Positions 1-38,032 of a stretch of DNA of 38,032 nt are shown here, piece after piece. The translations under genes were made by a program, and so were the position numbers. The number at the start of each line of letters is the position of its first letter. Position 1 is the first letter of the stretch. The stretch lies in IMG/VR virus record IMGVR_UViG_3300037674_000751, positions 1-38,032 of that record; one strand, written 5' to 3'. The stretch is from a virus. The notes under the pieces are model-generated. The model was given only the letters and a program-made list of their open reading frames with translations, was not told the origin of the DNA and did not search any database.

Positions 1-1614
1 GTAGATAATAAAGGTGATGCTTGGATTGAATCAAAAGGTAAGAAGTATTCACCATCACAAATATCTGCTTTTACTTTACAAAAAATGAAAGAAACAGCAG
101 AAAAGTATTTAGGTCAAGAAGTTACCAAAGCAGTAATTACAGTACCTGCATACTTTAATGACGCACAACGTCAAGCAACAAAAGACGCAGGTAAAATTGC
201 AGGACTTGAAGTTGAACGTATTGTTAACGAACCAACTGCGGCCGCACTTGCTTATGGATTAGACAAAAAAGCAGACCAAAAAATTGCTGTATACGACTTA
301 GGTGGTGGTACATTTGACGTATCTATCTTAGAAACTGGCGAAAGTGTATTTGAAGTTAAATCAACTAATGGTGACACATCATTAGGTGGTGAAGACTTTG
401 ATAAAGTTTTAATTAATTACCTCGCAAGTGAATTTAAGAAAGACCAAGGCGTTGATTTAATGAATGACAAACTTGTTATTCAAAGACTAAAAGAAGCGGC
501 AGAAAAGGCAAAGATTGAACTGTCTTCTACTATAGAAACAGAAGTTAATCTTCCATTTATAACTGCTGACAAATCAGGACCTAAACACTTAAACATAAAA
601 ATTACAAGAGCCAAGTACGAATCACTAGTTGAGAAACTAATTGCAAGAACACTTGCTCCTTGTAAAACTGCACTAAAGGATTCAGGTTATAAAGCTAGTG
701 ATATCGACGAAGTAGTACTTGTTGGTGGTATGACTAGAATGCCTAAGGTACAAGAAACTGTTAAAAACTTCTTTGGTAAAGAACCTCACAAAGGTGTTAA
801 CCCAGATGAAGTTGTTGCTCTTGGAGCCGCAATTCAGGCTGGTGTATTACAAGGTGATGTTAAAGATGTGTTACTATTAGACGTAACTCCTTTATCACTT
901 GGTATTGAAACACTAGGTGGTGTAGCTACAAAACTTATTGATAAGAACACAACAATACCTACAAAGAAAAGCCAAACGTTTTCTACTGCTGATAATAATC
1001 AAGCGGCAGTTACAATTAAAGTTGTACAAGGTGAACGTGAAATGGCCGCTGACAATAAACTATTAGGAAATTTTGATCTAGTAGGAATTCCGCCAGCACC
1101 AAGAGGTATACCACAAATTGAAGTTACTTTTGATATTGATGCAAATGGAATAGTAAATGTTTCAGCAAAAGATAAAGGAACAGGCAAAGAACAGTCTATC
1201 CAAATTCAAGCATCAGGTGGATTAAGTGATTCTGAAATTGATAATATGGTTAAAGAAGCTGACGCTAATAAAGAAGCTGATAAAAAGAAACGTGATGAAG
1301 TCGATGCTCGTAATAATGCAGATGGGCTTATTCATGCTACTGAGAAGTCATTAGAAGAACATGGTGACAAAGTAACAGCTGAAGACAAAGAAGCTATACA
1401 AACAGCTCTAAGAAGCTTACAGGACGCCTTAAAAGAAGGTACTGATGTTGAAACAATTAAACGAAAAACACAGGATCTAAGTCAAGCGGCTATGAAGCTA
1501 GGTGAAGCTATATATAAAAGTCAACAAGAAGAAACCAAAGAAGAACAACCAGCAACCGACGATAAAAAAGACGATATTGTTGATGCAGAATTTGAAGAAG
1601 TCGATAAGAAGTAA
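1..1614 (+). CDS. dnaK: Chaperone DnaK (Hsp70), 5' end cut off by window edge
   Basis: Reading is open from base 1 and 537 residues are visible; about 100 N-terminal residues (the first part of the ATPase domain) lie outside. Visible are the phosphate-binding motif [13 protein letters not shown] (bases 292-330), the adenosine motif VGGMTRMPK (about 721-747), the interdomain linker DVLLLD (about 865-885), a full substrate-binding domain and lid, and the conserved acidic end [10 protein letters not shown]. Hsp70 uses ATP to bind and release hydrophobic peptides with DnaJ and GrpE; neither partner gene is visible. The gene seems intact, not a fragment. It is followed 33 nt later by clpS and the bilin genes, so it is probably phage-borne, since no flanking bacterial genes are seen. 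Identification of the family is certain; its role in infection is inferred. Confidence 0.95.
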
Positions 1615-1647
1615 CCAGCATCAGAAATACGTTTTAGGAGCGCCTTG

Positions 1648-1956
1648 ATGATAAGTAATGTTATGGACGTAGAGATTGACGAAAAAATTAAGCAAAAGAT
1701 TGTTGAGCCCGACTTATATAAAGTTATTTTTCTAAATGACAATGCAACTCCGATGGAGTTCGTTATTGACGTGCTCATTTCAATCTTTAAACACTCTGAT
1801 ACTACTGCACGTGACTTAACGGTTAAGATACACGAAGAAGGGTCAGCTGTTGTTGGTGTATATTCCTTTGAAATTGCAGAACAAAAAGGAGTTGAAGCTA
1901 CCAATTTGAGTCGTTCTCATGGATTTCCGCTCCAGATTAAAGTGGAGAAAGAATGA
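1648..1956 (+). CDS. clpS: ClpS, N-end-rule adaptor of the Clp protease
   Basis: A 102-residue ClpS. The core LYKVIFLNDNATPMEFVIDV (residues 23-42) matches the E. coli motif YKVILVNDDYTPMEFVIDV. Known N-degron contacts are retained: Asn30 and Asp31 (E. coli N34, D35), the gatekeeper Met36 (M40) and His62 (H66); E. coli D36 is Asn32 here. A ~22-residue N-terminal extension, which in ClpS contacts ClpA, is present. I chose ATG 1648 with AGGAG at 1636-1640 over the in-frame TTG at 1645. ClpS delivers proteins with bulky hydrophobic N-termini to ClpAP. The gene overlaps the heme oxygenase start by 4 nt, implying translational coupling. A ClpP gene lies at 8429; no ClpA is in the window, so host ClpA would be the partner. 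Confidence 0.93.
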   Translation: MISNVMDVEIDEKIKQKIVEPDLYKVIFLNDNATPMEFVIDVLISIFKHSDTTARDLTVKIHEEGSAVVGVYSFEIAEQKGVEATNLSRSHGFPLQIKVEKE

Positions 1957-2498
1957 GTTTAAAAGAATTAACCAAAAGTGTTCACAGAGATGCTGAACGT
2001 CAAGATTTTGTAAGTGTTTTAATGTCAGGAGAAATTGATCCTGAGCTTTATGCAACATTTTTAGCAAACCAACATCCAATGTATGATGTGTTAGAAGCAC
2101 TTGCAATGGCTAAAGGATTGTTAAACGGATTACCTGACATACGTAGGGCACCAGCTATTCAAGAAGATTTTAAAGAATTATGGACTAGCTCTGATCCTGC
2201 ACCGCAACTCGAAGTTACTAAAAAATACGTTGACTATCTCCGTGAGATAGCAGACGACGAAACAAGATTATTTGCACACGTATATACTCGCCATATGGGC
2301 GATTTAAGTGGAGGGCGAATGATTAGCAAAAAAGTGCCAGGCGAAGGACGATTATATCAATTTAAAGAGCCTGATACTTTAAAAGCAAAAATACGTGAAC
2401 GGCTAACTGATGACATGGCTGAAGAATCGAAAGTTTGTTTTGAATTTGCTACTCAAACATTTCGAGAGATGATGCCCTATGTCAAATCATCAAGTTAA
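1953..2498 (+). CDS. ho1: Heme oxygenase (biliverdin-forming)
   Basis: A 181-residue heme oxygenase. His11 in LTKSVHRDAE is the proximal heme ligand, and the distal helix motif GDLSGGR is at residues 116-122. The family opens heme with O2 and reductant to biliverdin IX-alpha, CO and Fe2+. Length is shorter than typical cyanobacterial HO1 (about 240 residues), with the loss mainly at the C-terminus, but the catalytic core is complete. The start overlaps clpS by 4 nt and the end overlaps the halogenase by 20 nt. A bilin reductase lies three genes downstream, so biliverdin is the likely intermediate. Cytosolic; electrons presumably come from ferredoxin. Confidence 0.94.
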   Translation: MSLKELTKSVHRDAERQDFVSVLMSGEIDPELYATFLANQHPMYDVLEALAMAKGLLNGLPDIRRAPAIQEDFKELWTSSDPAPQLEVTKKYVDYLREIADDETRLFAHVYTRHMGDLSGGRMISKKVPGEGRLYQFKEPDTLKAKIRERLTDDMAEESKVCFEFATQTFREMMPYVKSSS

Positions 2499-3993
2499 AT
2501 CAATATGTATAGCAGGTGGTGGTTCAGCAGGATGGCTAACAGCCGCCTATGCATTACGTATACTACCATCTGATATAAACATCACACTAGTTGAAAGTCC
2601 TAATATTCCAATCATTGGAGTAGGCGAAGCAACACTATTAGGATTTGATAAATTTCTTAGTAAAGAATGTAATATTCCTTTTGAACTATGGACAAAAGAA
2701 TGTGATGTTACAATTAAACTAGGAACAAAATTTACTGACTGGTACGGAGACGGCTTAGATATATGGGAACCTTTCTTAGTACCTACAATTTCACATAACG
2801 ATTATCATTTTGATATACTTGATTTAACTCTTAAAGCTAAAATTGTCAAACCAGACTTTTATTCAACGTGTTCAAGTTGGTATGAAATTAGTGTAGAAGA
2901 TCAAAAAATTCCTTCCACAGCATCATTAAATGGTCCTGGCTCAGGGGATCACGAAGTAGCTTACAATTTAGATGCAATAAAACTAGCAAACTTTTTAAGT
3001 AGGTGGTGTAACGAAAAGTATCCCCAACTAACTCATATTAAAAAACATATAGATAAGCCTGTTGTTAAAGATGGAAACATAGACCATTTAATACTACAAG
3101 ACGGCAGTACTATTCATGCTGATGTGTTTATAGATTGTACTGGATTTAAAAAACTATTATCAAATGCAATAGGAGGAAGTGACTGGCGTGACCATAGTGA
3201 TATGCTATATGTTAATTCAGCAGTTGCTAGTCAAATTAATTACAAAAACGACGAAGAACCTCAACACCCATACGTAGACGCTACTGCTCATGACTTAGGT
3301 TGGATTTGGAAAACTCCTATTAAAGACAGAATAGGTAGTGGGTTATGTTATAACAATACGATTACAACAAAACAAGAAGCCGAAGATGCCTTTGTACAAC
3401 ATTGGGGTAAAGATAGATTAAGAACAGGCGAATTTAATCACATAAAATTTACTCCAGAGTATAATGCAAAAAATTGGCGGGGCAATGTTATTCCAGTAGG
3501 ATTGTCTAGTGGATTTGTTGAACCTTTAGAATCATCTGGTATAGCTTTAATGGTTAATAGTATGGCTCCAATTGGAGATTTTTTAATACGTGGAGAATAT
3601 ACAGACGCCGATAGAGAAGACTATAATGAAAGACTTACATTTGTTTATCAAAATACAATGGACTTTATGGGATTACATTATTTTAATAATCCACGAACAG
3701 GACCTTTCTGGAAGCTAGTTGAAGAAAAATATAATTCTACAGAATCTTTATTTGATTTAGTTAAAGGATTTAAATTAATTAGCAACACATCATTCCAACA
3801 ACAACACTTCCCTAGAGATACCGGACTTTATCATGAATACAATTGGAAATTATGGGCATACACATCTGGGATAGGCACTATGACTGGAGAGATGAGTGAA
3901 GAAGATGCACTAGCACATATTAACTCAATAAAAGATCACGATAACGAAGTATCTTATCCTGGAGTAAAAAATAGAGATTGGTCAAATAGATGA
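2479..3993 (+). CDS. Flavin-dependent tryptophan-halogenase-like enzyme
   Basis: A 504-residue FAD-dependent halogenase of the PrnA/RebH type. The FAD motif GGGSAGW is at residues 13-19 and GVGEAT at 47-52. The segment ECDVTIKLGTKFTDW (about 74-88) aligns without gaps to the PrnA/RebH region carrying the catalytic lysine, and both lysines (80 and 84) are kept. GWIWKTP (about 274-280) corresponds to the halogenase signature WxWxIP with Ile replaced by Thr. GFVEPLESSG (about 345-354) holds the Glu-Ser pair that corresponds to PrnA E346/S347. Family chemistry is FADH2 + O2 + halide giving HOX, guided to an electron-rich ring. Substrate is unknown. Cyanophage VirX1 is a known viral relative. Sits between heme oxygenase and nitrilase, overlapping both. 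Confidence 0.9.
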   Translation: MSNHQVKSICIAGGGSAGWLTAAYALRILPSDINITLVESPNIPIIGVGEATLLGFDKFLSKECNIPFELWTKECDVTIKLGTKFTDWYGDGLDIWEPFLVPTISHNDYHFDILDLTLKAKIVKPDFYSTCSSWYEISVEDQKIPSTASLNGPGSGDHEVAYNLDAIKLANFLSRWCNEKYPQLTHIKKHIDKPVVKDGNIDHLILQDGSTIHADVFIDCTGFKKLLSNAIGGSDWRDHSDMLYVNSAVASQINYKNDEEPQHPYVDATAHDLGWIWKTPIKDRIGSGLCYNNTITTKQEAEDAFVQHWGKDRLRTGEFNHIKFTPEYNAKNWRGNVIPVGLSSGFVEPLESSGIALMVNSMAPIGDFLIRGEYTDADREDYNERLTFVYQNTMDFMGLHYFNNPRTGPFWKLVEEKYNSTESLFDLVKGFKLISNTSFQQQHFPRDTGLYHEYNWKLWAYTSGIGTMTGEMSEEDALAHINSIKDHDNEVSYPGVKNRDWSNR

Positions 3994-4763
3994 GATTAGC
4001 CGGAGCACAAATACCTGTTTCTAAAGATGTTGAGAAAAATGTCGAAACTATAAAACACGCAATTGATTGGGCTACAGATAACGAGTGTGATTTTCTTGTA
4101 ACGCCTGAAGGTTCTTTAAGTGGATATCTTCCAGGGTTTAATATTGAAGAAACTATTAAAGGACTTGCTGACATCGAAGAATATGCTAAAGAAAAAAGTA
4201 TGGGGTTATGTTTAGGAACATTATGGCTTGATAAAGAAGACCAAGGTGATATTAGAAGAAATCAAATTAGATTTTATGATAAAGAAGGTGTATTTTTAGG
4301 CCGTGCTAATAAAACACATGGTGTTAATCATGATGAAACTTTTTTAATGAATGATATTGATAAAGAAGGTATTAGAATTTTCTCACTACTAACTCCACCT
4401 GGTGGTACAGGTCAACAGTATCTTAATGCAGTTGGATTAATATGTAATGATATGTGGCCACACTATGCTAGTAAAAGTATACCTCATTTAGCTGAATTGG
4501 CAGGAGCAACAATTTTAATCCATAGTTCAAATGGTGCTAGAGGAAATGACAAAGATAAAGTATATAATACATGGCACGATGCCAATTTAAAAATGATAAG
4601 TCATATTACACGAATTCCTATTATAACTGTGGATAATATATATCATATAAACGGCGAATATTATGACGGACCTACAAGTAGTGAAAGCGGTGTTGTTATA
4701 GACGGCGAATGGGTAACAGATGTTCCAAGAACAGGAACACAATATTTTTATTGGGATTTTTAA
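3990..4763 (+). CDS. Carbon-nitrogen hydrolase (nitrilase superfamily)
   Basis: A 257-residue nitrilase-superfamily protein, about the usual single-domain length. The Glu-Lys-Cys triad is visible: Glu40 in TPEGSLSGY, Lys108 in GRANKTHG and Cys152 in GLICNDMW. Members hydrolyse or condense nitrile, amide, N-carbamoyl or acylated amine C-N bonds; the sequence does not tell which. The start ATG overlaps the halogenase stop by 4 nt (ATGA) and the stop lies 1 nt before the bilin reductase start, so it is translated as part of the same operon. Action on a pigment side chain, on a tryptophan-derived amide or nitrile, or on nitrogen salvage are all open possibilities. Confidence 0.88.
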   Translation: MRLAGAQIPVSKDVEKNVETIKHAIDWATDNECDFLVTPEGSLSGYLPGFNIEETIKGLADIEEYAKEKSMGLCLGTLWLDKEDQGDIRRNQIRFYDKEGVFLGRANKTHGVNHDETFLMNDIDKEGIRIFSLLTPPGGTGQQYLNAVGLICNDMWPHYASKSIPHLAELAGATILIHSSNGARGNDKDKVYNTWHDANLKMISHITRIPIITVDNIYHINGEYYDGPTSSESGVVIDGEWVTDVPRTGTQYFYWDF

Positions 4764-4764
4764 T

Positions 4765-5460
4765 ATGAGCGTACTATGGAATAAACTAATACAAAGTCAA
4801 GAAGATATTATTAATATTTTCGATAGTCAATGTAAAGAAATACAAGAACCAGGTATGGATCATTTTAATCAGCCCGACGGAGGTTGGATTAATAGAGTAT
4901 GGGCTAATGATAATATACGTAGAGCTCATATTGACGTAGTAGATGCACGTGAGTCAAAAGGTCTTTGGATGATGCACGTATGCTGTTTTCCTGTATTAAA
5001 TAATGACGGCCCTATATATGGATTTGATGTTATCTCTGGTAAGAACAAAATGACTGGGGCCTTTCATGACTTTTCAGCTTCTTCTGGTGGCGCAGATCAT
5101 CCATTAGTAGAGTGGTTTGAAAACGAAGTTAAAGAATTTATTCCAAGCAAAAGACGTGAATTACCTCAATGGGCATTAAACATCTTTACAGATAGTTTTA
5201 TTGCCGCAGGTAATGTTCAAGATGACGAAGAAGCTACAGCTATAATAGACCTAGCAGTAAATAATCTAAAAGTATACTTTGAAAGCATAGGGCAATATGC
5301 GGGCATGGGCGATCGTGAGCTTACAATAGCATCACAAAATTATTACTGTGATAATCAGCAACAAAACCCACACACACCACGAGTAATGACTAGTTTAGGC
5401 CTTAACGAAGCTGATGTGCAAAAGTTTTGTACGGATATGCTCTTCCCTAAAATAGTATAA
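4765..5460 (+). CDS. Ferredoxin-dependent bilin reductase (PcyA/PcyX/PebS family)
   Basis: A 231-residue protein recognisable as an FDBR (HY2 family). PIYGFDVISG (83-92) matches PcyA PLFGCDIVAG, with Asp88 equal to catalytic D105. MMHVCCF holds His71, equal to H88; RAHIDV holds His55, equal to H74. RRELPQW and the C-terminal NYYCDNQQQN also match PcyA. PcyA Glu76 is replaced by Asp57. The start is ATG 4765; an in-frame ATG at 4720 lies inside the nitrilase gene and is less likely. FDBRs reduce biliverdin with ferredoxin electrons to phycobilins. Viral members include PebS of cyanophage P-SSM2 and the metagenomic PcyX, both giving phycoerythrobilin. Resemblance to PcyA plus the phage context points to PcyX, but this needs a tree. 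Confidence 0.88.
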   Translation: MSVLWNKLIQSQEDIINIFDSQCKEIQEPGMDHFNQPDGGWINRVWANDNIRRAHIDVVDARESKGLWMMHVCCFPVLNNDGPIYGFDVISGKNKMTGAFHDFSASSGGADHPLVEWFENEVKEFIPSKRRELPQWALNIFTDSFIAAGNVQDDEEATAIIDLAVNNLKVYFESIGQYAGMGDRELTIASQNYYCDNQQQNPHTPRVMTSLGLNEADVQKFCTDMLFPKIV

Positions 5461-5463
5461 ATA
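5456..5463 (+). promoter_or_regulatory. T4-type late promoter octamer TATAAATA
   Basis: Perfect match to the T4 late -10 consensus. It contains the TAA stop of the bilin reductase (5458-5460), and the ATG of the nuclease-like gene follows 8 nt after the octamer. With the T4 start-site geometry, transcription would begin about 3 nt before the ATG. Confidence 0.75.
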
Positions 5464-5471
5464 GTAATACT

Positions 5472-7151
5472 ATGCGATTTTACGAGTTTAAAACAGTTCT
5501 AAATCAGACAGGGAATCCTGCAGATAAGCCAACAGAGCAGGTACCGGCACCTGCACCAGCACCGATTCCACCAAAACCGCCAGTAGCAGGAGACGACACA
5601 TTATCATCTACTCCTGAAGTAGTTAAAAACGCTGAACAAGTAGCTGGTAATATCGATAAAATGGATCTGTCAACGATTCCAGAACCTGCTTTGCAAAAAG
5701 CAAATACGTTTGTTAAAAATCTGTTAACAAAAATACAACAAAAAGTATCACAACTTACAGGTACAGAAGTACAAACAGAAGATGCCGCTGGTGAAGTAAC
5801 TTTAAATTCGAATTTAGAAACACTAATGACTCAACTGGCAAAATTATGTGCAGAAACTGGCCTATTAGGAAGAAAAAAGGTTGATTGTACAGCGTTCTTA
5901 CAAGGTATGGGTCTAGAAAAAATGGACCAATTAGAAAATTATTTACAATCAGCACAACAACAAGGACATGACGTTGGTTACGAAAAAGGTACTGATGATA
6001 CTAAACAAGCATATAAAGCCTTTAAGAAATCATTGAATACAAAGATTGACACTTTAGTTAAAAAAGCTGAAGGAATAGATGCTGTTGTTGAGTGGGATCG
6101 AAAAAATATCTCAGCTGTACAAACAAGTATCCGAGAAAGATTAAAATCAATTGTTGACCATCTAGAGGAAAGAGACATAACACCACAAACTATCAATGCC
6201 TTTTTAGATTTAGCTATTGCAGGTAAAATAATTAATATGAAAAGTTTAGTATCTGCAAAAAGTGGTAATATTGATTCTCATATAAACGAAGAATTGCCGC
6301 CGGATATTAAACAGCTTTTTGATAATGAAATTAAAGATCTATTCTTTAAATTTATACCAGGTGGAACAACAGCAGGAAATTACGGACCAACAGAAGTAGC
6401 ACTAGCAATTCTTGGTAACCCAGCTAAGAAGGCAGACACAGGTGACCTAGAAGTTGACGGCACTATGTTTGAACTAAAAGGAAGTGGGTATGATGCTAAA
6501 GGTAACCCAGGAAGTTTATACGGTGCAAGACTTAACTCAAAAGGTATTTCAGATGGGACATCTGGATGGAATACACTTGATGCAGAAATTAAAAAAATGA
6601 TGCCAAAGATTAAAAGTGCAAATAAAACTAAAGATAAAACAGCAGTACAAGGCGGAGCGAAAATTCCTGGATATTTAAGATATATGAATGGCACTAAAAC
6701 TAAGAAAGGCATCAAGTGGAAAGAAGCAAGTAGGTATAACTTTAATGGAGCAGGACTAAAACGTTTAAATAGCGAAATACTTGGGCCAGTAGGTAATCCT
6801 AAAAAAACATTTAACTTATTAACAAATACATTTAAAAAGATAGTTACTGGCTGGAAAAAAGTATCTAGCTGGGATAAACGTATTAAGGGTATGATAAACA
6901 GTGATGGTACTGTTGATCAAGATAAATTATTTACACAATATAGTGCTATTGCATATGATAGTTATAATAAAGAAGATGAAGTTGAAAATATCCTTTTTGT
7001 TAACTCATCTAACAGAAACTATTATCTAGTTAGCGGACAAAATCCTACAGAATTACTACAAGCTATTGAATCGGGTGAAATTATAATTAAAGGTGGTATT
7101 ACTTGGAATGACGATCAACAAAAAGCTACACCACAATACTCAATAAAATAA
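5472..7151 (+). CDS. PD-(D/E)XK nuclease-like late protein with Pro-rich linker
   Basis: 559 residues, function not established. The N-terminus MRFYEFKTVL resembles the short T4 capsid-targeting sequence (MKTYQEFIAE), then comes a Pro/Ala-rich linker (about residues 24-38), a helical middle (about 45-290), and a C-terminal domain. In that domain Asp325 in GDLEVDG and Glu334-x-Lys336 in FELKG form a D...ExK pattern typical of the PD-(D/E)XK nuclease fold, preceded by GPTEVALAIL with a conserved-looking Glu. The late octamer directly before the ATG says it is made with virion proteins. A nuclease carried in the capsid, or one acting in packaging or repair, is my inference. The long central region looks like coiled coil and carries no known motif I recognise. 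Confidence 0.7.
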   Translation: MRFYEFKTVLNQTGNPADKPTEQVPAPAPAPIPPKPPVAGDDTLSSTPEVVKNAEQVAGNIDKMDLSTIPEPALQKANTFVKNLLTKIQQKVSQLTGTEVQTEDAAGEVTLNSNLETLMTQLAKLCAETGLLGRKKVDCTAFLQGMGLEKMDQLENYLQSAQQQGHDVGYEKGTDDTKQAYKAFKKSLNTKIDTLVKKAEGIDAVVEWDRKNISAVQTSIRERLKSIVDHLEERDITPQTINAFLDLAIAGKIINMKSLVSAKSGNIDSHINEELPPDIKQLFDNEIKDLFFKFIPGGTTAGNYGPTEVALAILGNPAKKADTGDLEVDGTMFELKGSGYDAKGNPGSLYGARLNSKGISDGTSGWNTLDAEIKKMMPKIKSANKTKDKTAVQGGAKIPGYLRYMNGTKTKKGIKWKEASRYNFNGAGLKRLNSEILGPVGNPKKTFNLLTNTFKKIVTGWKKVSSWDKRIKGMINSDGTVDQDKLFTQYSAIAYDSYNKEDEVENILFVNSSNRNYYLVSGQNPTELLQAIESGEIIIKGGITWNDDQQKATPQYSIK

Positions 7152-7168
7152 AACGAGTAATTAATTAT

Positions 7169-7197
7169 TTGACAATAGTAATAAATTATTATATACT
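7169..7197 (+). promoter_or_regulatory. Sigma-70 promoter (TTGACA-17-TATACT)
   Basis: Consensus -35 TTGACA at 7169-7174 and -10 TATACT at 7192-7197, 17 bp apart, ahead of the small gene at 7219. The 12 bases TAATTATTTGAC recur exactly at the promoter at 7869. Confidence 0.85.
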
Positions 7198-7218
7198 AAA
7201 CACTAATTAGGAGAAGTT

Positions 7219-7413
7219 ATGTTGCACAAAATTAGTGAAATGTGCGATCTAGTAAGAGTAATACACAACAAATCAGAAAACTTAAGACAATTAAAATACG
7301 GACAGCCAAAACAAGAACAAGACAAACGTATAATTGATTATCATGTTTCTGACATTCAGGCTATGTGTAGACAGATTGCAGAGGATAAACAACCTTACGA
7401 AAAACGGGAATAA
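7219..7413 (+). CDS. Small hypothetical protein, 64 aa
   Basis: Not recognised. A small soluble helical protein rich in Lys, Gln and Glu, with no signal peptide or membrane segment. It has its own consensus sigma-70 promoter and a strong ribosome binding site AGGAGA (7209-7214), so it is probably expressed early and strongly, as expected of a host-takeover protein. Its last 19 bases overlap, tail to tail, with the reverse-strand gene ending at 7395. No terminator fits in that overlap. Confidence 0.7.
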   Translation: MLHKISEMCDLVRVIHNKSENLRQLKYGQPKQEQDKRIIDYHVSDIQAMCRQIAEDKQPYEKRE

Positions 7414-7793
7414 GGATTAGTTGTACTTAATTCTATAAAATCTCGTAAGAAGATAAAGTGTTTACTCAATGACTCAAATAGTTCGTGGTTTAACGTTGTT
7501 ATTCTACTATAACTAGACCTTCCAACCTCTACAAAATAATCCCTTTCTCCATATCGTGGAAACACACCAGAAACAAAAAGACACGTATCTCCTAGTTCTT
7601 TTGCATTTCTTGAATGTCTAATAGTTAAGTAGGATTCTGCAAAGGATTTTTTAGGTAAAAAATCATTCTTATCAATATGGTCAGCCAAGAGCATTACAAC
7701 ATAACACTCTATATCATTCGGTAAAGTAAGCCCTTGGCTTTCTTGGGTTTCTTTAACAACCCCATAAAAAGCCGTTTGGTAAACGTCCCTCAT
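7395..7793 (-). CDS. Conserved hypothetical protein, 132 aa
   Basis: Function unknown. Sequence features such as ELGDTCLFVSGVFPRYGER followed by YFVEVGRSSYSRI look like a recurring bacterial and phage hypothetical family, and the protein is globular with helical N- and C-terminal parts. It is the only reverse-strand gene in this region and sits between two forward sigma-70 promoters. A late-type octamer AATAAATA on the reverse strand ends 4 nt before its ATG and no Shine-Dalgarno is visible, which predicts a leaderless late mRNA. Coding is supported by length and by the lack of a competing forward frame. Confidence 0.7.
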   Translation of the reverse strand: MRDVYQTAFYGVVKETQESQGLTLPNDIECYVVMLLADHIDKNDFLPKKSFAESYLTIRHSRNAKELGDTCLFVSGVFPRYGERDYFVEVGRSSYSRITTLNHELFESLSKHFIFLRDFIELSTTNPYSRFS

Positions 7794-7797
7794 ACTG

Positions 7798-7805
7798 TAT
7801 TTATT
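7798..7805 (-). promoter_or_regulatory. Late promoter octamer AATAAATA (reverse strand)
   Basis: Seven of eight matches to TATAAATA, read on the reverse strand, 4 nt before the ATG of the 132-residue gene. The spacing repeats that seen at 18807 and 30565. Confidence 0.5.
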
Positions 7806-7868
7806 TGGTTTTGGACAACCATGGTACTAAACCATTGATTTTACTAGATATAATCGAAACCTAATTAT

Positions 7869-7897
7869 TTGACTTTTAGGGGTAAATTTGTTATAAT
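7869..7897 (+). promoter_or_regulatory. Sigma-70 promoter (TTGACT-17-TATAAT)
   Basis: -35 TTGACT at 7869-7874 and perfect -10 TATAAT at 7892-7897 with 17-bp spacing, before the SprT-like gene. It shares TAATTATTTGAC with the promoter at 7169. Confidence 0.85.
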
Positions 7898-7921
7898 TAT
7901 AATATACATGAGGTAAAGATT

Positions 7922-8401
7922 ATGATGCAAATAAAATGCACAGGTGGTACAAAAAATCAAAAGAAATATGCTAAATCTATGGCATTTTTTTGTGCTGGAA
8001 AACTCATGCACAGAAATTTAAGTGATAATATCAGCTTACGAATTAAGTTCTCGAATACCTTATACAAAAAATACGGAAATCTAGGTAATGTTACGTGGGA
8101 AGATGACAATTATAATCCACGTGAATTTTTCATGGAAATTGACAGTACTGTAAGGCTCCGTAGAATACTAGAAAGTGTAGCCCATGAAATGGTGCATTTG
8201 AAACAATTTGCCAAGGGCGAAATGCGGGATATGATGACTGCTGATAAGACAGAATGGCTAGGTCAATCAATGCATTCTAAAAGTGTTGACTACTATGATT
8301 TACCCTGGGAAATCGAAGCACATGGCCGTGAATGTGGCCTCTTTGTTCGCTGGGCAGAAGCTCATAAATTAGGAAAACGAAGGTGGACATGGGATCGATA
8401 A
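7922..8401 (+). CDS. SprT-like zinc metallopeptidase
   Basis: 159 residues with the zinc-protease motif HEMVH (His88-Glu89, His92) followed by LKQFAKGEM, as in SprT/Spartan-type proteins. The rest, including DLPWEIEAHGRE with a candidate third ligand, fits a small SprT-like domain without the C-terminal zinc ribbon. In eukaryotes Spartan cleaves DNA-protein crosslinks; the bacterial and phage role is poorly known. ATG 7922 is preferred because GAGG lies at 7910-7913. Its TAA stop lies within the late octamer of clpP, 28 nt before that ATG, so two proteases are neighbours but under different promoters. Confidence 0.82.
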   Translation: MMQIKCTGGTKNQKKYAKSMAFFCAGKLMHRNLSDNISLRIKFSNTLYKKYGNLGNVTWEDDNYNPREFFMEIDSTVRLRRILESVAHEMVHLKQFAKGEMRDMMTADKTEWLGQSMHSKSVDYYDLPWEIEAHGRECGLFVRWAEAHKLGKRRWTWDR

Positions 8402-8404
8402 ATA
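8397..8404 (+). promoter_or_regulatory. Late promoter octamer GATAAATA before clpP
   Basis: Seven of eight matches to the T4 late consensus. Octamer positions 3-5 are the TAA stop of the SprT-like gene. The clpP ATG follows 24 nt later, so a leader of about 19 nt is expected. Confidence 0.65.
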
Positions 8405-8428
8405 CGTATGGGGACGGGTTAACCATAT

Positions 8429-8995
8429 ATGAGCACCAAAAAGATAGAAGATTTTACAGCCGCGGATCGTATCGATATAAAGCTTCTCGAGAGCAACTGT
8501 CATTACCTGTCAGGTGAACTTTGCGAGGAAAATATTGGTAATGCGATCAAATGGATTCTCTTCGAGAATCTAGAGAAAAAACCCAAAAAGACTTTAACTC
8601 TTTACGTCAACTCAGTTGGTGGTGACTTATACGAATCCTTTGGACTTATTGATATTATGCGTGATTCTTATCATCATATATCTACTATCGGTATTGGTGC
8701 TGTGATGAGTGCAGGACTTCTTGTTTTTGCCGCTGGCTCCCCAGGCAAAAGATATATTGGTAAAAATACAGGAATTATGAATCACCAACATAGTGATTCA
8801 GTTGATGCTAAAATGCATGATATGAAAGCCCAGATGAAAGAAAATGCTAATTGTGAGCAAAGATGTTTCCAAATTCTACGTGACGCAACTGGATTTTCAT
8901 TAGCAGATGTTCGTAAGAAATTTAATAATCCTTCAGATCAATACTTTACAGCTAAACAAATGGTAGACCTTAAGTTAGCTGATCAAATTTTATAG
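8429..8995 (+). CDS. clpP: ClpP-like serine protease
   Basis: 188 residues of the ClpP (S14) family. The triad is complete: Ser94 in GAVMSAG, His119 in IMNHQHSD (25 residues apart, as in E. coli ClpP S97/H122) and Asp170 in SDQYFTA. LYVNSVGGDLYESFGLID matches the ClpP substrate-groove strand. The usual N-terminal propeptide is not evident. It lies under a late-type promoter, unlike most host-takeover genes, so it may act in virion maturation (some phage head proteases are ClpP-like) or change host Clp activity late. ClpS at 1648 is the other Clp gene; no Clp ATPase is in the window. Confidence 0.9.
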   Translation: MSTKKIEDFTAADRIDIKLLESNCHYLSGELCEENIGNAIKWILFENLEKKPKKTLTLYVNSVGGDLYESFGLIDIMRDSYHHISTIGIGAVMSAGLLVFAAGSPGKRYIGKNTGIMNHQHSDSVDAKMHDMKAQMKENANCEQRCFQILRDATGFSLADVRKKFNNPSDQYFTAKQMVDLKLADQIL

Positions 8996-9001
8996 CCTTT
9001 T

Positions 9002-9017
9002 TCGGTTGACAAACCGA
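9002..9017. promoter_or_regulatory. Inverted repeat over the -35 box
   Basis: TCGGTT and AACCGA are perfect 6-bp arms around GACA and together contain the -35 box of the next promoter. It may be a repressor site or a short terminator for clpP, since TTT follows. Confidence 0.4.
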
Positions 9018-9034
9018 TTTGTAGATGTTATTAT
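9006..9034 (+). promoter_or_regulatory. Sigma-70 promoter (TTGACA-17-TATTAT)
   Basis: -35 TTGACA at 9006-9011 and -10 TATTAT at 9029-9034, 17 bp apart, preceded by GG as in several other promoters here. It drives the 242-residue gene at 9065. Confidence 0.8.
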
Positions 9035-9064
9035 AGTAATATAATAATTAGGCAAGAGGCATTT

Positions 9065-9793
9065 ATGGCAACCAAAAAACCCCAAGAACAAACATTTCCA
9101 GCAGTAGACGTAATTGCGACTGCATTCGCAGTACATCGAATTAACGAAGGATACTTTAGAGAAACCCGTCGTTTTTCAACTGAGGGTCAGAACACTCTTT
9201 TTTCTAATAAAGAAGCTATAACTTATCAGCTTGAGGTTGAAAATAAGAAATACAACCCACCAGATTTTAAAAGATTTAGAGTAAGAAAGGCAGATAGAAA
9301 ACACGCTGAAGAGGCTCTTCAGTGGCTGTCTAGAGAAAATGCACTTAATATTATTGCTGGTAACTTATCAGACTTTATGGATTCGCTAATGAAATATATT
9401 TCAAGCGATAAATTAAGTAAGAATAGTTACGGTGTTGTTGCTGTAGTTCCTAAAGTATATTTTGAAGGCTCAAAGAAAAAGACAATTAAAAAACAACTAA
9501 AAACGTCATTTAGAGAAAGCAGACACATCGGCAATATCGGTGAACCTGTAACAGGAATGTTTACTCTTAATGAAATTAAATTTATCGATAAATTTACTTG
9601 TCATGTATGCAATGGAAGTATAGATGGTAATCTTGTAAGTTTCTTCAAAAACTTTGATCAAACTAAAGCATTACCAAAAGAAGGCACAACTTTTCATCTA
9701 AAAGCTAAGGTTAAAAGACACGGTGAAAACTTTATCACCAAGTTTCCAGAAACCCAGTTAAATTACGCAAGATTTAAGGTTGACAATAAATAA
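9065..9793 (+). CDS. Conserved phage hypothetical protein, 242 aa
   Basis: Not recognised by function. Basic, soluble protein with a helical middle (around residues 78-125) and a C-terminal half of predicted strands (about 155-242: IGNIGEPVTGMFTLNEIKF and TTFHLKAKVKRHGENF) that could form an OB- or SH3-like barrel. A nucleic-acid-binding role is only a guess from charge and strand pattern. It has its own sigma-70 promoter with the -35 box inside an inverted repeat. The -35 box of the next promoter overlaps its final codons, showing how tightly the region is packed. Confidence 0.8.
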   Translation: MATKKPQEQTFPAVDVIATAFAVHRINEGYFRETRRFSTEGQNTLFSNKEAITYQLEVENKKYNPPDFKRFRVRKADRKHAEEALQWLSRENALNIIAGNLSDFMDSLMKYISSDKLSKNSYGVVAVVPKVYFEGSKKKTIKKQLKTSFRESRHIGNIGEPVTGMFTLNEIKFIDKFTCHVCNGSIDGNLVSFFKNFDQTKALPKEGTTFHLKAKVKRHGENFITKFPETQLNYARFKVDNK

Positions 9794-9808
9794 AATATAT
9801 AGTATAGT
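9780..9808 (+). promoter_or_regulatory. Sigma-70 promoter (TTGACA-17-TATAGT)
   Basis: TTGACA at 9780-9785 lies inside the end of the previous gene; TATAGT at 9803-9808; 17-bp spacing. It drives the run of small genes including bS21. Confidence 0.82.
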
Positions 9809-9867
9809 ATTAGGATGTTCACAATCACAGATATAAGAAGTACTGCCAAGCATACAGGAGCAAGACA

Positions 9868-10092
9868 ATGGCCGATGAACAACAGTACAAGGTACCAGAG
9901 TATATTACAATGGATGATGCCCTTCAGGACGATGATTGGGGGCTTATCATTAACGCAAGTGGTGAACTTAAAGGAATTTACATTCCAAAGGGATCTGAAC
10001 ACGAAGAAGTGCCAGAATCAATTATGGAAATTTGTGAAGCATATTTCGGAGTTGATTGGGCTGAAGAGGATACATTCAGAACATTACATTAA
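9868..10092 (+). CDS. Small acidic hypothetical protein, 74 aa
   Basis: Not recognised. Strongly acidic (many Asp and Glu), globular, with no membrane segment. A longer overlapping frame from 9815 was rejected because this one has AGGAG at 9856-9860, correct spacing to ATG 9868, and regular coding composition. Acidic small early proteins in phages often mimic DNA or bind host polymerase, but nothing here proves that. It is first in an operon with bS21, starting 60 nt after a sigma-70 -10 box. Confidence 0.75.
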   Translation: MADEQQYKVPEYITMDDALQDDDWGLIINASGELKGIYIPKGSEHEEVPESIMEICEAYFGVDWAEEDTFRTLH

Positions 10093-10104
10093 AACAGGAG
10101 GATT

Positions 10105-10302
10105 ATGGAAGTAATCGTTAGAAATAATAATGTAGAGAAAGCATTACGTATTTTGAAAAAGAAGATCAAGAAAGAAGGTCTTATGACAGAATTACGTGAA
10201 CGTCAATACTACATTAAGCCAAGCGAAAGACGAAGACTTGCTAAGAAACGTGGAATTGCAAGAGTGGCTAAAGAACGAGCAAAACGTGAAGCTATAATGT
10301 AA
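10105..10302 (+). CDS. rpsU: Ribosomal protein bS21
   Basis: 65 residues matching bacterial S21: an N-terminal strand (MEVIVRNNNVEKALRILKKK), the motif LRERQYYIKPSERRR corresponding to bS21 VRRREFYEKPTTERKR, and a basic C-terminal helix rich in Lys and Arg. bS21 sits on the 30S platform near the anti-Shine-Dalgarno and helps initiation. Phage copies, including in pelagiphage HTVC008M, are known. A very strong AGGAGG (10096-10101) stands before the ATG. A phage bS21 could bias ribosomes to phage mRNAs, which is of interest given the leaderless-looking late genes in this window; that link is inference. Confidence 0.93.
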   Translation: MEVIVRNNNVEKALRILKKKIKKEGLMTELRERQYYIKPSERRRLAKKRGIARVAKERAKREAIM

Positions 10303-10335
10303 AACAGTAACTATGGATAAGTAGAGTGAGGATCC

Positions 10336-10581
10336 ATGAGTTACGAGTTTGAAGATTATAGAAAAAGGAAAGAAGAACCAAACATAGGTTCTTGGCCGTT
10401 CTGGATTCTACCTCCACAAGACGCATCAGGATATATATTTAGAATGATGTTGTTATTATTTGCAATACCGTTAGTATTTTTAGGATATCTATTTACACCA
10501 GCAACAACATTTATTTGGTGGGTCATATTTGATTTAATAGAATATATTAAAATTAAACGAGGAAGAGGATTTTTACCATGA
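10336..10581 (+). CDS. Small membrane protein, 81 aa
   Basis: A charged N-terminus (residues 1-18) is followed by WPFWILPP and one or two hydrophobic segments (about 35-52 and 55-68), then a basic tail ending KIKRGRGFLP. This suggests an inner-membrane protein with short loops. ATG 10336 has GTGAGGA just upstream. It overlaps the next gene by 4 nt (ATGA). The function is unknown; a two-segment small membrane protein could be a holin, but the location in an early-type operon argues against that. Confidence 0.7.
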   Translation: MSYEFEDYRKRKEEPNIGSWPFWILPPQDASGYIFRMMLLLFAIPLVFLGYLFTPATTFIWWVIFDLIEYIKIKRGRGFLP

Positions 10582-10823
10582 ACCAAATGACTTCTACCTG
10601 GGGTGACACCGCAGAAGTTACAAATACTGATACTGATAATACTGTAACTGGTGAAGTACATCACTTTAAACACGAAGACTTTTTAAGTATAGTATTGAAT
10701 AGGGCAGTTAAAATAGATTTAAGATACAATCCACGTAGTAAATTTTATGTTGGAAGTAAAGGTGGAATGGAATTTATTAGCAAAGGTCCGAAAGAATACA
10801 TACATAATGAAACTAGCAGATAA
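10578..10823 (+). CDS. Hypothetical protein, 81 aa
   Basis: Not recognised. The N-terminal 25 residues are rich in Thr, Asp and Asn, probably disordered. The rest (HHFKHEDFLSIVLNRAVKI to the end) looks like a small alpha/beta domain. It overlaps the membrane protein by 4 nt and its end overlaps the 2OG oxygenase start by 17 nt, consistent with translational coupling in a single operon. Confidence 0.65.
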   Translation: MNQMTSTWGDTAEVTNTDTDNTVTGEVHHFKHEDFLSIVLNRAVKIDLRYNPRSKFYVGSKGGMEFISKGPKEYIHNETSR

Positions 10824-11313
10824 AATTTCAGTACTTGATAACTTTATATCACTTGAACAACTACAAACTATTCGTGAAACTATTTTAAATGGCCAATGGG
10901 GTCTTCATAAGAGTACAAACGAAGGCATGGAATTTTTAAATATGGATGTAACTGACAATCCATATTATAACACAGAATTATTAAATCATATTAACCAAAA
11001 ATTAAACACAAATTTTAAACTAGGAAGAGTATATTTTAACGGACAATGGTTTGGCCGTGATGGTGCTTTTCATATAGATGACGATGACGGGAATAATCAT
11101 ACTGTTATAATATATACTAACCAAGTATATACATTTGGATGGGGCGGCTTTACAGAATTTATAGATCCTGAAACAAAAGAAAATGTCACAGTTACCCCTA
11201 CCTTATATAGGGCTGTCTCTTTTCCAGCTAATATATTACATAAAGCATACGCATTTACACACCAAGATTGTCCAATGCGTACATCATTAAATTTTAAACT
11301 AGAAGGTGAATAA
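10807..11313 (+). CDS. 2OG-Fe(II) oxygenase family protein
   Basis: 168 residues. Fe(II) ligands His89 and Asp91 in FHIDDDDG, distal His145 in ILHKAYAF, and Arg158 in CPMRTSLNF (2-oxoglutarate binding) form the HxD...H...R pattern on a jelly-roll of usual length. Start is ATG 10807; an in-frame ATG at 10747 would lie deep inside the previous gene. Likely a hydroxylase of unknown substrate. The next gene starts on its last base. It is one of six such candidates in this window. Confidence 0.82.
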   Translation: MKLADKISVLDNFISLEQLQTIRETILNGQWGLHKSTNEGMEFLNMDVTDNPYYNTELLNHINQKLNTNFKLGRVYFNGQWFGRDGAFHIDDDDGNNHTVIIYTNQVYTFGWGGFTEFIDPETKENVTVTPTLYRAVSFPANILHKAYAFTHQDCPMRTSLNFKLEGE

Positions 11314-11621
11314 TGGATACTCCAAAAAAAGATATAACATTTGTAAAAGAAGCAATGGCAATGTTAAAAGGCATTCCGACACAGGATGACTTAATTAAGG
11401 CTTTACAAATACAAGTAGCGACAGTTACATTTTTAAAATTAGACGGTGACGAAAGGATAATGACTTGTACTAAAAATCTTAAAGTTATTCCAGAAGCTAA
11501 TCATCCTAAGACAGATAAAAAAGGTAAAGAAGGTAATGTTAACGTCTGGGATTTAAACGCACAAGGTTGGAGATCGTTTAAATACGATAGAGTAAAGAAA
11601 GTCGAAATTAATGAAGCCTAA
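11313..11621 (+). CDS. SH3 beta-barrel fold protein (DUF2693-like)
   Basis: 102 residues. The C-terminal half, VTFLKLDGDERIMTCT ... VWDLNAQGWRSFKYDRV, resembles the DUF2693 / SH3 beta-barrel fold proteins common in T4-like phages (TFxKxDGxxRxMxCT and VWDLxxxGWRSF motifs). The N-terminal 35 residues are helical. It is a small, probably nucleic-acid or protein-binding module whose function is unknown. It starts on the last base of the oxygenase gene and overlaps dCMP deaminase by 11 nt. Confidence 0.75.
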   Translation: MDTPKKDITFVKEAMAMLKGIPTQDDLIKALQIQVATVTFLKLDGDERIMTCTKNLKVIPEANHPKTDKKGKEGNVNVWDLNAQGWRSFKYDRVKKVEINEA

Positions 11622-12039
11622 GTTTATTGATGCATACATGGATGTTGCAGAACGCTTTGGCCAACTGTCAACTGCTAGAAGATTAAATGTTGGTGCTATT
11701 ATTGTAAAGGATAATAGAATCATAAGCATTGGTTATAATGGTATGCCGAGTGGTTGGGATAATAACTGCGAAATTGAACTAGACGAAGGCAAATTAAAAT
11801 CCAAACCTGAAGTACTTCATGCAGAATCAAATGCAATTGCCAAATTAGCAAGGTCAAATGAAAGTGGAGAAAACTCTACATTATTCTTAACTCACAGTCC
11901 TTGTTTAGAATGTTCAAAATTAATTTATCAAAGCGGTATCACAACCGTTTATTACAAACATGAATACCGATCGCAAGACGGAGTAGAGTTTCTTAATAAA
12001 AGTAAAATCAACGTGCATTGTGTAAATGCAAATGGATAA
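11611..12039 (+). CDS. dCMP deaminase
   Basis: 142 residues of the zinc cytidine/deoxycytidylate deaminase family. His70-Ala-Glu72 and Pro97-Cys98-x-x-Cys101 give the zinc and catalytic site. GYNGMPSGWD is the typical dCMP-deaminase loop. It converts dCMP to dUMP, supplying dTMP synthesis in an AT-rich phage. No thymidylate synthase is in the window. It overlaps the previous gene by 11 nt and the next by 14 nt. Confidence 0.92.
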   Translation: MKPKFIDAYMDVAERFGQLSTARRLNVGAIIVKDNRIISIGYNGMPSGWDNNCEIELDEGKLKSKPEVLHAESNAIAKLARSNESGENSTLFLTHSPCLECSKLIYQSGITTVYYKHEYRSQDGVEFLNKSKINVHCVNANG

Positions 12040-12265
12040 AAAATCACCCAATGCATATTATTCAAATGATATATTATCCAAATACGAATCTTTAGACAAA
12101 TATTCACTAGTCTTTATACTAACAAAAATGATACGAAAAGGTATCGCCAAATCCCAACATGATGCTTTAAAGCAATTAGAGGAAGGAGTTGATCTCACAA
12201 ACTTGTTCGTTGAGGAAGAGCCGGAAATAAGTACTAATGATGAAGAAATTAAAGAAACCCCGTAA
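12026..12265 (+). CDS. Hypothetical protein, 79 aa
   Basis: Not recognised. A helical core (about residues 15-58, SKYESLDKYSLVFILTKMIR) and an acidic tail (EEEPEISTNDEEIKE). The start could be ATG 12026 or 12032. It overlaps both neighbours, consistent with a compact early or middle operon. No membrane segment is evident. Confidence 0.6.
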   Translation: MQMDKKSPNAYYSNDILSKYESLDKYSLVFILTKMIRKGIAKSQHDALKQLEEGVDLTNLFVEEEPEISTNDEEIKETP

Positions 12266-12446
12266 AGACTTTTCTGGTGATTTGATTAGAGTTAATATTT
12301 TAAAACAGGAAATTGCGTTGTATAAAACACTACTTCGACCTCATGATACAGGTCATATTCATACAACTATAAGTTTTCTTCAAGAACGTGTTGACCATTT
12401 GGAAGGGAAATGCAAGGAAATGTATGTCCCTGAATTTCAGGAGTAG
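12237..12446 (+). CDS. Small basic coiled-coil hypothetical protein, 69 aa
   Basis: Basic N-terminus (MMKKLKKPRK), then helices with heptad-like hydrophobics (about 18-60). Two consecutive ATG codons (12237 and 12240). It overlaps the previous gene by 29 nt and stops 1 nt before the next start. Function unknown. Confidence 0.6.
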   Translation: MMKKLKKPRKDFSGDLIRVNILKQEIALYKTLLRPHDTGHIHTTISFLQERVDHLEGKCKEMYVPEFQE

Positions 12447-12447
12447 T

Positions 12448-12822
12448 ATGTATTGGTATATCATCTTTATATTTTATTTAGGAAACACCCCAACTAACCA
12501 ACCAGCTTATATTGAATATCAAAAAGAAATTTTTACAAATAGATGGGATTGTGCAACTTACTTAGAAGAACATAGAAATGAATTGCTTGAGGGGATATTA
12601 CAAGCTAAACCAAATATTGATAAAGTCCGTTCTAATATATTATGTGTAGATGAAAGAAAATTACAAGAGTTAGAAGAATCAAATGACAGAGTTAAGTACA
12701 GAAAGTATATTAAAAACAATGCCCCTGTAGCTGAGTGGTTTAGCAAGGTCTTTGTAAGTCCTAGACGGGGGTTCGATTCCCTCCGGGGGCTCCAAGCACC
12801 CATTATTAGCCTTAGAGGATAG
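12448..12822 (+). CDS. Envelope-type hypothetical protein whose frame reads through tRNA-Thr
   Basis: 124 residues from ATG 12448, preceded by GGAG (12440-12443). The longer frame from 12388 lies inside the previous gene and is not preferred. The N-terminus MYWYIIFIFYLG is hydrophobic (signal or anchor). Residues 1-91 look like a normal protein with two cysteines (Cys35 and Cys67). From residue 92 to 116 the frame is the tRNA-Thr gene itself, and the last 8 residues are beyond it. The original C-terminus may therefore have been replaced when the tRNA was acquired. Product length and function are uncertain. Confidence 0.55.
   Translation: MYWYIIFIFYLGNTPTNQPAYIEYQKEIFTNRWDCATYLEEHRNELLEGILQAKPNIDKVRSNILCVDERKLQELEESNDRVKYRKYIKNNAPVAEWFSKVFVSPRRGFDSLRGLQAPIISLRG
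12683..12711 (+). promoter_or_regulatory. Sigma-70 promoter for tRNA-Thr (ATGACA-17-TATATT)
   Basis: Five of six matches in each box, 17-bp spacing, inside the upstream coding region. The -10 box ends 9 nt before the mature tRNA start, so transcription would begin almost at the tRNA 5' end. Confidence 0.6.
12721..12794 (+). tRNA. tRNA-Thr (anticodon TGT)
   Basis: Cloverleaf: acceptor GCCCCTG pairing with CGGGGGC, D stem GCTG/TAGC, anticodon loop TTTGTAA (anticodon TGT), T arm with loop TTCGATT, discriminator T and encoded CCA (12792-12794). One T-T mismatch occurs in the anticodon stem (AGGTC/GTCCT). It reads ACA, a frequent codon in this AT-rich sequence. The gene lies inside the 3' part of the frame at 12448. 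Confidence 0.88.
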
Positions 12823-12831
12823 GAGATAACA

Positions 12832-13011
12832 ATGCAACGATTATTTAGAGTATATGATTCAAAAACACGAAAATTCGAAACTGAAAACTTCGAAAATAAA
12901 ATGGATGCTAAAAAGCTTCGCGATGAGCTAAACGAGAAAGGAAAAACAACCGCTCGTTTTACAGTTTCTAGAGGCGAAGACCATTTAATGGGTACCTCAC
13001 GAAATAAATGA
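12832..13011 (+). CDS. Small basic hypothetical protein, 59 aa
   Basis: ATG 12832 with AGGAG at 12821-12825. 59 residues, beginning MQRLFRVYDSKTRKFET, rich in Lys, Arg, Glu and Asn, no membrane segment. Two strands, a helix (MDAKKLRDELNEKG) and another strand suggest a small alpha/beta domain. It overlaps the oxygenase at 13008 by 4 nt (ATGA), supporting that it is translated. Function unknown. Confidence 0.65.
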   Translation: MQRLFRVYDSKTRKFETENFENKMDAKKLRDELNEKGKTTARFTVSRGEDHLMGTSRNK

Positions 13012-13835
13012 ATAAAGAAACTGAAGAATTTTATTTAGAACATAAAGATAAAACTTGGGACTTACCTAAGTTTCCAGATGACACTATAGATGAAACTGAT
13101 GCTGTAGCAGTTACTAAATGGATTATAACACAAATGCGTGACGGAAACATGGGCTGGTGTGAACTGAATCTTATGAACGTAAAAGGAGGAGAATTTGTTC
13201 CATTAGCTTGGCACCATATGGGTCAAATAGAAACTCAATTAATAGACGAAGAAAATCTTTATACAAAATATGAAAATCCTAGCCACGAAGGTGCATACGG
13301 TTGTACCTTATTTGGAGAAGATGGGGATAGAACTAATCTTAAAGAAGCATATGATACAAAAGGTGCCTTTTCAAAAGAACTGATGCCTAAAATTCCTAAT
13401 ATTACAGCCTGGTGGGATGGAGATTTCCCAGCTGGTTCATATAATAAAATACGTTTTGTAAAACTTGAACCTAACGGATCTATTGGGCCACATAATGATA
13501 ATATAAATCCAAATAAAGAAGAACTATTAGACGACCAAAAATCTATTTGGCCAATTACAGTATCACTAAAAGAACCTGGAAAGAAATGTCATACAGTAGT
13601 TGAAGATTTTGGAACTGTACCGATTTCTGAAGGTAAAGTATATATTTTAAATCCTTATCGAAAACACATTATGGTTAACACATCAGTAACTGAACCATCT
13701 ATTCATATGAACGTTCAGGCAACTGTTGGTTGGAGATTTGGAGAATTTACAAACTGTATATGTAGAAGCTATTTTGAAACAGAAGGAAGACTAGGAAAAG
13801 ATTACTTACGAGTTCCTCGATCACTATTTAGGTAA
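13008..13835 (+). CDS. Aspartyl/asparaginyl beta-hydroxylase-like 2OG oxygenase
   Basis: 275 residues. IRFVKLEPNGSIGPHNDN (about 148-165) matches the Asp/Asn beta-hydroxylase cupin, with Fe ligands His162 and Asp164; distal His220 lies in YRKHIMVNTS. The Arg expected before the following I/VH motif is a Ser (SIHMN), so cosubstrate binding may differ. The N-terminal ~140 residues are an unassigned domain. It overlaps the 59-residue gene by 4 nt and lies 3 nt before a second oxygenase, so the two form a tandem pair. Substrate unknown. Confidence 0.75.
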   Translation: MNKETEEFYLEHKDKTWDLPKFPDDTIDETDAVAVTKWIITQMRDGNMGWCELNLMNVKGGEFVPLAWHHMGQIETQLIDEENLYTKYENPSHEGAYGCTLFGEDGDRTNLKEAYDTKGAFSKELMPKIPNITAWWDGDFPAGSYNKIRFVKLEPNGSIGPHNDNINPNKEELLDDQKSIWPITVSLKEPGKKCHTVVEDFGTVPISEGKVYILNPYRKHIMVNTSVTEPSIHMNVQATVGWRFGEFTNCICRSYFETEGRLGKDYLRVPRSLFR

Positions 13836-13838
13836 AAA

Positions 13839-14426
13839 ATGTTTTGGATTAATTCAACATCAGATAATAAAGAATTCTTTTATATAATAAGAAATGTCTT
13901 AAATGATGCTTTGTTGGAAGAATTAGAACAATATGTAAAACAACATGACCTTTTACAACCAGCTAAATTTATTACTGACGAAGCAGATGGGGATCAAAAT
14001 CCAAATGTACGGGTAACAGAAATAGCTTGGATTGATACTCGATCAAATTCAGATTTATATAGTAAACTAACAGCCGTAACTACTAAAGCTAATCACGAGT
14101 ATTTTAATTTTATTCTTACATACATAGAAACTCTCCAATATAGTGTATATCCACCAGGTGGACATTATAAGTGTCACGCCGATGCCGCCTTAAAAGGAAT
14201 AAATGGTGATGCAAGAAAGTTATCATTTTCTATTGGATTAAATGATGAAGACGAATATCAAGGTGGTGAACTTGAAATATGGACAGGTGGTGATAATAAA
14301 ATTTTTAAATTACACAAATATGAAATGGTTTTATTCCCTTCTTGGATACCTCACCAAGTCCATCCTATTACAAAAGGTACTCGAAAGTCATTAGTTGGAT
14401 GGATACATGGTCCTGATTTCACATAA
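13839..14426 (+). CDS. Prolyl-4-hydroxylase-type 2OG-Fe(II) oxygenase
   Basis: 195 residues with the PKHD/P4H pattern: YPPGGHYKCHADA (His113, Asp115), GGELEIW, FPSWIPHQVHPITKGTRKSL (distal His172, Arg182). The whole domain is complete. This type hydroxylates proline or lysine residues or small molecules. It is the last gene before a sigma-70 promoter and follows the oxygenase at 13008 by 3 nt. PKHD oxygenases are common in T4-like marine phages with unknown substrate. Confidence 0.9.
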   Translation: MFWINSTSDNKEFFYIIRNVLNDALLEELEQYVKQHDLLQPAKFITDEADGDQNPNVRVTEIAWIDTRSNSDLYSKLTAVTTKANHEYFNFILTYIETLQYSVYPPGGHYKCHADAALKGINGDARKLSFSIGLNDEDEYQGGELEIWTGGDNKIFKLHKYEMVLFPSWIPHQVHPITKGTRKSLVGWIHGPDFT

Positions 14427-14441
14427 TTGGTGGACAAGAGG

Positions 14442-14470
14442 TTGACAGAGATAAAGTATTATAGTACAAT
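14442..14470 (+). promoter_or_regulatory. Sigma-70 promoter (TTGACA-17-TACAAT)
   Basis: TTGACA at 14442-14447, TACAAT at 14465-14470, 17-bp spacing, GG before the -35. It gives a ~50-nt leader for the winged-helix gene. Confidence 0.82.
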
Positions 14471-14483
14471 AGTAAAACTTGAA

Positions 14484-14501
14484 TGAGAGATTAGTCTCTC
14501 A
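14484..14501 (+). promoter_or_regulatory. Leader hairpin TGAGAGA-TTAG-TCTCTCA
   Basis: A perfect 7-bp stem with a tetraloop in the 5' leader of the winged-helix gene, ending 11 nt before AAGGAGG (14511-14517). It may stabilise the mRNA or be an operator for the encoded protein. Confidence 0.5.
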
Positions 14502-14525
14502 CTTATTAATAAGGAGGTTTCTATA

Positions 14526-14771
14526 ATGAAGCAAACAATTCAAGACTCAGTTCTAACTGCTCTTAAGAGTGGAAAAGAACTAACAAGTAATCAAATCGCA
14601 ACACGATTTGGTGCGGGTAATCCGCAATCGGTAATCCAGAGCTTACGTTTTTCTGGCCATGCTGTCTATCTTAATACCAAAAAGAACGGTACTAGGAAGT
14701 ACAGACTTGGAACGCCGAGCAGAGCAGTTGTAGCCGCTGGTTACAAAGCACTTGCAACAGCAGTTAACTAA
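14526..14771 (+). CDS. Winged-helix DNA-binding protein, 81 aa
   Basis: 81 basic residues. SVLTALKSGKELTSNQIATRFGAGNPQSVIQSLRFSGH is a helix-turn-helix followed by a wing-like hairpin (VYLNTKKNGTRKYRLG). AAGGAGG (14511-14517) is a strong ribosome binding site. With a consensus promoter, a leader hairpin and a clear terminator, it is a single-gene transcription unit, probably expressed at high level. Likely a small transcription factor or DNA-packing protein; operator unknown, with the hairpin and the 9002 inverted repeat as candidates. Confidence 0.78.
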   Translation: MKQTIQDSVLTALKSGKELTSNQIATRFGAGNPQSVIQSLRFSGHAVYLNTKKNGTRKYRLGTPSRAVVAAGYKALATAVN

Positions 14772-14798
14772 GATTTTCTAGTTAATTCAATCCTAAAA

Positions 14799-14836
14799 AT
14801 GGGTGGCACCACTACTGGTGTTGCCCATTTTTTTTG
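14799..14836 (+). terminator. Rho-independent terminator
   Basis: ATGGGTGGCACCA pairs with TGGTGTTGCCCAT (13 bp with G-U wobbles) around loop CTACT, followed by eight T. An A-rich run (AAAAA) precedes it, so it could work in both directions. It is the clearest terminator in the window. Confidence 0.88.
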
Positions 14837-14851
14837 AAGTAAATAGTACTA

Positions 14852-15022
14852 ATGAATTTAGTCGCCGCCTTAATAGTAATTCTTTTTCTATCTGGATGTA
14901 CAAGTACAATTAGATATATAAAGACGTGCGACACATATACAGGAGTCTCAATACACGGAAGTTCAAAAGATGAACTCGTAGAGAATGCAATACCACAACT
15001 CACCGTTACCTGCCCAATTTAA
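14852..15022 (+). CDS. Small lipoprotein, 56 aa
   Basis: MNLVAALIVILFLSGCTST is a lipoprotein signal peptide with lipobox LSGC (Cys16), leaving a mature peptide of about 41 residues with two more cysteines. No good Shine-Dalgarno is seen; AGTAAATA (14838-14845) resembles a late octamer and lies 6 nt before the ATG. The SET-domain gene starts inside its end. It could be an outer-membrane spanin-like or entry-exclusion lipoprotein; neither is proven. Confidence 0.6.
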   Translation: MNLVAALIVILFLSGCTSTIRYIKTCDTYTGVSIHGSSKDELVENAIPQLTVTCPI

Positions 15023-15494
15023 AAAATTTTGGTATAAGAAGAAATCCAAAGTACACGGGTCCGGTCTCTTTGCTAGTAAGCCTATTCCAAAAGGCACAAC
15101 AATTATAGAATACACAGGCGAGAAAGTTAAAAAGAAAATAGGTTATAAAAGAGCAGACAAACACCTTCCTAAAGTATGGATATTCGAATTAAGTCATCAT
15201 TATCTTATTGATGGCAAATTTCCACGAAACCACGCAAGACTAATTAATCATTCATGCGAACCAAATTGTGATATAAAAATTAAAAAAGATCATATTTGGA
15301 TATACGCAAAAAAAGATATTAATAAAAATAAAGAATTAAATTATAACTACGGCTATGATTATGATCGTGATGATATCCTTGATCATCCTTGTAAATGTGG
15401 CTCACCAAAATGTGTAGGCTATATTGTAGAACAAGACCAATGGCCTAAACTTAAAAAGTATTTGACAAAAGCCAAAAAAGAGTATACAGTATAA
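14985..15494 (+). CDS. SET-domain protein lysine methyltransferase
   Basis: 169 residues with the SET motifs in order: VHGSGLFASKPIPKG (substrate/AdoMet start), ARLINHSCEPNC (AdoMet-binding NHS, about residues 85-96), NKELNYNYGYDY (catalytic tyrosine region) and a post-SET zinc cluster PCKCGSPKCVGY. The protein is complete and could methylate lysine on a host or phage protein; the target is unknown. The start overlaps the lipoprotein end by 38 nt, the only in-frame ATG before the domain. A promoter for tRNA-Arg lies in its final codons. Confidence 0.9.
   Translation: MQYHNSPLPAQFKKFWYKKKSKVHGSGLFASKPIPKGTTIIEYTGEKVKKKIGYKRADKHLPKVWIFELSHHYLIDGKFPRNHARLINHSCEPNCDIKIKKDHIWIYAKKDINKNKELNYNYGYDYDRDDILDHPCKCGSPKCVGYIVEQDQWPKLKKYLTKAKKEYTV
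15462..15490 (+). promoter_or_regulatory. Sigma-70 promoter for tRNA-Arg (TTGACA-17-TACAGT)
   Basis: A perfect -35 at 15462-15467 and a weak -10 (TACAGT, 15485-15490) with 17-bp spacing, inside the end of the SET gene. The tRNA starts 8 nt after the -10, like the tRNA-Thr promoter. The -10 is only four of six matches. Confidence 0.5.
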
Positions 15495-15498
15495 AGAC

Positions 15499-15575
15499 GG
15501 ACCCGTAGCTCAGTTGGATAGAGCGTTGGTTTGCGGAACCAAAGGCCAGGAGTTCGAATCTCTTCGGGTCCGCCA
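15499..15575 (+). tRNA. tRNA-Arg (anticodon GCG)
   Basis: Cloverleaf: acceptor GGACCCG/CGGGTCC, D stem GCTC/GAGC, anticodon stem TTGGT/ACCAA around TTGCGGA (anticodon GCG), T arm AGGAG-TTCGAAT-CTCTT, discriminator G and encoded CCA. All stems pair. G34 instead of the usual A34 (inosine) reads CGC and CGU without TadA. Confidence 0.93.
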
Positions 15576-15610
15576 TAATGTAACACTATATAAGACTAGT
15601 AAGGAGTTAT

Positions 15611-15826
15611 ATGGATGATGCATTAGACAAAGAACACGCCGAAAATTTAAGTTATGAAAATGAAGTAACTTCAAGGCGAACTGTAACTATTCCGCTAAAG
15701 GAGTACGATCAGTTAAAAGAAGAACAACACTTTATTAAAGACAAAACATTGATAGATATTATAGACAATATTGAACGATTAGTTAGAGCTTTAAGAAAAC
15801 ATATAATTAGAAAGGATGTAACATAA
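15611..15826 (+). CDS. Hypothetical protein, 71 aa
   Basis: Not recognised. Highly charged, with an acidic first third and two helices (KEYDQLKEEQHFI and TLIDIIDNIERLVRALRKHI). AAGGAG (15599-15604) is a good ribosome binding site for ATG 15611. The stop TAA shares its last base with the next ATG (15826), so the two are translationally coupled. It follows tRNA-Arg by 35 nt and may be co-transcribed with it. Confidence 0.65.
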   Translation: MDDALDKEHAENLSYENEVTSRRTVTIPLKEYDQLKEEQHFIKDKTLIDIIDNIERLVRALRKHIIRKDVT

Positions 15827-16023
15827 TGTTAAAATGGATAATGATACCACTGATGACTATAGCAATAGTCGGATGTTCTCAAATTCCAAAAGAACCAGCA
15901 CTTGCTTTTGGTAAGAAGTGTGAAGTTACAGAAAATGGTACTGTAGTATCAAGTTCTGTATGGATTTACAGTAAAGAAGATGGTTTAAAAGCTACTGAAG
16001 AAGCCTGTCCAAAAATGGAATAA
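15826..16023 (+). CDS. Small lipoprotein, 65 aa
   Basis: Signal peptide MLKWIMIPLMTIAIVGC with lipobox IVGC (Cys17), then a mature chain of about 49 residues with two cysteines (Cys32, Cys61) that could pair. AAAGGATG lies 15811-15818 before the ATG. Sits under the same transcription unit as the 71-residue gene. Function unknown; possible envelope or exclusion role. Confidence 0.68.
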   Translation: MLKWIMIPLMTIAIVGCSQIPKEPALAFGKKCEVTENGTVVSSSVWIYSKEDGLKATEEACPKME

Positions 16024-16028
16024 AAAGG

Positions 16029-16057
16029 TTGACTTATTTGGATAACGATTGTATAAT
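16029..16057 (+). promoter_or_regulatory. Sigma-70 promoter (TTGACT-17-TATAAT)
   Basis: TTGACT at 16029-16034 preceded by GG, perfect TATAAT at 16052-16057, 17-bp spacing, before DNA ligase. Confidence 0.85.
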
Positions 16058-16092
16058 AGTATTATAACAATTAGGCACTGAGAGGCAAACAA

Positions 16093-17424
16093 ATGAGAAC
16101 ACAACCACAAGCAATAATAGAAAAGCTAGAAGCAGACAATTCACGTCTAGCTAAAGAATCCATTTTAAAAGACGCAATGAGTGAAGGACTAGATGAGTTC
16201 TTCGAAGGCGTAAAAATGTGTTTAGATCCTCTATACACATTCGGCGTTAAAAAAGTCCCCACAAAAGATACTGTTATCTCAGCTCAAGGCTGTGATTGGA
16301 AAGTATTCAAAGATTTAGCAGAAAAACTTAATAAACGAGAACTTACAGGTCATGCGGCACGTGATGCCATTGAACTAGTAATGAGTTCTGCAACCGCAGA
16401 ACAATGGAATGGTTTTTATCGTAGAATCCTAATCAAAGATTTACGTTGTGGTGTAAGTGAAAAAACTGTAAACAATGTTGCTAAGAAAAACGGATTTAAC
16501 AAATACGAAGTTCCAAGATTTACTTGCCAACTAGCACAAGACTCTGCAAAACACGAAAAGAAACTTACTGGTAGAAAAATGCTAGAAGTTAAATTGGACG
16601 GTGTAAGAGTTTTAACAATCGTTCGTAAAGATGGTAAGATAGAACAGTTTAGCAGAAATGGAAAACAGTTTATAAACTTTCAACATATTATTGACGAAAT
16701 TCAAACTGTCGTTACAAAGACTCCTCCGCCATATGATTTAGTTTTGGACGGAGAAGTAATGAGCGATAACTTCCAAGACTTAATGAAGCAGGTTCATCGC
16801 AAAAGTAACGTTACTGCTAAAGATGCCATTTTACATCTTTTCGATTTTATTCCATTAAAAGACTTCTTAGAAGGTGGCTGGGATAAACCACAAGAACAAC
16901 GAACACTAATGTTAAAGCATTGGTACGAAACGAATAAAGACGCCTTAGAGCACGTACAAGTGCTGGATCATGAGATAGTAGACCTAGAGACCCAGGCAGG
17001 ACAAAAAACGTACACAGACGTAAACAAAGCGGCTGTAGACGGTGGATACGAGGGTATCATGATTAAAGATCTAGATGCACCGTATGAATGTAAACGTTCT
17101 GCATATTGGTTAAAACTAAAACCATTTATTGAAGTAACTTTAAAAGTAGTTGCTGTTGAAGAAGGTACCGGACGAAACGAAGGACGTTTAGGTGCTGTAA
17201 TTGTTGAAGGAGAAGACGATGGATACAATTATCGCCTTAACTGTGGAAGCGGTTTTAGTGACAGTCAACGTGATAGTTACTGGGCTGAGCGTGATAACCT
17301 CATTAATGTTTTAGTCGAAATTAGAGCAGACGCTCGCACTCAATCACAAGATTCAGACACTTATAGTTTACGCTTTCCAAGATTCAAATGCTTTAGAGGA
17401 TTTGAATTGGGCGAAAAACTCTAA
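16093..17424 (+). CDS. ATP-dependent DNA ligase (T4 gp30-type)
   Basis: 443 residues. Motif I MLEVKLDGVR has the AMP-accepting Lys167, close to K159 in T4 ligase. LVLDGEVMSD is motif III-like, YEGIMIKDLDAPY motif IV, and SAYWLKLKPF motif V. An N-terminal helical domain (1-130), the adenylylation domain and a C-terminal OB-fold (ending RFPRFKCFRG) give the full T4-type ligase. It seals nicks in phage replication and repair. GAGAGGC (16079-16085) precedes the ATG. Single gene under its own promoter. Confidence 0.94.
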   Translation: MRTQPQAIIEKLEADNSRLAKESILKDAMSEGLDEFFEGVKMCLDPLYTFGVKKVPTKDTVISAQGCDWKVFKDLAEKLNKRELTGHAARDAIELVMSSATAEQWNGFYRRILIKDLRCGVSEKTVNNVAKKNGFNKYEVPRFTCQLAQDSAKHEKKLTGRKMLEVKLDGVRVLTIVRKDGKIEQFSRNGKQFINFQHIIDEIQTVVTKTPPPYDLVLDGEVMSDNFQDLMKQVHRKSNVTAKDAILHLFDFIPLKDFLEGGWDKPQEQRTLMLKHWYETNKDALEHVQVLDHEIVDLETQAGQKTYTDVNKAAVDGGYEGIMIKDLDAPYECKRSAYWLKLKPFIEVTLKVVAVEEGTGRNEGRLGAVIVEGEDDGYNYRLNCGSGFSDSQRDSYWAERDNLINVLVEIRADARTQSQDSDTYSLRFPRFKCFRGFELGEKL

Positions 17425-17442
17425 GAAAAAACTCACTTTTCC

Positions 17443-17470
17443 TTGCTTTTTATTTTCCTTGCTATATAAT
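17443..17470 (+). promoter_or_regulatory. Weak sigma-70 promoter (TTGCTT-16-TATAAT)
   Basis: Perfect -10 TATAAT (17465-17470), weaker -35 TTGCTT (17443-17448), 16-bp spacing. The pyrimidine-rich gap repeats CCTTGCT. It lies before the 434-residue gene. Confidence 0.55.
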
Positions 17471-17506
17471 AGCTAATGCATCAGACATTATCAAAGGAGA
17501 TAATAG

Positions 17507-18811
17507 GTGGCCCGAAGAATTAATCTTAGAGGAACTCCACGAAAGAAAAAAAGAATATCCCGAACAAGAGTTAAAGGGAACGAACCAGATCTCTCAAACG
17601 GTCTGAGCCTTTCTGCTGAAAAATTTCATCTAGCAAAATCTGCCGCAATGGATTTTTATCGTTACGACTATAAAAGTTCACATTACAAAACTTGGATATT
17701 AGAATACTGCAAGTCAAAAAAGGAGTGGGCAGGCAAGGCTACGGTTATAAGTAAAAATCCAGACTGGCGTTTCAACGGCACTACTGGTTCTTTATGTAGA
17801 ATGTTAAATAGAGGTATGCCGGACATTCATCCAGACGGACAGGCATATATAGATAGTATGCCGGGATTGATGGGGGAAAATAAAGCATCAACAGAATGGA
17901 TACATAAACAATTAAATCAATTGTTCACTGACGGGGAAAAAGTGATAGAAGAAAAGAAAAAAGAAGACGAAACTAAAGTAAAACTAGTAGGGGGTCCTAA
18001 GCCTACTATCCAAGAACGTATTCAACAACAAACATATATGCAATTAGACGCAATTGATTCTTGGCTTGAAAGTTGGGTTGATAATCCACACAAATTTAAT
18101 CCTAAAGGATTTAACTTTCGCAACCATTTTCTTGACGTTAAAACAACACAGGCTCATGCTAGAAGAATGATAGACTTTTATAAAGACGAAATAGCAGAGC
18201 TAAACGAATTGCTAAATCCTTTATCTAAAAAGCAACTAGCAACAATGACTGAGAAAGAGCAGGACTGGGCTGAACAACTTAAAGAGGCTTATTCATGTTA
18301 TGATAAAAAAGGGCTACAACTTAAATTAGATGGATTTAACAATTTTATGGGTGCATTAGGTGTAGTTATTGATACTGCTAAAGCTAATCGTAAAACACGC
18401 AAACGAGCACCACGTAGCAAAGAAAAGATAGTTTCTAAATTAAAGTATAAACGTCAGGATGATAAATTCCAACTAGCTAGTATTAATCCTATTGATATTA
18501 TAGGATGTGAAGAACTATGGGTGTTTAATGTTAAAACACGCAAGATGGGAAGATATATAGCTAATAGCATTGATCCGATGCACTTAGAACGTGAAGGAAC
18601 AGGATTAAGTGTTAAAGGCACAACTATTACAGGTTTTGCTATAGATACATCTATTCAAAAGACCCTTAGAAAGCCTGAAGAAAAAATTAAAGAATTTAAA
18701 GATTGTGGCAAGATTAAACTGCGTACATATATGGATAATATCAATGCAGTAGACATTAAACTCAACGGTAGGATCAATACCGATACTATTATTCTTAAGG
18801 CTGTAAGATAA
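17507..18811 (+). CDS. Conserved phage protein of unknown function, 434 aa
   Basis: Not recognised. GTG start at 17507 with AAGGAGA (17494-17500). The N-terminus is very basic (RKKKRISRTRVKG), the middle has coiled-coil-like helices (about 130-290), and the C-terminal ~150 residues (from KLKYKRQDDKFQL) look like a beta-rich domain with the phrase NPIDIIGCEELWVFNVKT. Basic N-terminus and coiled coil suggest a DNA- or RNA-binding or virion protein, but no motif proves it. The stop TAA (18809-18811) lies inside the late octamer of the next gene. Confidence 0.7.
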   Translation: MARRINLRGTPRKKKRISRTRVKGNEPDLSNGLSLSAEKFHLAKSAAMDFYRYDYKSSHYKTWILEYCKSKKEWAGKATVISKNPDWRFNGTTGSLCRMLNRGMPDIHPDGQAYIDSMPGLMGENKASTEWIHKQLNQLFTDGEKVIEEKKKEDETKVKLVGGPKPTIQERIQQQTYMQLDAIDSWLESWVDNPHKFNPKGFNFRNHFLDVKTTQAHARRMIDFYKDEIAELNELLNPLSKKQLATMTEKEQDWAEQLKEAYSCYDKKGLQLKLDGFNNFMGALGVVIDTAKANRKTRKRAPRSKEKIVSKLKYKRQDDKFQLASINPIDIIGCEELWVFNVKTRKMGRYIANSIDPMHLEREGTGLSVKGTTITGFAIDTSIQKTLRKPEEKIKEFKDCGKIKLRTYMDNINAVDIKLNGRINTDTIILKAVR

Positions 18812-18814
18812 ATA
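18807..18814 (+). promoter_or_regulatory. Late promoter octamer GATAAATA
   Basis: Seven of eight matches to TATAAATA. Its positions 3-5 are the upstream stop codon and the next ATG follows after 5 nt. With the T4 spacing, transcription would start exactly at the A of the ATG. Confidence 0.68.
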
Positions 18815-18819
18815 CTAGT

Positions 18820-19941
18820 ATGAGCACTAATGATATTAATGATTCAGAGATTCTAGCAGTAAAAAACGGACTTTTACAACTAGGAGAAGCAATTGAAACT
18901 ATTGCAAATAGGGAATTGCCAGCACCTGAGATTCTTAACAGAAGTCTTAGTGGTGACAAAATCCATGGCGGTAAAATCACTGCTTTTTCAAGTATAGGTA
19001 TTCGCGACGAAGCAACTAAACAAACTATTGTTATAAAAGATGATGGTTTGTATGCAGATAACATATCTGTTAGTAAACTTGTTGGTGATACTACTGTAGA
19101 AAATGATCTTAACGTAGGCGGAACAATTAAGGCTACTAAAATAGAAGTTAATGAAATATCAGCCGACGTTAGAAATGCAAGAACAACACCTTTAGTATTT
19201 GAATGTTCAGTAGATGACGCACCATACGGAAAAGGACTCTTCTGGACAGGATATGATCATACCAAGCAGTTGGTAATGAAGGGTGGAGAAGATCGTATTT
19301 GGTCTAGTGAAGATTTCGATCTTCATACTGGTCATGAATATAAAATCGGAAATATCACAGTATTAAGTGCTAGTGAATTAGGCCCGGATATAGAGACATC
19401 AAATTTAACTAAAGTAGGCACATTACGTAATTTAAAAACAGAAGGCAATCTTGTTATAGACCAATTTATCTTCTACGACGGAGATGGAATGCGGTTAGGT
19501 ATAGGCACAGATGCAGGTAACGGACAATTAAGTGTTGCCAGCAATGAAGTAGAGTTTATTGTTGAACCCGAATATGATTCAATCAATGTAGGAGCATATA
19601 CTACAAGTGATGTGAATCTAATTACCGACAATCAAACAAGAATTAAAATTAAAGCCAACAACAGAATTGAAGTTGGTGCTGACAGTGATGCAATTACTAC
19701 AGTTAAAGGTAGATTAGGAGTTGGAGTTAATAACCCTGATGTATGTTTCAGTACTTCGGGTCCTTTTAGATTTGAAAATAAAAAATTTGAAAACGGAACA
19801 GAAGCACCAAAAAATGGAATTTACACAAAAGGTGACATAGTTTGGAATAGCGAACCTCGTCCAACGGGATACGTTGGTTGGGTTTGTATTATAAACGGAA
19901 CACCAGGGGAATGGAAACCATTTGGTGTTATAGAGGGGTAA
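18820..19941 (+). CDS. Tail-fiber-like structural protein, 373 aa
   Basis: 373 residues rich in Gly, Asn, Thr and Ile with short repeating strands (for example KVGTLRNLKTEGNLVIDQF, NNRIEVGADSDAITTVKGR), typical of trimeric beta-helical phage fibers. The end GDIVWNSEPRPTGYVGWVCI... is a common tip found in marine phage structural proteins. No catalytic motif is seen. A late octamer 5 nt before the ATG fits a virion protein. N-terminal helix (IEAIETIANREL region) may be the attachment end. Receptor unknown. Confidence 0.8.
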   Translation: MSTNDINDSEILAVKNGLLQLGEAIETIANRELPAPEILNRSLSGDKIHGGKITAFSSIGIRDEATKQTIVIKDDGLYADNISVSKLVGDTTVENDLNVGGTIKATKIEVNEISADVRNARTTPLVFECSVDDAPYGKGLFWTGYDHTKQLVMKGGEDRIWSSEDFDLHTGHEYKIGNITVLSASELGPDIETSNLTKVGTLRNLKTEGNLVIDQFIFYDGDGMRLGIGTDAGNGQLSVASNEVEFIVEPEYDSINVGAYTTSDVNLITDNQTRIKIKANNRIEVGADSDAITTVKGRLGVGVNNPDVCFSTSGPFRFENKKFENGTEAPKNGIYTKGDIVWNSEPRPTGYVGWVCIINGTPGEWKPFGVIEG

Positions 19942-19945
19942 CATC

Positions 19946-20281
19946 ATGAAACTTAATTTATCGGCCAGGTTATGGTCATGGACTGGGCGAATACTTCCAC
20001 TAACTGCATTACTACTAGTAATTCTTTTAGTTACAGTTGACGCTCGCGAATGGCTTGATTATCTTTTAATAGCAATTGCAACAACATTTGGAACTATCGC
20101 ATTCTTTTGGTGGTGGTGGGTTGTTGACGCAATTCGTAATCTTAATAAATTCTTTACTGAAAGTTATGATAGGTTTGGAGAGATCCAAGGACACTTACGT
20201 GAAATTAAAAAAGACGTACATGAGGTCAAAGCCAGTCATGAAACTCAGTTAAAAGCACTTAGAAAAAAGTCTAGAAAGTAA
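19946..20281 (+). CDS. Two-transmembrane protein with coiled-coil tail, 111 aa
   Basis: Two membrane helices (about residues 14-32 and 39-60, with WWWWV at the end of the second) and a long amphipathic helix to the C-terminus (FGEIQGHLREIKKDVHEVKAS). Basic start and basic end. GAGGGG (19933-19938) overlaps the end of the fiber gene. Could be a holin-like or host-membrane protein; the long cytoplasmic coiled coil is unusual for a holin. Confidence 0.7.
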   Translation: MKLNLSARLWSWTGRILPLTALLLVILLVTVDAREWLDYLLIAIATTFGTIAFFWWWWVVDAIRNLNKFFTESYDRFGEIQGHLREIKKDVHEVKASHETQLKALRKKSRK

Positions 20282-20285
20282 TCCT

Positions 20286-20720
20286 ATGAAAAAACTTTTA
20301 ATGGTACTATTGTGCCTGTTTATATCCTCGCCAGTATACGCTAATAGCTGGAAAGACTATATTACTTCGCCTAAAAAAGACGTAGATCCTACTACCATGT
20401 TTTCAAGTAAACTTGATTTCTTTCAGCACATGGCGTTTTGGAATACCCAAGAACTTCCACATACTCTTACTACCTATATGGACCTTGATAAAAATGGAAC
20501 TATAGATGAAGCATGGGCATTTACTATCAAAAATGAATTTAAATTACCTAACTGTGATATGAAATCAGAGCCTGAAGAAAAGAAAGGCACAATGACATTT
20601 TCAACGTGCCACGCTAACGAGGCAAAAGATCCATATTTTTATATTGTAACTTCTAAAGGATGGGTATGCTATACTTGTCCACTTCTATATATAGCAAAAG
20701 ACCAGATTAGGTCAGTTTAA
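20286..20720 (+). CDS. Secreted hypothetical protein, 144 aa
   Basis: Signal peptide MKKLLMVLLCLFISSPVYA with cleavage after Ala19. The mature part has DLDKNGTIDEAWAF (about residues 62-75), which looks like an EF-hand-like calcium loop, and four Cys that may form disulphides (CDMKSEP, STCHAN, GWVCYTCP). Periplasmic location is likely. Weak Shine-Dalgarno. The stop overlaps by 4 bp with the reverse-strand gene stop at 20717. Function unknown. Confidence 0.7.
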   Translation: MKKLLMVLLCLFISSPVYANSWKDYITSPKKDVDPTTMFSSKLDFFQHMAFWNTQELPHTLTTYMDLDKNGTIDEAWAFTIKNEFKLPNCDMKSEPEEKKGTMTFSTCHANEAKDPYFYIVTSKGWVCYTCPLLYIAKDQIRSV

Positions 20721-20953
20721 GTTTTTGGATTATCTGATTTAACTTTGGCTATTCTTGCTTTCCAAGAATCTATATCATGATAAATTTCGTCTAACTGGTC
20801 GCCTATACTTCCGTAGCTAGACACTCTAGAAACTCTCCAAGCATCTGCATCAATCTTAGCTTGTATTTTTGCACGTGAAGTATTTAGAGTAGCTTGTTCT
20901 TCGTCAGTTACCTCACTGACTACACCATTTACCATTTTCTTTTCATTTGCCAT
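20717..20953 (-). CDS. Tail-fiber assembly-type protein, 78 aa
   Basis: 78 residues on the reverse strand, 10 nt after the giant fiber, with a ribosome binding site AAGGA just before its ATG. The N-terminal half has helices with charged residues. The end SYGSIGDQLDEIYHDIDSWK carries the GDQLDE motif found in XkdW-like and tail-fiber assembly or base proteins of phages. Same operon as the fiber suggests a chaperone or cap. Not proven. Confidence 0.7.
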   Translation of the reverse strand: MANEKKMVNGVVSEVTDEEQATLNTSRAKIQAKIDADAWRVSRVSSYGSIGDQLDEIYHDIDSWKARIAKVKSDNPKT

Positions 20954-20963
20954 ATCTTTTTCC

Positions 20964-23900
20964 TTATGCCATACCTAATAATTTAAAAGTTCCAGAGTCA
21001 AACGTGCCGCTAAATTTTTCTATTTTTAAATCAGTGAAAGTTGTAACATCACAAATTCCAGACCACAGAATTGCTCCCTCACCGTCATCCCTTGAAACTC
21101 CTTGTCCGTTACAAATCACATTGGACGTTGTTAAATCAAAATCTAGCCAGCCGCTCATTATTATCGGGTCAAACCATACAACATGAGAAGTCAAAATAAG
21201 ATATTCTCCAGTGCTAAACGTTGTACTGTTTGCGTGTCTATCATAAGATGTTGTAGTATTGTCAAACATCGCTATTACGTTTTGGGACCATGTATCATCA
21301 CTTGTGAACCCGTCATTACTTAACTTTAAGAAAGTATATTGAGCGTTACTATGAACAAGATCGCTTATTACTAATCGCACGGTGCTATAAGCAGAAAGAT
21401 CTAAACTTCCAAATGTCACTGATGTCACTGATGAAGATACAGTTTGAGTTTGAATTGCTGTCCAACCGCCACCGCCGCCACCGCCGGGAATAGTAATTGT
21501 TTTTGTTGTACCTGTACCACTAGCAGTAACACCTGTACCAACAAAATCTAATTTTGTTGCACCTGTTGTTAAATCACTACCTTCTTCAGCTACAGTTAAA
21601 CTACCACCAACTTTAGTATCAACGTATGTTTTAACTGCTTTTTCTGTTGGAATTGCCGTGTCACTATCACCTGACATATCAGTATCTGTACTAATCTCGT
21701 TAACTGAAGCGCCTGACGCCAATTCAATTTCACCTTCAATTTTTACGCCTTTACCTAGACCTTTAAATCTTAATTGTGGATCTATTGAATCAGTTATATT
21801 ATATTGTTGAATTCCACCTGCACCTACAGTTGGATGATTATCGTAATAACCAGCTACATACAGTTTCTTTCCGTCATCAGCAAAAAATATTGATCGTGTC
21901 CAATCACCCCATTCGTCTGACATACCTGTTTGTTGTCCGTTGTTGCCATTAGGATGATTACTACCAGCAATCATTATAGAATTTTGATATGGTGGATCTT
22001 GTTGTGTTATGTGTTCGTTTATAAGTCCTATTGGTACTGAAGTTGTAATATCATATTTGGTAGTCATTGTATAACCATAAATCATACCATCATTAGATAG
22101 ACCATGATTGAATAAGCCAAACCATCTCCATCCATCTTTACTAATCCACATATCAGTTAAATTATCATAACTGCCTGTTGAGTGTTCTCTAACAGTTAGG
22201 TAAGATTTTAAATATGTCTGTTCAAGGTTAAAATCTTCGTATTGTGTTAATGTAGAAATATCAAACGGTGTTGTCATTTCCCATTGTTTTATTGTTCGGG
22301 TTGACCGCATATAAAGAAATCTGCCGTCTTCACTTATCTTAAACTGTGATGCTGAATAACCATATAATGCTTCAGACCATTTATTATTAAATGTTGCTGA
22401 AGTAATATCCCAGGCTGAACTTAAATCATATTCAACAAGTTTATTTGCTGAATGATAAGTAGGTCCTGTACCACCACTATAAGATATACTTGCACCTGTC
22501 ATCATCCATAGTTTAGTACCATCAGGTTTAAAATGTATTCCACCTATACTAGTATCAGTATTAGCAAACACTCCACCGGCTCCAAGTGCATTAACTTGTC
22601 CTGAAACATCTAAAGAATTCGCAGGGGCTACAGTATTAGTAATTGTTGAAAGATCAAATGGTGTGCCTAAAGTATACTGAACAATACGCATATAGTCAGG
22701 TAAAGGACTATTACGATCAGCTTGAGGAGTATATAGTTTAGTACCATCAGGACTTATAACTATTCCACATAAGCGTGGAGAATAACTGTCATCTGGTTCA
22801 TCAGCTACTCCTGTTAATTCTACAAAATGACCAAAACTTGCATCTTGAAACTTATAAGGTGCAATTTGCATTTTCGTAGTATCACCAATCCAGAAAGAAC
22901 CTCCACCGTCAACATATAAATCTCTAATTTTCTTTTCAGCTGATCCTATGTCATACGTAGCATCTAGTGCCGGTATCATATGAGTCTTCATAGTACCATC
23001 TAAATTAATAGCACTATTAACACCATCAACTAGTACTGTTGAGTCATCACCAAATACAGACCCTGTAATATCTGTTTCAACATCTGTTACTGGTTCCCAT
23101 CTTGAATTTGCATTAACCCAAGTAAGTACTTGACCATCACTTGGTGCCGCATCATGTACATCAGTTAAACCACTTAAAGCTGAAGTATGAGCAGAGCCAG
23201 TAATTATAATATTACCTTCTGCATCAGATGCCGTTGTAACAGTTCCTGCTCCACTAAACTTAATTGATTCGCCACTATCGATTGTGCGTACAGTTGAATC
23301 ATCTGCGGCAACTTGTAATACGTTAACAAGATTTACTTGTAAACTACCTGAACCGTTATCTCTTAAAATTGTGCTACCTAAATGAAGACTTGCACCATCT
23401 AAGTATAAATCTCTAAATTTGTGTGTTGCACTTCCTAAATCGTAAGCAATATTTGTATCTGGAATTATATGTCCTGCTACAGTACCACTAATACTATTAG
23501 AAGTTACTATAGGATTACCATTAATTTCACCACCAGTTGAATCAACTGTAATTTTACCTGTACCTGTAATAGTAACTCTTTCCTTAGGTGGCCCACCAGT
23601 AGGATGTGTATAAATTGCAAGAGTATCTGTTAGTCCATTTGTACCTGTATACCTACCTATAATAACATTACCGTCTCCAGTATGTACAATACCACCAGCG
23701 TCGGTTCCTATGAATGTATTGTAATCACCTGTAGTAAGTTGAACACCTGCTTTTTCACCAACAAAGACGTTGCGTTCACCATCTAGAATTACTGCACCTG
23801 CTTCAGATCCTATTGCAACGTTACCAATTTGTGATGCATCGCTGGCACCTCTCAAAGCAAAATATCCTACTGCAACGTTATTACTTTGTTGAACTGAAGG

Positions 23901-24980
23901 ATCGTTTTTGGTCTGGCTCATAGCGTCAGAGCCGATAGCCACGTTCTTATTGGCGTCATCCCTCAACTTCGATCCAGCAAAATATCCTATCGCAACATTA
24001 TTATCATGATTGTGCCCTGTACCTGCGAATGAACCTATGAATACAGCTTTCTCTGGTGTTTCAGTTCCAATGATAGGATTACCTGAACCTAAACCTGCTT
24101 TAAATCCTACAGCAACACTATCAGTCCAATCACCATCACTGTTGGAGTTATTTGCTACATCTTTACCTATTAAGACATTGTCCCGACCAGCTGTAATACC
24201 AGGGCCTGCCGCAAGACCAATTATAACATTGTTATCTCCCTCTGTAATAGCATTACCGGCACCTACGCCCATAATAACATTACCAGCGGCGGCATTTAAA
24301 GTTCCTGTTGTAGTGTCACCTATTTTAATACTATTTGAAAAATTAGTAACATTGAATAATACATCATCTAATTCGTTTAATCTACTTGCACCTGAATATT
24401 CACCAGTGACAACACCAGCTGATGTATAAGCACCAAAGCCTGTACTGTCAATTGCTGTTGTTAAATCTGGATCTTCATATAATGCAAGTGTAGTACCAGT
24501 TAAAATATCAGCATAGTATTCATTACCATTAAGCTGAGTCATTCCAGCTACATCTGTAATAGTAACTGAGGTACCTTCTGTAAAATTGTGAACGTTTGTT
24601 GTTTGGACAACGCAAATGCTGGCCTGTGTAATACTAGTAATAGCTCTACTAATACCACCTATTAATGCTGAAATTGTTAATTGATTAGCACTATCACGTG
24701 CAATATTCATATTAGCACCGGCAACAAGAGCTATATCCTGGTCGTTAGCATTAACATCAGTTAATCTAATAGTAGTAGTTGTTACAGGTACTTCTAACGT
24801 ATAATCGACATCTATTTTAAATGAATCTGTACCCTCTGAAGCACCAGTCCAAGCTACGCCTGTACCCCGGCTTATATTAACCGTATCAGTTACTGAATCA
24901 GCTTGTAACGTAAACTCAAGTGTTACACCGTCTGTAGAGTATAATTTAATATACCTAAAAAAATCATAAAATGCTGTCAT
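20964..24980 (-). CDS. Giant modular tail fiber / receptor-binding protein, 1338 aa
   Basis: Reverse-strand gene with modular build. The N-terminus (1-230) is beta-rich, likely virion attachment. Around residues 230-450 (bases about 23640-24290) come repeats with N-x-hydrophobic-I/V-G and AG steps, such as NVAIGYFAG and NVAIGSDA, like YadA-type adhesin heads. Two copies of YDLGSATHKFRDLYLDG / YDIGSAEKKIRDLYVDG follow (near 23430 and 22940). From 21850 to 22785 are five xxDGxxL motifs (SPDGTKLY, KPDGTKLW, SEDGRFLY, SKDGWRWF, ADDGKKLY), suggesting a beta-propeller. A Gly-rich linker (near residue 1165) leads to a C-terminal jelly-roll-like tip. It is very likely a host-recognition fiber; its receptor is unknown. 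Confidence 0.85.
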   Translation of the reverse strand: MTAFYDFFRYIKLYSTDGVTLEFTLQADSVTDTVNISRGTGVAWTGASEGTDSFKIDVDYTLEVPVTTTTIRLTDVNANDQDIALVAGANMNIARDSANQLTISALIGGISRAITSITQASICVVQTTNVHNFTEGTSVTITDVAGMTQLNGNEYYADILTGTTLALYEDPDLTTAIDSTGFGAYTSAGVVTGEYSGASRLNELDDVLFNVTNFSNSIKIGDTTTGTLNAAAGNVIMGVGAGNAITEGDNNVIIGLAAGPGITAGRDNVLIGKDVANNSNSDGDWTDSVAVGFKAGLGSGNPIIGTETPEKAVFIGSFAGTGHNHDNNVAIGYFAGSKLRDDANKNVAIGSDAMSQTKNDPSVQQSNNVAVGYFALRGASDASQIGNVAIGSEAGAVILDGERNVFVGEKAGVQLTTGDYNTFIGTDAGGIVHTGDGNVIIGRYTGTNGLTDTLAIYTHPTGGPPKERVTITGTGKITVDSTGGEINGNPIVTSNSISGTVAGHIIPDTNIAYDLGSATHKFRDLYLDGASLHLGSTILRDNGSGSLQVNLVNVLQVAADDSTVRTIDSGESIKFSGAGTVTTASDAEGNIIITGSAHTSALSGLTDVHDAAPSDGQVLTWVNANSRWEPVTDVETDITGSVFGDDSTVLVDGVNSAINLDGTMKTHMIPALDATYDIGSAEKKIRDLYVDGGGSFWIGDTTKMQIAPYKFQDASFGHFVELTGVADEPDDSYSPRLCGIVISPDGTKLYTPQADRNSPLPDYMRIVQYTLGTPFDLSTITNTVAPANSLDVSGQVNALGAGGVFANTDTSIGGIHFKPDGTKLWMMTGASISYSGGTGPTYHSANKLVEYDLSSAWDITSATFNNKWSEALYGYSASQFKISEDGRFLYMRSTRTIKQWEMTTPFDISTLTQYEDFNLEQTYLKSYLTVREHSTGSYDNLTDMWISKDGWRWFGLFNHGLSNDGMIYGYTMTTKYDITTSVPIGLINEHITQQDPPYQNSIMIAGSNHPNGNNGQQTGMSDEWGDWTRSIFFADDGKKLYVAGYYDNHPTVGAGGIQQYNITDSIDPQLRFKGLGKGVKIEGEIELASGASVNEISTDTDMSGDSDTAIPTEKAVKTYVDTKVGGSLTVAEEGSDLTTGATKLDFVGTGVTASGTGTTKTITIPGGGGGGGWTAIQTQTVSSSVTSVTFGSLDLSAYSTVRLVISDLVHSNAQYTFLKLSNDGFTSDDTWSQNVIAMFDNTTTSYDRHANSTTFSTGEYLILTSHVVWFDPIIMSGWLDFDLTTSNVICNGQGVSRDDGEGAILWSGICDVTTFTDLKIEKFSGTFDSGTFKLLGMA
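21850..22785 (-). repeat. Propeller-like xxDGxxL repeats in the fiber
   Basis: Five copies of a hydrophobic strand, Ser/Asp/Lys-x-Asp-Gly turn and second strand, 50-100 residues apart. This is typical of beta-propeller blades. The number of blades cannot be fixed by reading. Confidence 0.6.
23640..24290 (-). repeat. YadA-head-like repeats in the fiber
   Basis: Motif N-V/T-hydrophobic-I/F-G...AG repeats about every 25-35 residues (NVIMGVGAG, NVIIGLAAG, NVLIGKD, SVAVGFKAG, NVAIGYFAG, NVAVGYFAL, NVAIGSEAG, NVFVGEKAG, NTFIGTDAG, NVIIGRYTG). The left-handed beta-roll of trimeric adhesins looks like this. Confidence 0.7.
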
Positions 24981-25005
24981 TCGTATTTGTCCCTATCGTT
25001 ATACA

Positions 25006-25018
25006 TATTTATTAAATA
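25006..25018. promoter_or_regulatory. Divergent overlapping late octamers
   Basis: TATTTATTAAATA holds AATAAATA on the reverse strand (25006-25013) for the fiber operon and ATTAAATA on the forward strand (25011-25018) for the gene at 25024. The forward ATG comes 5 nt after the octamer; the reverse ATG 25 nt after. Confidence 0.6.
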
Positions 25019-25023
25019 TTGTC

Positions 25024-25608
25024 ATGCTAGTGATTGGCAACGGCGAGAGTAGAAAAGATATAGATATCAATATATGTGGCGATATAAAGGTTGGTTGCAA
25101 CGCGATTTTTAGAGACTTTTATGTAAACCACTTAATTTGTTGCGATCGTCGTATGGTTATTGAAGCACAAAAAGAACATAACTATGGTGCCATATATACT
25201 AGAGCCGATTGGATAGATCAATTTAAATTATGTGGGCTAGTTCCACAACTTCCATATAAAGGCAATACAAAACTTGACGATCCATGGCATTGGGGTAGTG
25301 GACCTTATGCAGTATTATTAGGAACAGTAATAGCTACTAAAGAGAGTGAAACCCCTGAAATACATATGATTGGGTTTGATTTAGATACCGGACTTTATAA
25401 TAACATATATAAAGGCACAGAGAATTATAACGATGTAGATTCAAGGCCAGTAGATCCTAGTTATTGGATATATCAAATTGATAAAGTATTTGAAAATTTT
25501 CCTGAAGCTAATTTTACCTATTATAATAATAAGCCATGGCCAACAGAGCAAAAAAATGTATGTAACAAAATGTTAATTGAATTTGAGATAGCTAATGAGA
25601 CCGCCTGA
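25024..25608 (+). CDS. Conserved hypothetical protein, 194 aa (possible nucleotide-binding fold)
   Basis: Not firmly recognised. LVIGNGESRKDIDINICG at the start, with a Rossmann-like beta-alpha start and a GNGES loop, then KVGCNAIFRDF and LICCDRRMV (about residues 35-50). This resembles the loop of DUF115-like or transferase proteins, but I cannot fix the family. It lies next to oxygenases and a glycosyltransferase, so a surface- or base-modifying role is possible. It has no visible Shine-Dalgarno and starts 5 nt after a late octamer. Its end overlaps the next gene by 14 nt. Confidence 0.6.
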   Translation: MLVIGNGESRKDIDINICGDIKVGCNAIFRDFYVNHLICCDRRMVIEAQKEHNYGAIYTRADWIDQFKLCGLVPQLPYKGNTKLDDPWHWGSGPYAVLLGTVIATKESETPEIHMIGFDLDTGLYNNIYKGTENYNDVDSRPVDPSYWIYQIDKVFENFPEANFTYYNNKPWPTEQKNVCNKMLIEFEIANETA

Positions 25609-26233
25609 ACCACAACACTTTGCTACATTTCCAACACTAGTAAGCATATGGAATCTTAAAGACCACGGGTGTGAAAAAACTATAATTGAGATGATCGAAA
25701 CCTGGCCTGATGTTACCAAACATAGATTAGTTAAAGGTGGAGATAGTAGTTACATTACTGGTGACGAACAATTTTTAAGTGATAAACGATTAAGTGACTT
25801 ATGGAAAACAATACAATCTTGCTGTGATACATATACTGAAGAAGCAGGAATTGATTATGCACTTATTTCAACAAGTTGGTTTAATACTTTAGGACAAGGC
25901 GGAACTGTACAATCACACAGACACGAACGAAGTGTTGTTAGTGGAGCATACTATCCATATGCTGAAGAAGGAAGTAATCCATTAATGCTTGAAAGTCCAT
26001 TACAACCTTTACGAATGAATGATTGTATAATAAAACCAACAAACTTTAATCGCTATGATATGGATGTGCCAGTACGTTCAGGAATGCTGGTTATCTTTCC
26101 TAGTTGGTTAAAACATTATGTTGAACCCAATGATAGTAAAAAAAGATACGTAGTAAGTTTTAATACAATAAGACACGCAGACAAAGGTTACATAAAAACA
26201 GTAAAAGATTATAGAATAGAAAAACATGAGTAA
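25595..26233 (+). CDS. 2OG-Fe(II) oxygenase-like protein, copy 1
   Basis: 212 residues. SHRHERSVVSGAYYPY (His108, His110) and FPSWLKHYVEPND...KKRYVVSFN (His174, Arg184) match the 2OG-FeII_Oxy_5 type of putative oxygenases (HxH, SGxYY, FPSWLxH, R-S-FN). Paralogue of the next gene: same start FATFPTLVSIWNLKDH versus LLFPTLVQVYNLEDH. It overlaps both neighbours (14 nt and 8 nt). Substrate unknown; the Fe site pattern and gene pairing suggest an enzyme pair. Confidence 0.8.
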   Translation: MRPPEPQHFATFPTLVSIWNLKDHGCEKTIIEMIETWPDVTKHRLVKGGDSSYITGDEQFLSDKRLSDLWKTIQSCCDTYTEEAGIDYALISTSWFNTLGQGGTVQSHRHERSVVSGAYYPYAEEGSNPLMLESPLQPLRMNDCIIKPTNFNRYDMDVPVRSGMLVIFPSWLKHYVEPNDSKKRYVVSFNTIRHADKGYIKTVKDYRIEKHE

Positions 26234-26876
26234 AGCAACGATACCAGAAGGCCAATTCCGTAAAGCTGACTATTTGTTATTTCCAACATTAGTTCAGGTC
26301 TATAATTTAGAAGATCATCCTGATCAGCAATTAGTAATTGATACTATTGATAATTTCACTAATGACAAATTAATGGAATGGCCTGATGACATTGGTAAAG
26401 GTAAAACTAGTAGTACCTATTTTGATGTTGTAAGTAAAACTCATAAAGCGGCAAATTTTTTAGATCAAAAAGAATTTAAACTAATAAAACAAGACATTCA
26501 AAATTGTGTAGATGAATATTGTACAACTAGTGGATTACGCCCAGTTAAAATTGCAAAAAGTTGGTTTAATATTCAAGAAGAAAAAGGGCACGTAAACGAA
26601 CATAGACATGAATTGAGTATTGTAAGTGGGGCATATTATCCTTACTGCGATAAAGATAGTGCTCCAATAGTTTTTACAAGTCCAATCCTAGGACCAAAAA
26701 TGGCAGAGATTCATAGTGCTGGAACAGAATTTACAGCCGACAAAATGGATTTTATTCCTAGAACAGGAGTACTCGTTTTGTTCCCTAGTTGGTTGTATCA
26801 TAGAAGTTTACATAATAAAACCAAAAAACGTTTAACCATTAGTTTCAATACACACCATATTGAGGTTGACAGGTGA
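26226..26876 (+). CDS. 2OG-Fe(II) oxygenase-like protein, copy 2
   Basis: 216 residues, parallel to copy 1: NEHRHELSIVSGAYYPY and FPSWLYHRSLHNKTKKRL. The first segment (about residues 15-100) also matches copy 1, so the pair came from a tandem duplication followed by divergence. All core residues are kept in both. The -35 box of the PTPS promoter lies in its last codons. Same operon as copy 1 (8-nt overlap). Confidence 0.8.
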   Translation: MSKATIPEGQFRKADYLLFPTLVQVYNLEDHPDQQLVIDTIDNFTNDKLMEWPDDIGKGKTSSTYFDVVSKTHKAANFLDQKEFKLIKQDIQNCVDEYCTTSGLRPVKIAKSWFNIQEEKGHVNEHRHELSIVSGAYYPYCDKDSAPIVFTSPILGPKMAEIHSAGTEFTADKMDFIPRTGVLVLFPSWLYHRSLHNKTKKRLTISFNTHHIEVDR

Positions 26877-26894
26877 AGACAAATAATATATAAT
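26866..26894 (+). promoter_or_regulatory. Sigma-70 promoter (TTGACA-17-TATAAT)
   Basis: Consensus in both boxes (26866-26871 and 26889-26894), 17-bp spacing, GG before -35, with the -35 inside the previous gene. It precedes the PTPS-like gene with about 60 nt leader. Confidence 0.88.
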
Positions 26895-26960
26895 AATATA
26901 GAAATGAGGACTACAACGTCGACCCTCTTTAAATACTCCGCCGTTAAAAAGGAGAAAAGA

Positions 26961-27404
26961 ATGGTACACAAAAGTACAAAAACTTATGGTAATGATAGAG
27001 GTTTCAGTTGTGCGTTCAGACAGGCGTTAGCAGAAAGTCATTGTAATTTAATTCATGGTTATAGTTTAGGTTTCAGATTTGAATTTGAAGCATTTGAATT
27101 AGACGATAAGAATTGGGTTTACGATTTCGGAAACTGTGGCTGGATTAAACAATACCTAGAAGATAACTTCGATCATAAAATAGCTGTTGATAAAGCAGAT
27201 CCTAATTTAAGCGATTTTGTAGCACTAGAAGAAAAAGGTCTTGCAAAAGTTATTCAAATGGATGGCGTTGGTTGTGAAAAATTTGCAGAACACGTTTACA
27301 ATTACATATCACCAATTATCGATGAAGACACAGGAGGTCGTGTAAGACTTTCTAGTGTTGAAGTTTTTGAACACGGTAGTAATAGTGCAAAATTGGAAAG
27401 ATAA
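26961..27404 (+). CDS. PTPS/QueD-like protein with altered zinc site
   Basis: 147 residues from ATG 26961 with GGAG at 26951-26954; an in-frame ATG at 26904 has no such site. The fold is 6-pyruvoyl-tetrahydropterin synthase / QueD: CNLIHGYSLGF (Cys28, His32), VYDFGN, FDHKIAVD (catalytic-type His72) and VEVFEHGS (Glu). But the zinc His of FDAAHR is Phe19 here and HGH is HGY (Tyr34), so two of three usual zinc ligands are missing. QueD makes a precursor of queuosine and 7-deazaguanines; this type may have another ligand or job. It overlaps the next gene by 1 nt. No other queuosine gene is in the window. Confidence 0.78.
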   Translation: MVHKSTKTYGNDRGFSCAFRQALAESHCNLIHGYSLGFRFEFEAFELDDKNWVYDFGNCGWIKQYLEDNFDHKIAVDKADPNLSDFVALEEKGLAKVIQMDGVGCEKFAEHVYNYISPIIDEDTGGRVRLSSVEVFEHGSNSAKLER

Positions 27405-27931
27405 TGCGTGAAAAATTTTGGGAAGAACTAAACGAAGCTCGTAGCAAAAACGAAGTCAAACTTTGGAAAGAAATATTTCCTGAAGCAGACACTATTAACT
27501 TTGACACATTATTAGCTCATAACCAATGGCAATCTAGAATTACTAATCAGGATATTGTAATGGATCAATATTCAAGCAATCTTCCAAATGTTCAAAGTAA
27601 TAGTAATGTTAAACCATTTTATACAGAATTCGTAACAAACTATAAGATAATTGATACAGAATCAAATATTAATTGTAGTTTCTTTTGGAGCTTTTCGGAT
27701 CGTCACCATTCAATTTTTATGCATCGAGATCCTGAAACTGTTTTATTAATACAAGGGTGTGGGCAAGTAGCTTATGTATTATCAACAGAAGATGGTAGTA
27801 ACAATAGAATAATTCATGTAAAAACTGGTGACGCATTATTGCTTCCAAAATTGACGCCTCATAAATCCATTCCAATGGAGCCAAGGGTTACATTAAGTAT
27901 TGGAGCAATACCTTCTAAGCCAGCGTTGTAA
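27404..27931 (+). CDS. Cupin-like Fe(II)/2OG oxygenase, 175 aa
   Basis: 175 residues. FMHRDPETVL (His107, Asp109), TPHKSIPMEPR (His153, Arg161) and KTGDALLLPKLTPH form the HxD...H...R pattern of JmjC/cupin-like 2OG enzymes. It starts on the last base of the PTPS-like gene, and the GTG of the glycosyltransferase follows 10 nt later. Candidate hydroxylase acting on a nucleobase, a sugar or a protein; the neighbours do not decide. Confidence 0.75.
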   Translation: MREKFWEELNEARSKNEVKLWKEIFPEADTINFDTLLAHNQWQSRITNQDIVMDQYSSNLPNVQSNSNVKPFYTEFVTNYKIIDTESNINCSFFWSFSDRHHSIFMHRDPETVLLIQGCGQVAYVLSTEDGSNNRIIHVKTGDALLLPKLTPHKSIPMEPRVTLSIGAIPSKPAL

Positions 27932-27941
27932 GGAGAGGTGA

Positions 27942-28643
27942 GTGGCAAATTATGTTGTATGCTTAAAACATGGCGACAAATATAGTGCAGAATATGTTAA
28001 TATTTTGCATAATATGGTTTCACGAAATTTAACTATACCTTTTAACTTTGCTGTCTTTACCGAAAATGCCGCAGGTATAAAACCTGGTATAGAAATCCAT
28101 CCATTACCGCCAATTCCAGATGTTAAAGGTTGGTGGTACAAACCAATGTTCTTTAATCCTAAATTAGGAGTAAAAGGAACTATTCTTTATATTGATCTAG
28201 ATGTAATTGTTTTTAAAAACATGGATAAGTTGTTTACTTATAATCCTGGTCAATTTTGTGTTATACGTGACTTTAATAGATGTGTACAATCAAATTGGGA
28301 TCGAATGAATTCAAGTATTGTACGATTTGAAACAGGACAACATAGTCAAGTTTATGAACGCTTTATGCAAGATCCAAAATATCATGCGGCTAGATATCAT
28401 GGAGACCAAGATTGGTTATATGCAAATGTTAAATCGGATTTTTGTTATTGGCCTGATGAATGGATCCAAAGCTATAAATGGGAAATGCGTGGTAAACCCG
28501 AAATGTCTAGAGTAACAGGAAAACGGAATTTTGCTACTCCAGGTACACCAAATATATTGCGTGAAACGTGTATTGCTGTATTTCATGGTGATCCAAATCC
28601 AAAAGACTCTATAGATCCATGGTGTGCTAATAATTGGTATTAA
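27942..28643 (+). CDS. Glycosyltransferase (GT8-like), GTG start
   Basis: 233 residues. ILYIDLDVIVFKN has the DxD motif (Asp85, Asp87) for nucleotide-sugar metal binding; HGDQDWLYANV and CIAVFHGDPNP are downstream conserved-looking loops; MANYVVCLKHGDKY is the beta-alpha start. GTG start with strong AGGAGAGG (27931-27938). Likely transfers a sugar to DNA, a virion protein or a host glycan. Part of the block with oxygenases and PTPS, so base modification is possible but unproven. Confidence 0.85.
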   Translation: MANYVVCLKHGDKYSAEYVNILHNMVSRNLTIPFNFAVFTENAAGIKPGIEIHPLPPIPDVKGWWYKPMFFNPKLGVKGTILYIDLDVIVFKNMDKLFTYNPGQFCVIRDFNRCVQSNWDRMNSSIVRFETGQHSQVYERFMQDPKYHAARYHGDQDWLYANVKSDFCYWPDEWIQSYKWEMRGKPEMSRVTGKRNFATPGTPNILRETCIAVFHGDPNPKDSIDPWCANNWY

Positions 28644-28649
28644 ATTTGA

Positions 28650-28678
28650 TTGACAACGTGACCAAAAAATGCTATAGT
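28650..28678 (+). promoter_or_regulatory. Sigma-70 promoter (TTGACA-17-TATAGT)
   Basis: TTGACA 28650-28655 and TATAGT 28673-28678, 17-bp spacing. The ATG at 28687 comes 8 nt after the -10, so the mRNA would be nearly leaderless. Confidence 0.82.
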
Positions 28679-28686
28679 AATATAGT

Positions 28687-29352
28687 ATGAAGAGGATGAA
28701 ATTAAAAGATAATAAAAAATTTAGAATTTTTATTGGTATAATATTAATCATATTATTTGGCGTGGGAGCTTTTGGCTTTGGAACGTTTAAGCCAAATATA
28801 TATATTATTGATAAAATAACAGAACGTGTTGAACTTGAACAATCTAAAATAGCAGTTAAACTAGGATTACACGAACCAGAATTTGTTTATACTGATCAAC
28901 AAAGTTTTATTTTAGCTGTACGAAAATGCGTTAATTATATTAACTTTACAACCCCCCACAGTTTACGTATTCCATCTTTACTTATAGAAGCCCAAGCAGG
29001 GTTAGAATCAGGTTGGGGTACAAGCAGATTTGCAATTGAAGGGAATGCCTTATTTGGTGTTAGAACTTGGGATCCCAAACTTCCGCAAATAAAACCTAAA
29101 GACAATCCAAAAGCAGTATGGGGTGTTAAAGTATATAAAACAAAATGTCAATCAATCCAAGACTATGTTGACTTATTAAATAGTCATCCTGCATACAAAG
29201 ATTTTAGAGAATTACGAGAAGAAATGGTTATAGCAGGGATATATAATTATGAGAAATTAATTGATACATTAACTTTATTTTCTACAAATCCAAATTATAC
29301 TACATTGTTAAAAGCAACTGTAAACAAATTAAAGGTGATAACTGCAAACTAA
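28687..29352 (+). CDS. Membrane-anchored glucosaminidase endolysin
   Basis: 221 residues. N-terminal single membrane segment (FRIFIGIILIILFGVGAFGFG, about residues 12-33), then a glucosaminidase (GH73/Bax-like) domain: IEAQAGLESGWGTSRF with the catalytic Glu in LESGWG, NALFGVRTW, and a C-terminal region AYKDF...YTTLL. It cleaves the peptidoglycan glycan chain. A non-cleaved N-terminal segment is like signal-anchor-release endolysins, although the helix is more hydrophobic than in those. Two small envelope genes follow. Confidence 0.86.
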   Translation: MKRMKLKDNKKFRIFIGIILIILFGVGAFGFGTFKPNIYIIDKITERVELEQSKIAVKLGLHEPEFVYTDQQSFILAVRKCVNYINFTTPHSLRIPSLLIEAQAGLESGWGTSRFAIEGNALFGVRTWDPKLPQIKPKDNPKAVWGVKVYKTKCQSIQDYVDLLNSHPAYKDFRELREEMVIAGIYNYEKLIDTLTLFSTNPNYTTLLKATVNKLKVITAN

Positions 29353-29355
29353 TAT

Positions 29356-29535
29356 ATGATAAAAAATATAATAATTCTTGTATTATTACTAATGGTACTA
29401 TCAGAATGTGGGAGTAATGGAACACAAGCAAAACCTACATTAGGCGGAATTGGTAAAGTACTTGATTGTATGTTTAATCCAGATGACGAATGGTGCGTAG
29501 CAGAACGAGAGCGACAAAAAGAACACTTAAAATGA
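29356..29535 (+). CDS. Small lipoprotein, 59 aa (possible spanin)
   Basis: ATG 29356, 3 nt after the endolysin stop. The start MIKNIIILVLLLMVLSEC is a lipoprotein-type signal; the lipobox is LSEC with Glu at -1, which is unusual. The mature chain is ~40 residues ending with charged residues (ERERQKEHLK). Position behind an endolysin fits an outer-membrane spanin subunit, though the usual proline-rich stretch is absent. It overlaps the next gene by 4 nt (ATGA). Confidence 0.55.
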   Translation: MIKNIIILVLLLMVLSECGSNGTQAKPTLGGIGKVLDCMFNPDDEWCVAERERQKEHLK

Positions 29536-29735
29536 AAATTAATCGATCATATGGCATAGGAAGATTCATGACAAACGTTATGAGAATTGCTGGAACTTTA
29601 TCCACAGATAAGATTAAACCCGTAGAATCAGTAGCAGAAACAGGCCTTAAACAGAGCAGATTAAGGGAAAAAACTCTAATACCACCTTTTTGTGACCCTA
29701 AGGGCAAGGGCAAAAACGTCAATATTACAACCTAA
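29532..29735 (+). CDS. Small basic hypothetical protein, 67 aa
   Basis: 67 residues from ATG 29532, overlapping the lipoprotein stop by 4 nt. A longer frame from 29490 and a reverse-strand frame at 29474 compete; the overlap start favours this one. Basic (Lys and Arg rich) with MRIAGTLSTDKIKPVES in the middle and no membrane segment. No clear Shine-Dalgarno, so only moderate support. Function unknown. Confidence 0.4.
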   Translation: MKINRSYGIGRFMTNVMRIAGTLSTDKIKPVESVAETGLKQSRLREKTLIPPFCDPKGKGKNVNITT

Positions 29736-29789
29736 GACTACAAAACAACTAAATATATTACAGACTTATTAAACTAGGGGAGACTACCT

Positions 29790-30068
29790 ATGTTCAAATG
29801 GCTTAGAGACATCTTTACAGGAAACATTCATAAAGAGCCAGAATGTTGCGATACCAAATTATCAGACCACGTTTCACACTGGTCTAATAAAACCTTCGCG
29901 GCTCCTACGGTGAAGACTGTAAAGAAGAAAGTGAAATCTCATACTAAAGCTCAACTTACTAAAATGACCAAGATACAATTGGAAGAGTTAGGAAGAGAGC
30001 ATGGTATTGAGCTAGACCGTAGACTTGTTAAATCTAAGTTAATAAGTCAATTGCACAAAGCATTGTAA
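29790..30068 (+). CDS. SAP/Rho-N-like small protein, 92 aa
   Basis: 92 residues with AGGGGAG (29775-29781) before the ATG. N-terminus MFKWLRDIFTGN and a CC pair at residues 19-20 are followed by a basic linker (KTVKKKVKSHTK). The end, LTKMTKIQLEELGREHGIEL ...RRLVKSKLISQL, is a helix-loop-helix like SAP or Rho N-terminal domains that bind DNA or RNA. Possible role in packing or binding of nucleic acid. A late-like octamer ACTAAATA (29748-29755, six of eight) is upstream. Role unproven. Confidence 0.7.
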   Translation: MFKWLRDIFTGNIHKEPECCDTKLSDHVSHWSNKTFAAPTVKTVKKKVKSHTKAQLTKMTKIQLEELGREHGIELDRRLVKSKLISQLHKAL

Positions 30069-30078
30069 GGAGTAAATT

Positions 30079-30243
30079 ATGTTTGAATGGATCAAAGGAA
30101 GAATAGAAGAACGCACATCATGGAACGGAATTATAATCGGTGGTGCGGCGTTAATTGTTATCCTAGGCATTATGCCGCTAACCAAAGTATTAATCTGGGG
30201 AGCACTTGCTTGGGGCGTTTACAATATTTGGAAATCCGAATAA
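30079..30243 (+). CDS. Small membrane protein, 54 aa
   Basis: 54 residues, ATG 30079 with AAGGAG at 30068-30073. MFEWIKGRIEERTSW is amphipathic, then two hydrophobic stretches (about 18-33 and 36-50). GVYNIWKSE ends it. Starts 10 nt after the SAP-like gene. A small two-segment protein next to the endolysin block is a candidate holin; no proof. Confidence 0.62.
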   Translation: MFEWIKGRIEERTSWNGIIIGGAALIVILGIMPLTKVLIWGALAWGVYNIWKSE

Positions 30244-30265
30244 ACTTAAATTATCGATAGTTTGG

Positions 30266-30291
30266 TCGACATTATAATTTTGTAATGTCGA
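30266..30291. terminator. Bidirectional stem-loop between convergent genes
   Basis: TCGACATTA and TAATGTCGA are perfect 9-bp arms with an 8-nt AT-rich gap. It covers the stop of the reverse-strand zinc-ribbon gene (30272) and lies 23 nt after the forward stop. A long T run is missing, so it may be a weak terminator. Confidence 0.5.
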
Positions 30292-30559
30292 TCATACTGT
30301 CAACCCGCAAATTTAATCTTTTTCGTTGTTCAACCCCTCGTTTTTGAGCGAATCTTTTAGGATCACACTTGGGGCATACGTGCGAATAATCGTCGCACAG
30401 TCTTTTAGGGTCTATACGACCTTTATCCCGTACAAATTCTTCACTACAATTATCACATTTAAAATAAACTAACGTCTTATTACGTTTATAAGGGTGGTGC
30501 TCGCCTTTTACGCCCTTACGCATAAAGTACTGTACAGTCTGTTCTGTCCTTATAAACAT
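30272..30559 (-). CDS. Zinc-ribbon protein, 95 aa
   Basis: Reverse strand. Two CxxC knuckles: FKCDNCSEEF (Cys35, Cys38) and VCPKCDP (Cys62, Cys65), with Cys55 between. Very basic ends (KRFAQKRGVEQRKRLNLR). Such small zinc ribbons are nucleic-acid-binding proteins, for example HNH-like or regulator types; no catalytic motif is seen. ATG follows TATAAATA by 5 nt with no Shine-Dalgarno. Confidence 0.75.
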   Translation of the reverse strand: MFIRTEQTVQYFMRKGVKGEHHPYKRNKTLVYFKCDNCSEEFVRDKGRIDPKRLCDDYSHVCPKCDPKRFAQKRGVEQRKRLNLRVDSMIDITKL

Positions 30560-30564
30560 ATAGC

Positions 30565-30572
30565 TATTTATA
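30565..30572 (-). promoter_or_regulatory. Late promoter octamer TATAAATA (reverse strand)
   Basis: A perfect T4-type late octamer, 5 nt before the zinc-ribbon ATG. Predicted start site falls on the A of the ATG. Confidence 0.72.
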
Positions 30573-30598
30573 AATTACATTAGGATTTTAGACATATT

Positions 30599-30606
30599 GA
30601 TAAATA
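30599..30606 (+). promoter_or_regulatory. Late promoter octamer GATAAATA
   Basis: Seven of eight matches, 20 nt before the IscA-like ATG; the leader has room for GGA (30618-30620). Lies 26 bp from the divergent octamer at 30565. Confidence 0.62.
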
Positions 30607-30626
30607 CAATTAACAAAGGAACTAAT

Positions 30627-30950
30627 ATGGCAATAGTAACATTGACAGAATCAGCAATAGACCAGATGAATTATATGCTGGCCGCTAAGAATAAACCAGT
30701 TGTACGCCTATCTATGAAGGGTGGCGGATGTGCAGGAATGCAATATGACTGGACTATGTCAGATGCTGTAGAAGATAAAGACGAAGTAATTAACTTGAAA
30801 AAAGGTAAATTTGCAATTGACTCATTAAGTCAAATGTACTTAATGGGTTCAACAATTAATTATAAAGAAGAATTATTTGGATCATTTTTTGATATCACTA
30901 ATCCAGCAACAAAAAATAGTTGCGGATGTGGTGAATCCGTAGGATTTTAA
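30627..30950 (+). CDS. A-type Fe-S cluster carrier (IscA/ErpA/HesB-like)
   Basis: 107 residues from ATG 30627; an ATG at 30597 lies before the promoter. Cys35 in GGGCAGMQYDW and Cys99-Gly-Cys101 in SCGCGESVGF are the three conserved cluster ligands. The family carries Fe-S clusters or iron. Phages encode similar proteins, and in some T4-like phages a HesB-like domain has been proposed as part of the tail. Here it is under a late octamer and 3 nt before the giant structural gene, so it may be a virion component. Function in the virus is inferred. Confidence 0.9.
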   Translation: MAIVTLTESAIDQMNYMLAAKNKPVVRLSMKGGGCAGMQYDWTMSDAVEDKDEVINLKKGKFAIDSLSQMYLMGSTINYKEELFGSFFDITNPATKNSCGCGESVGF

Positions 30951-30953
30951 ACG

Positions 30954-33900
30954 ATGGCTAAACAAAGTGTTAACATTGGTGTAGAAGGTAACGACGGTAC
31001 TGGTGATAGTATAAGAGAGTCGTTTCGTAAAGCAAATGAAAACTTTACAGAACTTTATGCTGTCTTTGGACAAGGCGGACAAATATCTTTTAGATCATTA
31101 AGTGACGTTCCTGATCAACTAGGATCATACAAAGTTCCACAATCAAACGCCGCTGGCGACGAAATACTAATGAAAAGTATTGTTGGCGGACAAGGGATTA
31201 CAGTTGATTCATTAGATTCAGAAGAAATTAAAATTAGTAATACTGGTACAATTATTAGTACAGATATTACTCCAAGTTTAGGTGGCCCATTAAATGCGGC
31301 TAACCAAGCTATTGCTAACCCAAATATTTCTTCAGCGGCCGTAACTGCTTTAAATGTAGCACACGGTACATCATTTACCTTAGACGATTTAGTTATTACA
31401 CGAGGATATAGTGATAGTAGATATCTACGATCAGCAGGTGGGCCAGGAAGCTCAGGACAAATTAGAGCAAGAACAGAACCTGGAAGTGCTAATTCATATA
31501 CATTTACTATTGAATCATTTTCCGCTGGTAATGTTGTTGCTACTGCACACGGATTTGAAGTAAGTTCAAATGGTATTGCATACAAATATAATTCAACAGG
31601 AAATGACGCTACAGGATTAGCTTCAGGAACAACATACTACTTAAGATTTGTTACAGTAGACCAAGTAAGTCTTCACCCATCAGAAGCTGAAGCACAAAAT
31701 AATGATGATAGCACAAGAGTAAAAATTGTTGCATCAGGTGGAACCGGCACACAAACAATGTTTGATGCCGCATACGATAGTGTACTAGCTGGTAACTGGA
31801 TTTCTTCAGAAGCACTTCCAAGAAAATCTGTTGTAAGACGCGACGGAGATTCGATGACTGGAGCATTATACTTACATGATCATCCAGGTGCTCATGCAGG
31901 TGCTACTCCACAATCGCCATATGCATATAACCTTATAACAATTAATAAAGAATATGTAGCTGACGAAGTAATGGGTTGGTTTGATGCAACTTATCCAGGC
32001 GCTCATGACGCCGTTCATGATGTATCAGCCGCAAACTTTACACCAGCAACAGGAGTACTAGAATTAACTATTGGGGCACACCAATATCAAATTGGTAATA
32101 AAATTTATATTGCTACAGATAGCTTAACATTTACTTGTGCTTTAGATAGTAATGCTACACAACATACCTATCCAAGAGCAGGTGGATCTGATCCAGCCTA
32201 CAATGCACAAGTTACAATTCAAGCAGTAAGTTTAACAACAATTACTGTAAATGTTGGTACATCAAGTGACACATCAGTACATACATTTGTAAGTGCTACT
32301 GCTGGAGCGATAACAAATAGTCAAGGCGACCGTCATACAAAATGTGAAAGAGATACAAAATTTAATATTGATGCAATTGCACACGATATAAAATTTGGTG
32401 GCAATTCAGAATCAATTAGAGTAGCTAAACTTTATTGGGATGGTGCTAGTTCACAACTAGGCGAAGGTGAAACAGTTTATGCTGTAGCAATTAATAATAA
32501 ATTACGAGATATTTTTAAAGACTTTATTTTAACGAATACTGCATATTCAAGTGTTCAAACAATTACTTCACAAAAAACAATTGCAAATGATGGTGAAACA
32601 GGATCAGGCGACAGGGTAACAGAACTAGTTGCTATTATAAATGGTATTGTACAAACAGGACCATCTGCGGCACCAACACTTATACCTGCTTCTAATCCAG
32701 ATGTATTACAATCAGCATCAAAATATTATGTTGATAATTCCGCACACGCATCACAACAGAATTTATATGTTAGTTCAGATGGTGACGATACTATGCGAGG
32801 TGTACCAGTTGGCAGTGAAGGTCGGGCACAAAACTATGCATACAAATCTTTACACGCGGCGGCACTTAAAGCTGAAGAAATAATTGATACAGCACCAATT
32901 GGAATTGGGCCTTATATACAAGACATTACTTATAATGCTGGAAATAATATATCAACAGTAGCAACATCTGGTGTAAAAACTAGTAGTGGTTACGAAGAAA
33001 TAAAAATATTAACAGATGCAAATAGAAACTTTATTATTGCAGAAACTGTTGCTTATATTAACGACACATATCCAGAACACGTATACTTAAGAGACTTATG
33101 TGAAAGAGATATGGGTTATACCCTAGACGGAATTGTTTTAGATTTACTAGATGGTATAACAGCTAACTATCATGCTATTAACACTGGTTACAGATTTTAT
33201 AGTAGTGTAAGTGGACAAAGAGCAAGACAGACACAATCTGTACAAACTCTTGCGGCAAACCAGTTTGCTAAAAATTTACATAACAAAGTTATTACAAACA
33301 CAGCTGAAACAACTTTATATCAAAGCACGTACACACAGGTTATTGATGTAGGTCAAGTTGTTAACTCTGCAGGACAAGTATCAGTAGGTGCAAAATGGGA
33401 TATCATTATAGCACTTATTACAGGTCCTGATTATAAAGACGCACCACAACTTGTTGAAGGTAGTACTTGGGAAATTACTATTACAAACGGTGGACAAGGA
33501 TATACTGATCAAGCTAACCCACTAAACAACGATCTTATTCCAGGTAAAATTATAAGAGGTAAAACCTCCGGAACAATTGGGCGAATTGTAAAATATACAG
33601 ACGGTGCAGAAGTTGATACAATTGAATTAGAATTATTAGAACCAAAAGGTTTTGAAATAGCTGAAGCATTAGAATTTGGTTATAAAGTTAGCGATCCAGA
33701 AATTACAATTCATATAGAAAGTGGAACATACTGGGAACATTTTCCAATTAAAGTTAGCAACAATGTTTCAATTAAAGGTGATGAATTTAGACGTTGTATT
33801 ATTAAACCTAAACCAGGCGTATCTGAAAGTGCGTGGAAACAATTACACTTTTATAGAGACCCTGTATTTGATGATATTGCAGTACAAACTGAATTAAATC

Positions 33901-36900
33901 CTAATGCAACTGAGTTAATAAGATTAAACAAAGAATATATTAAAGACGAAGTTATTGCATGGTTTAACGCAACTTACCCAGGTTTTCACACATCAAGCGA
34001 TAATCAAAAATGTGAAAGAGACATGGGCTATGTCCTTGATGGAATACTATTTGATATAAAATGGGGTGGTAATTCAAAGACTCACTTTAATGCTGACAAA
34101 TACTTTGACGAAAATACTACAATAGTTCCAGGGGCACAAGTTCAAACTGCGGCCGCATACGCTAAGATGAAAGAAATTCTTGGGTTTGTTTTAACTAATG
34201 CAACTTGGACATCAGCACAATCAGTTACAACACAAGTATTAGATTCAACACAAGGTGAAGCAGTAGCTCAAACTAAAGTTAATACGTTAATAGATTTCTT
34301 AAAAGATGTTATTGAAAATGGTCTTACTGGATTGCCAGACTATGATGATCCAAGTTATGGTTACCATTACTTAACTGATAAAACAGATAAAGATAGTACA
34401 GCAAAAGAAAATGAAGAAATGGATGTCTTCTTATTAAATGATGCTACTATTTTAAGAAATATAACTTGTGAAGGACACGGTGGATTTATGGGTGTTCTTG
34501 ATCCAGATGGTGCAATTTTAACTAAATCACCTTATGGTCAAACTAACTCAAGTTTTTCAAAAAGTATAAACAAAAAAGCATTTAGGGGTGGACTATATAT
34601 TGACGGATTTGCTGGAAACATTACTACAGTAGTTAACAGCAAAGACGACAACTTTACACTAAACGTACAAAGTTTAGTTGGACAAGGTTTACGATTAAAG
34701 AAACCACAAGTACCATGTCCTTTTTACATCGACGGTATTAGATATCAAGTTGATGCTGTTACACAATATGATAAAGAGGCAGGTACAGCAAAACTTCTTT
34801 TAAATCCAACATCGGGTATTAGTAACGGCGGGTTTACACAACCAATGCCAACTGATATTATTTTACAAACTTCTGGTAACAGAAGTATGTTGGCTAATGA
34901 CTTTGTACAACTTAACGATTTAGGTTATGGTACCATTTGTAATAATGGTGCAATGGCAGAACTTGTTTCACAATTTACATATTATACAGAAGCGGCCTAC
35001 TATGCTAATAACGGCGGTGATATTAGATCATTAAACGGTTCTAACTCGTATGGTACATACGGACTTGTAGCATCGGGATCAGATCCAAATGAACAACCAG
35101 ATTTAATTACTACAACTGATAACTTTGTACAAACTGCTAGAATCTATGATGACGGTTCTACATACGATCATCCACTTGATAGTTTAAAGATTTTTGTTCG
35201 TGATGTTGAATATCTTCCACACGCAAAAAGTGAAATTGAAATTGATCACGGTGGATCGATTGGTAGAGCACGATATGAAGTTTCAACTGTACAAGCAACA
35301 CCAATTTTAGGTGTACAAACTGAAATTACAGCGGTAGCAAATGGTCGAGCAATAGATGACTTAATTCAAATAAGAAATATTTTAACAACTTGTTCATTAG
35401 GTACTAAAACATATCCACACGTTACACCTTCAACAACTGTTACAGTTTTAGCATCAGGGCTAACAGCAGATGCATTTGAAATTGACATAGGTACAAGTGC
35501 TATTGTACATACTTACGTTAGTGGCGGTGTTGTTAGTGGTCCAAGTAGAGTAAACATTACAAATTTTGTTTATGATAATGTTTCAGGTATTGCTACAGTT
35601 ACTTGTGATTCAGCACACGGACTTGTGGCGGCTAATACTTGTGATTTGTTTAGTATTAAAATATCTTGTGTTCATGGTGTTAAGATTTATCCACAACCAA
35701 CAGACGCAGGAATATATAGCGTAACTACAAAACCAGATGCTGATAGATTAGGTTTCTTTTTACCACCTAGTGCAGTTGAACAGACTTATGTTAGTGGTGG
35801 TACAAGTGAATTAGTTGCATTAACAAGCGTTGGTGGTAGTTTTGGTATTACAGGTTTTGTTTACGATAATACAACTGGATTAATTACAGTTACTACAGCA
35901 TCAGCACACGGATACGGTAAACTTGACTTTGTTAAAATTGGCAACGTTACAATGAGTTGTCAGTTTGGAACAAAATTATATCCAGACTCAGACACATCTT
36001 CAGGCGTATTCCAAATTTATGATGTTCCTACTACAGATACATTTATAATTCCAACTTATAAAAGCGGAATAGTACATACTTACGTTAGTGGTGGAGATTC
36101 ACAAAAGGTTACAATTGGTACAAGTGCTACAGCAAGTATAACTGACTTTACATTTAAAAATTCAGTTAGAGATGAAGCTGTTTATCAATTAAATCTTGCT
36201 ACAACAGGACAAGACAATACTACAAAATCAGGATTGCTTGACACACTAGCACATGACCAGAAAGTTATTATTAGAAATAACTTAAACTTTAGAGTTAGTG
36301 GTGTTGACACAACTATTACTAGACCAAGTACAGCAATTACATTTGACGAAGATGTTGATACAACATATAGAACAATTAACTATGGTGTAACAGATAGTAT
36401 TGGTGGGGCATTACCTGCCGTTGATAGAATTGTTACATTTGATAGTACATACCAATATATTAAATTAATTGTTGATAACGGAAATGCGGCACTTACTACA
36501 TTTGCTGGCGCTGGTACTACAATGGGTGGCACAGCTGGTGACGTTGTTATAGCTGTTGGTATAGTTACTAGTCAGAAACAAATAGATAGAATAAATGCAG
36601 GAGATATGATTTTTGCTTGGGATGGTAAAACTCATATTATTAACAGTTACATTGAAAGAACTGGATATGCTACTATTCAAATATCAGATCTTCAAGACTC
36701 AGATCTTAACTTACCATTAACATCAGCTGGACTTGTTAGTACAGTTATAAATGCAGTAACAATTGTTACTCTTAGATGTGGACTACAAAAAACTGAAGGT
36801 GGACATATTACTATTAATATTTCTACTTGTAGAGCAACAGGACACGATTTCTTAGACATTGGTACAGGTGGATTTAATACTACAAACTTCCCGAATGTAA

Positions 36901-38032
36901 CATTAGGTGCTCCGGCACAATCTGCAGATCAAGAAAAAGAAGTTGACGAACGAGATAAAGGTAGAGTATTCTATGTAAGTACAGACCAAGACGGTTTCTT
37001 TAGAGTAGGTAGATTCTTTACAGTTGATCAAGGTACAGGAACAGTTACGTTCTCGGCAAGTATTGCTTTAAGTAACTTAGATGGCTTAGGATTTAAACGT
37101 GGCGTTGTAGCTAGTGAATTTAGTGCAGACGACGGCATGACTGATAATGCTAGTGACTCAGTACCAACTGAATCAGCAGTAAGAGGTTATGTAAACAGAC
37201 GTTTAGGATTTAATCATGCTGGTGTTGGCATAGGGACTCAAATAGGTCCTGGTGTATTAGCTAGAAGTGGTATATTAGCATTTACTGGCGATCAAAATGC
37301 AGGTGGAACATTTACAGTTACTAACTTAAGAGATCCATCCGATAATCAAGATGCGGCAACTAAGAGTTATGTTGACGGCTTAATTGCGGCAGGTGATACA
37401 ATTCCAGAATTACTTGATGTTGAAACTAATACAATTGCCGCGAACCAATTACTTGTAACAACAGGAAAATATAGAATTTATACAGCACCGGCGGCTGGTG
37501 GTAACTTCCAAGTTAATGATACTATTACTGGTAGTGGTACTAGTGCAACTGGTACGGTACTTGATGTTGAAAACGTTTCAATTAATGGTATAGCACATAA
37601 TTTACTAACATATACTAAAACTTCAACACCAAACTTCAGTATAGCTGATGTTGCCGATACAGGTGGCGGTGTTACTGCTCAAGTAAAACAAGGTCCATAT
37701 GATGAGTATGCACTTGCAGTAGAAGATGCGGCTACTGATGTTACAGTTAATGTTGAAAGAACACTAACTGGTGCAACTATAGACTTTAGATTAGTTGCTG
37801 ATAGAATTGTAAATGCAGATGTTAAATCCGATGCCGATATAGCACAAAGTAAATTAGACTTAAATGCGGCAACTACACGAGTAGATGCTACAGGAATTAC
37901 ACAAGCAGATTTAGGTGTTGCTAGTTTTGATAGTGATAGCTTTACAGCAACTGACGGTTGGGTAGAACTAACCACTGCTGGTCTTAATTTTAATAAAATA
38001 ATTAATCTTGCTGACAAGGTAGCATTAGGTTA
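30954..38032 (+). CDS. Giant structural protein, 3' end outside window (at least 2359 aa)
   Basis: Open reading with no stop from ATG 30954 to the window end. Starts MAKQSVNIGVEGNDGTGDS, then RESFRKANENFTELYAVFG, typical of marine phage structural proteins. Beta-rich, Gly/Thr/Asn/Val rich. Contains three copies of an EV-x-x-W-F/I-N/D-x-TYP...CERD module (31947-32408, 33027-33155, 33930-34076) and a 250-nt domain in tandem (35556-35801, 35847-36095). Near 36960-37220 is the RVFYVSTDQDGFFRVG ... SASIALSNLDGLGFKRG signature common in cyanophage/pelagiphage tail proteins, then QDAATKSYVDG (37351-37380). Starts 3 nt after the IscA-like gene. No enzyme motif is seen. Probably a baseplate or fiber protein. 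Confidence 0.88.
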   Translation, partial: MAKQSVNIGVEGNDGTGDSIRESFRKANENFTELYAVFGQGGQISFRSLSDVPDQLGSYKVPQSNAAGDEILMKSIVGGQGITVDSLDSEEIKISNTGTIISTDITPSLGGPLNAANQAIANPNISSAAVTALNVAHGTSFTLDDLVITRGYSDSRYLRSAGGPGSSGQIRARTEPGSANSYTFTIESFSAGNVVATAHGFEVSSNGIAYKYNSTGNDATGLASGTTYYLRFVTVDQVSLHPSEAEAQNNDDSTRVKIVASGGTGTQTMFDAAYDSVLAGNWISSEALPRKSVVRRDGDSMTGALYLHDHPGAHAGATPQSPYAYNLITINKEYVADEVMGWFDATYPGAHDAVHDVSAANFTPATGVLELTIGAHQYQIGNKIYIATDSLTFTCALDSNATQHTYPRAGGSDPAYNAQVTIQAVSLTTITVNVGTSSDTSVHTFVSATAGAITNSQGDRHTKCERDTKFNIDAIAHDIKFGGNSESIRVAKLYWDGASSQLGEGETVYAVAINNKLRDIFKDFILTNTAYSSVQTITSQKTIANDGETGSGDRVTELVAIINGIVQTGPSAAPTLIPASNPDVLQSASKYYVDNSAHASQQNLYVSSDGDDTMRGVPVGSEGRAQNYAYKSLHAAALKAEEIIDTAPIGIGPYIQDITYNAGNNISTVATSGVKTSSGYEEIKILTDANRNFIIAETVAYINDTYPEHVYLRDLCERDMGYTLDGIVLDLLDGITANYHAINTGYRFYSSVSGQRARQTQSVQTLAANQFAKNLHNKVITNTAETTLYQSTYTQVIDVGQVVNSAGQVSVGAKWDIIIALITGPDYKDAPQLVEGSTWEITITNGGQGYTDQANPLNNDLIPGKIIRGKTSGTIGRIVKYTDGAEVDTIELELLEPKGFEIAEALEFGYKVSDPEITIHIESGTYWEHFPIKVSNNVSIKGDEFRRCIIKPKPGVSESAWKQLHFYRDPVFDDIAVQTELNPNATELIRLNKEYIKDEVIAWFNATYPGFHTSSDNQKCERDMGYVLDGILFDIKWGGNSKTHFNADKYFDENTTIVPGAQVQTAAAYAKMKEILGFVLTNATWTSAQSVTTQVLDSTQGEAVAQTKVNTLIDFLKDVIENGLTGLPDYDDPSYGYHYLTDKTDKDSTAKENEEMDVFLLNDATILRNITCEGHGGFMGVLDPDGAILTKSPYGQTNSSFSKSINKKAFRGGLYIDGFAGNITTVVNSKDDNFTLNVQSLVGQGLRLKKPQVPCPFYIDGIRYQVDAVTQYDKEAGTAKLLLNPTSGISNGGFTQPMPTDIILQTSGNRSMLANDFVQLNDLGYGTICNNGAMAELVSQFTYYTEAAYYANNGGDIRSLNGSNSYGTYGLVASGSDPNEQPDLITTTDNFVQTARIYDDGSTYDHPLDSLKIFVRDVEYLPHAKSEIEIDHGGSIGRARYEVSTVQATPILGVQTEITAVANGRAIDDLIQIRNILTTCSLGTKTYPHVTPSTTVTVLASGLTADAFEIDIGTSAIVHTYVSGGVVSGPSRVNITNFVYDNVSGIATVTCDSAHGLVAANTCDLFSIKISCVHGVKIYPQPTDAGIYSVTTKPDADRLGFFLPPSAVEQTYVSGGTSELVALTSVGGSFGITGFVYDNTTGLITVTTASAHGYGKLDFVKIGNVTMSCQFGTKLYPDSDTSSGVFQIYDVPTTDTFIIPTYKSGIVHTYVSGGDSQKVTIGTSATASITDFTFKNSVRDEAVYQLNLATTGQDNTTKSGLLDTLAHDQKVIIRNNLNFRVSGVDTTITRPSTAITFDEDVDTTYRTINYGVTDSIGGALPAVDRIVTFDSTYQYIKLIVDNGNAALTTFAGAGTTMGGTAGDVVIAVGIVTSQKQIDRINAGDMIFAWDGKTHIINSYIERTGYATIQISDLQDSDLNLPLTSAGLVSTVINAVTIVTLRCGLQKTEGGHITINISTCRATGHDFLDIGTGGFNTTNFPNVTLGAPAQSADQEKEVDERDKGRVFYVSTDQDGFFRVGRFFTVDQGTGTVTFSASIALSNLDGLGFKRGVVASEFSADDGMTDNASDSVPTESAVRGYVNRRLGFNHAGVGIGTQIGPGVLARSGILAFTGDQNAGGTFTVTNLRDPSDNQDAATKSYVDGLIAAGDTIPELLDVETNTIAANQLLVTTGKYRIYTAPAAGGNFQVNDTITGSGTSATGTVLDVENVSINGIAHNLLTYTKTSTPNFSIADVADTGGGVTAQVKQGPYDEYALAVEDAATDVTVNVERTLTGATIDFRLVADRIVNADVKSDADIAQSKLDLNAATTRVDATGITQADLGVASFDSDSFTATDGWVELTTAGLNFNKIINLADKVALG
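31947..34076 (+). repeat. Three-copy CERD module in the giant protein
   Basis: Copy 1: KEYVADEVMGWFDATYPG (31947-32000) and KCERDTKFNIDAIAHDIKFG (32340-32399). Copy 2: 33027-33155 (NFIIAETVAYINDTYP, LCERDMGYTLDGIVLDLLDG). Copy 3: 33930-34076 (KEYIKDEVIAWFNATYPG, KCERDMGYVLDGILFDIKWG). In copy 1 about 113 residues lie between the two halves; in copies 2 and 3 fewer than 10. Confidence 0.85.
35556..36095 (+). repeat. Tandem beta-domain repeat in the giant protein
   Basis: Two copies, 35556-35801 and 35847-36095, each beginning FVYDN-x-x-G-x-x-TVT, then SAHG, a SC/C...K-x-YP strand, and ending TYVSGG. Length about 82-83 residues each. Confidence 0.8.

Follow-up and report, generated by a model that had tools for sequence, protein, structure and literature searches.

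The DNA analysed here (the window, the whole of a 38,032-base linear virus record that is itself a fragment) carries a flavin-dependent halogenase gene between the genes for heme oxygenase and a phycobilin-forming reductase, a gene pair predicted to convert heme into the precursor of a pink pigment. Seen in one group of large uncultured ocean viruses, this placement of a halogenase between pigment genes suggests, short of proof, viral synthesis of a heme-derived pigment that bears a halogen. The heme-to-bilin route is already known and the inserts in the cassette are the new part, since phage hemO-pcyX cassettes yielding phycoerythrobilin have been published (PMC11480375; PMC13197396), while ClpS, the halogenase and the nitrilase are all absent from the main text of PMC11480375, which treats phage hemO-pcyX. 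A dedicated halogenase that tailors a compound of the bilin pathway is the best-supported reading of the arrangement, although we hold it tentatively, at a little short of an even chance, with substrate and product proposed from gene context.

Five genes on the plus strand make up the chain: clpS, for an N-degron adaptor (1648-1956; ClpS Pfam, 7.8e-27); hemO, for a heme oxygenase (1953-2498; Heme_oxygenase Pfam, 8e-21); the gene for the flavin-dependent halogenase (FDH, 2479-3993; Trp_halogenase Pfam, 6.3e-91); a gene for a nitrilase-superfamily C-N hydrolase (3990-4763; CN_hydrolase Pfam, 4.6e-11); and pcyX, for a ferredoxin-dependent bilin reductase (4765-5460 from its ATG; Fe_bilin_red Pfam, 2.5e-13). 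A TTG 3 bases ahead of the clpS ATG gives an alternative start at 1645, and the pcyX ORF, when called mechanically, reaches upstream to 4720. Successive genes overlap by 4, 20 and 4 nt, and pcyX starts after a single-base gap, so the ORF coordinates confirm the order and junctions that a preliminary description had given for 1648-5460; the viral setting that it assumed is likewise supported. When the same gene order was sought in other viral contigs, as that description had proposed, it was present in at least two: sister contig L002 repeats the full set of five with unchanged junctions (-4, -20, -4, +1), and L004 has the five-gene order of the window. Because L002 repeats both genes and junctions and L004 repeats the order, the chain is not due to chance. 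The -20 overlap of hemO and FDH also occurs in L003, L004 and L075-L077. Values of dN/dS between 0.08 and 0.32 indicate purifying selection on the cassette genes, several of whose junctions overlap.

Judged by sequence, the bilin reductase is PcyX, a member of the phycoerythrobilin-synthase clade whose activity is predicted from its family: its best PDB match is 5owg (PcyX_EBK42635; E-value 2.1e-81), compared with 9.2e-12 for the best PcyA. Residue D57, assigned by alignment to 5owg, is invariant across 58 distinct homologues and, if the numbering offset of the tagged 5owg chain is as we infer, corresponds to Asp55, a residue specific to PcyX (PMC11480375). When HemO is aligned to Synechocystis HO1, the two agree at the proximal histidine (H11, kept in 55 of 57 homologues) and at GDLSGG (116-121). 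From family membership, HemO would open heme to biliverdin and PcyX would reduce biliverdin to phycoerythrobilin. The earlier suggestion that the two form a heme-to-phycobilin pair is borne out by the identity of PcyX, and such a phage pair was already in print, a point that the preliminary description left unmentioned, as it did the constancy of ClpS in the cassette. Phage hemO-pcyX cassettes were reportedly described by Ledermann et al. in 2016.

The core in the window is a variant of the published hemO-pcyX cassette. In the cassettes of marine phages described by Wegner et al. 2024 (PMC11480375) HemO is linked to a PcyX-type reductase, as here, but the published pair is contiguous, whereas here it is split by the halogenase (and the nitrilase); the same paper describes hemO-pcyA/X-valaS cassettes, while here alaS lies elsewhere, in several related contigs. 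Pelagibacter phage Mosig EXVC030M (MT647606) also has hemO followed by pcyX, at 41% and 54% identity; it is T4-like, with gp23, has 2OG oxygenases upstream and no clpS beside hemO, and, unlike the window, gave no halogenase match in its genome. In several contigs (L069, L071, L073, L079 and L435) pcyX was seen without an adjoining hemO or clpS.

Relatives of the cassette were collected as at least about 143 jumbo-type PcyX contigs from three scans, together with L173 and the window, after removal of duplicate contig names; the first and third scans have 22 contigs in common. Among the matches listed, the first scan has 80 loci, 76 of them with clpS immediately 5' of hemO; of the 78 readable loci in the third, 73-74 have clpS 5' of hemO (73 immediately so), so that about 95% of the jumbo-type loci listed have clpS directly ahead of hemO; it was not found in any Mosig-type locus examined. 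What lies between hemO and pcyX varies: the interval may be empty or short, or hold small ORFs (69-94 aa), FDH, a nitrilase, a 2OG-Fe(II) oxygenase or a second heme oxygenase. In the window two genes separate hemO from pcyX, where most relatives have only short gaps or ORFs. FDH and nitrilase occur together in the window, L002 and L004, and nitrilase without FDH in L063, L081, L197, L450 and L451. A 2OG-Fe(II) oxygenase occupies the interval in L456 and accompanies a nitrilase in L173, while L005 (1129-4617) has a nitrilase, a second heme oxygenase and a 2OG-Fe(II) oxygenase ahead of pcyX. Two ORFs of ~305 aa each lie between hemO and pcyX in L065 (5936-7996); neither these nor the small ORF of L035 had a Pfam or PHROG match. 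The interval is an accessory slot, with clpS as the constant member upstream.

The halogenase of this slot belongs to a clade found in at least 23 contigs (the window, 19 from the first scan and 3 from the second), which is 53-79% identical to the window sequence, virus-only among the matches listed, and monophyletic with a support of 100. All 12 clade sequences compared have the GxGxxG and WxWxxP motifs and the catalytic Lys and Glu that mark flavin-dependent halogenases (PF04820), with GGGSAGW, K80, W275/W277 and E351/S352 invariant, and we therefore regard the protein as a predicted flavin-dependent halogenase with intact catalytic motifs. Since single-sequence queries with the halogenase and the nitrilase gave almost no matches, alignment queries were used instead. 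The AlphaFold model of the FDH is poor (pLDDT 65) and was kept out of substrate inference. The viral flavin-dependent halogenase VirX1 (PDB 6qgm) has motifs in common with the slot FDH; identity among the viral relatives is about one third, and the slot FDHs form a clade of their own. We take VirX1 to originate from cyanophage Syn10, in which the halogenase has no adjoining bilin genes.

FDH lies between hemO and pcyX in 23 of 23 clade contigs among the matches listed, so that the preliminary claim of a halogenase tied to bilin genes holds for this clade, none of whose listed members occurs apart from them. Around the other viral halogenases listed in the same scan (<=36% identity), neither hemO nor pcyX lies within 6 kb, and in a scan of prokaryote genomes (84,980 species) no listed match exceeded 33% identity to FDH. 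The collection scans each list the best 80 matches, and occurrence of FDH only in the slot holds for those. In the 13 whole virus records carrying the clade, FDH is present in single copy and in the slot only; relatives without a slot FDH have no halogenase, or distant copies in one contig only. Clade members occur in about 23 of 143 PcyX contigs among the matches listed, and because most lack a halogenase, the core pathway can evidently do without FDH. They occur with two separate PcyX clades, and at least two changes on the PcyX tree are needed to place FDH, either one gain with losses or transfer.

The C-N hydrolase is, on the strength of an intact triad (E40-K108-C152, invariant in six slot sequences) and a predicted fold, a member of the nitrilase superfamily: the model (pLDDT 81) resembles carbamoylases as well as N-carbamoylputrescine amidohydrolases, with sequence identities of 15-18%, and N-carbamoyl-D-amino acid and N-carbamoylputrescine amidohydrolases have fold and Glu-Lys-Cys triad in common with it. 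A sequence search of PDB gave no match for it. Most nitrilase relatives, among the matches listed, have no bilin genes nearby, and the slot nitrilases are nested among the non-bilin ones, so that for this gene the preliminary claim of a tie to the bilin genes fails. L003 has no nitrilase, yet the halogenases of L003 and L004 share 88% identity, a comparison that rules out the nitrilase as an obligate partner of the halogenase. The hydrolase is an optional, facultative member of the slot, which could act as a further tailoring enzyme or be unrelated. Elsewhere, viral halogenases and nitrilases often stand in tandem, in groups of two to four genes (L101-L163, L184-L243).

A virus-only FDH, probably co-translated with the pathway, would most likely halogenate a pathway compound, the candidates being biliverdin, dihydrobiliverdin and phycoerythrobilin. 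The fuller proposal is that in marine phages a dedicated FDH acts on biliverdin or phycoerythrobilin supplied by the adjoining HemO and PcyX, yielding an open-chain tetrapyrrole with halogen added, and that, as part of the same reading, 2OG oxygenases or nitrilases are alternative bilin-tailoring enzymes in sister phages; taken as a whole it is possible, though we would not rely on it. No halogenated bilin was found in the literature searched. Several observations count against bilin tailoring, among them this one and the lack of a halogenase in most PcyX contigs; in addition, FDH evolves faster than PcyX, no PF01613 flavin reductase was found in any of 28 virus records, and the slot takes up nitrilases and 2OG oxygenases as well as small ORFs, in the manner of an insertion hot spot.

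The last of these leads to the main rival of bilin tailoring, an accessory slot with shared transcription, permissive for metabolic genes, where the substrates of FDH and nitrilase would be host metabolites of no relation to bilins and transcription would be their one tie to the bilin genes. We consider this a substantial possibility, if still a minority one. The varied slot contents speak for it, from empty intervals to small ORFs, a second heme oxygenase and the 305-aa ORFs, as do the absence of the nitrilase from L003, its nesting among non-bilin nitrilases, and the commonness of viral halogenases and nitrilases, often in tandem, in other settings. A neutral slot, however, fails to explain why this FDH clade is found nowhere else among the matches listed; the named inserts are small-molecule enzymes of few kinds, and the slot junctions are mostly overlaps or a few bases. 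It also fails to explain a second FDH lineage beside hemO-pcyX in unrelated phages. This different lineage occurs on pelagiphage-type, Mosig-related contigs (including L400, L340, L375, L380 and L394): of the 45 T4-like loci whose upstream sequence exceeds 3 kb, 11 have such an FDH 0-4 kb ahead of hemO-pcyX, and in L400 (2875-5702) the FDH ends one base before hemO. The genes between FDH and hemO in T4-like loci include 2OG oxygenases, in which the region is rich, so this upstream region is an accessory hot spot too, and the argument from convergence is therefore weakened, yet not removed. A further live rival is linkage by descent: because the slot FDHs are all in related phages with similar flanks, the association of FDH with bilin genes may reflect common ancestry.

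Another alternative, iron and heme management, is about what the pathway is for and may hold alongside bilin tailoring. HemO would free heme iron for the many iron enzymes (2OG oxygenases, ribonucleotide reductase), PcyX would clear biliverdin, and FDH and nitrilase would help to dispose of or modify a by-product; neither signalling nor light would play a part. Taken together we find this unlikely. An iron role for phage hemO has been discussed (PMC11480375), neither a CpeT-family phycobilin lyase nor psbA was found in any of the 28 records, and the window is rich in 2OG oxygenases, which are also present in some slots and beside the Mosig-type cassette. Yet 8 of the 28 records encode 5-aminolevulinate synthase, which would feed heme synthesis and fits flux better than salvage, and reduction to phycoerythrobilin uses electrons in phages without a plant-type ferredoxin of their own (among the 28 records, Mosig only has one).

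An ordinary tryptophan/indole halogenase carried in parallel, an option in the preliminary description, is improbable, for although the nearest solved structures to FDH are tryptophan 6-halogenases with which it shares flavin-binding and catalytic motifs, its C-terminus is unlike those of Thal, RebH and PrnA and the cassette has no tryptophan pathway gene. FAD-binding and catalytic motifs are common to all four proteins over residues 1-430, whereas the C-terminal substrate region is not alignable: the profile alignment with PrnA stops at residue 435, the C-terminal 70-80 residues of FDH have no detectable similarity to the three enzymes, and the conserved C-terminal tryptophan-binding region of tryptophan halogenases was not recognised. 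The residues that hold tryptophan, which we take to be Tyr443/Tyr444, Glu450 and Trp455, lie past PrnA residue 435. Because the alignment ends before this region, tryptophan is not favoured as the FDH substrate.

ClpS, the constant member of the cassette, matches ClpS structures in PDB, and its N-degron pocket residues N30, D31, T34 and H62 are invariant in 55 distinct homologues, with M36 in 52. Pocket residues are in common with ClpS of E. coli and Agrobacterium; unlike these, the phage protein is phage-encoded and coupled to hemO. Full-length ClpA is present in 7 of 28 virus records, including most of the longest contigs (one copy in G007), and ClpP-like genes lie near the cassette. The one in the window (8429-8995, plus strand, outside the cassette; CLP_protease, 5.1e-26) has a ClpP-type protein as its best NCBIfam match, the head-maturation type being weaker, and is a possible partner of ClpS; the jumbo-type phages may have their own N-degron protease system of ClpA, ClpS and a ClpP-like protein. 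In plants, ClpS1 selects glutamyl-tRNA reductase, and a link between phage ClpS and turnover of tetrapyrrole enzymes is speculation. Upstream of clpS the window encodes DnaK (85-1614, plus strand, with its start missing at the window edge; HSP70, 3.1e-216, profile positions 121-598), as do L002-L005, L014, L027, L055, L068 and L078; many relatives that carry the halogenase have DnaK at this place. The chaperone at this position has apparently been exchanged, with DnaK in some lineages and an Hsp20-family protein in others (L063:5190-5657). Further along the window (25595-27928 and 30597-30950) are two 2OG-Fe(II) oxygenases, a 6-pyruvoyl-tetrahydropterin synthase homologue and an A-type iron-sulfur carrier.

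The owner of the cassette appears to be an uncultured group of large marine phages. Their size is suggested by one PcyX contig of 261,806 bp and by ClpS, whose matches in cultured phages come mainly from very large ones; a nucleotide search gave no close cultured phage. An identity as a T4-like marine myovirus (Kyanoviridae) was considered for the window phage and not adopted: the major capsid protein gp23, present in Mosig, was not found in 11 virus records (fragments, one of 148 kb), nor was Terminase_6N in the jumbo-type records, also fragments. Cyanobacteria are not indicated as host.

The constant presence of ClpS connects the cassette to protein turnover, and ClpA is also found in several of the longest relatives. 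If the bilin-tailoring reading is true, the product would be a pigment class not met in the literature searched, and the pathway would supply viral halogenases with a candidate for their native substrate. The finding bears on what phycobilins are for in phages whose hosts have no visible phycobilisomes.

Follow-up and report, generated by a model that had tools for sequence, protein, structure and literature searches.

A phage-borne PcyX-type bilin reductase, a likely phycoerythrobilin synthase, encoded with clpS, heme oxygenase, halogenase, and hydrolase genes

A PcyX-type bilin reductase gene (pcyX) is carried by the marine phage contig analyzed here, a 38,032-nt (38 kb) IMG/VR virus record referred to as the window over its whole length. 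Based upon sequence comparison, the encoded enzyme would, with a probability of roughly 0.8, reduce biliverdin derived from heme oxygenase (HemO) to the pink pigment phycoerythrobilin (PEB) as a member of the PcyX lineage using a host ferredoxin. Because the record is a phage contig, pcyX represents a further member of an already described enzyme class; nothing sets the enzyme apart from others of its type, and PEB formation is a described property of PcyX rather than a new one. A cellular origin of the window was ruled out since the source is a virus record. The first-pass annotation had reported a bilin reductase without the Glu76 of PcyA and with a predicted PEB product; the open reading frame, its coordinates, and the residues were all confirmed. 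A longer ATG exists at position 4720, and relatives begin at the equivalent of 4765.

Membership of the predicted product in PcyX is well supported by sequence, tree, and fold. The protein matched the Pfam family Fe_bilin_red (PF05996) with 50.8 bits (cut-off 31) and scored 75.4 bits against the NCBIfam PcyA equivalog NF002760, below the cut-off of 206. The best PDB match was 5OWG (PcyX_EBK42635; E=2.1e-81, 276 bits), while PcyA structures reached at most 48 bits, and a profile built from relatives gave 374 bits for the 5OWG PcyX versus 64 bits for PcyA. Identity was 53% to 5OWG, 54% to the PcyX of pelagiphage Mosig, and 24-27% to PcyA. The predicted structure (pLDDT 92.8) had 5OWG as its top fold match, with a TM score of 0.94 by target length. 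The window protein resembles 5OWG in family, fold, size, Asp55/His/Asp residues, heme oxygenase partner, and phage origin, but belongs to a separate, strongly supported clade with clpS, halogenase, and nitrilase-like neighbors for which no report was found in the available literature.

Alignment with Synechocystis PcyA (2D1E) placed Asp57 of the window protein opposite Glu76, His71 opposite His88, and Asp88 opposite Asp105, as the first-pass annotation had proposed. Asp57 aligns with position 63 of the 5OWG chain, which becomes Asp55 once 8 residues, taken by us as a tag, are subtracted. A residue survey included 162 distinct full-length relatives (viral contigs and four metagenome bins) along with the window, Mosig, and 5OWG proteins. 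The Asp57, His71, and Asp88 columns were invariant in all 165 of these distinct sequences, which reflects conservation within the class and is no independent test, since resemblance to PcyX was how these sequences were chosen; more than 60 further columns were likewise invariant across divergent phages. The invariance of Asp57 in the 165 sequences ruled out that it stems from faulty sequencing or a random replacement. Glu occupied the Asp57 column in all four PcyA references (two cyanobacterial and two cyanophage). A PcyA with a compensating Glu was also considered and rejected, the Glu residues common to all PcyX and cyanophage PcyA in an alignment of the two (28 and 156) not lying close to Asp57 in sequence. 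Asp55 has been named a PcyX-specific catalytic residue (PMC11480375), and Glu76 is described as PcyA-specific, required for 18-vinyl reduction, and absent from PcyX (PMC10151467).

Comparison with the known PcyA enzymes of cyanobacteria and cyanophages (2D1E, 2G18) revealed a common lineage and equivalents of His88 and Asp105; the window protein differs from them in carrying Asp for Glu76, in its low identity, and in its score below the PcyA equivalog cut-off. The reaction predicted for the window enzyme, biliverdin to PEB within one enzyme, is that of PebS of cyanophage P-SSM2, which lies on another branch. PebS, like PebB, carries Asn at the His71 column and has its second catalytic Asp (Asp206) where the window protein has Asn201, an Asn found in both PcyX and PcyA.

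A tree of 108 sequences, the main gap of which is that alphaproteobacterial PcyA and the PcyA of freshwater phage CB_2 were left out, split the PcyX set, with the window protein, from four PcyA with a support of 99 and placed the window protein outside the branch of PebS, PebA, and PebB. This agrees with the placement in PcyX anticipated from the letters of the sequence. Within PcyX, two groups were separated with a support of 100 and a branch length of ~1.1, one containing 5OWG and pelagiphage Mosig (Mosig-type) and the other containing the window (window-type). To our knowledge, no enzyme assay has been reported within the window-type clade. Alphaproteobacterial PcyA and PcyX together form the AX clade (PMC10151467), and the CB_2 phage PcyA has been placed midway between PcyX and PcyA (PMC11480375). 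A Pfam search of 385 genomes of one class and of two single-genome orders yielded no usable alphaproteobacterial PcyA, and none was found in plasmids. Window-type PcyX also occurred on very long contigs, namely L087 (335 kb, labelled as a Neomarinimicrobiota MAG), L301 (357 kb), and L321 (262 kb). L087 looks phage-like by gene content in the stretch that was read, possibly indicating large phages, some of them binned into bacterial genomes; judged on this gene content, the bacterial-MAG matches to PcyX look like phage contigs.

PcyX enzymes make PEB via 15,16-dihydrobiliverdin (PMC11480375, PMC13193486, PMC6755814), including published PcyX proteins bearing Asp55 (PMC11480375). The product of the window enzyme is therefore likely PEB, the best prediction on the ground that the protein belongs to the PcyX family; Asp57 is diagnostic of that family, and the prediction does not depend on this one residue. 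Alignment, tree, fold, and literature thus agree with the first-pass annotation on PcyX placement and on PEB, but its reasoning from the missing Glu76 to PEB oversimplifies. Glu76 is equally absent from pre-PcyA enzymes, whose product is either phytochromobilin or PEB (PMC10151467), and which product a given reductase of this family makes has been called not reliably predictable (PMC13193486), so that absence of the residue is insufficient to define the product. Asp57 in place of Glu76 marks the lineage and may not set the product by itself. In work by Ledermann and colleagues (FEBS J 2018) this Asp was reportedly dispensable for PcyX catalysis, and restoring Glu is said to have given no PcyA activity.

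In the proposed pathway, the heme oxygenase would open heme to biliverdin IXa with release of iron, and a host [2Fe-2S] ferredoxin would presumably donate electrons to PcyX. The reductase would then convert biliverdin in two two-electron steps to a putative 15,16-dihydrobiliverdin intermediate and on to PEB, with the Asp88-His71 pair probably used in biliverdin reduction. Reduction of the 18-vinyl group is not expected, because the enzyme is of the PcyX lineage with a pocket unlike that of PcyA. No ferredoxin gene was detected in the 38-kb window, which may itself be a fragment. It is highly improbable that the enzyme is functionally a PcyA making phycocyanobilin like the CB_2 enzyme. PcyX does belong to the PcyA lineage, one phage PcyA/X-like enzyme has been shown to make phycocyanobilin (PMC11480375), and Asp could in principle stand in for the acid of Glu76; however, CB_2 lacks the PcyX Asp55 that the window protein has (PMC11480375), and sequence, tree, and fold all favor the PcyX of 5OWG. 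A reductase that halts at or favors one of the two-electron products 15,16-dihydrobiliverdin and phytochromobilin, or that has lost activity, its sole role being to draw off biliverdin so that iron is released, would be in keeping with the phytochromobilin made by pre-PcyA relatives without Glu76 (PMC10151467) and with PcyX having the lowest apparent activity among PEB synthases in Synechococcus (PMC13197396). Such an enzyme is nevertheless improbable, since invariance of the Asp-His pair and of the additional columns across divergent phages argues for conserved full activity.

The genes surrounding pcyX are listed in Table 1. The order clpS, hemO, halogenase, carbon-nitrogen hydrolase, pcyX has junctions of -4, -20, -4, and +1 bases, a spacing typical of an operon with translational coupling; hemO and pcyX share this operon without being adjacent, the halogenase and hydrolase genes lying between them. 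Upstream of this set, DnaK lacks its first ~120 residues, the start of the contig falling within its gene (window 1-1614); in several related phages, too, dnaK precedes clpS.

Table 1. Predicted features of the pcyX region of the window.
Feature	Position	Strand	Evidence
dnaK, 5'-truncated	85..1614	+	PF00012, matched from profile position 121 (profile length 599)
clpS, Clp protease adaptor, first gene of overlapping set	1645..1956	+	PF02617, 93 bits
hemO, heme oxygenase	1953..2498	+	PF01126, 75 bits; PDB heme oxygenases, E ~3e-11; vHxxAE and GDLSGG motifs
Flavin-dependent halogenase, Trp_halogenase family	2479..3993	+	PF04820, 306 bits; closest solved kin Thal, PrnA, VirX1
Nitrilase-like carbon-nitrogen hydrolase	3990..4763	+	PF00795, 43 bits
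pcyX, ferredoxin-dependent bilin reductase, PcyX type, 231 aa	4765..5460	+	PF05996, 5OWG match, tree, fold
pcyX Asp57 codon (PcyA Glu76 / PcyX Asp55 position)	4933..4935	+	Alignment
pcyX His71 codon (PcyA His88 position)	4975..4977	+	Alignment
pcyX Asp88 codon (PcyA Asp105 position)	5026..5028	+	Alignment

Among distinct cassettes with enough upstream sequence, hemO lay upstream of pcyX in 133 of 135. Of 93 window-type cassettes, 91 had a clpS gene directly preceding hemO and usually overlapping it, whereas none of the 42 cassettes of the Mosig type had one there. The cassette of Mosig EXVC030M (MT647606) is similar in the linkage of hemO to pcyX and in operon logic, but there the pair is directly linked, clpS, halogenase, and nitrilase genes are absent, and 2OG oxygenases and a ferrochelatase-like gene are found upstream instead. 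As far as the literature allows, the clpS-hemO-halogenase-hydrolase-pcyX cassette is an undescribed variant; no description of a halogenase and a nitrilase-like gene inside a pigment operon was found in a literature search that did not include the two primary PcyX papers. Other genes were also seen in this region. L005, a close relative without the halogenase, encodes, between hemO and pcyX, another protein resembling heme oxygenase together with one resembling 2OG oxygenases (2629-3252; identified by eye, with no family match). Many window-type cassettes carry a small uncharacterized gene (~70-110 aa, motif ~TGHIxTxIxxLExR) after hemO and just upstream of pcyX, examples being L024, L034, L039, L042, L048, and L061, among others.

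The gene between hemO and the hydrolase gene is assigned as a flavin-dependent halogenase by its Pfam match, its PDB kin, and preservation of the FAD motif and of the catalytic Lys and Glu. The GGGSAGW FAD motif, Lys80, Glu351, and Ser352 did not vary among 12 homologues or in the halogenase of Syn10; the WxWxIP motif reads WIWKTP in all 12 homologues, with both Trp and the Pro kept and Thr replacing Ile. The predicted structure was of middling quality (pLDDT 67), with PrnA as the best fold match. The VirX1-like halogenases, represented by gene CPUG_00132 of cyanophage Syn10, the source of VirX1, and by PDB 6QGM, share the FAD motif, the catalytic Lys and Glu, and the phage setting; identity is 30%, and the Syn10 gene does not adjoin annotated heme or bilin genes.

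Of the 80 nearest viral loci, 19 had a halogenase gene in the interval from hemO to pcyX, as did 13 of 135 distinct cassettes (approximately one tenth). A scan with the single halogenase protein gave one relative, and the informative outcome came from an alignment (profile) scan. Among the matches listed, halogenases of at least 53% identity had hemO upstream and pcyX downstream at every locus (17/17), and those of at most 36% identity had neither gene in the available flank, some flanks being short (0/64). The slot was occupied by a halogenase in the window and in L002-L004, L014, L027, L041, L055, L068, L075, L078, L089-L104, and L106. The same slot was used in two PcyX sub-branches with overlapping gene ends, corresponding to two changes on the PcyX tree; one gain with losses and two gains are both possible. 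Because the loci belong to related phages, common descent alone could account for much of the gene order, but the exact overlapping position of the halogenase within the cassette suggests a functional link.

The cassette could be imagined to end in a halogenated (e.g. iodinated, brominated, or chlorinated) bilin, with the halogenase acting on biliverdin, dihydrobiliverdin, or PEB. The restriction of the subfamily to the slot among the matches listed, its recurrence in two sub-branches, and the intact FAD motif and catalytic Lys and Glu are in line with such a product, as is the membership of the Syn10 relative in a group in which one halogenase accepts a broad range of substrates (a paper cited in the review PMC10452541). 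A halogenated bilin is nonetheless unlikely: only a small minority of cassettes contain a halogenase, shared descent among related phages can keep gene order, clpS is equally fixed in place without an obvious role in bilin chemistry, and WIWKTP stands at the WxWxIP motif. We know of no halogenated bilin on record, nor of a halogenated open-chain tetrapyrrole as a described natural product. That the clpS-hemO-halogenase-(nitrilase)-pcyX operon makes a compound of the latter type, with a halogenase subfamily dedicated to bilins, is a speculative proposal with little chance of being correct. The occurrence of this subfamily just between hemO and pcyX, among the matches listed, does point to testable chemistry.

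The nitrilase-like hydrolase contains Glu40, Lys108, and Cys152, the Glu-Lys-Cys triad of the nitrilase superfamily, invariant in 7 homologues. Hydrolase genes are also present in the hemO-pcyX slot of several lineages, representing five changes on the PcyX tree and thus repeated gain or loss. The substrate of the halogenase and the hydrolase may be the bilin or some other metabolite.

PEB synthases in marine phages have been called enigmatic (PMC11480375), and the enzyme described here confirms the known case in which marine phages carry them though their likely hosts lack phycobilisomes. Its neighborhood offers new handles on why, through a large separate PcyX clade tied to clpS and through the halogenase. 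The sole cultured relative, pelagiphage Mosig, carries the hemO-pcyX pair and infects Candidatus Pelagibacter ubique HTCC1062, a species without phycobilisomes. The purpose of the cassette may tentatively be seen, at slightly less than even odds, in turning over heme and supplying iron while the phage infects a host that lacks phycobilisomes, the bilin then being a by-product or secondary signal. For CB_2, light harvesting was thought unlikely and iron supply was mentioned (PMC11480375). An A-type Fe-S scaffold gene (30597-30950) and several 2OG-Fe oxygenase genes in the window are suggestive only with regard to iron supply. The window DnaK and DNA ligase, used as phage markers of the host, gave no near isolate. 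Phytochrome was detected in none of 32 genomes from the order of one MAG with a PcyX contig in its bin, a MAG that is not established as a host. Like the Fe-S scaffold, a 6-pyruvoyl-tetrahydropterin synthase-like protein (26904-27404) and a SET-domain protein (14985-15494) are phage-borne in the window.
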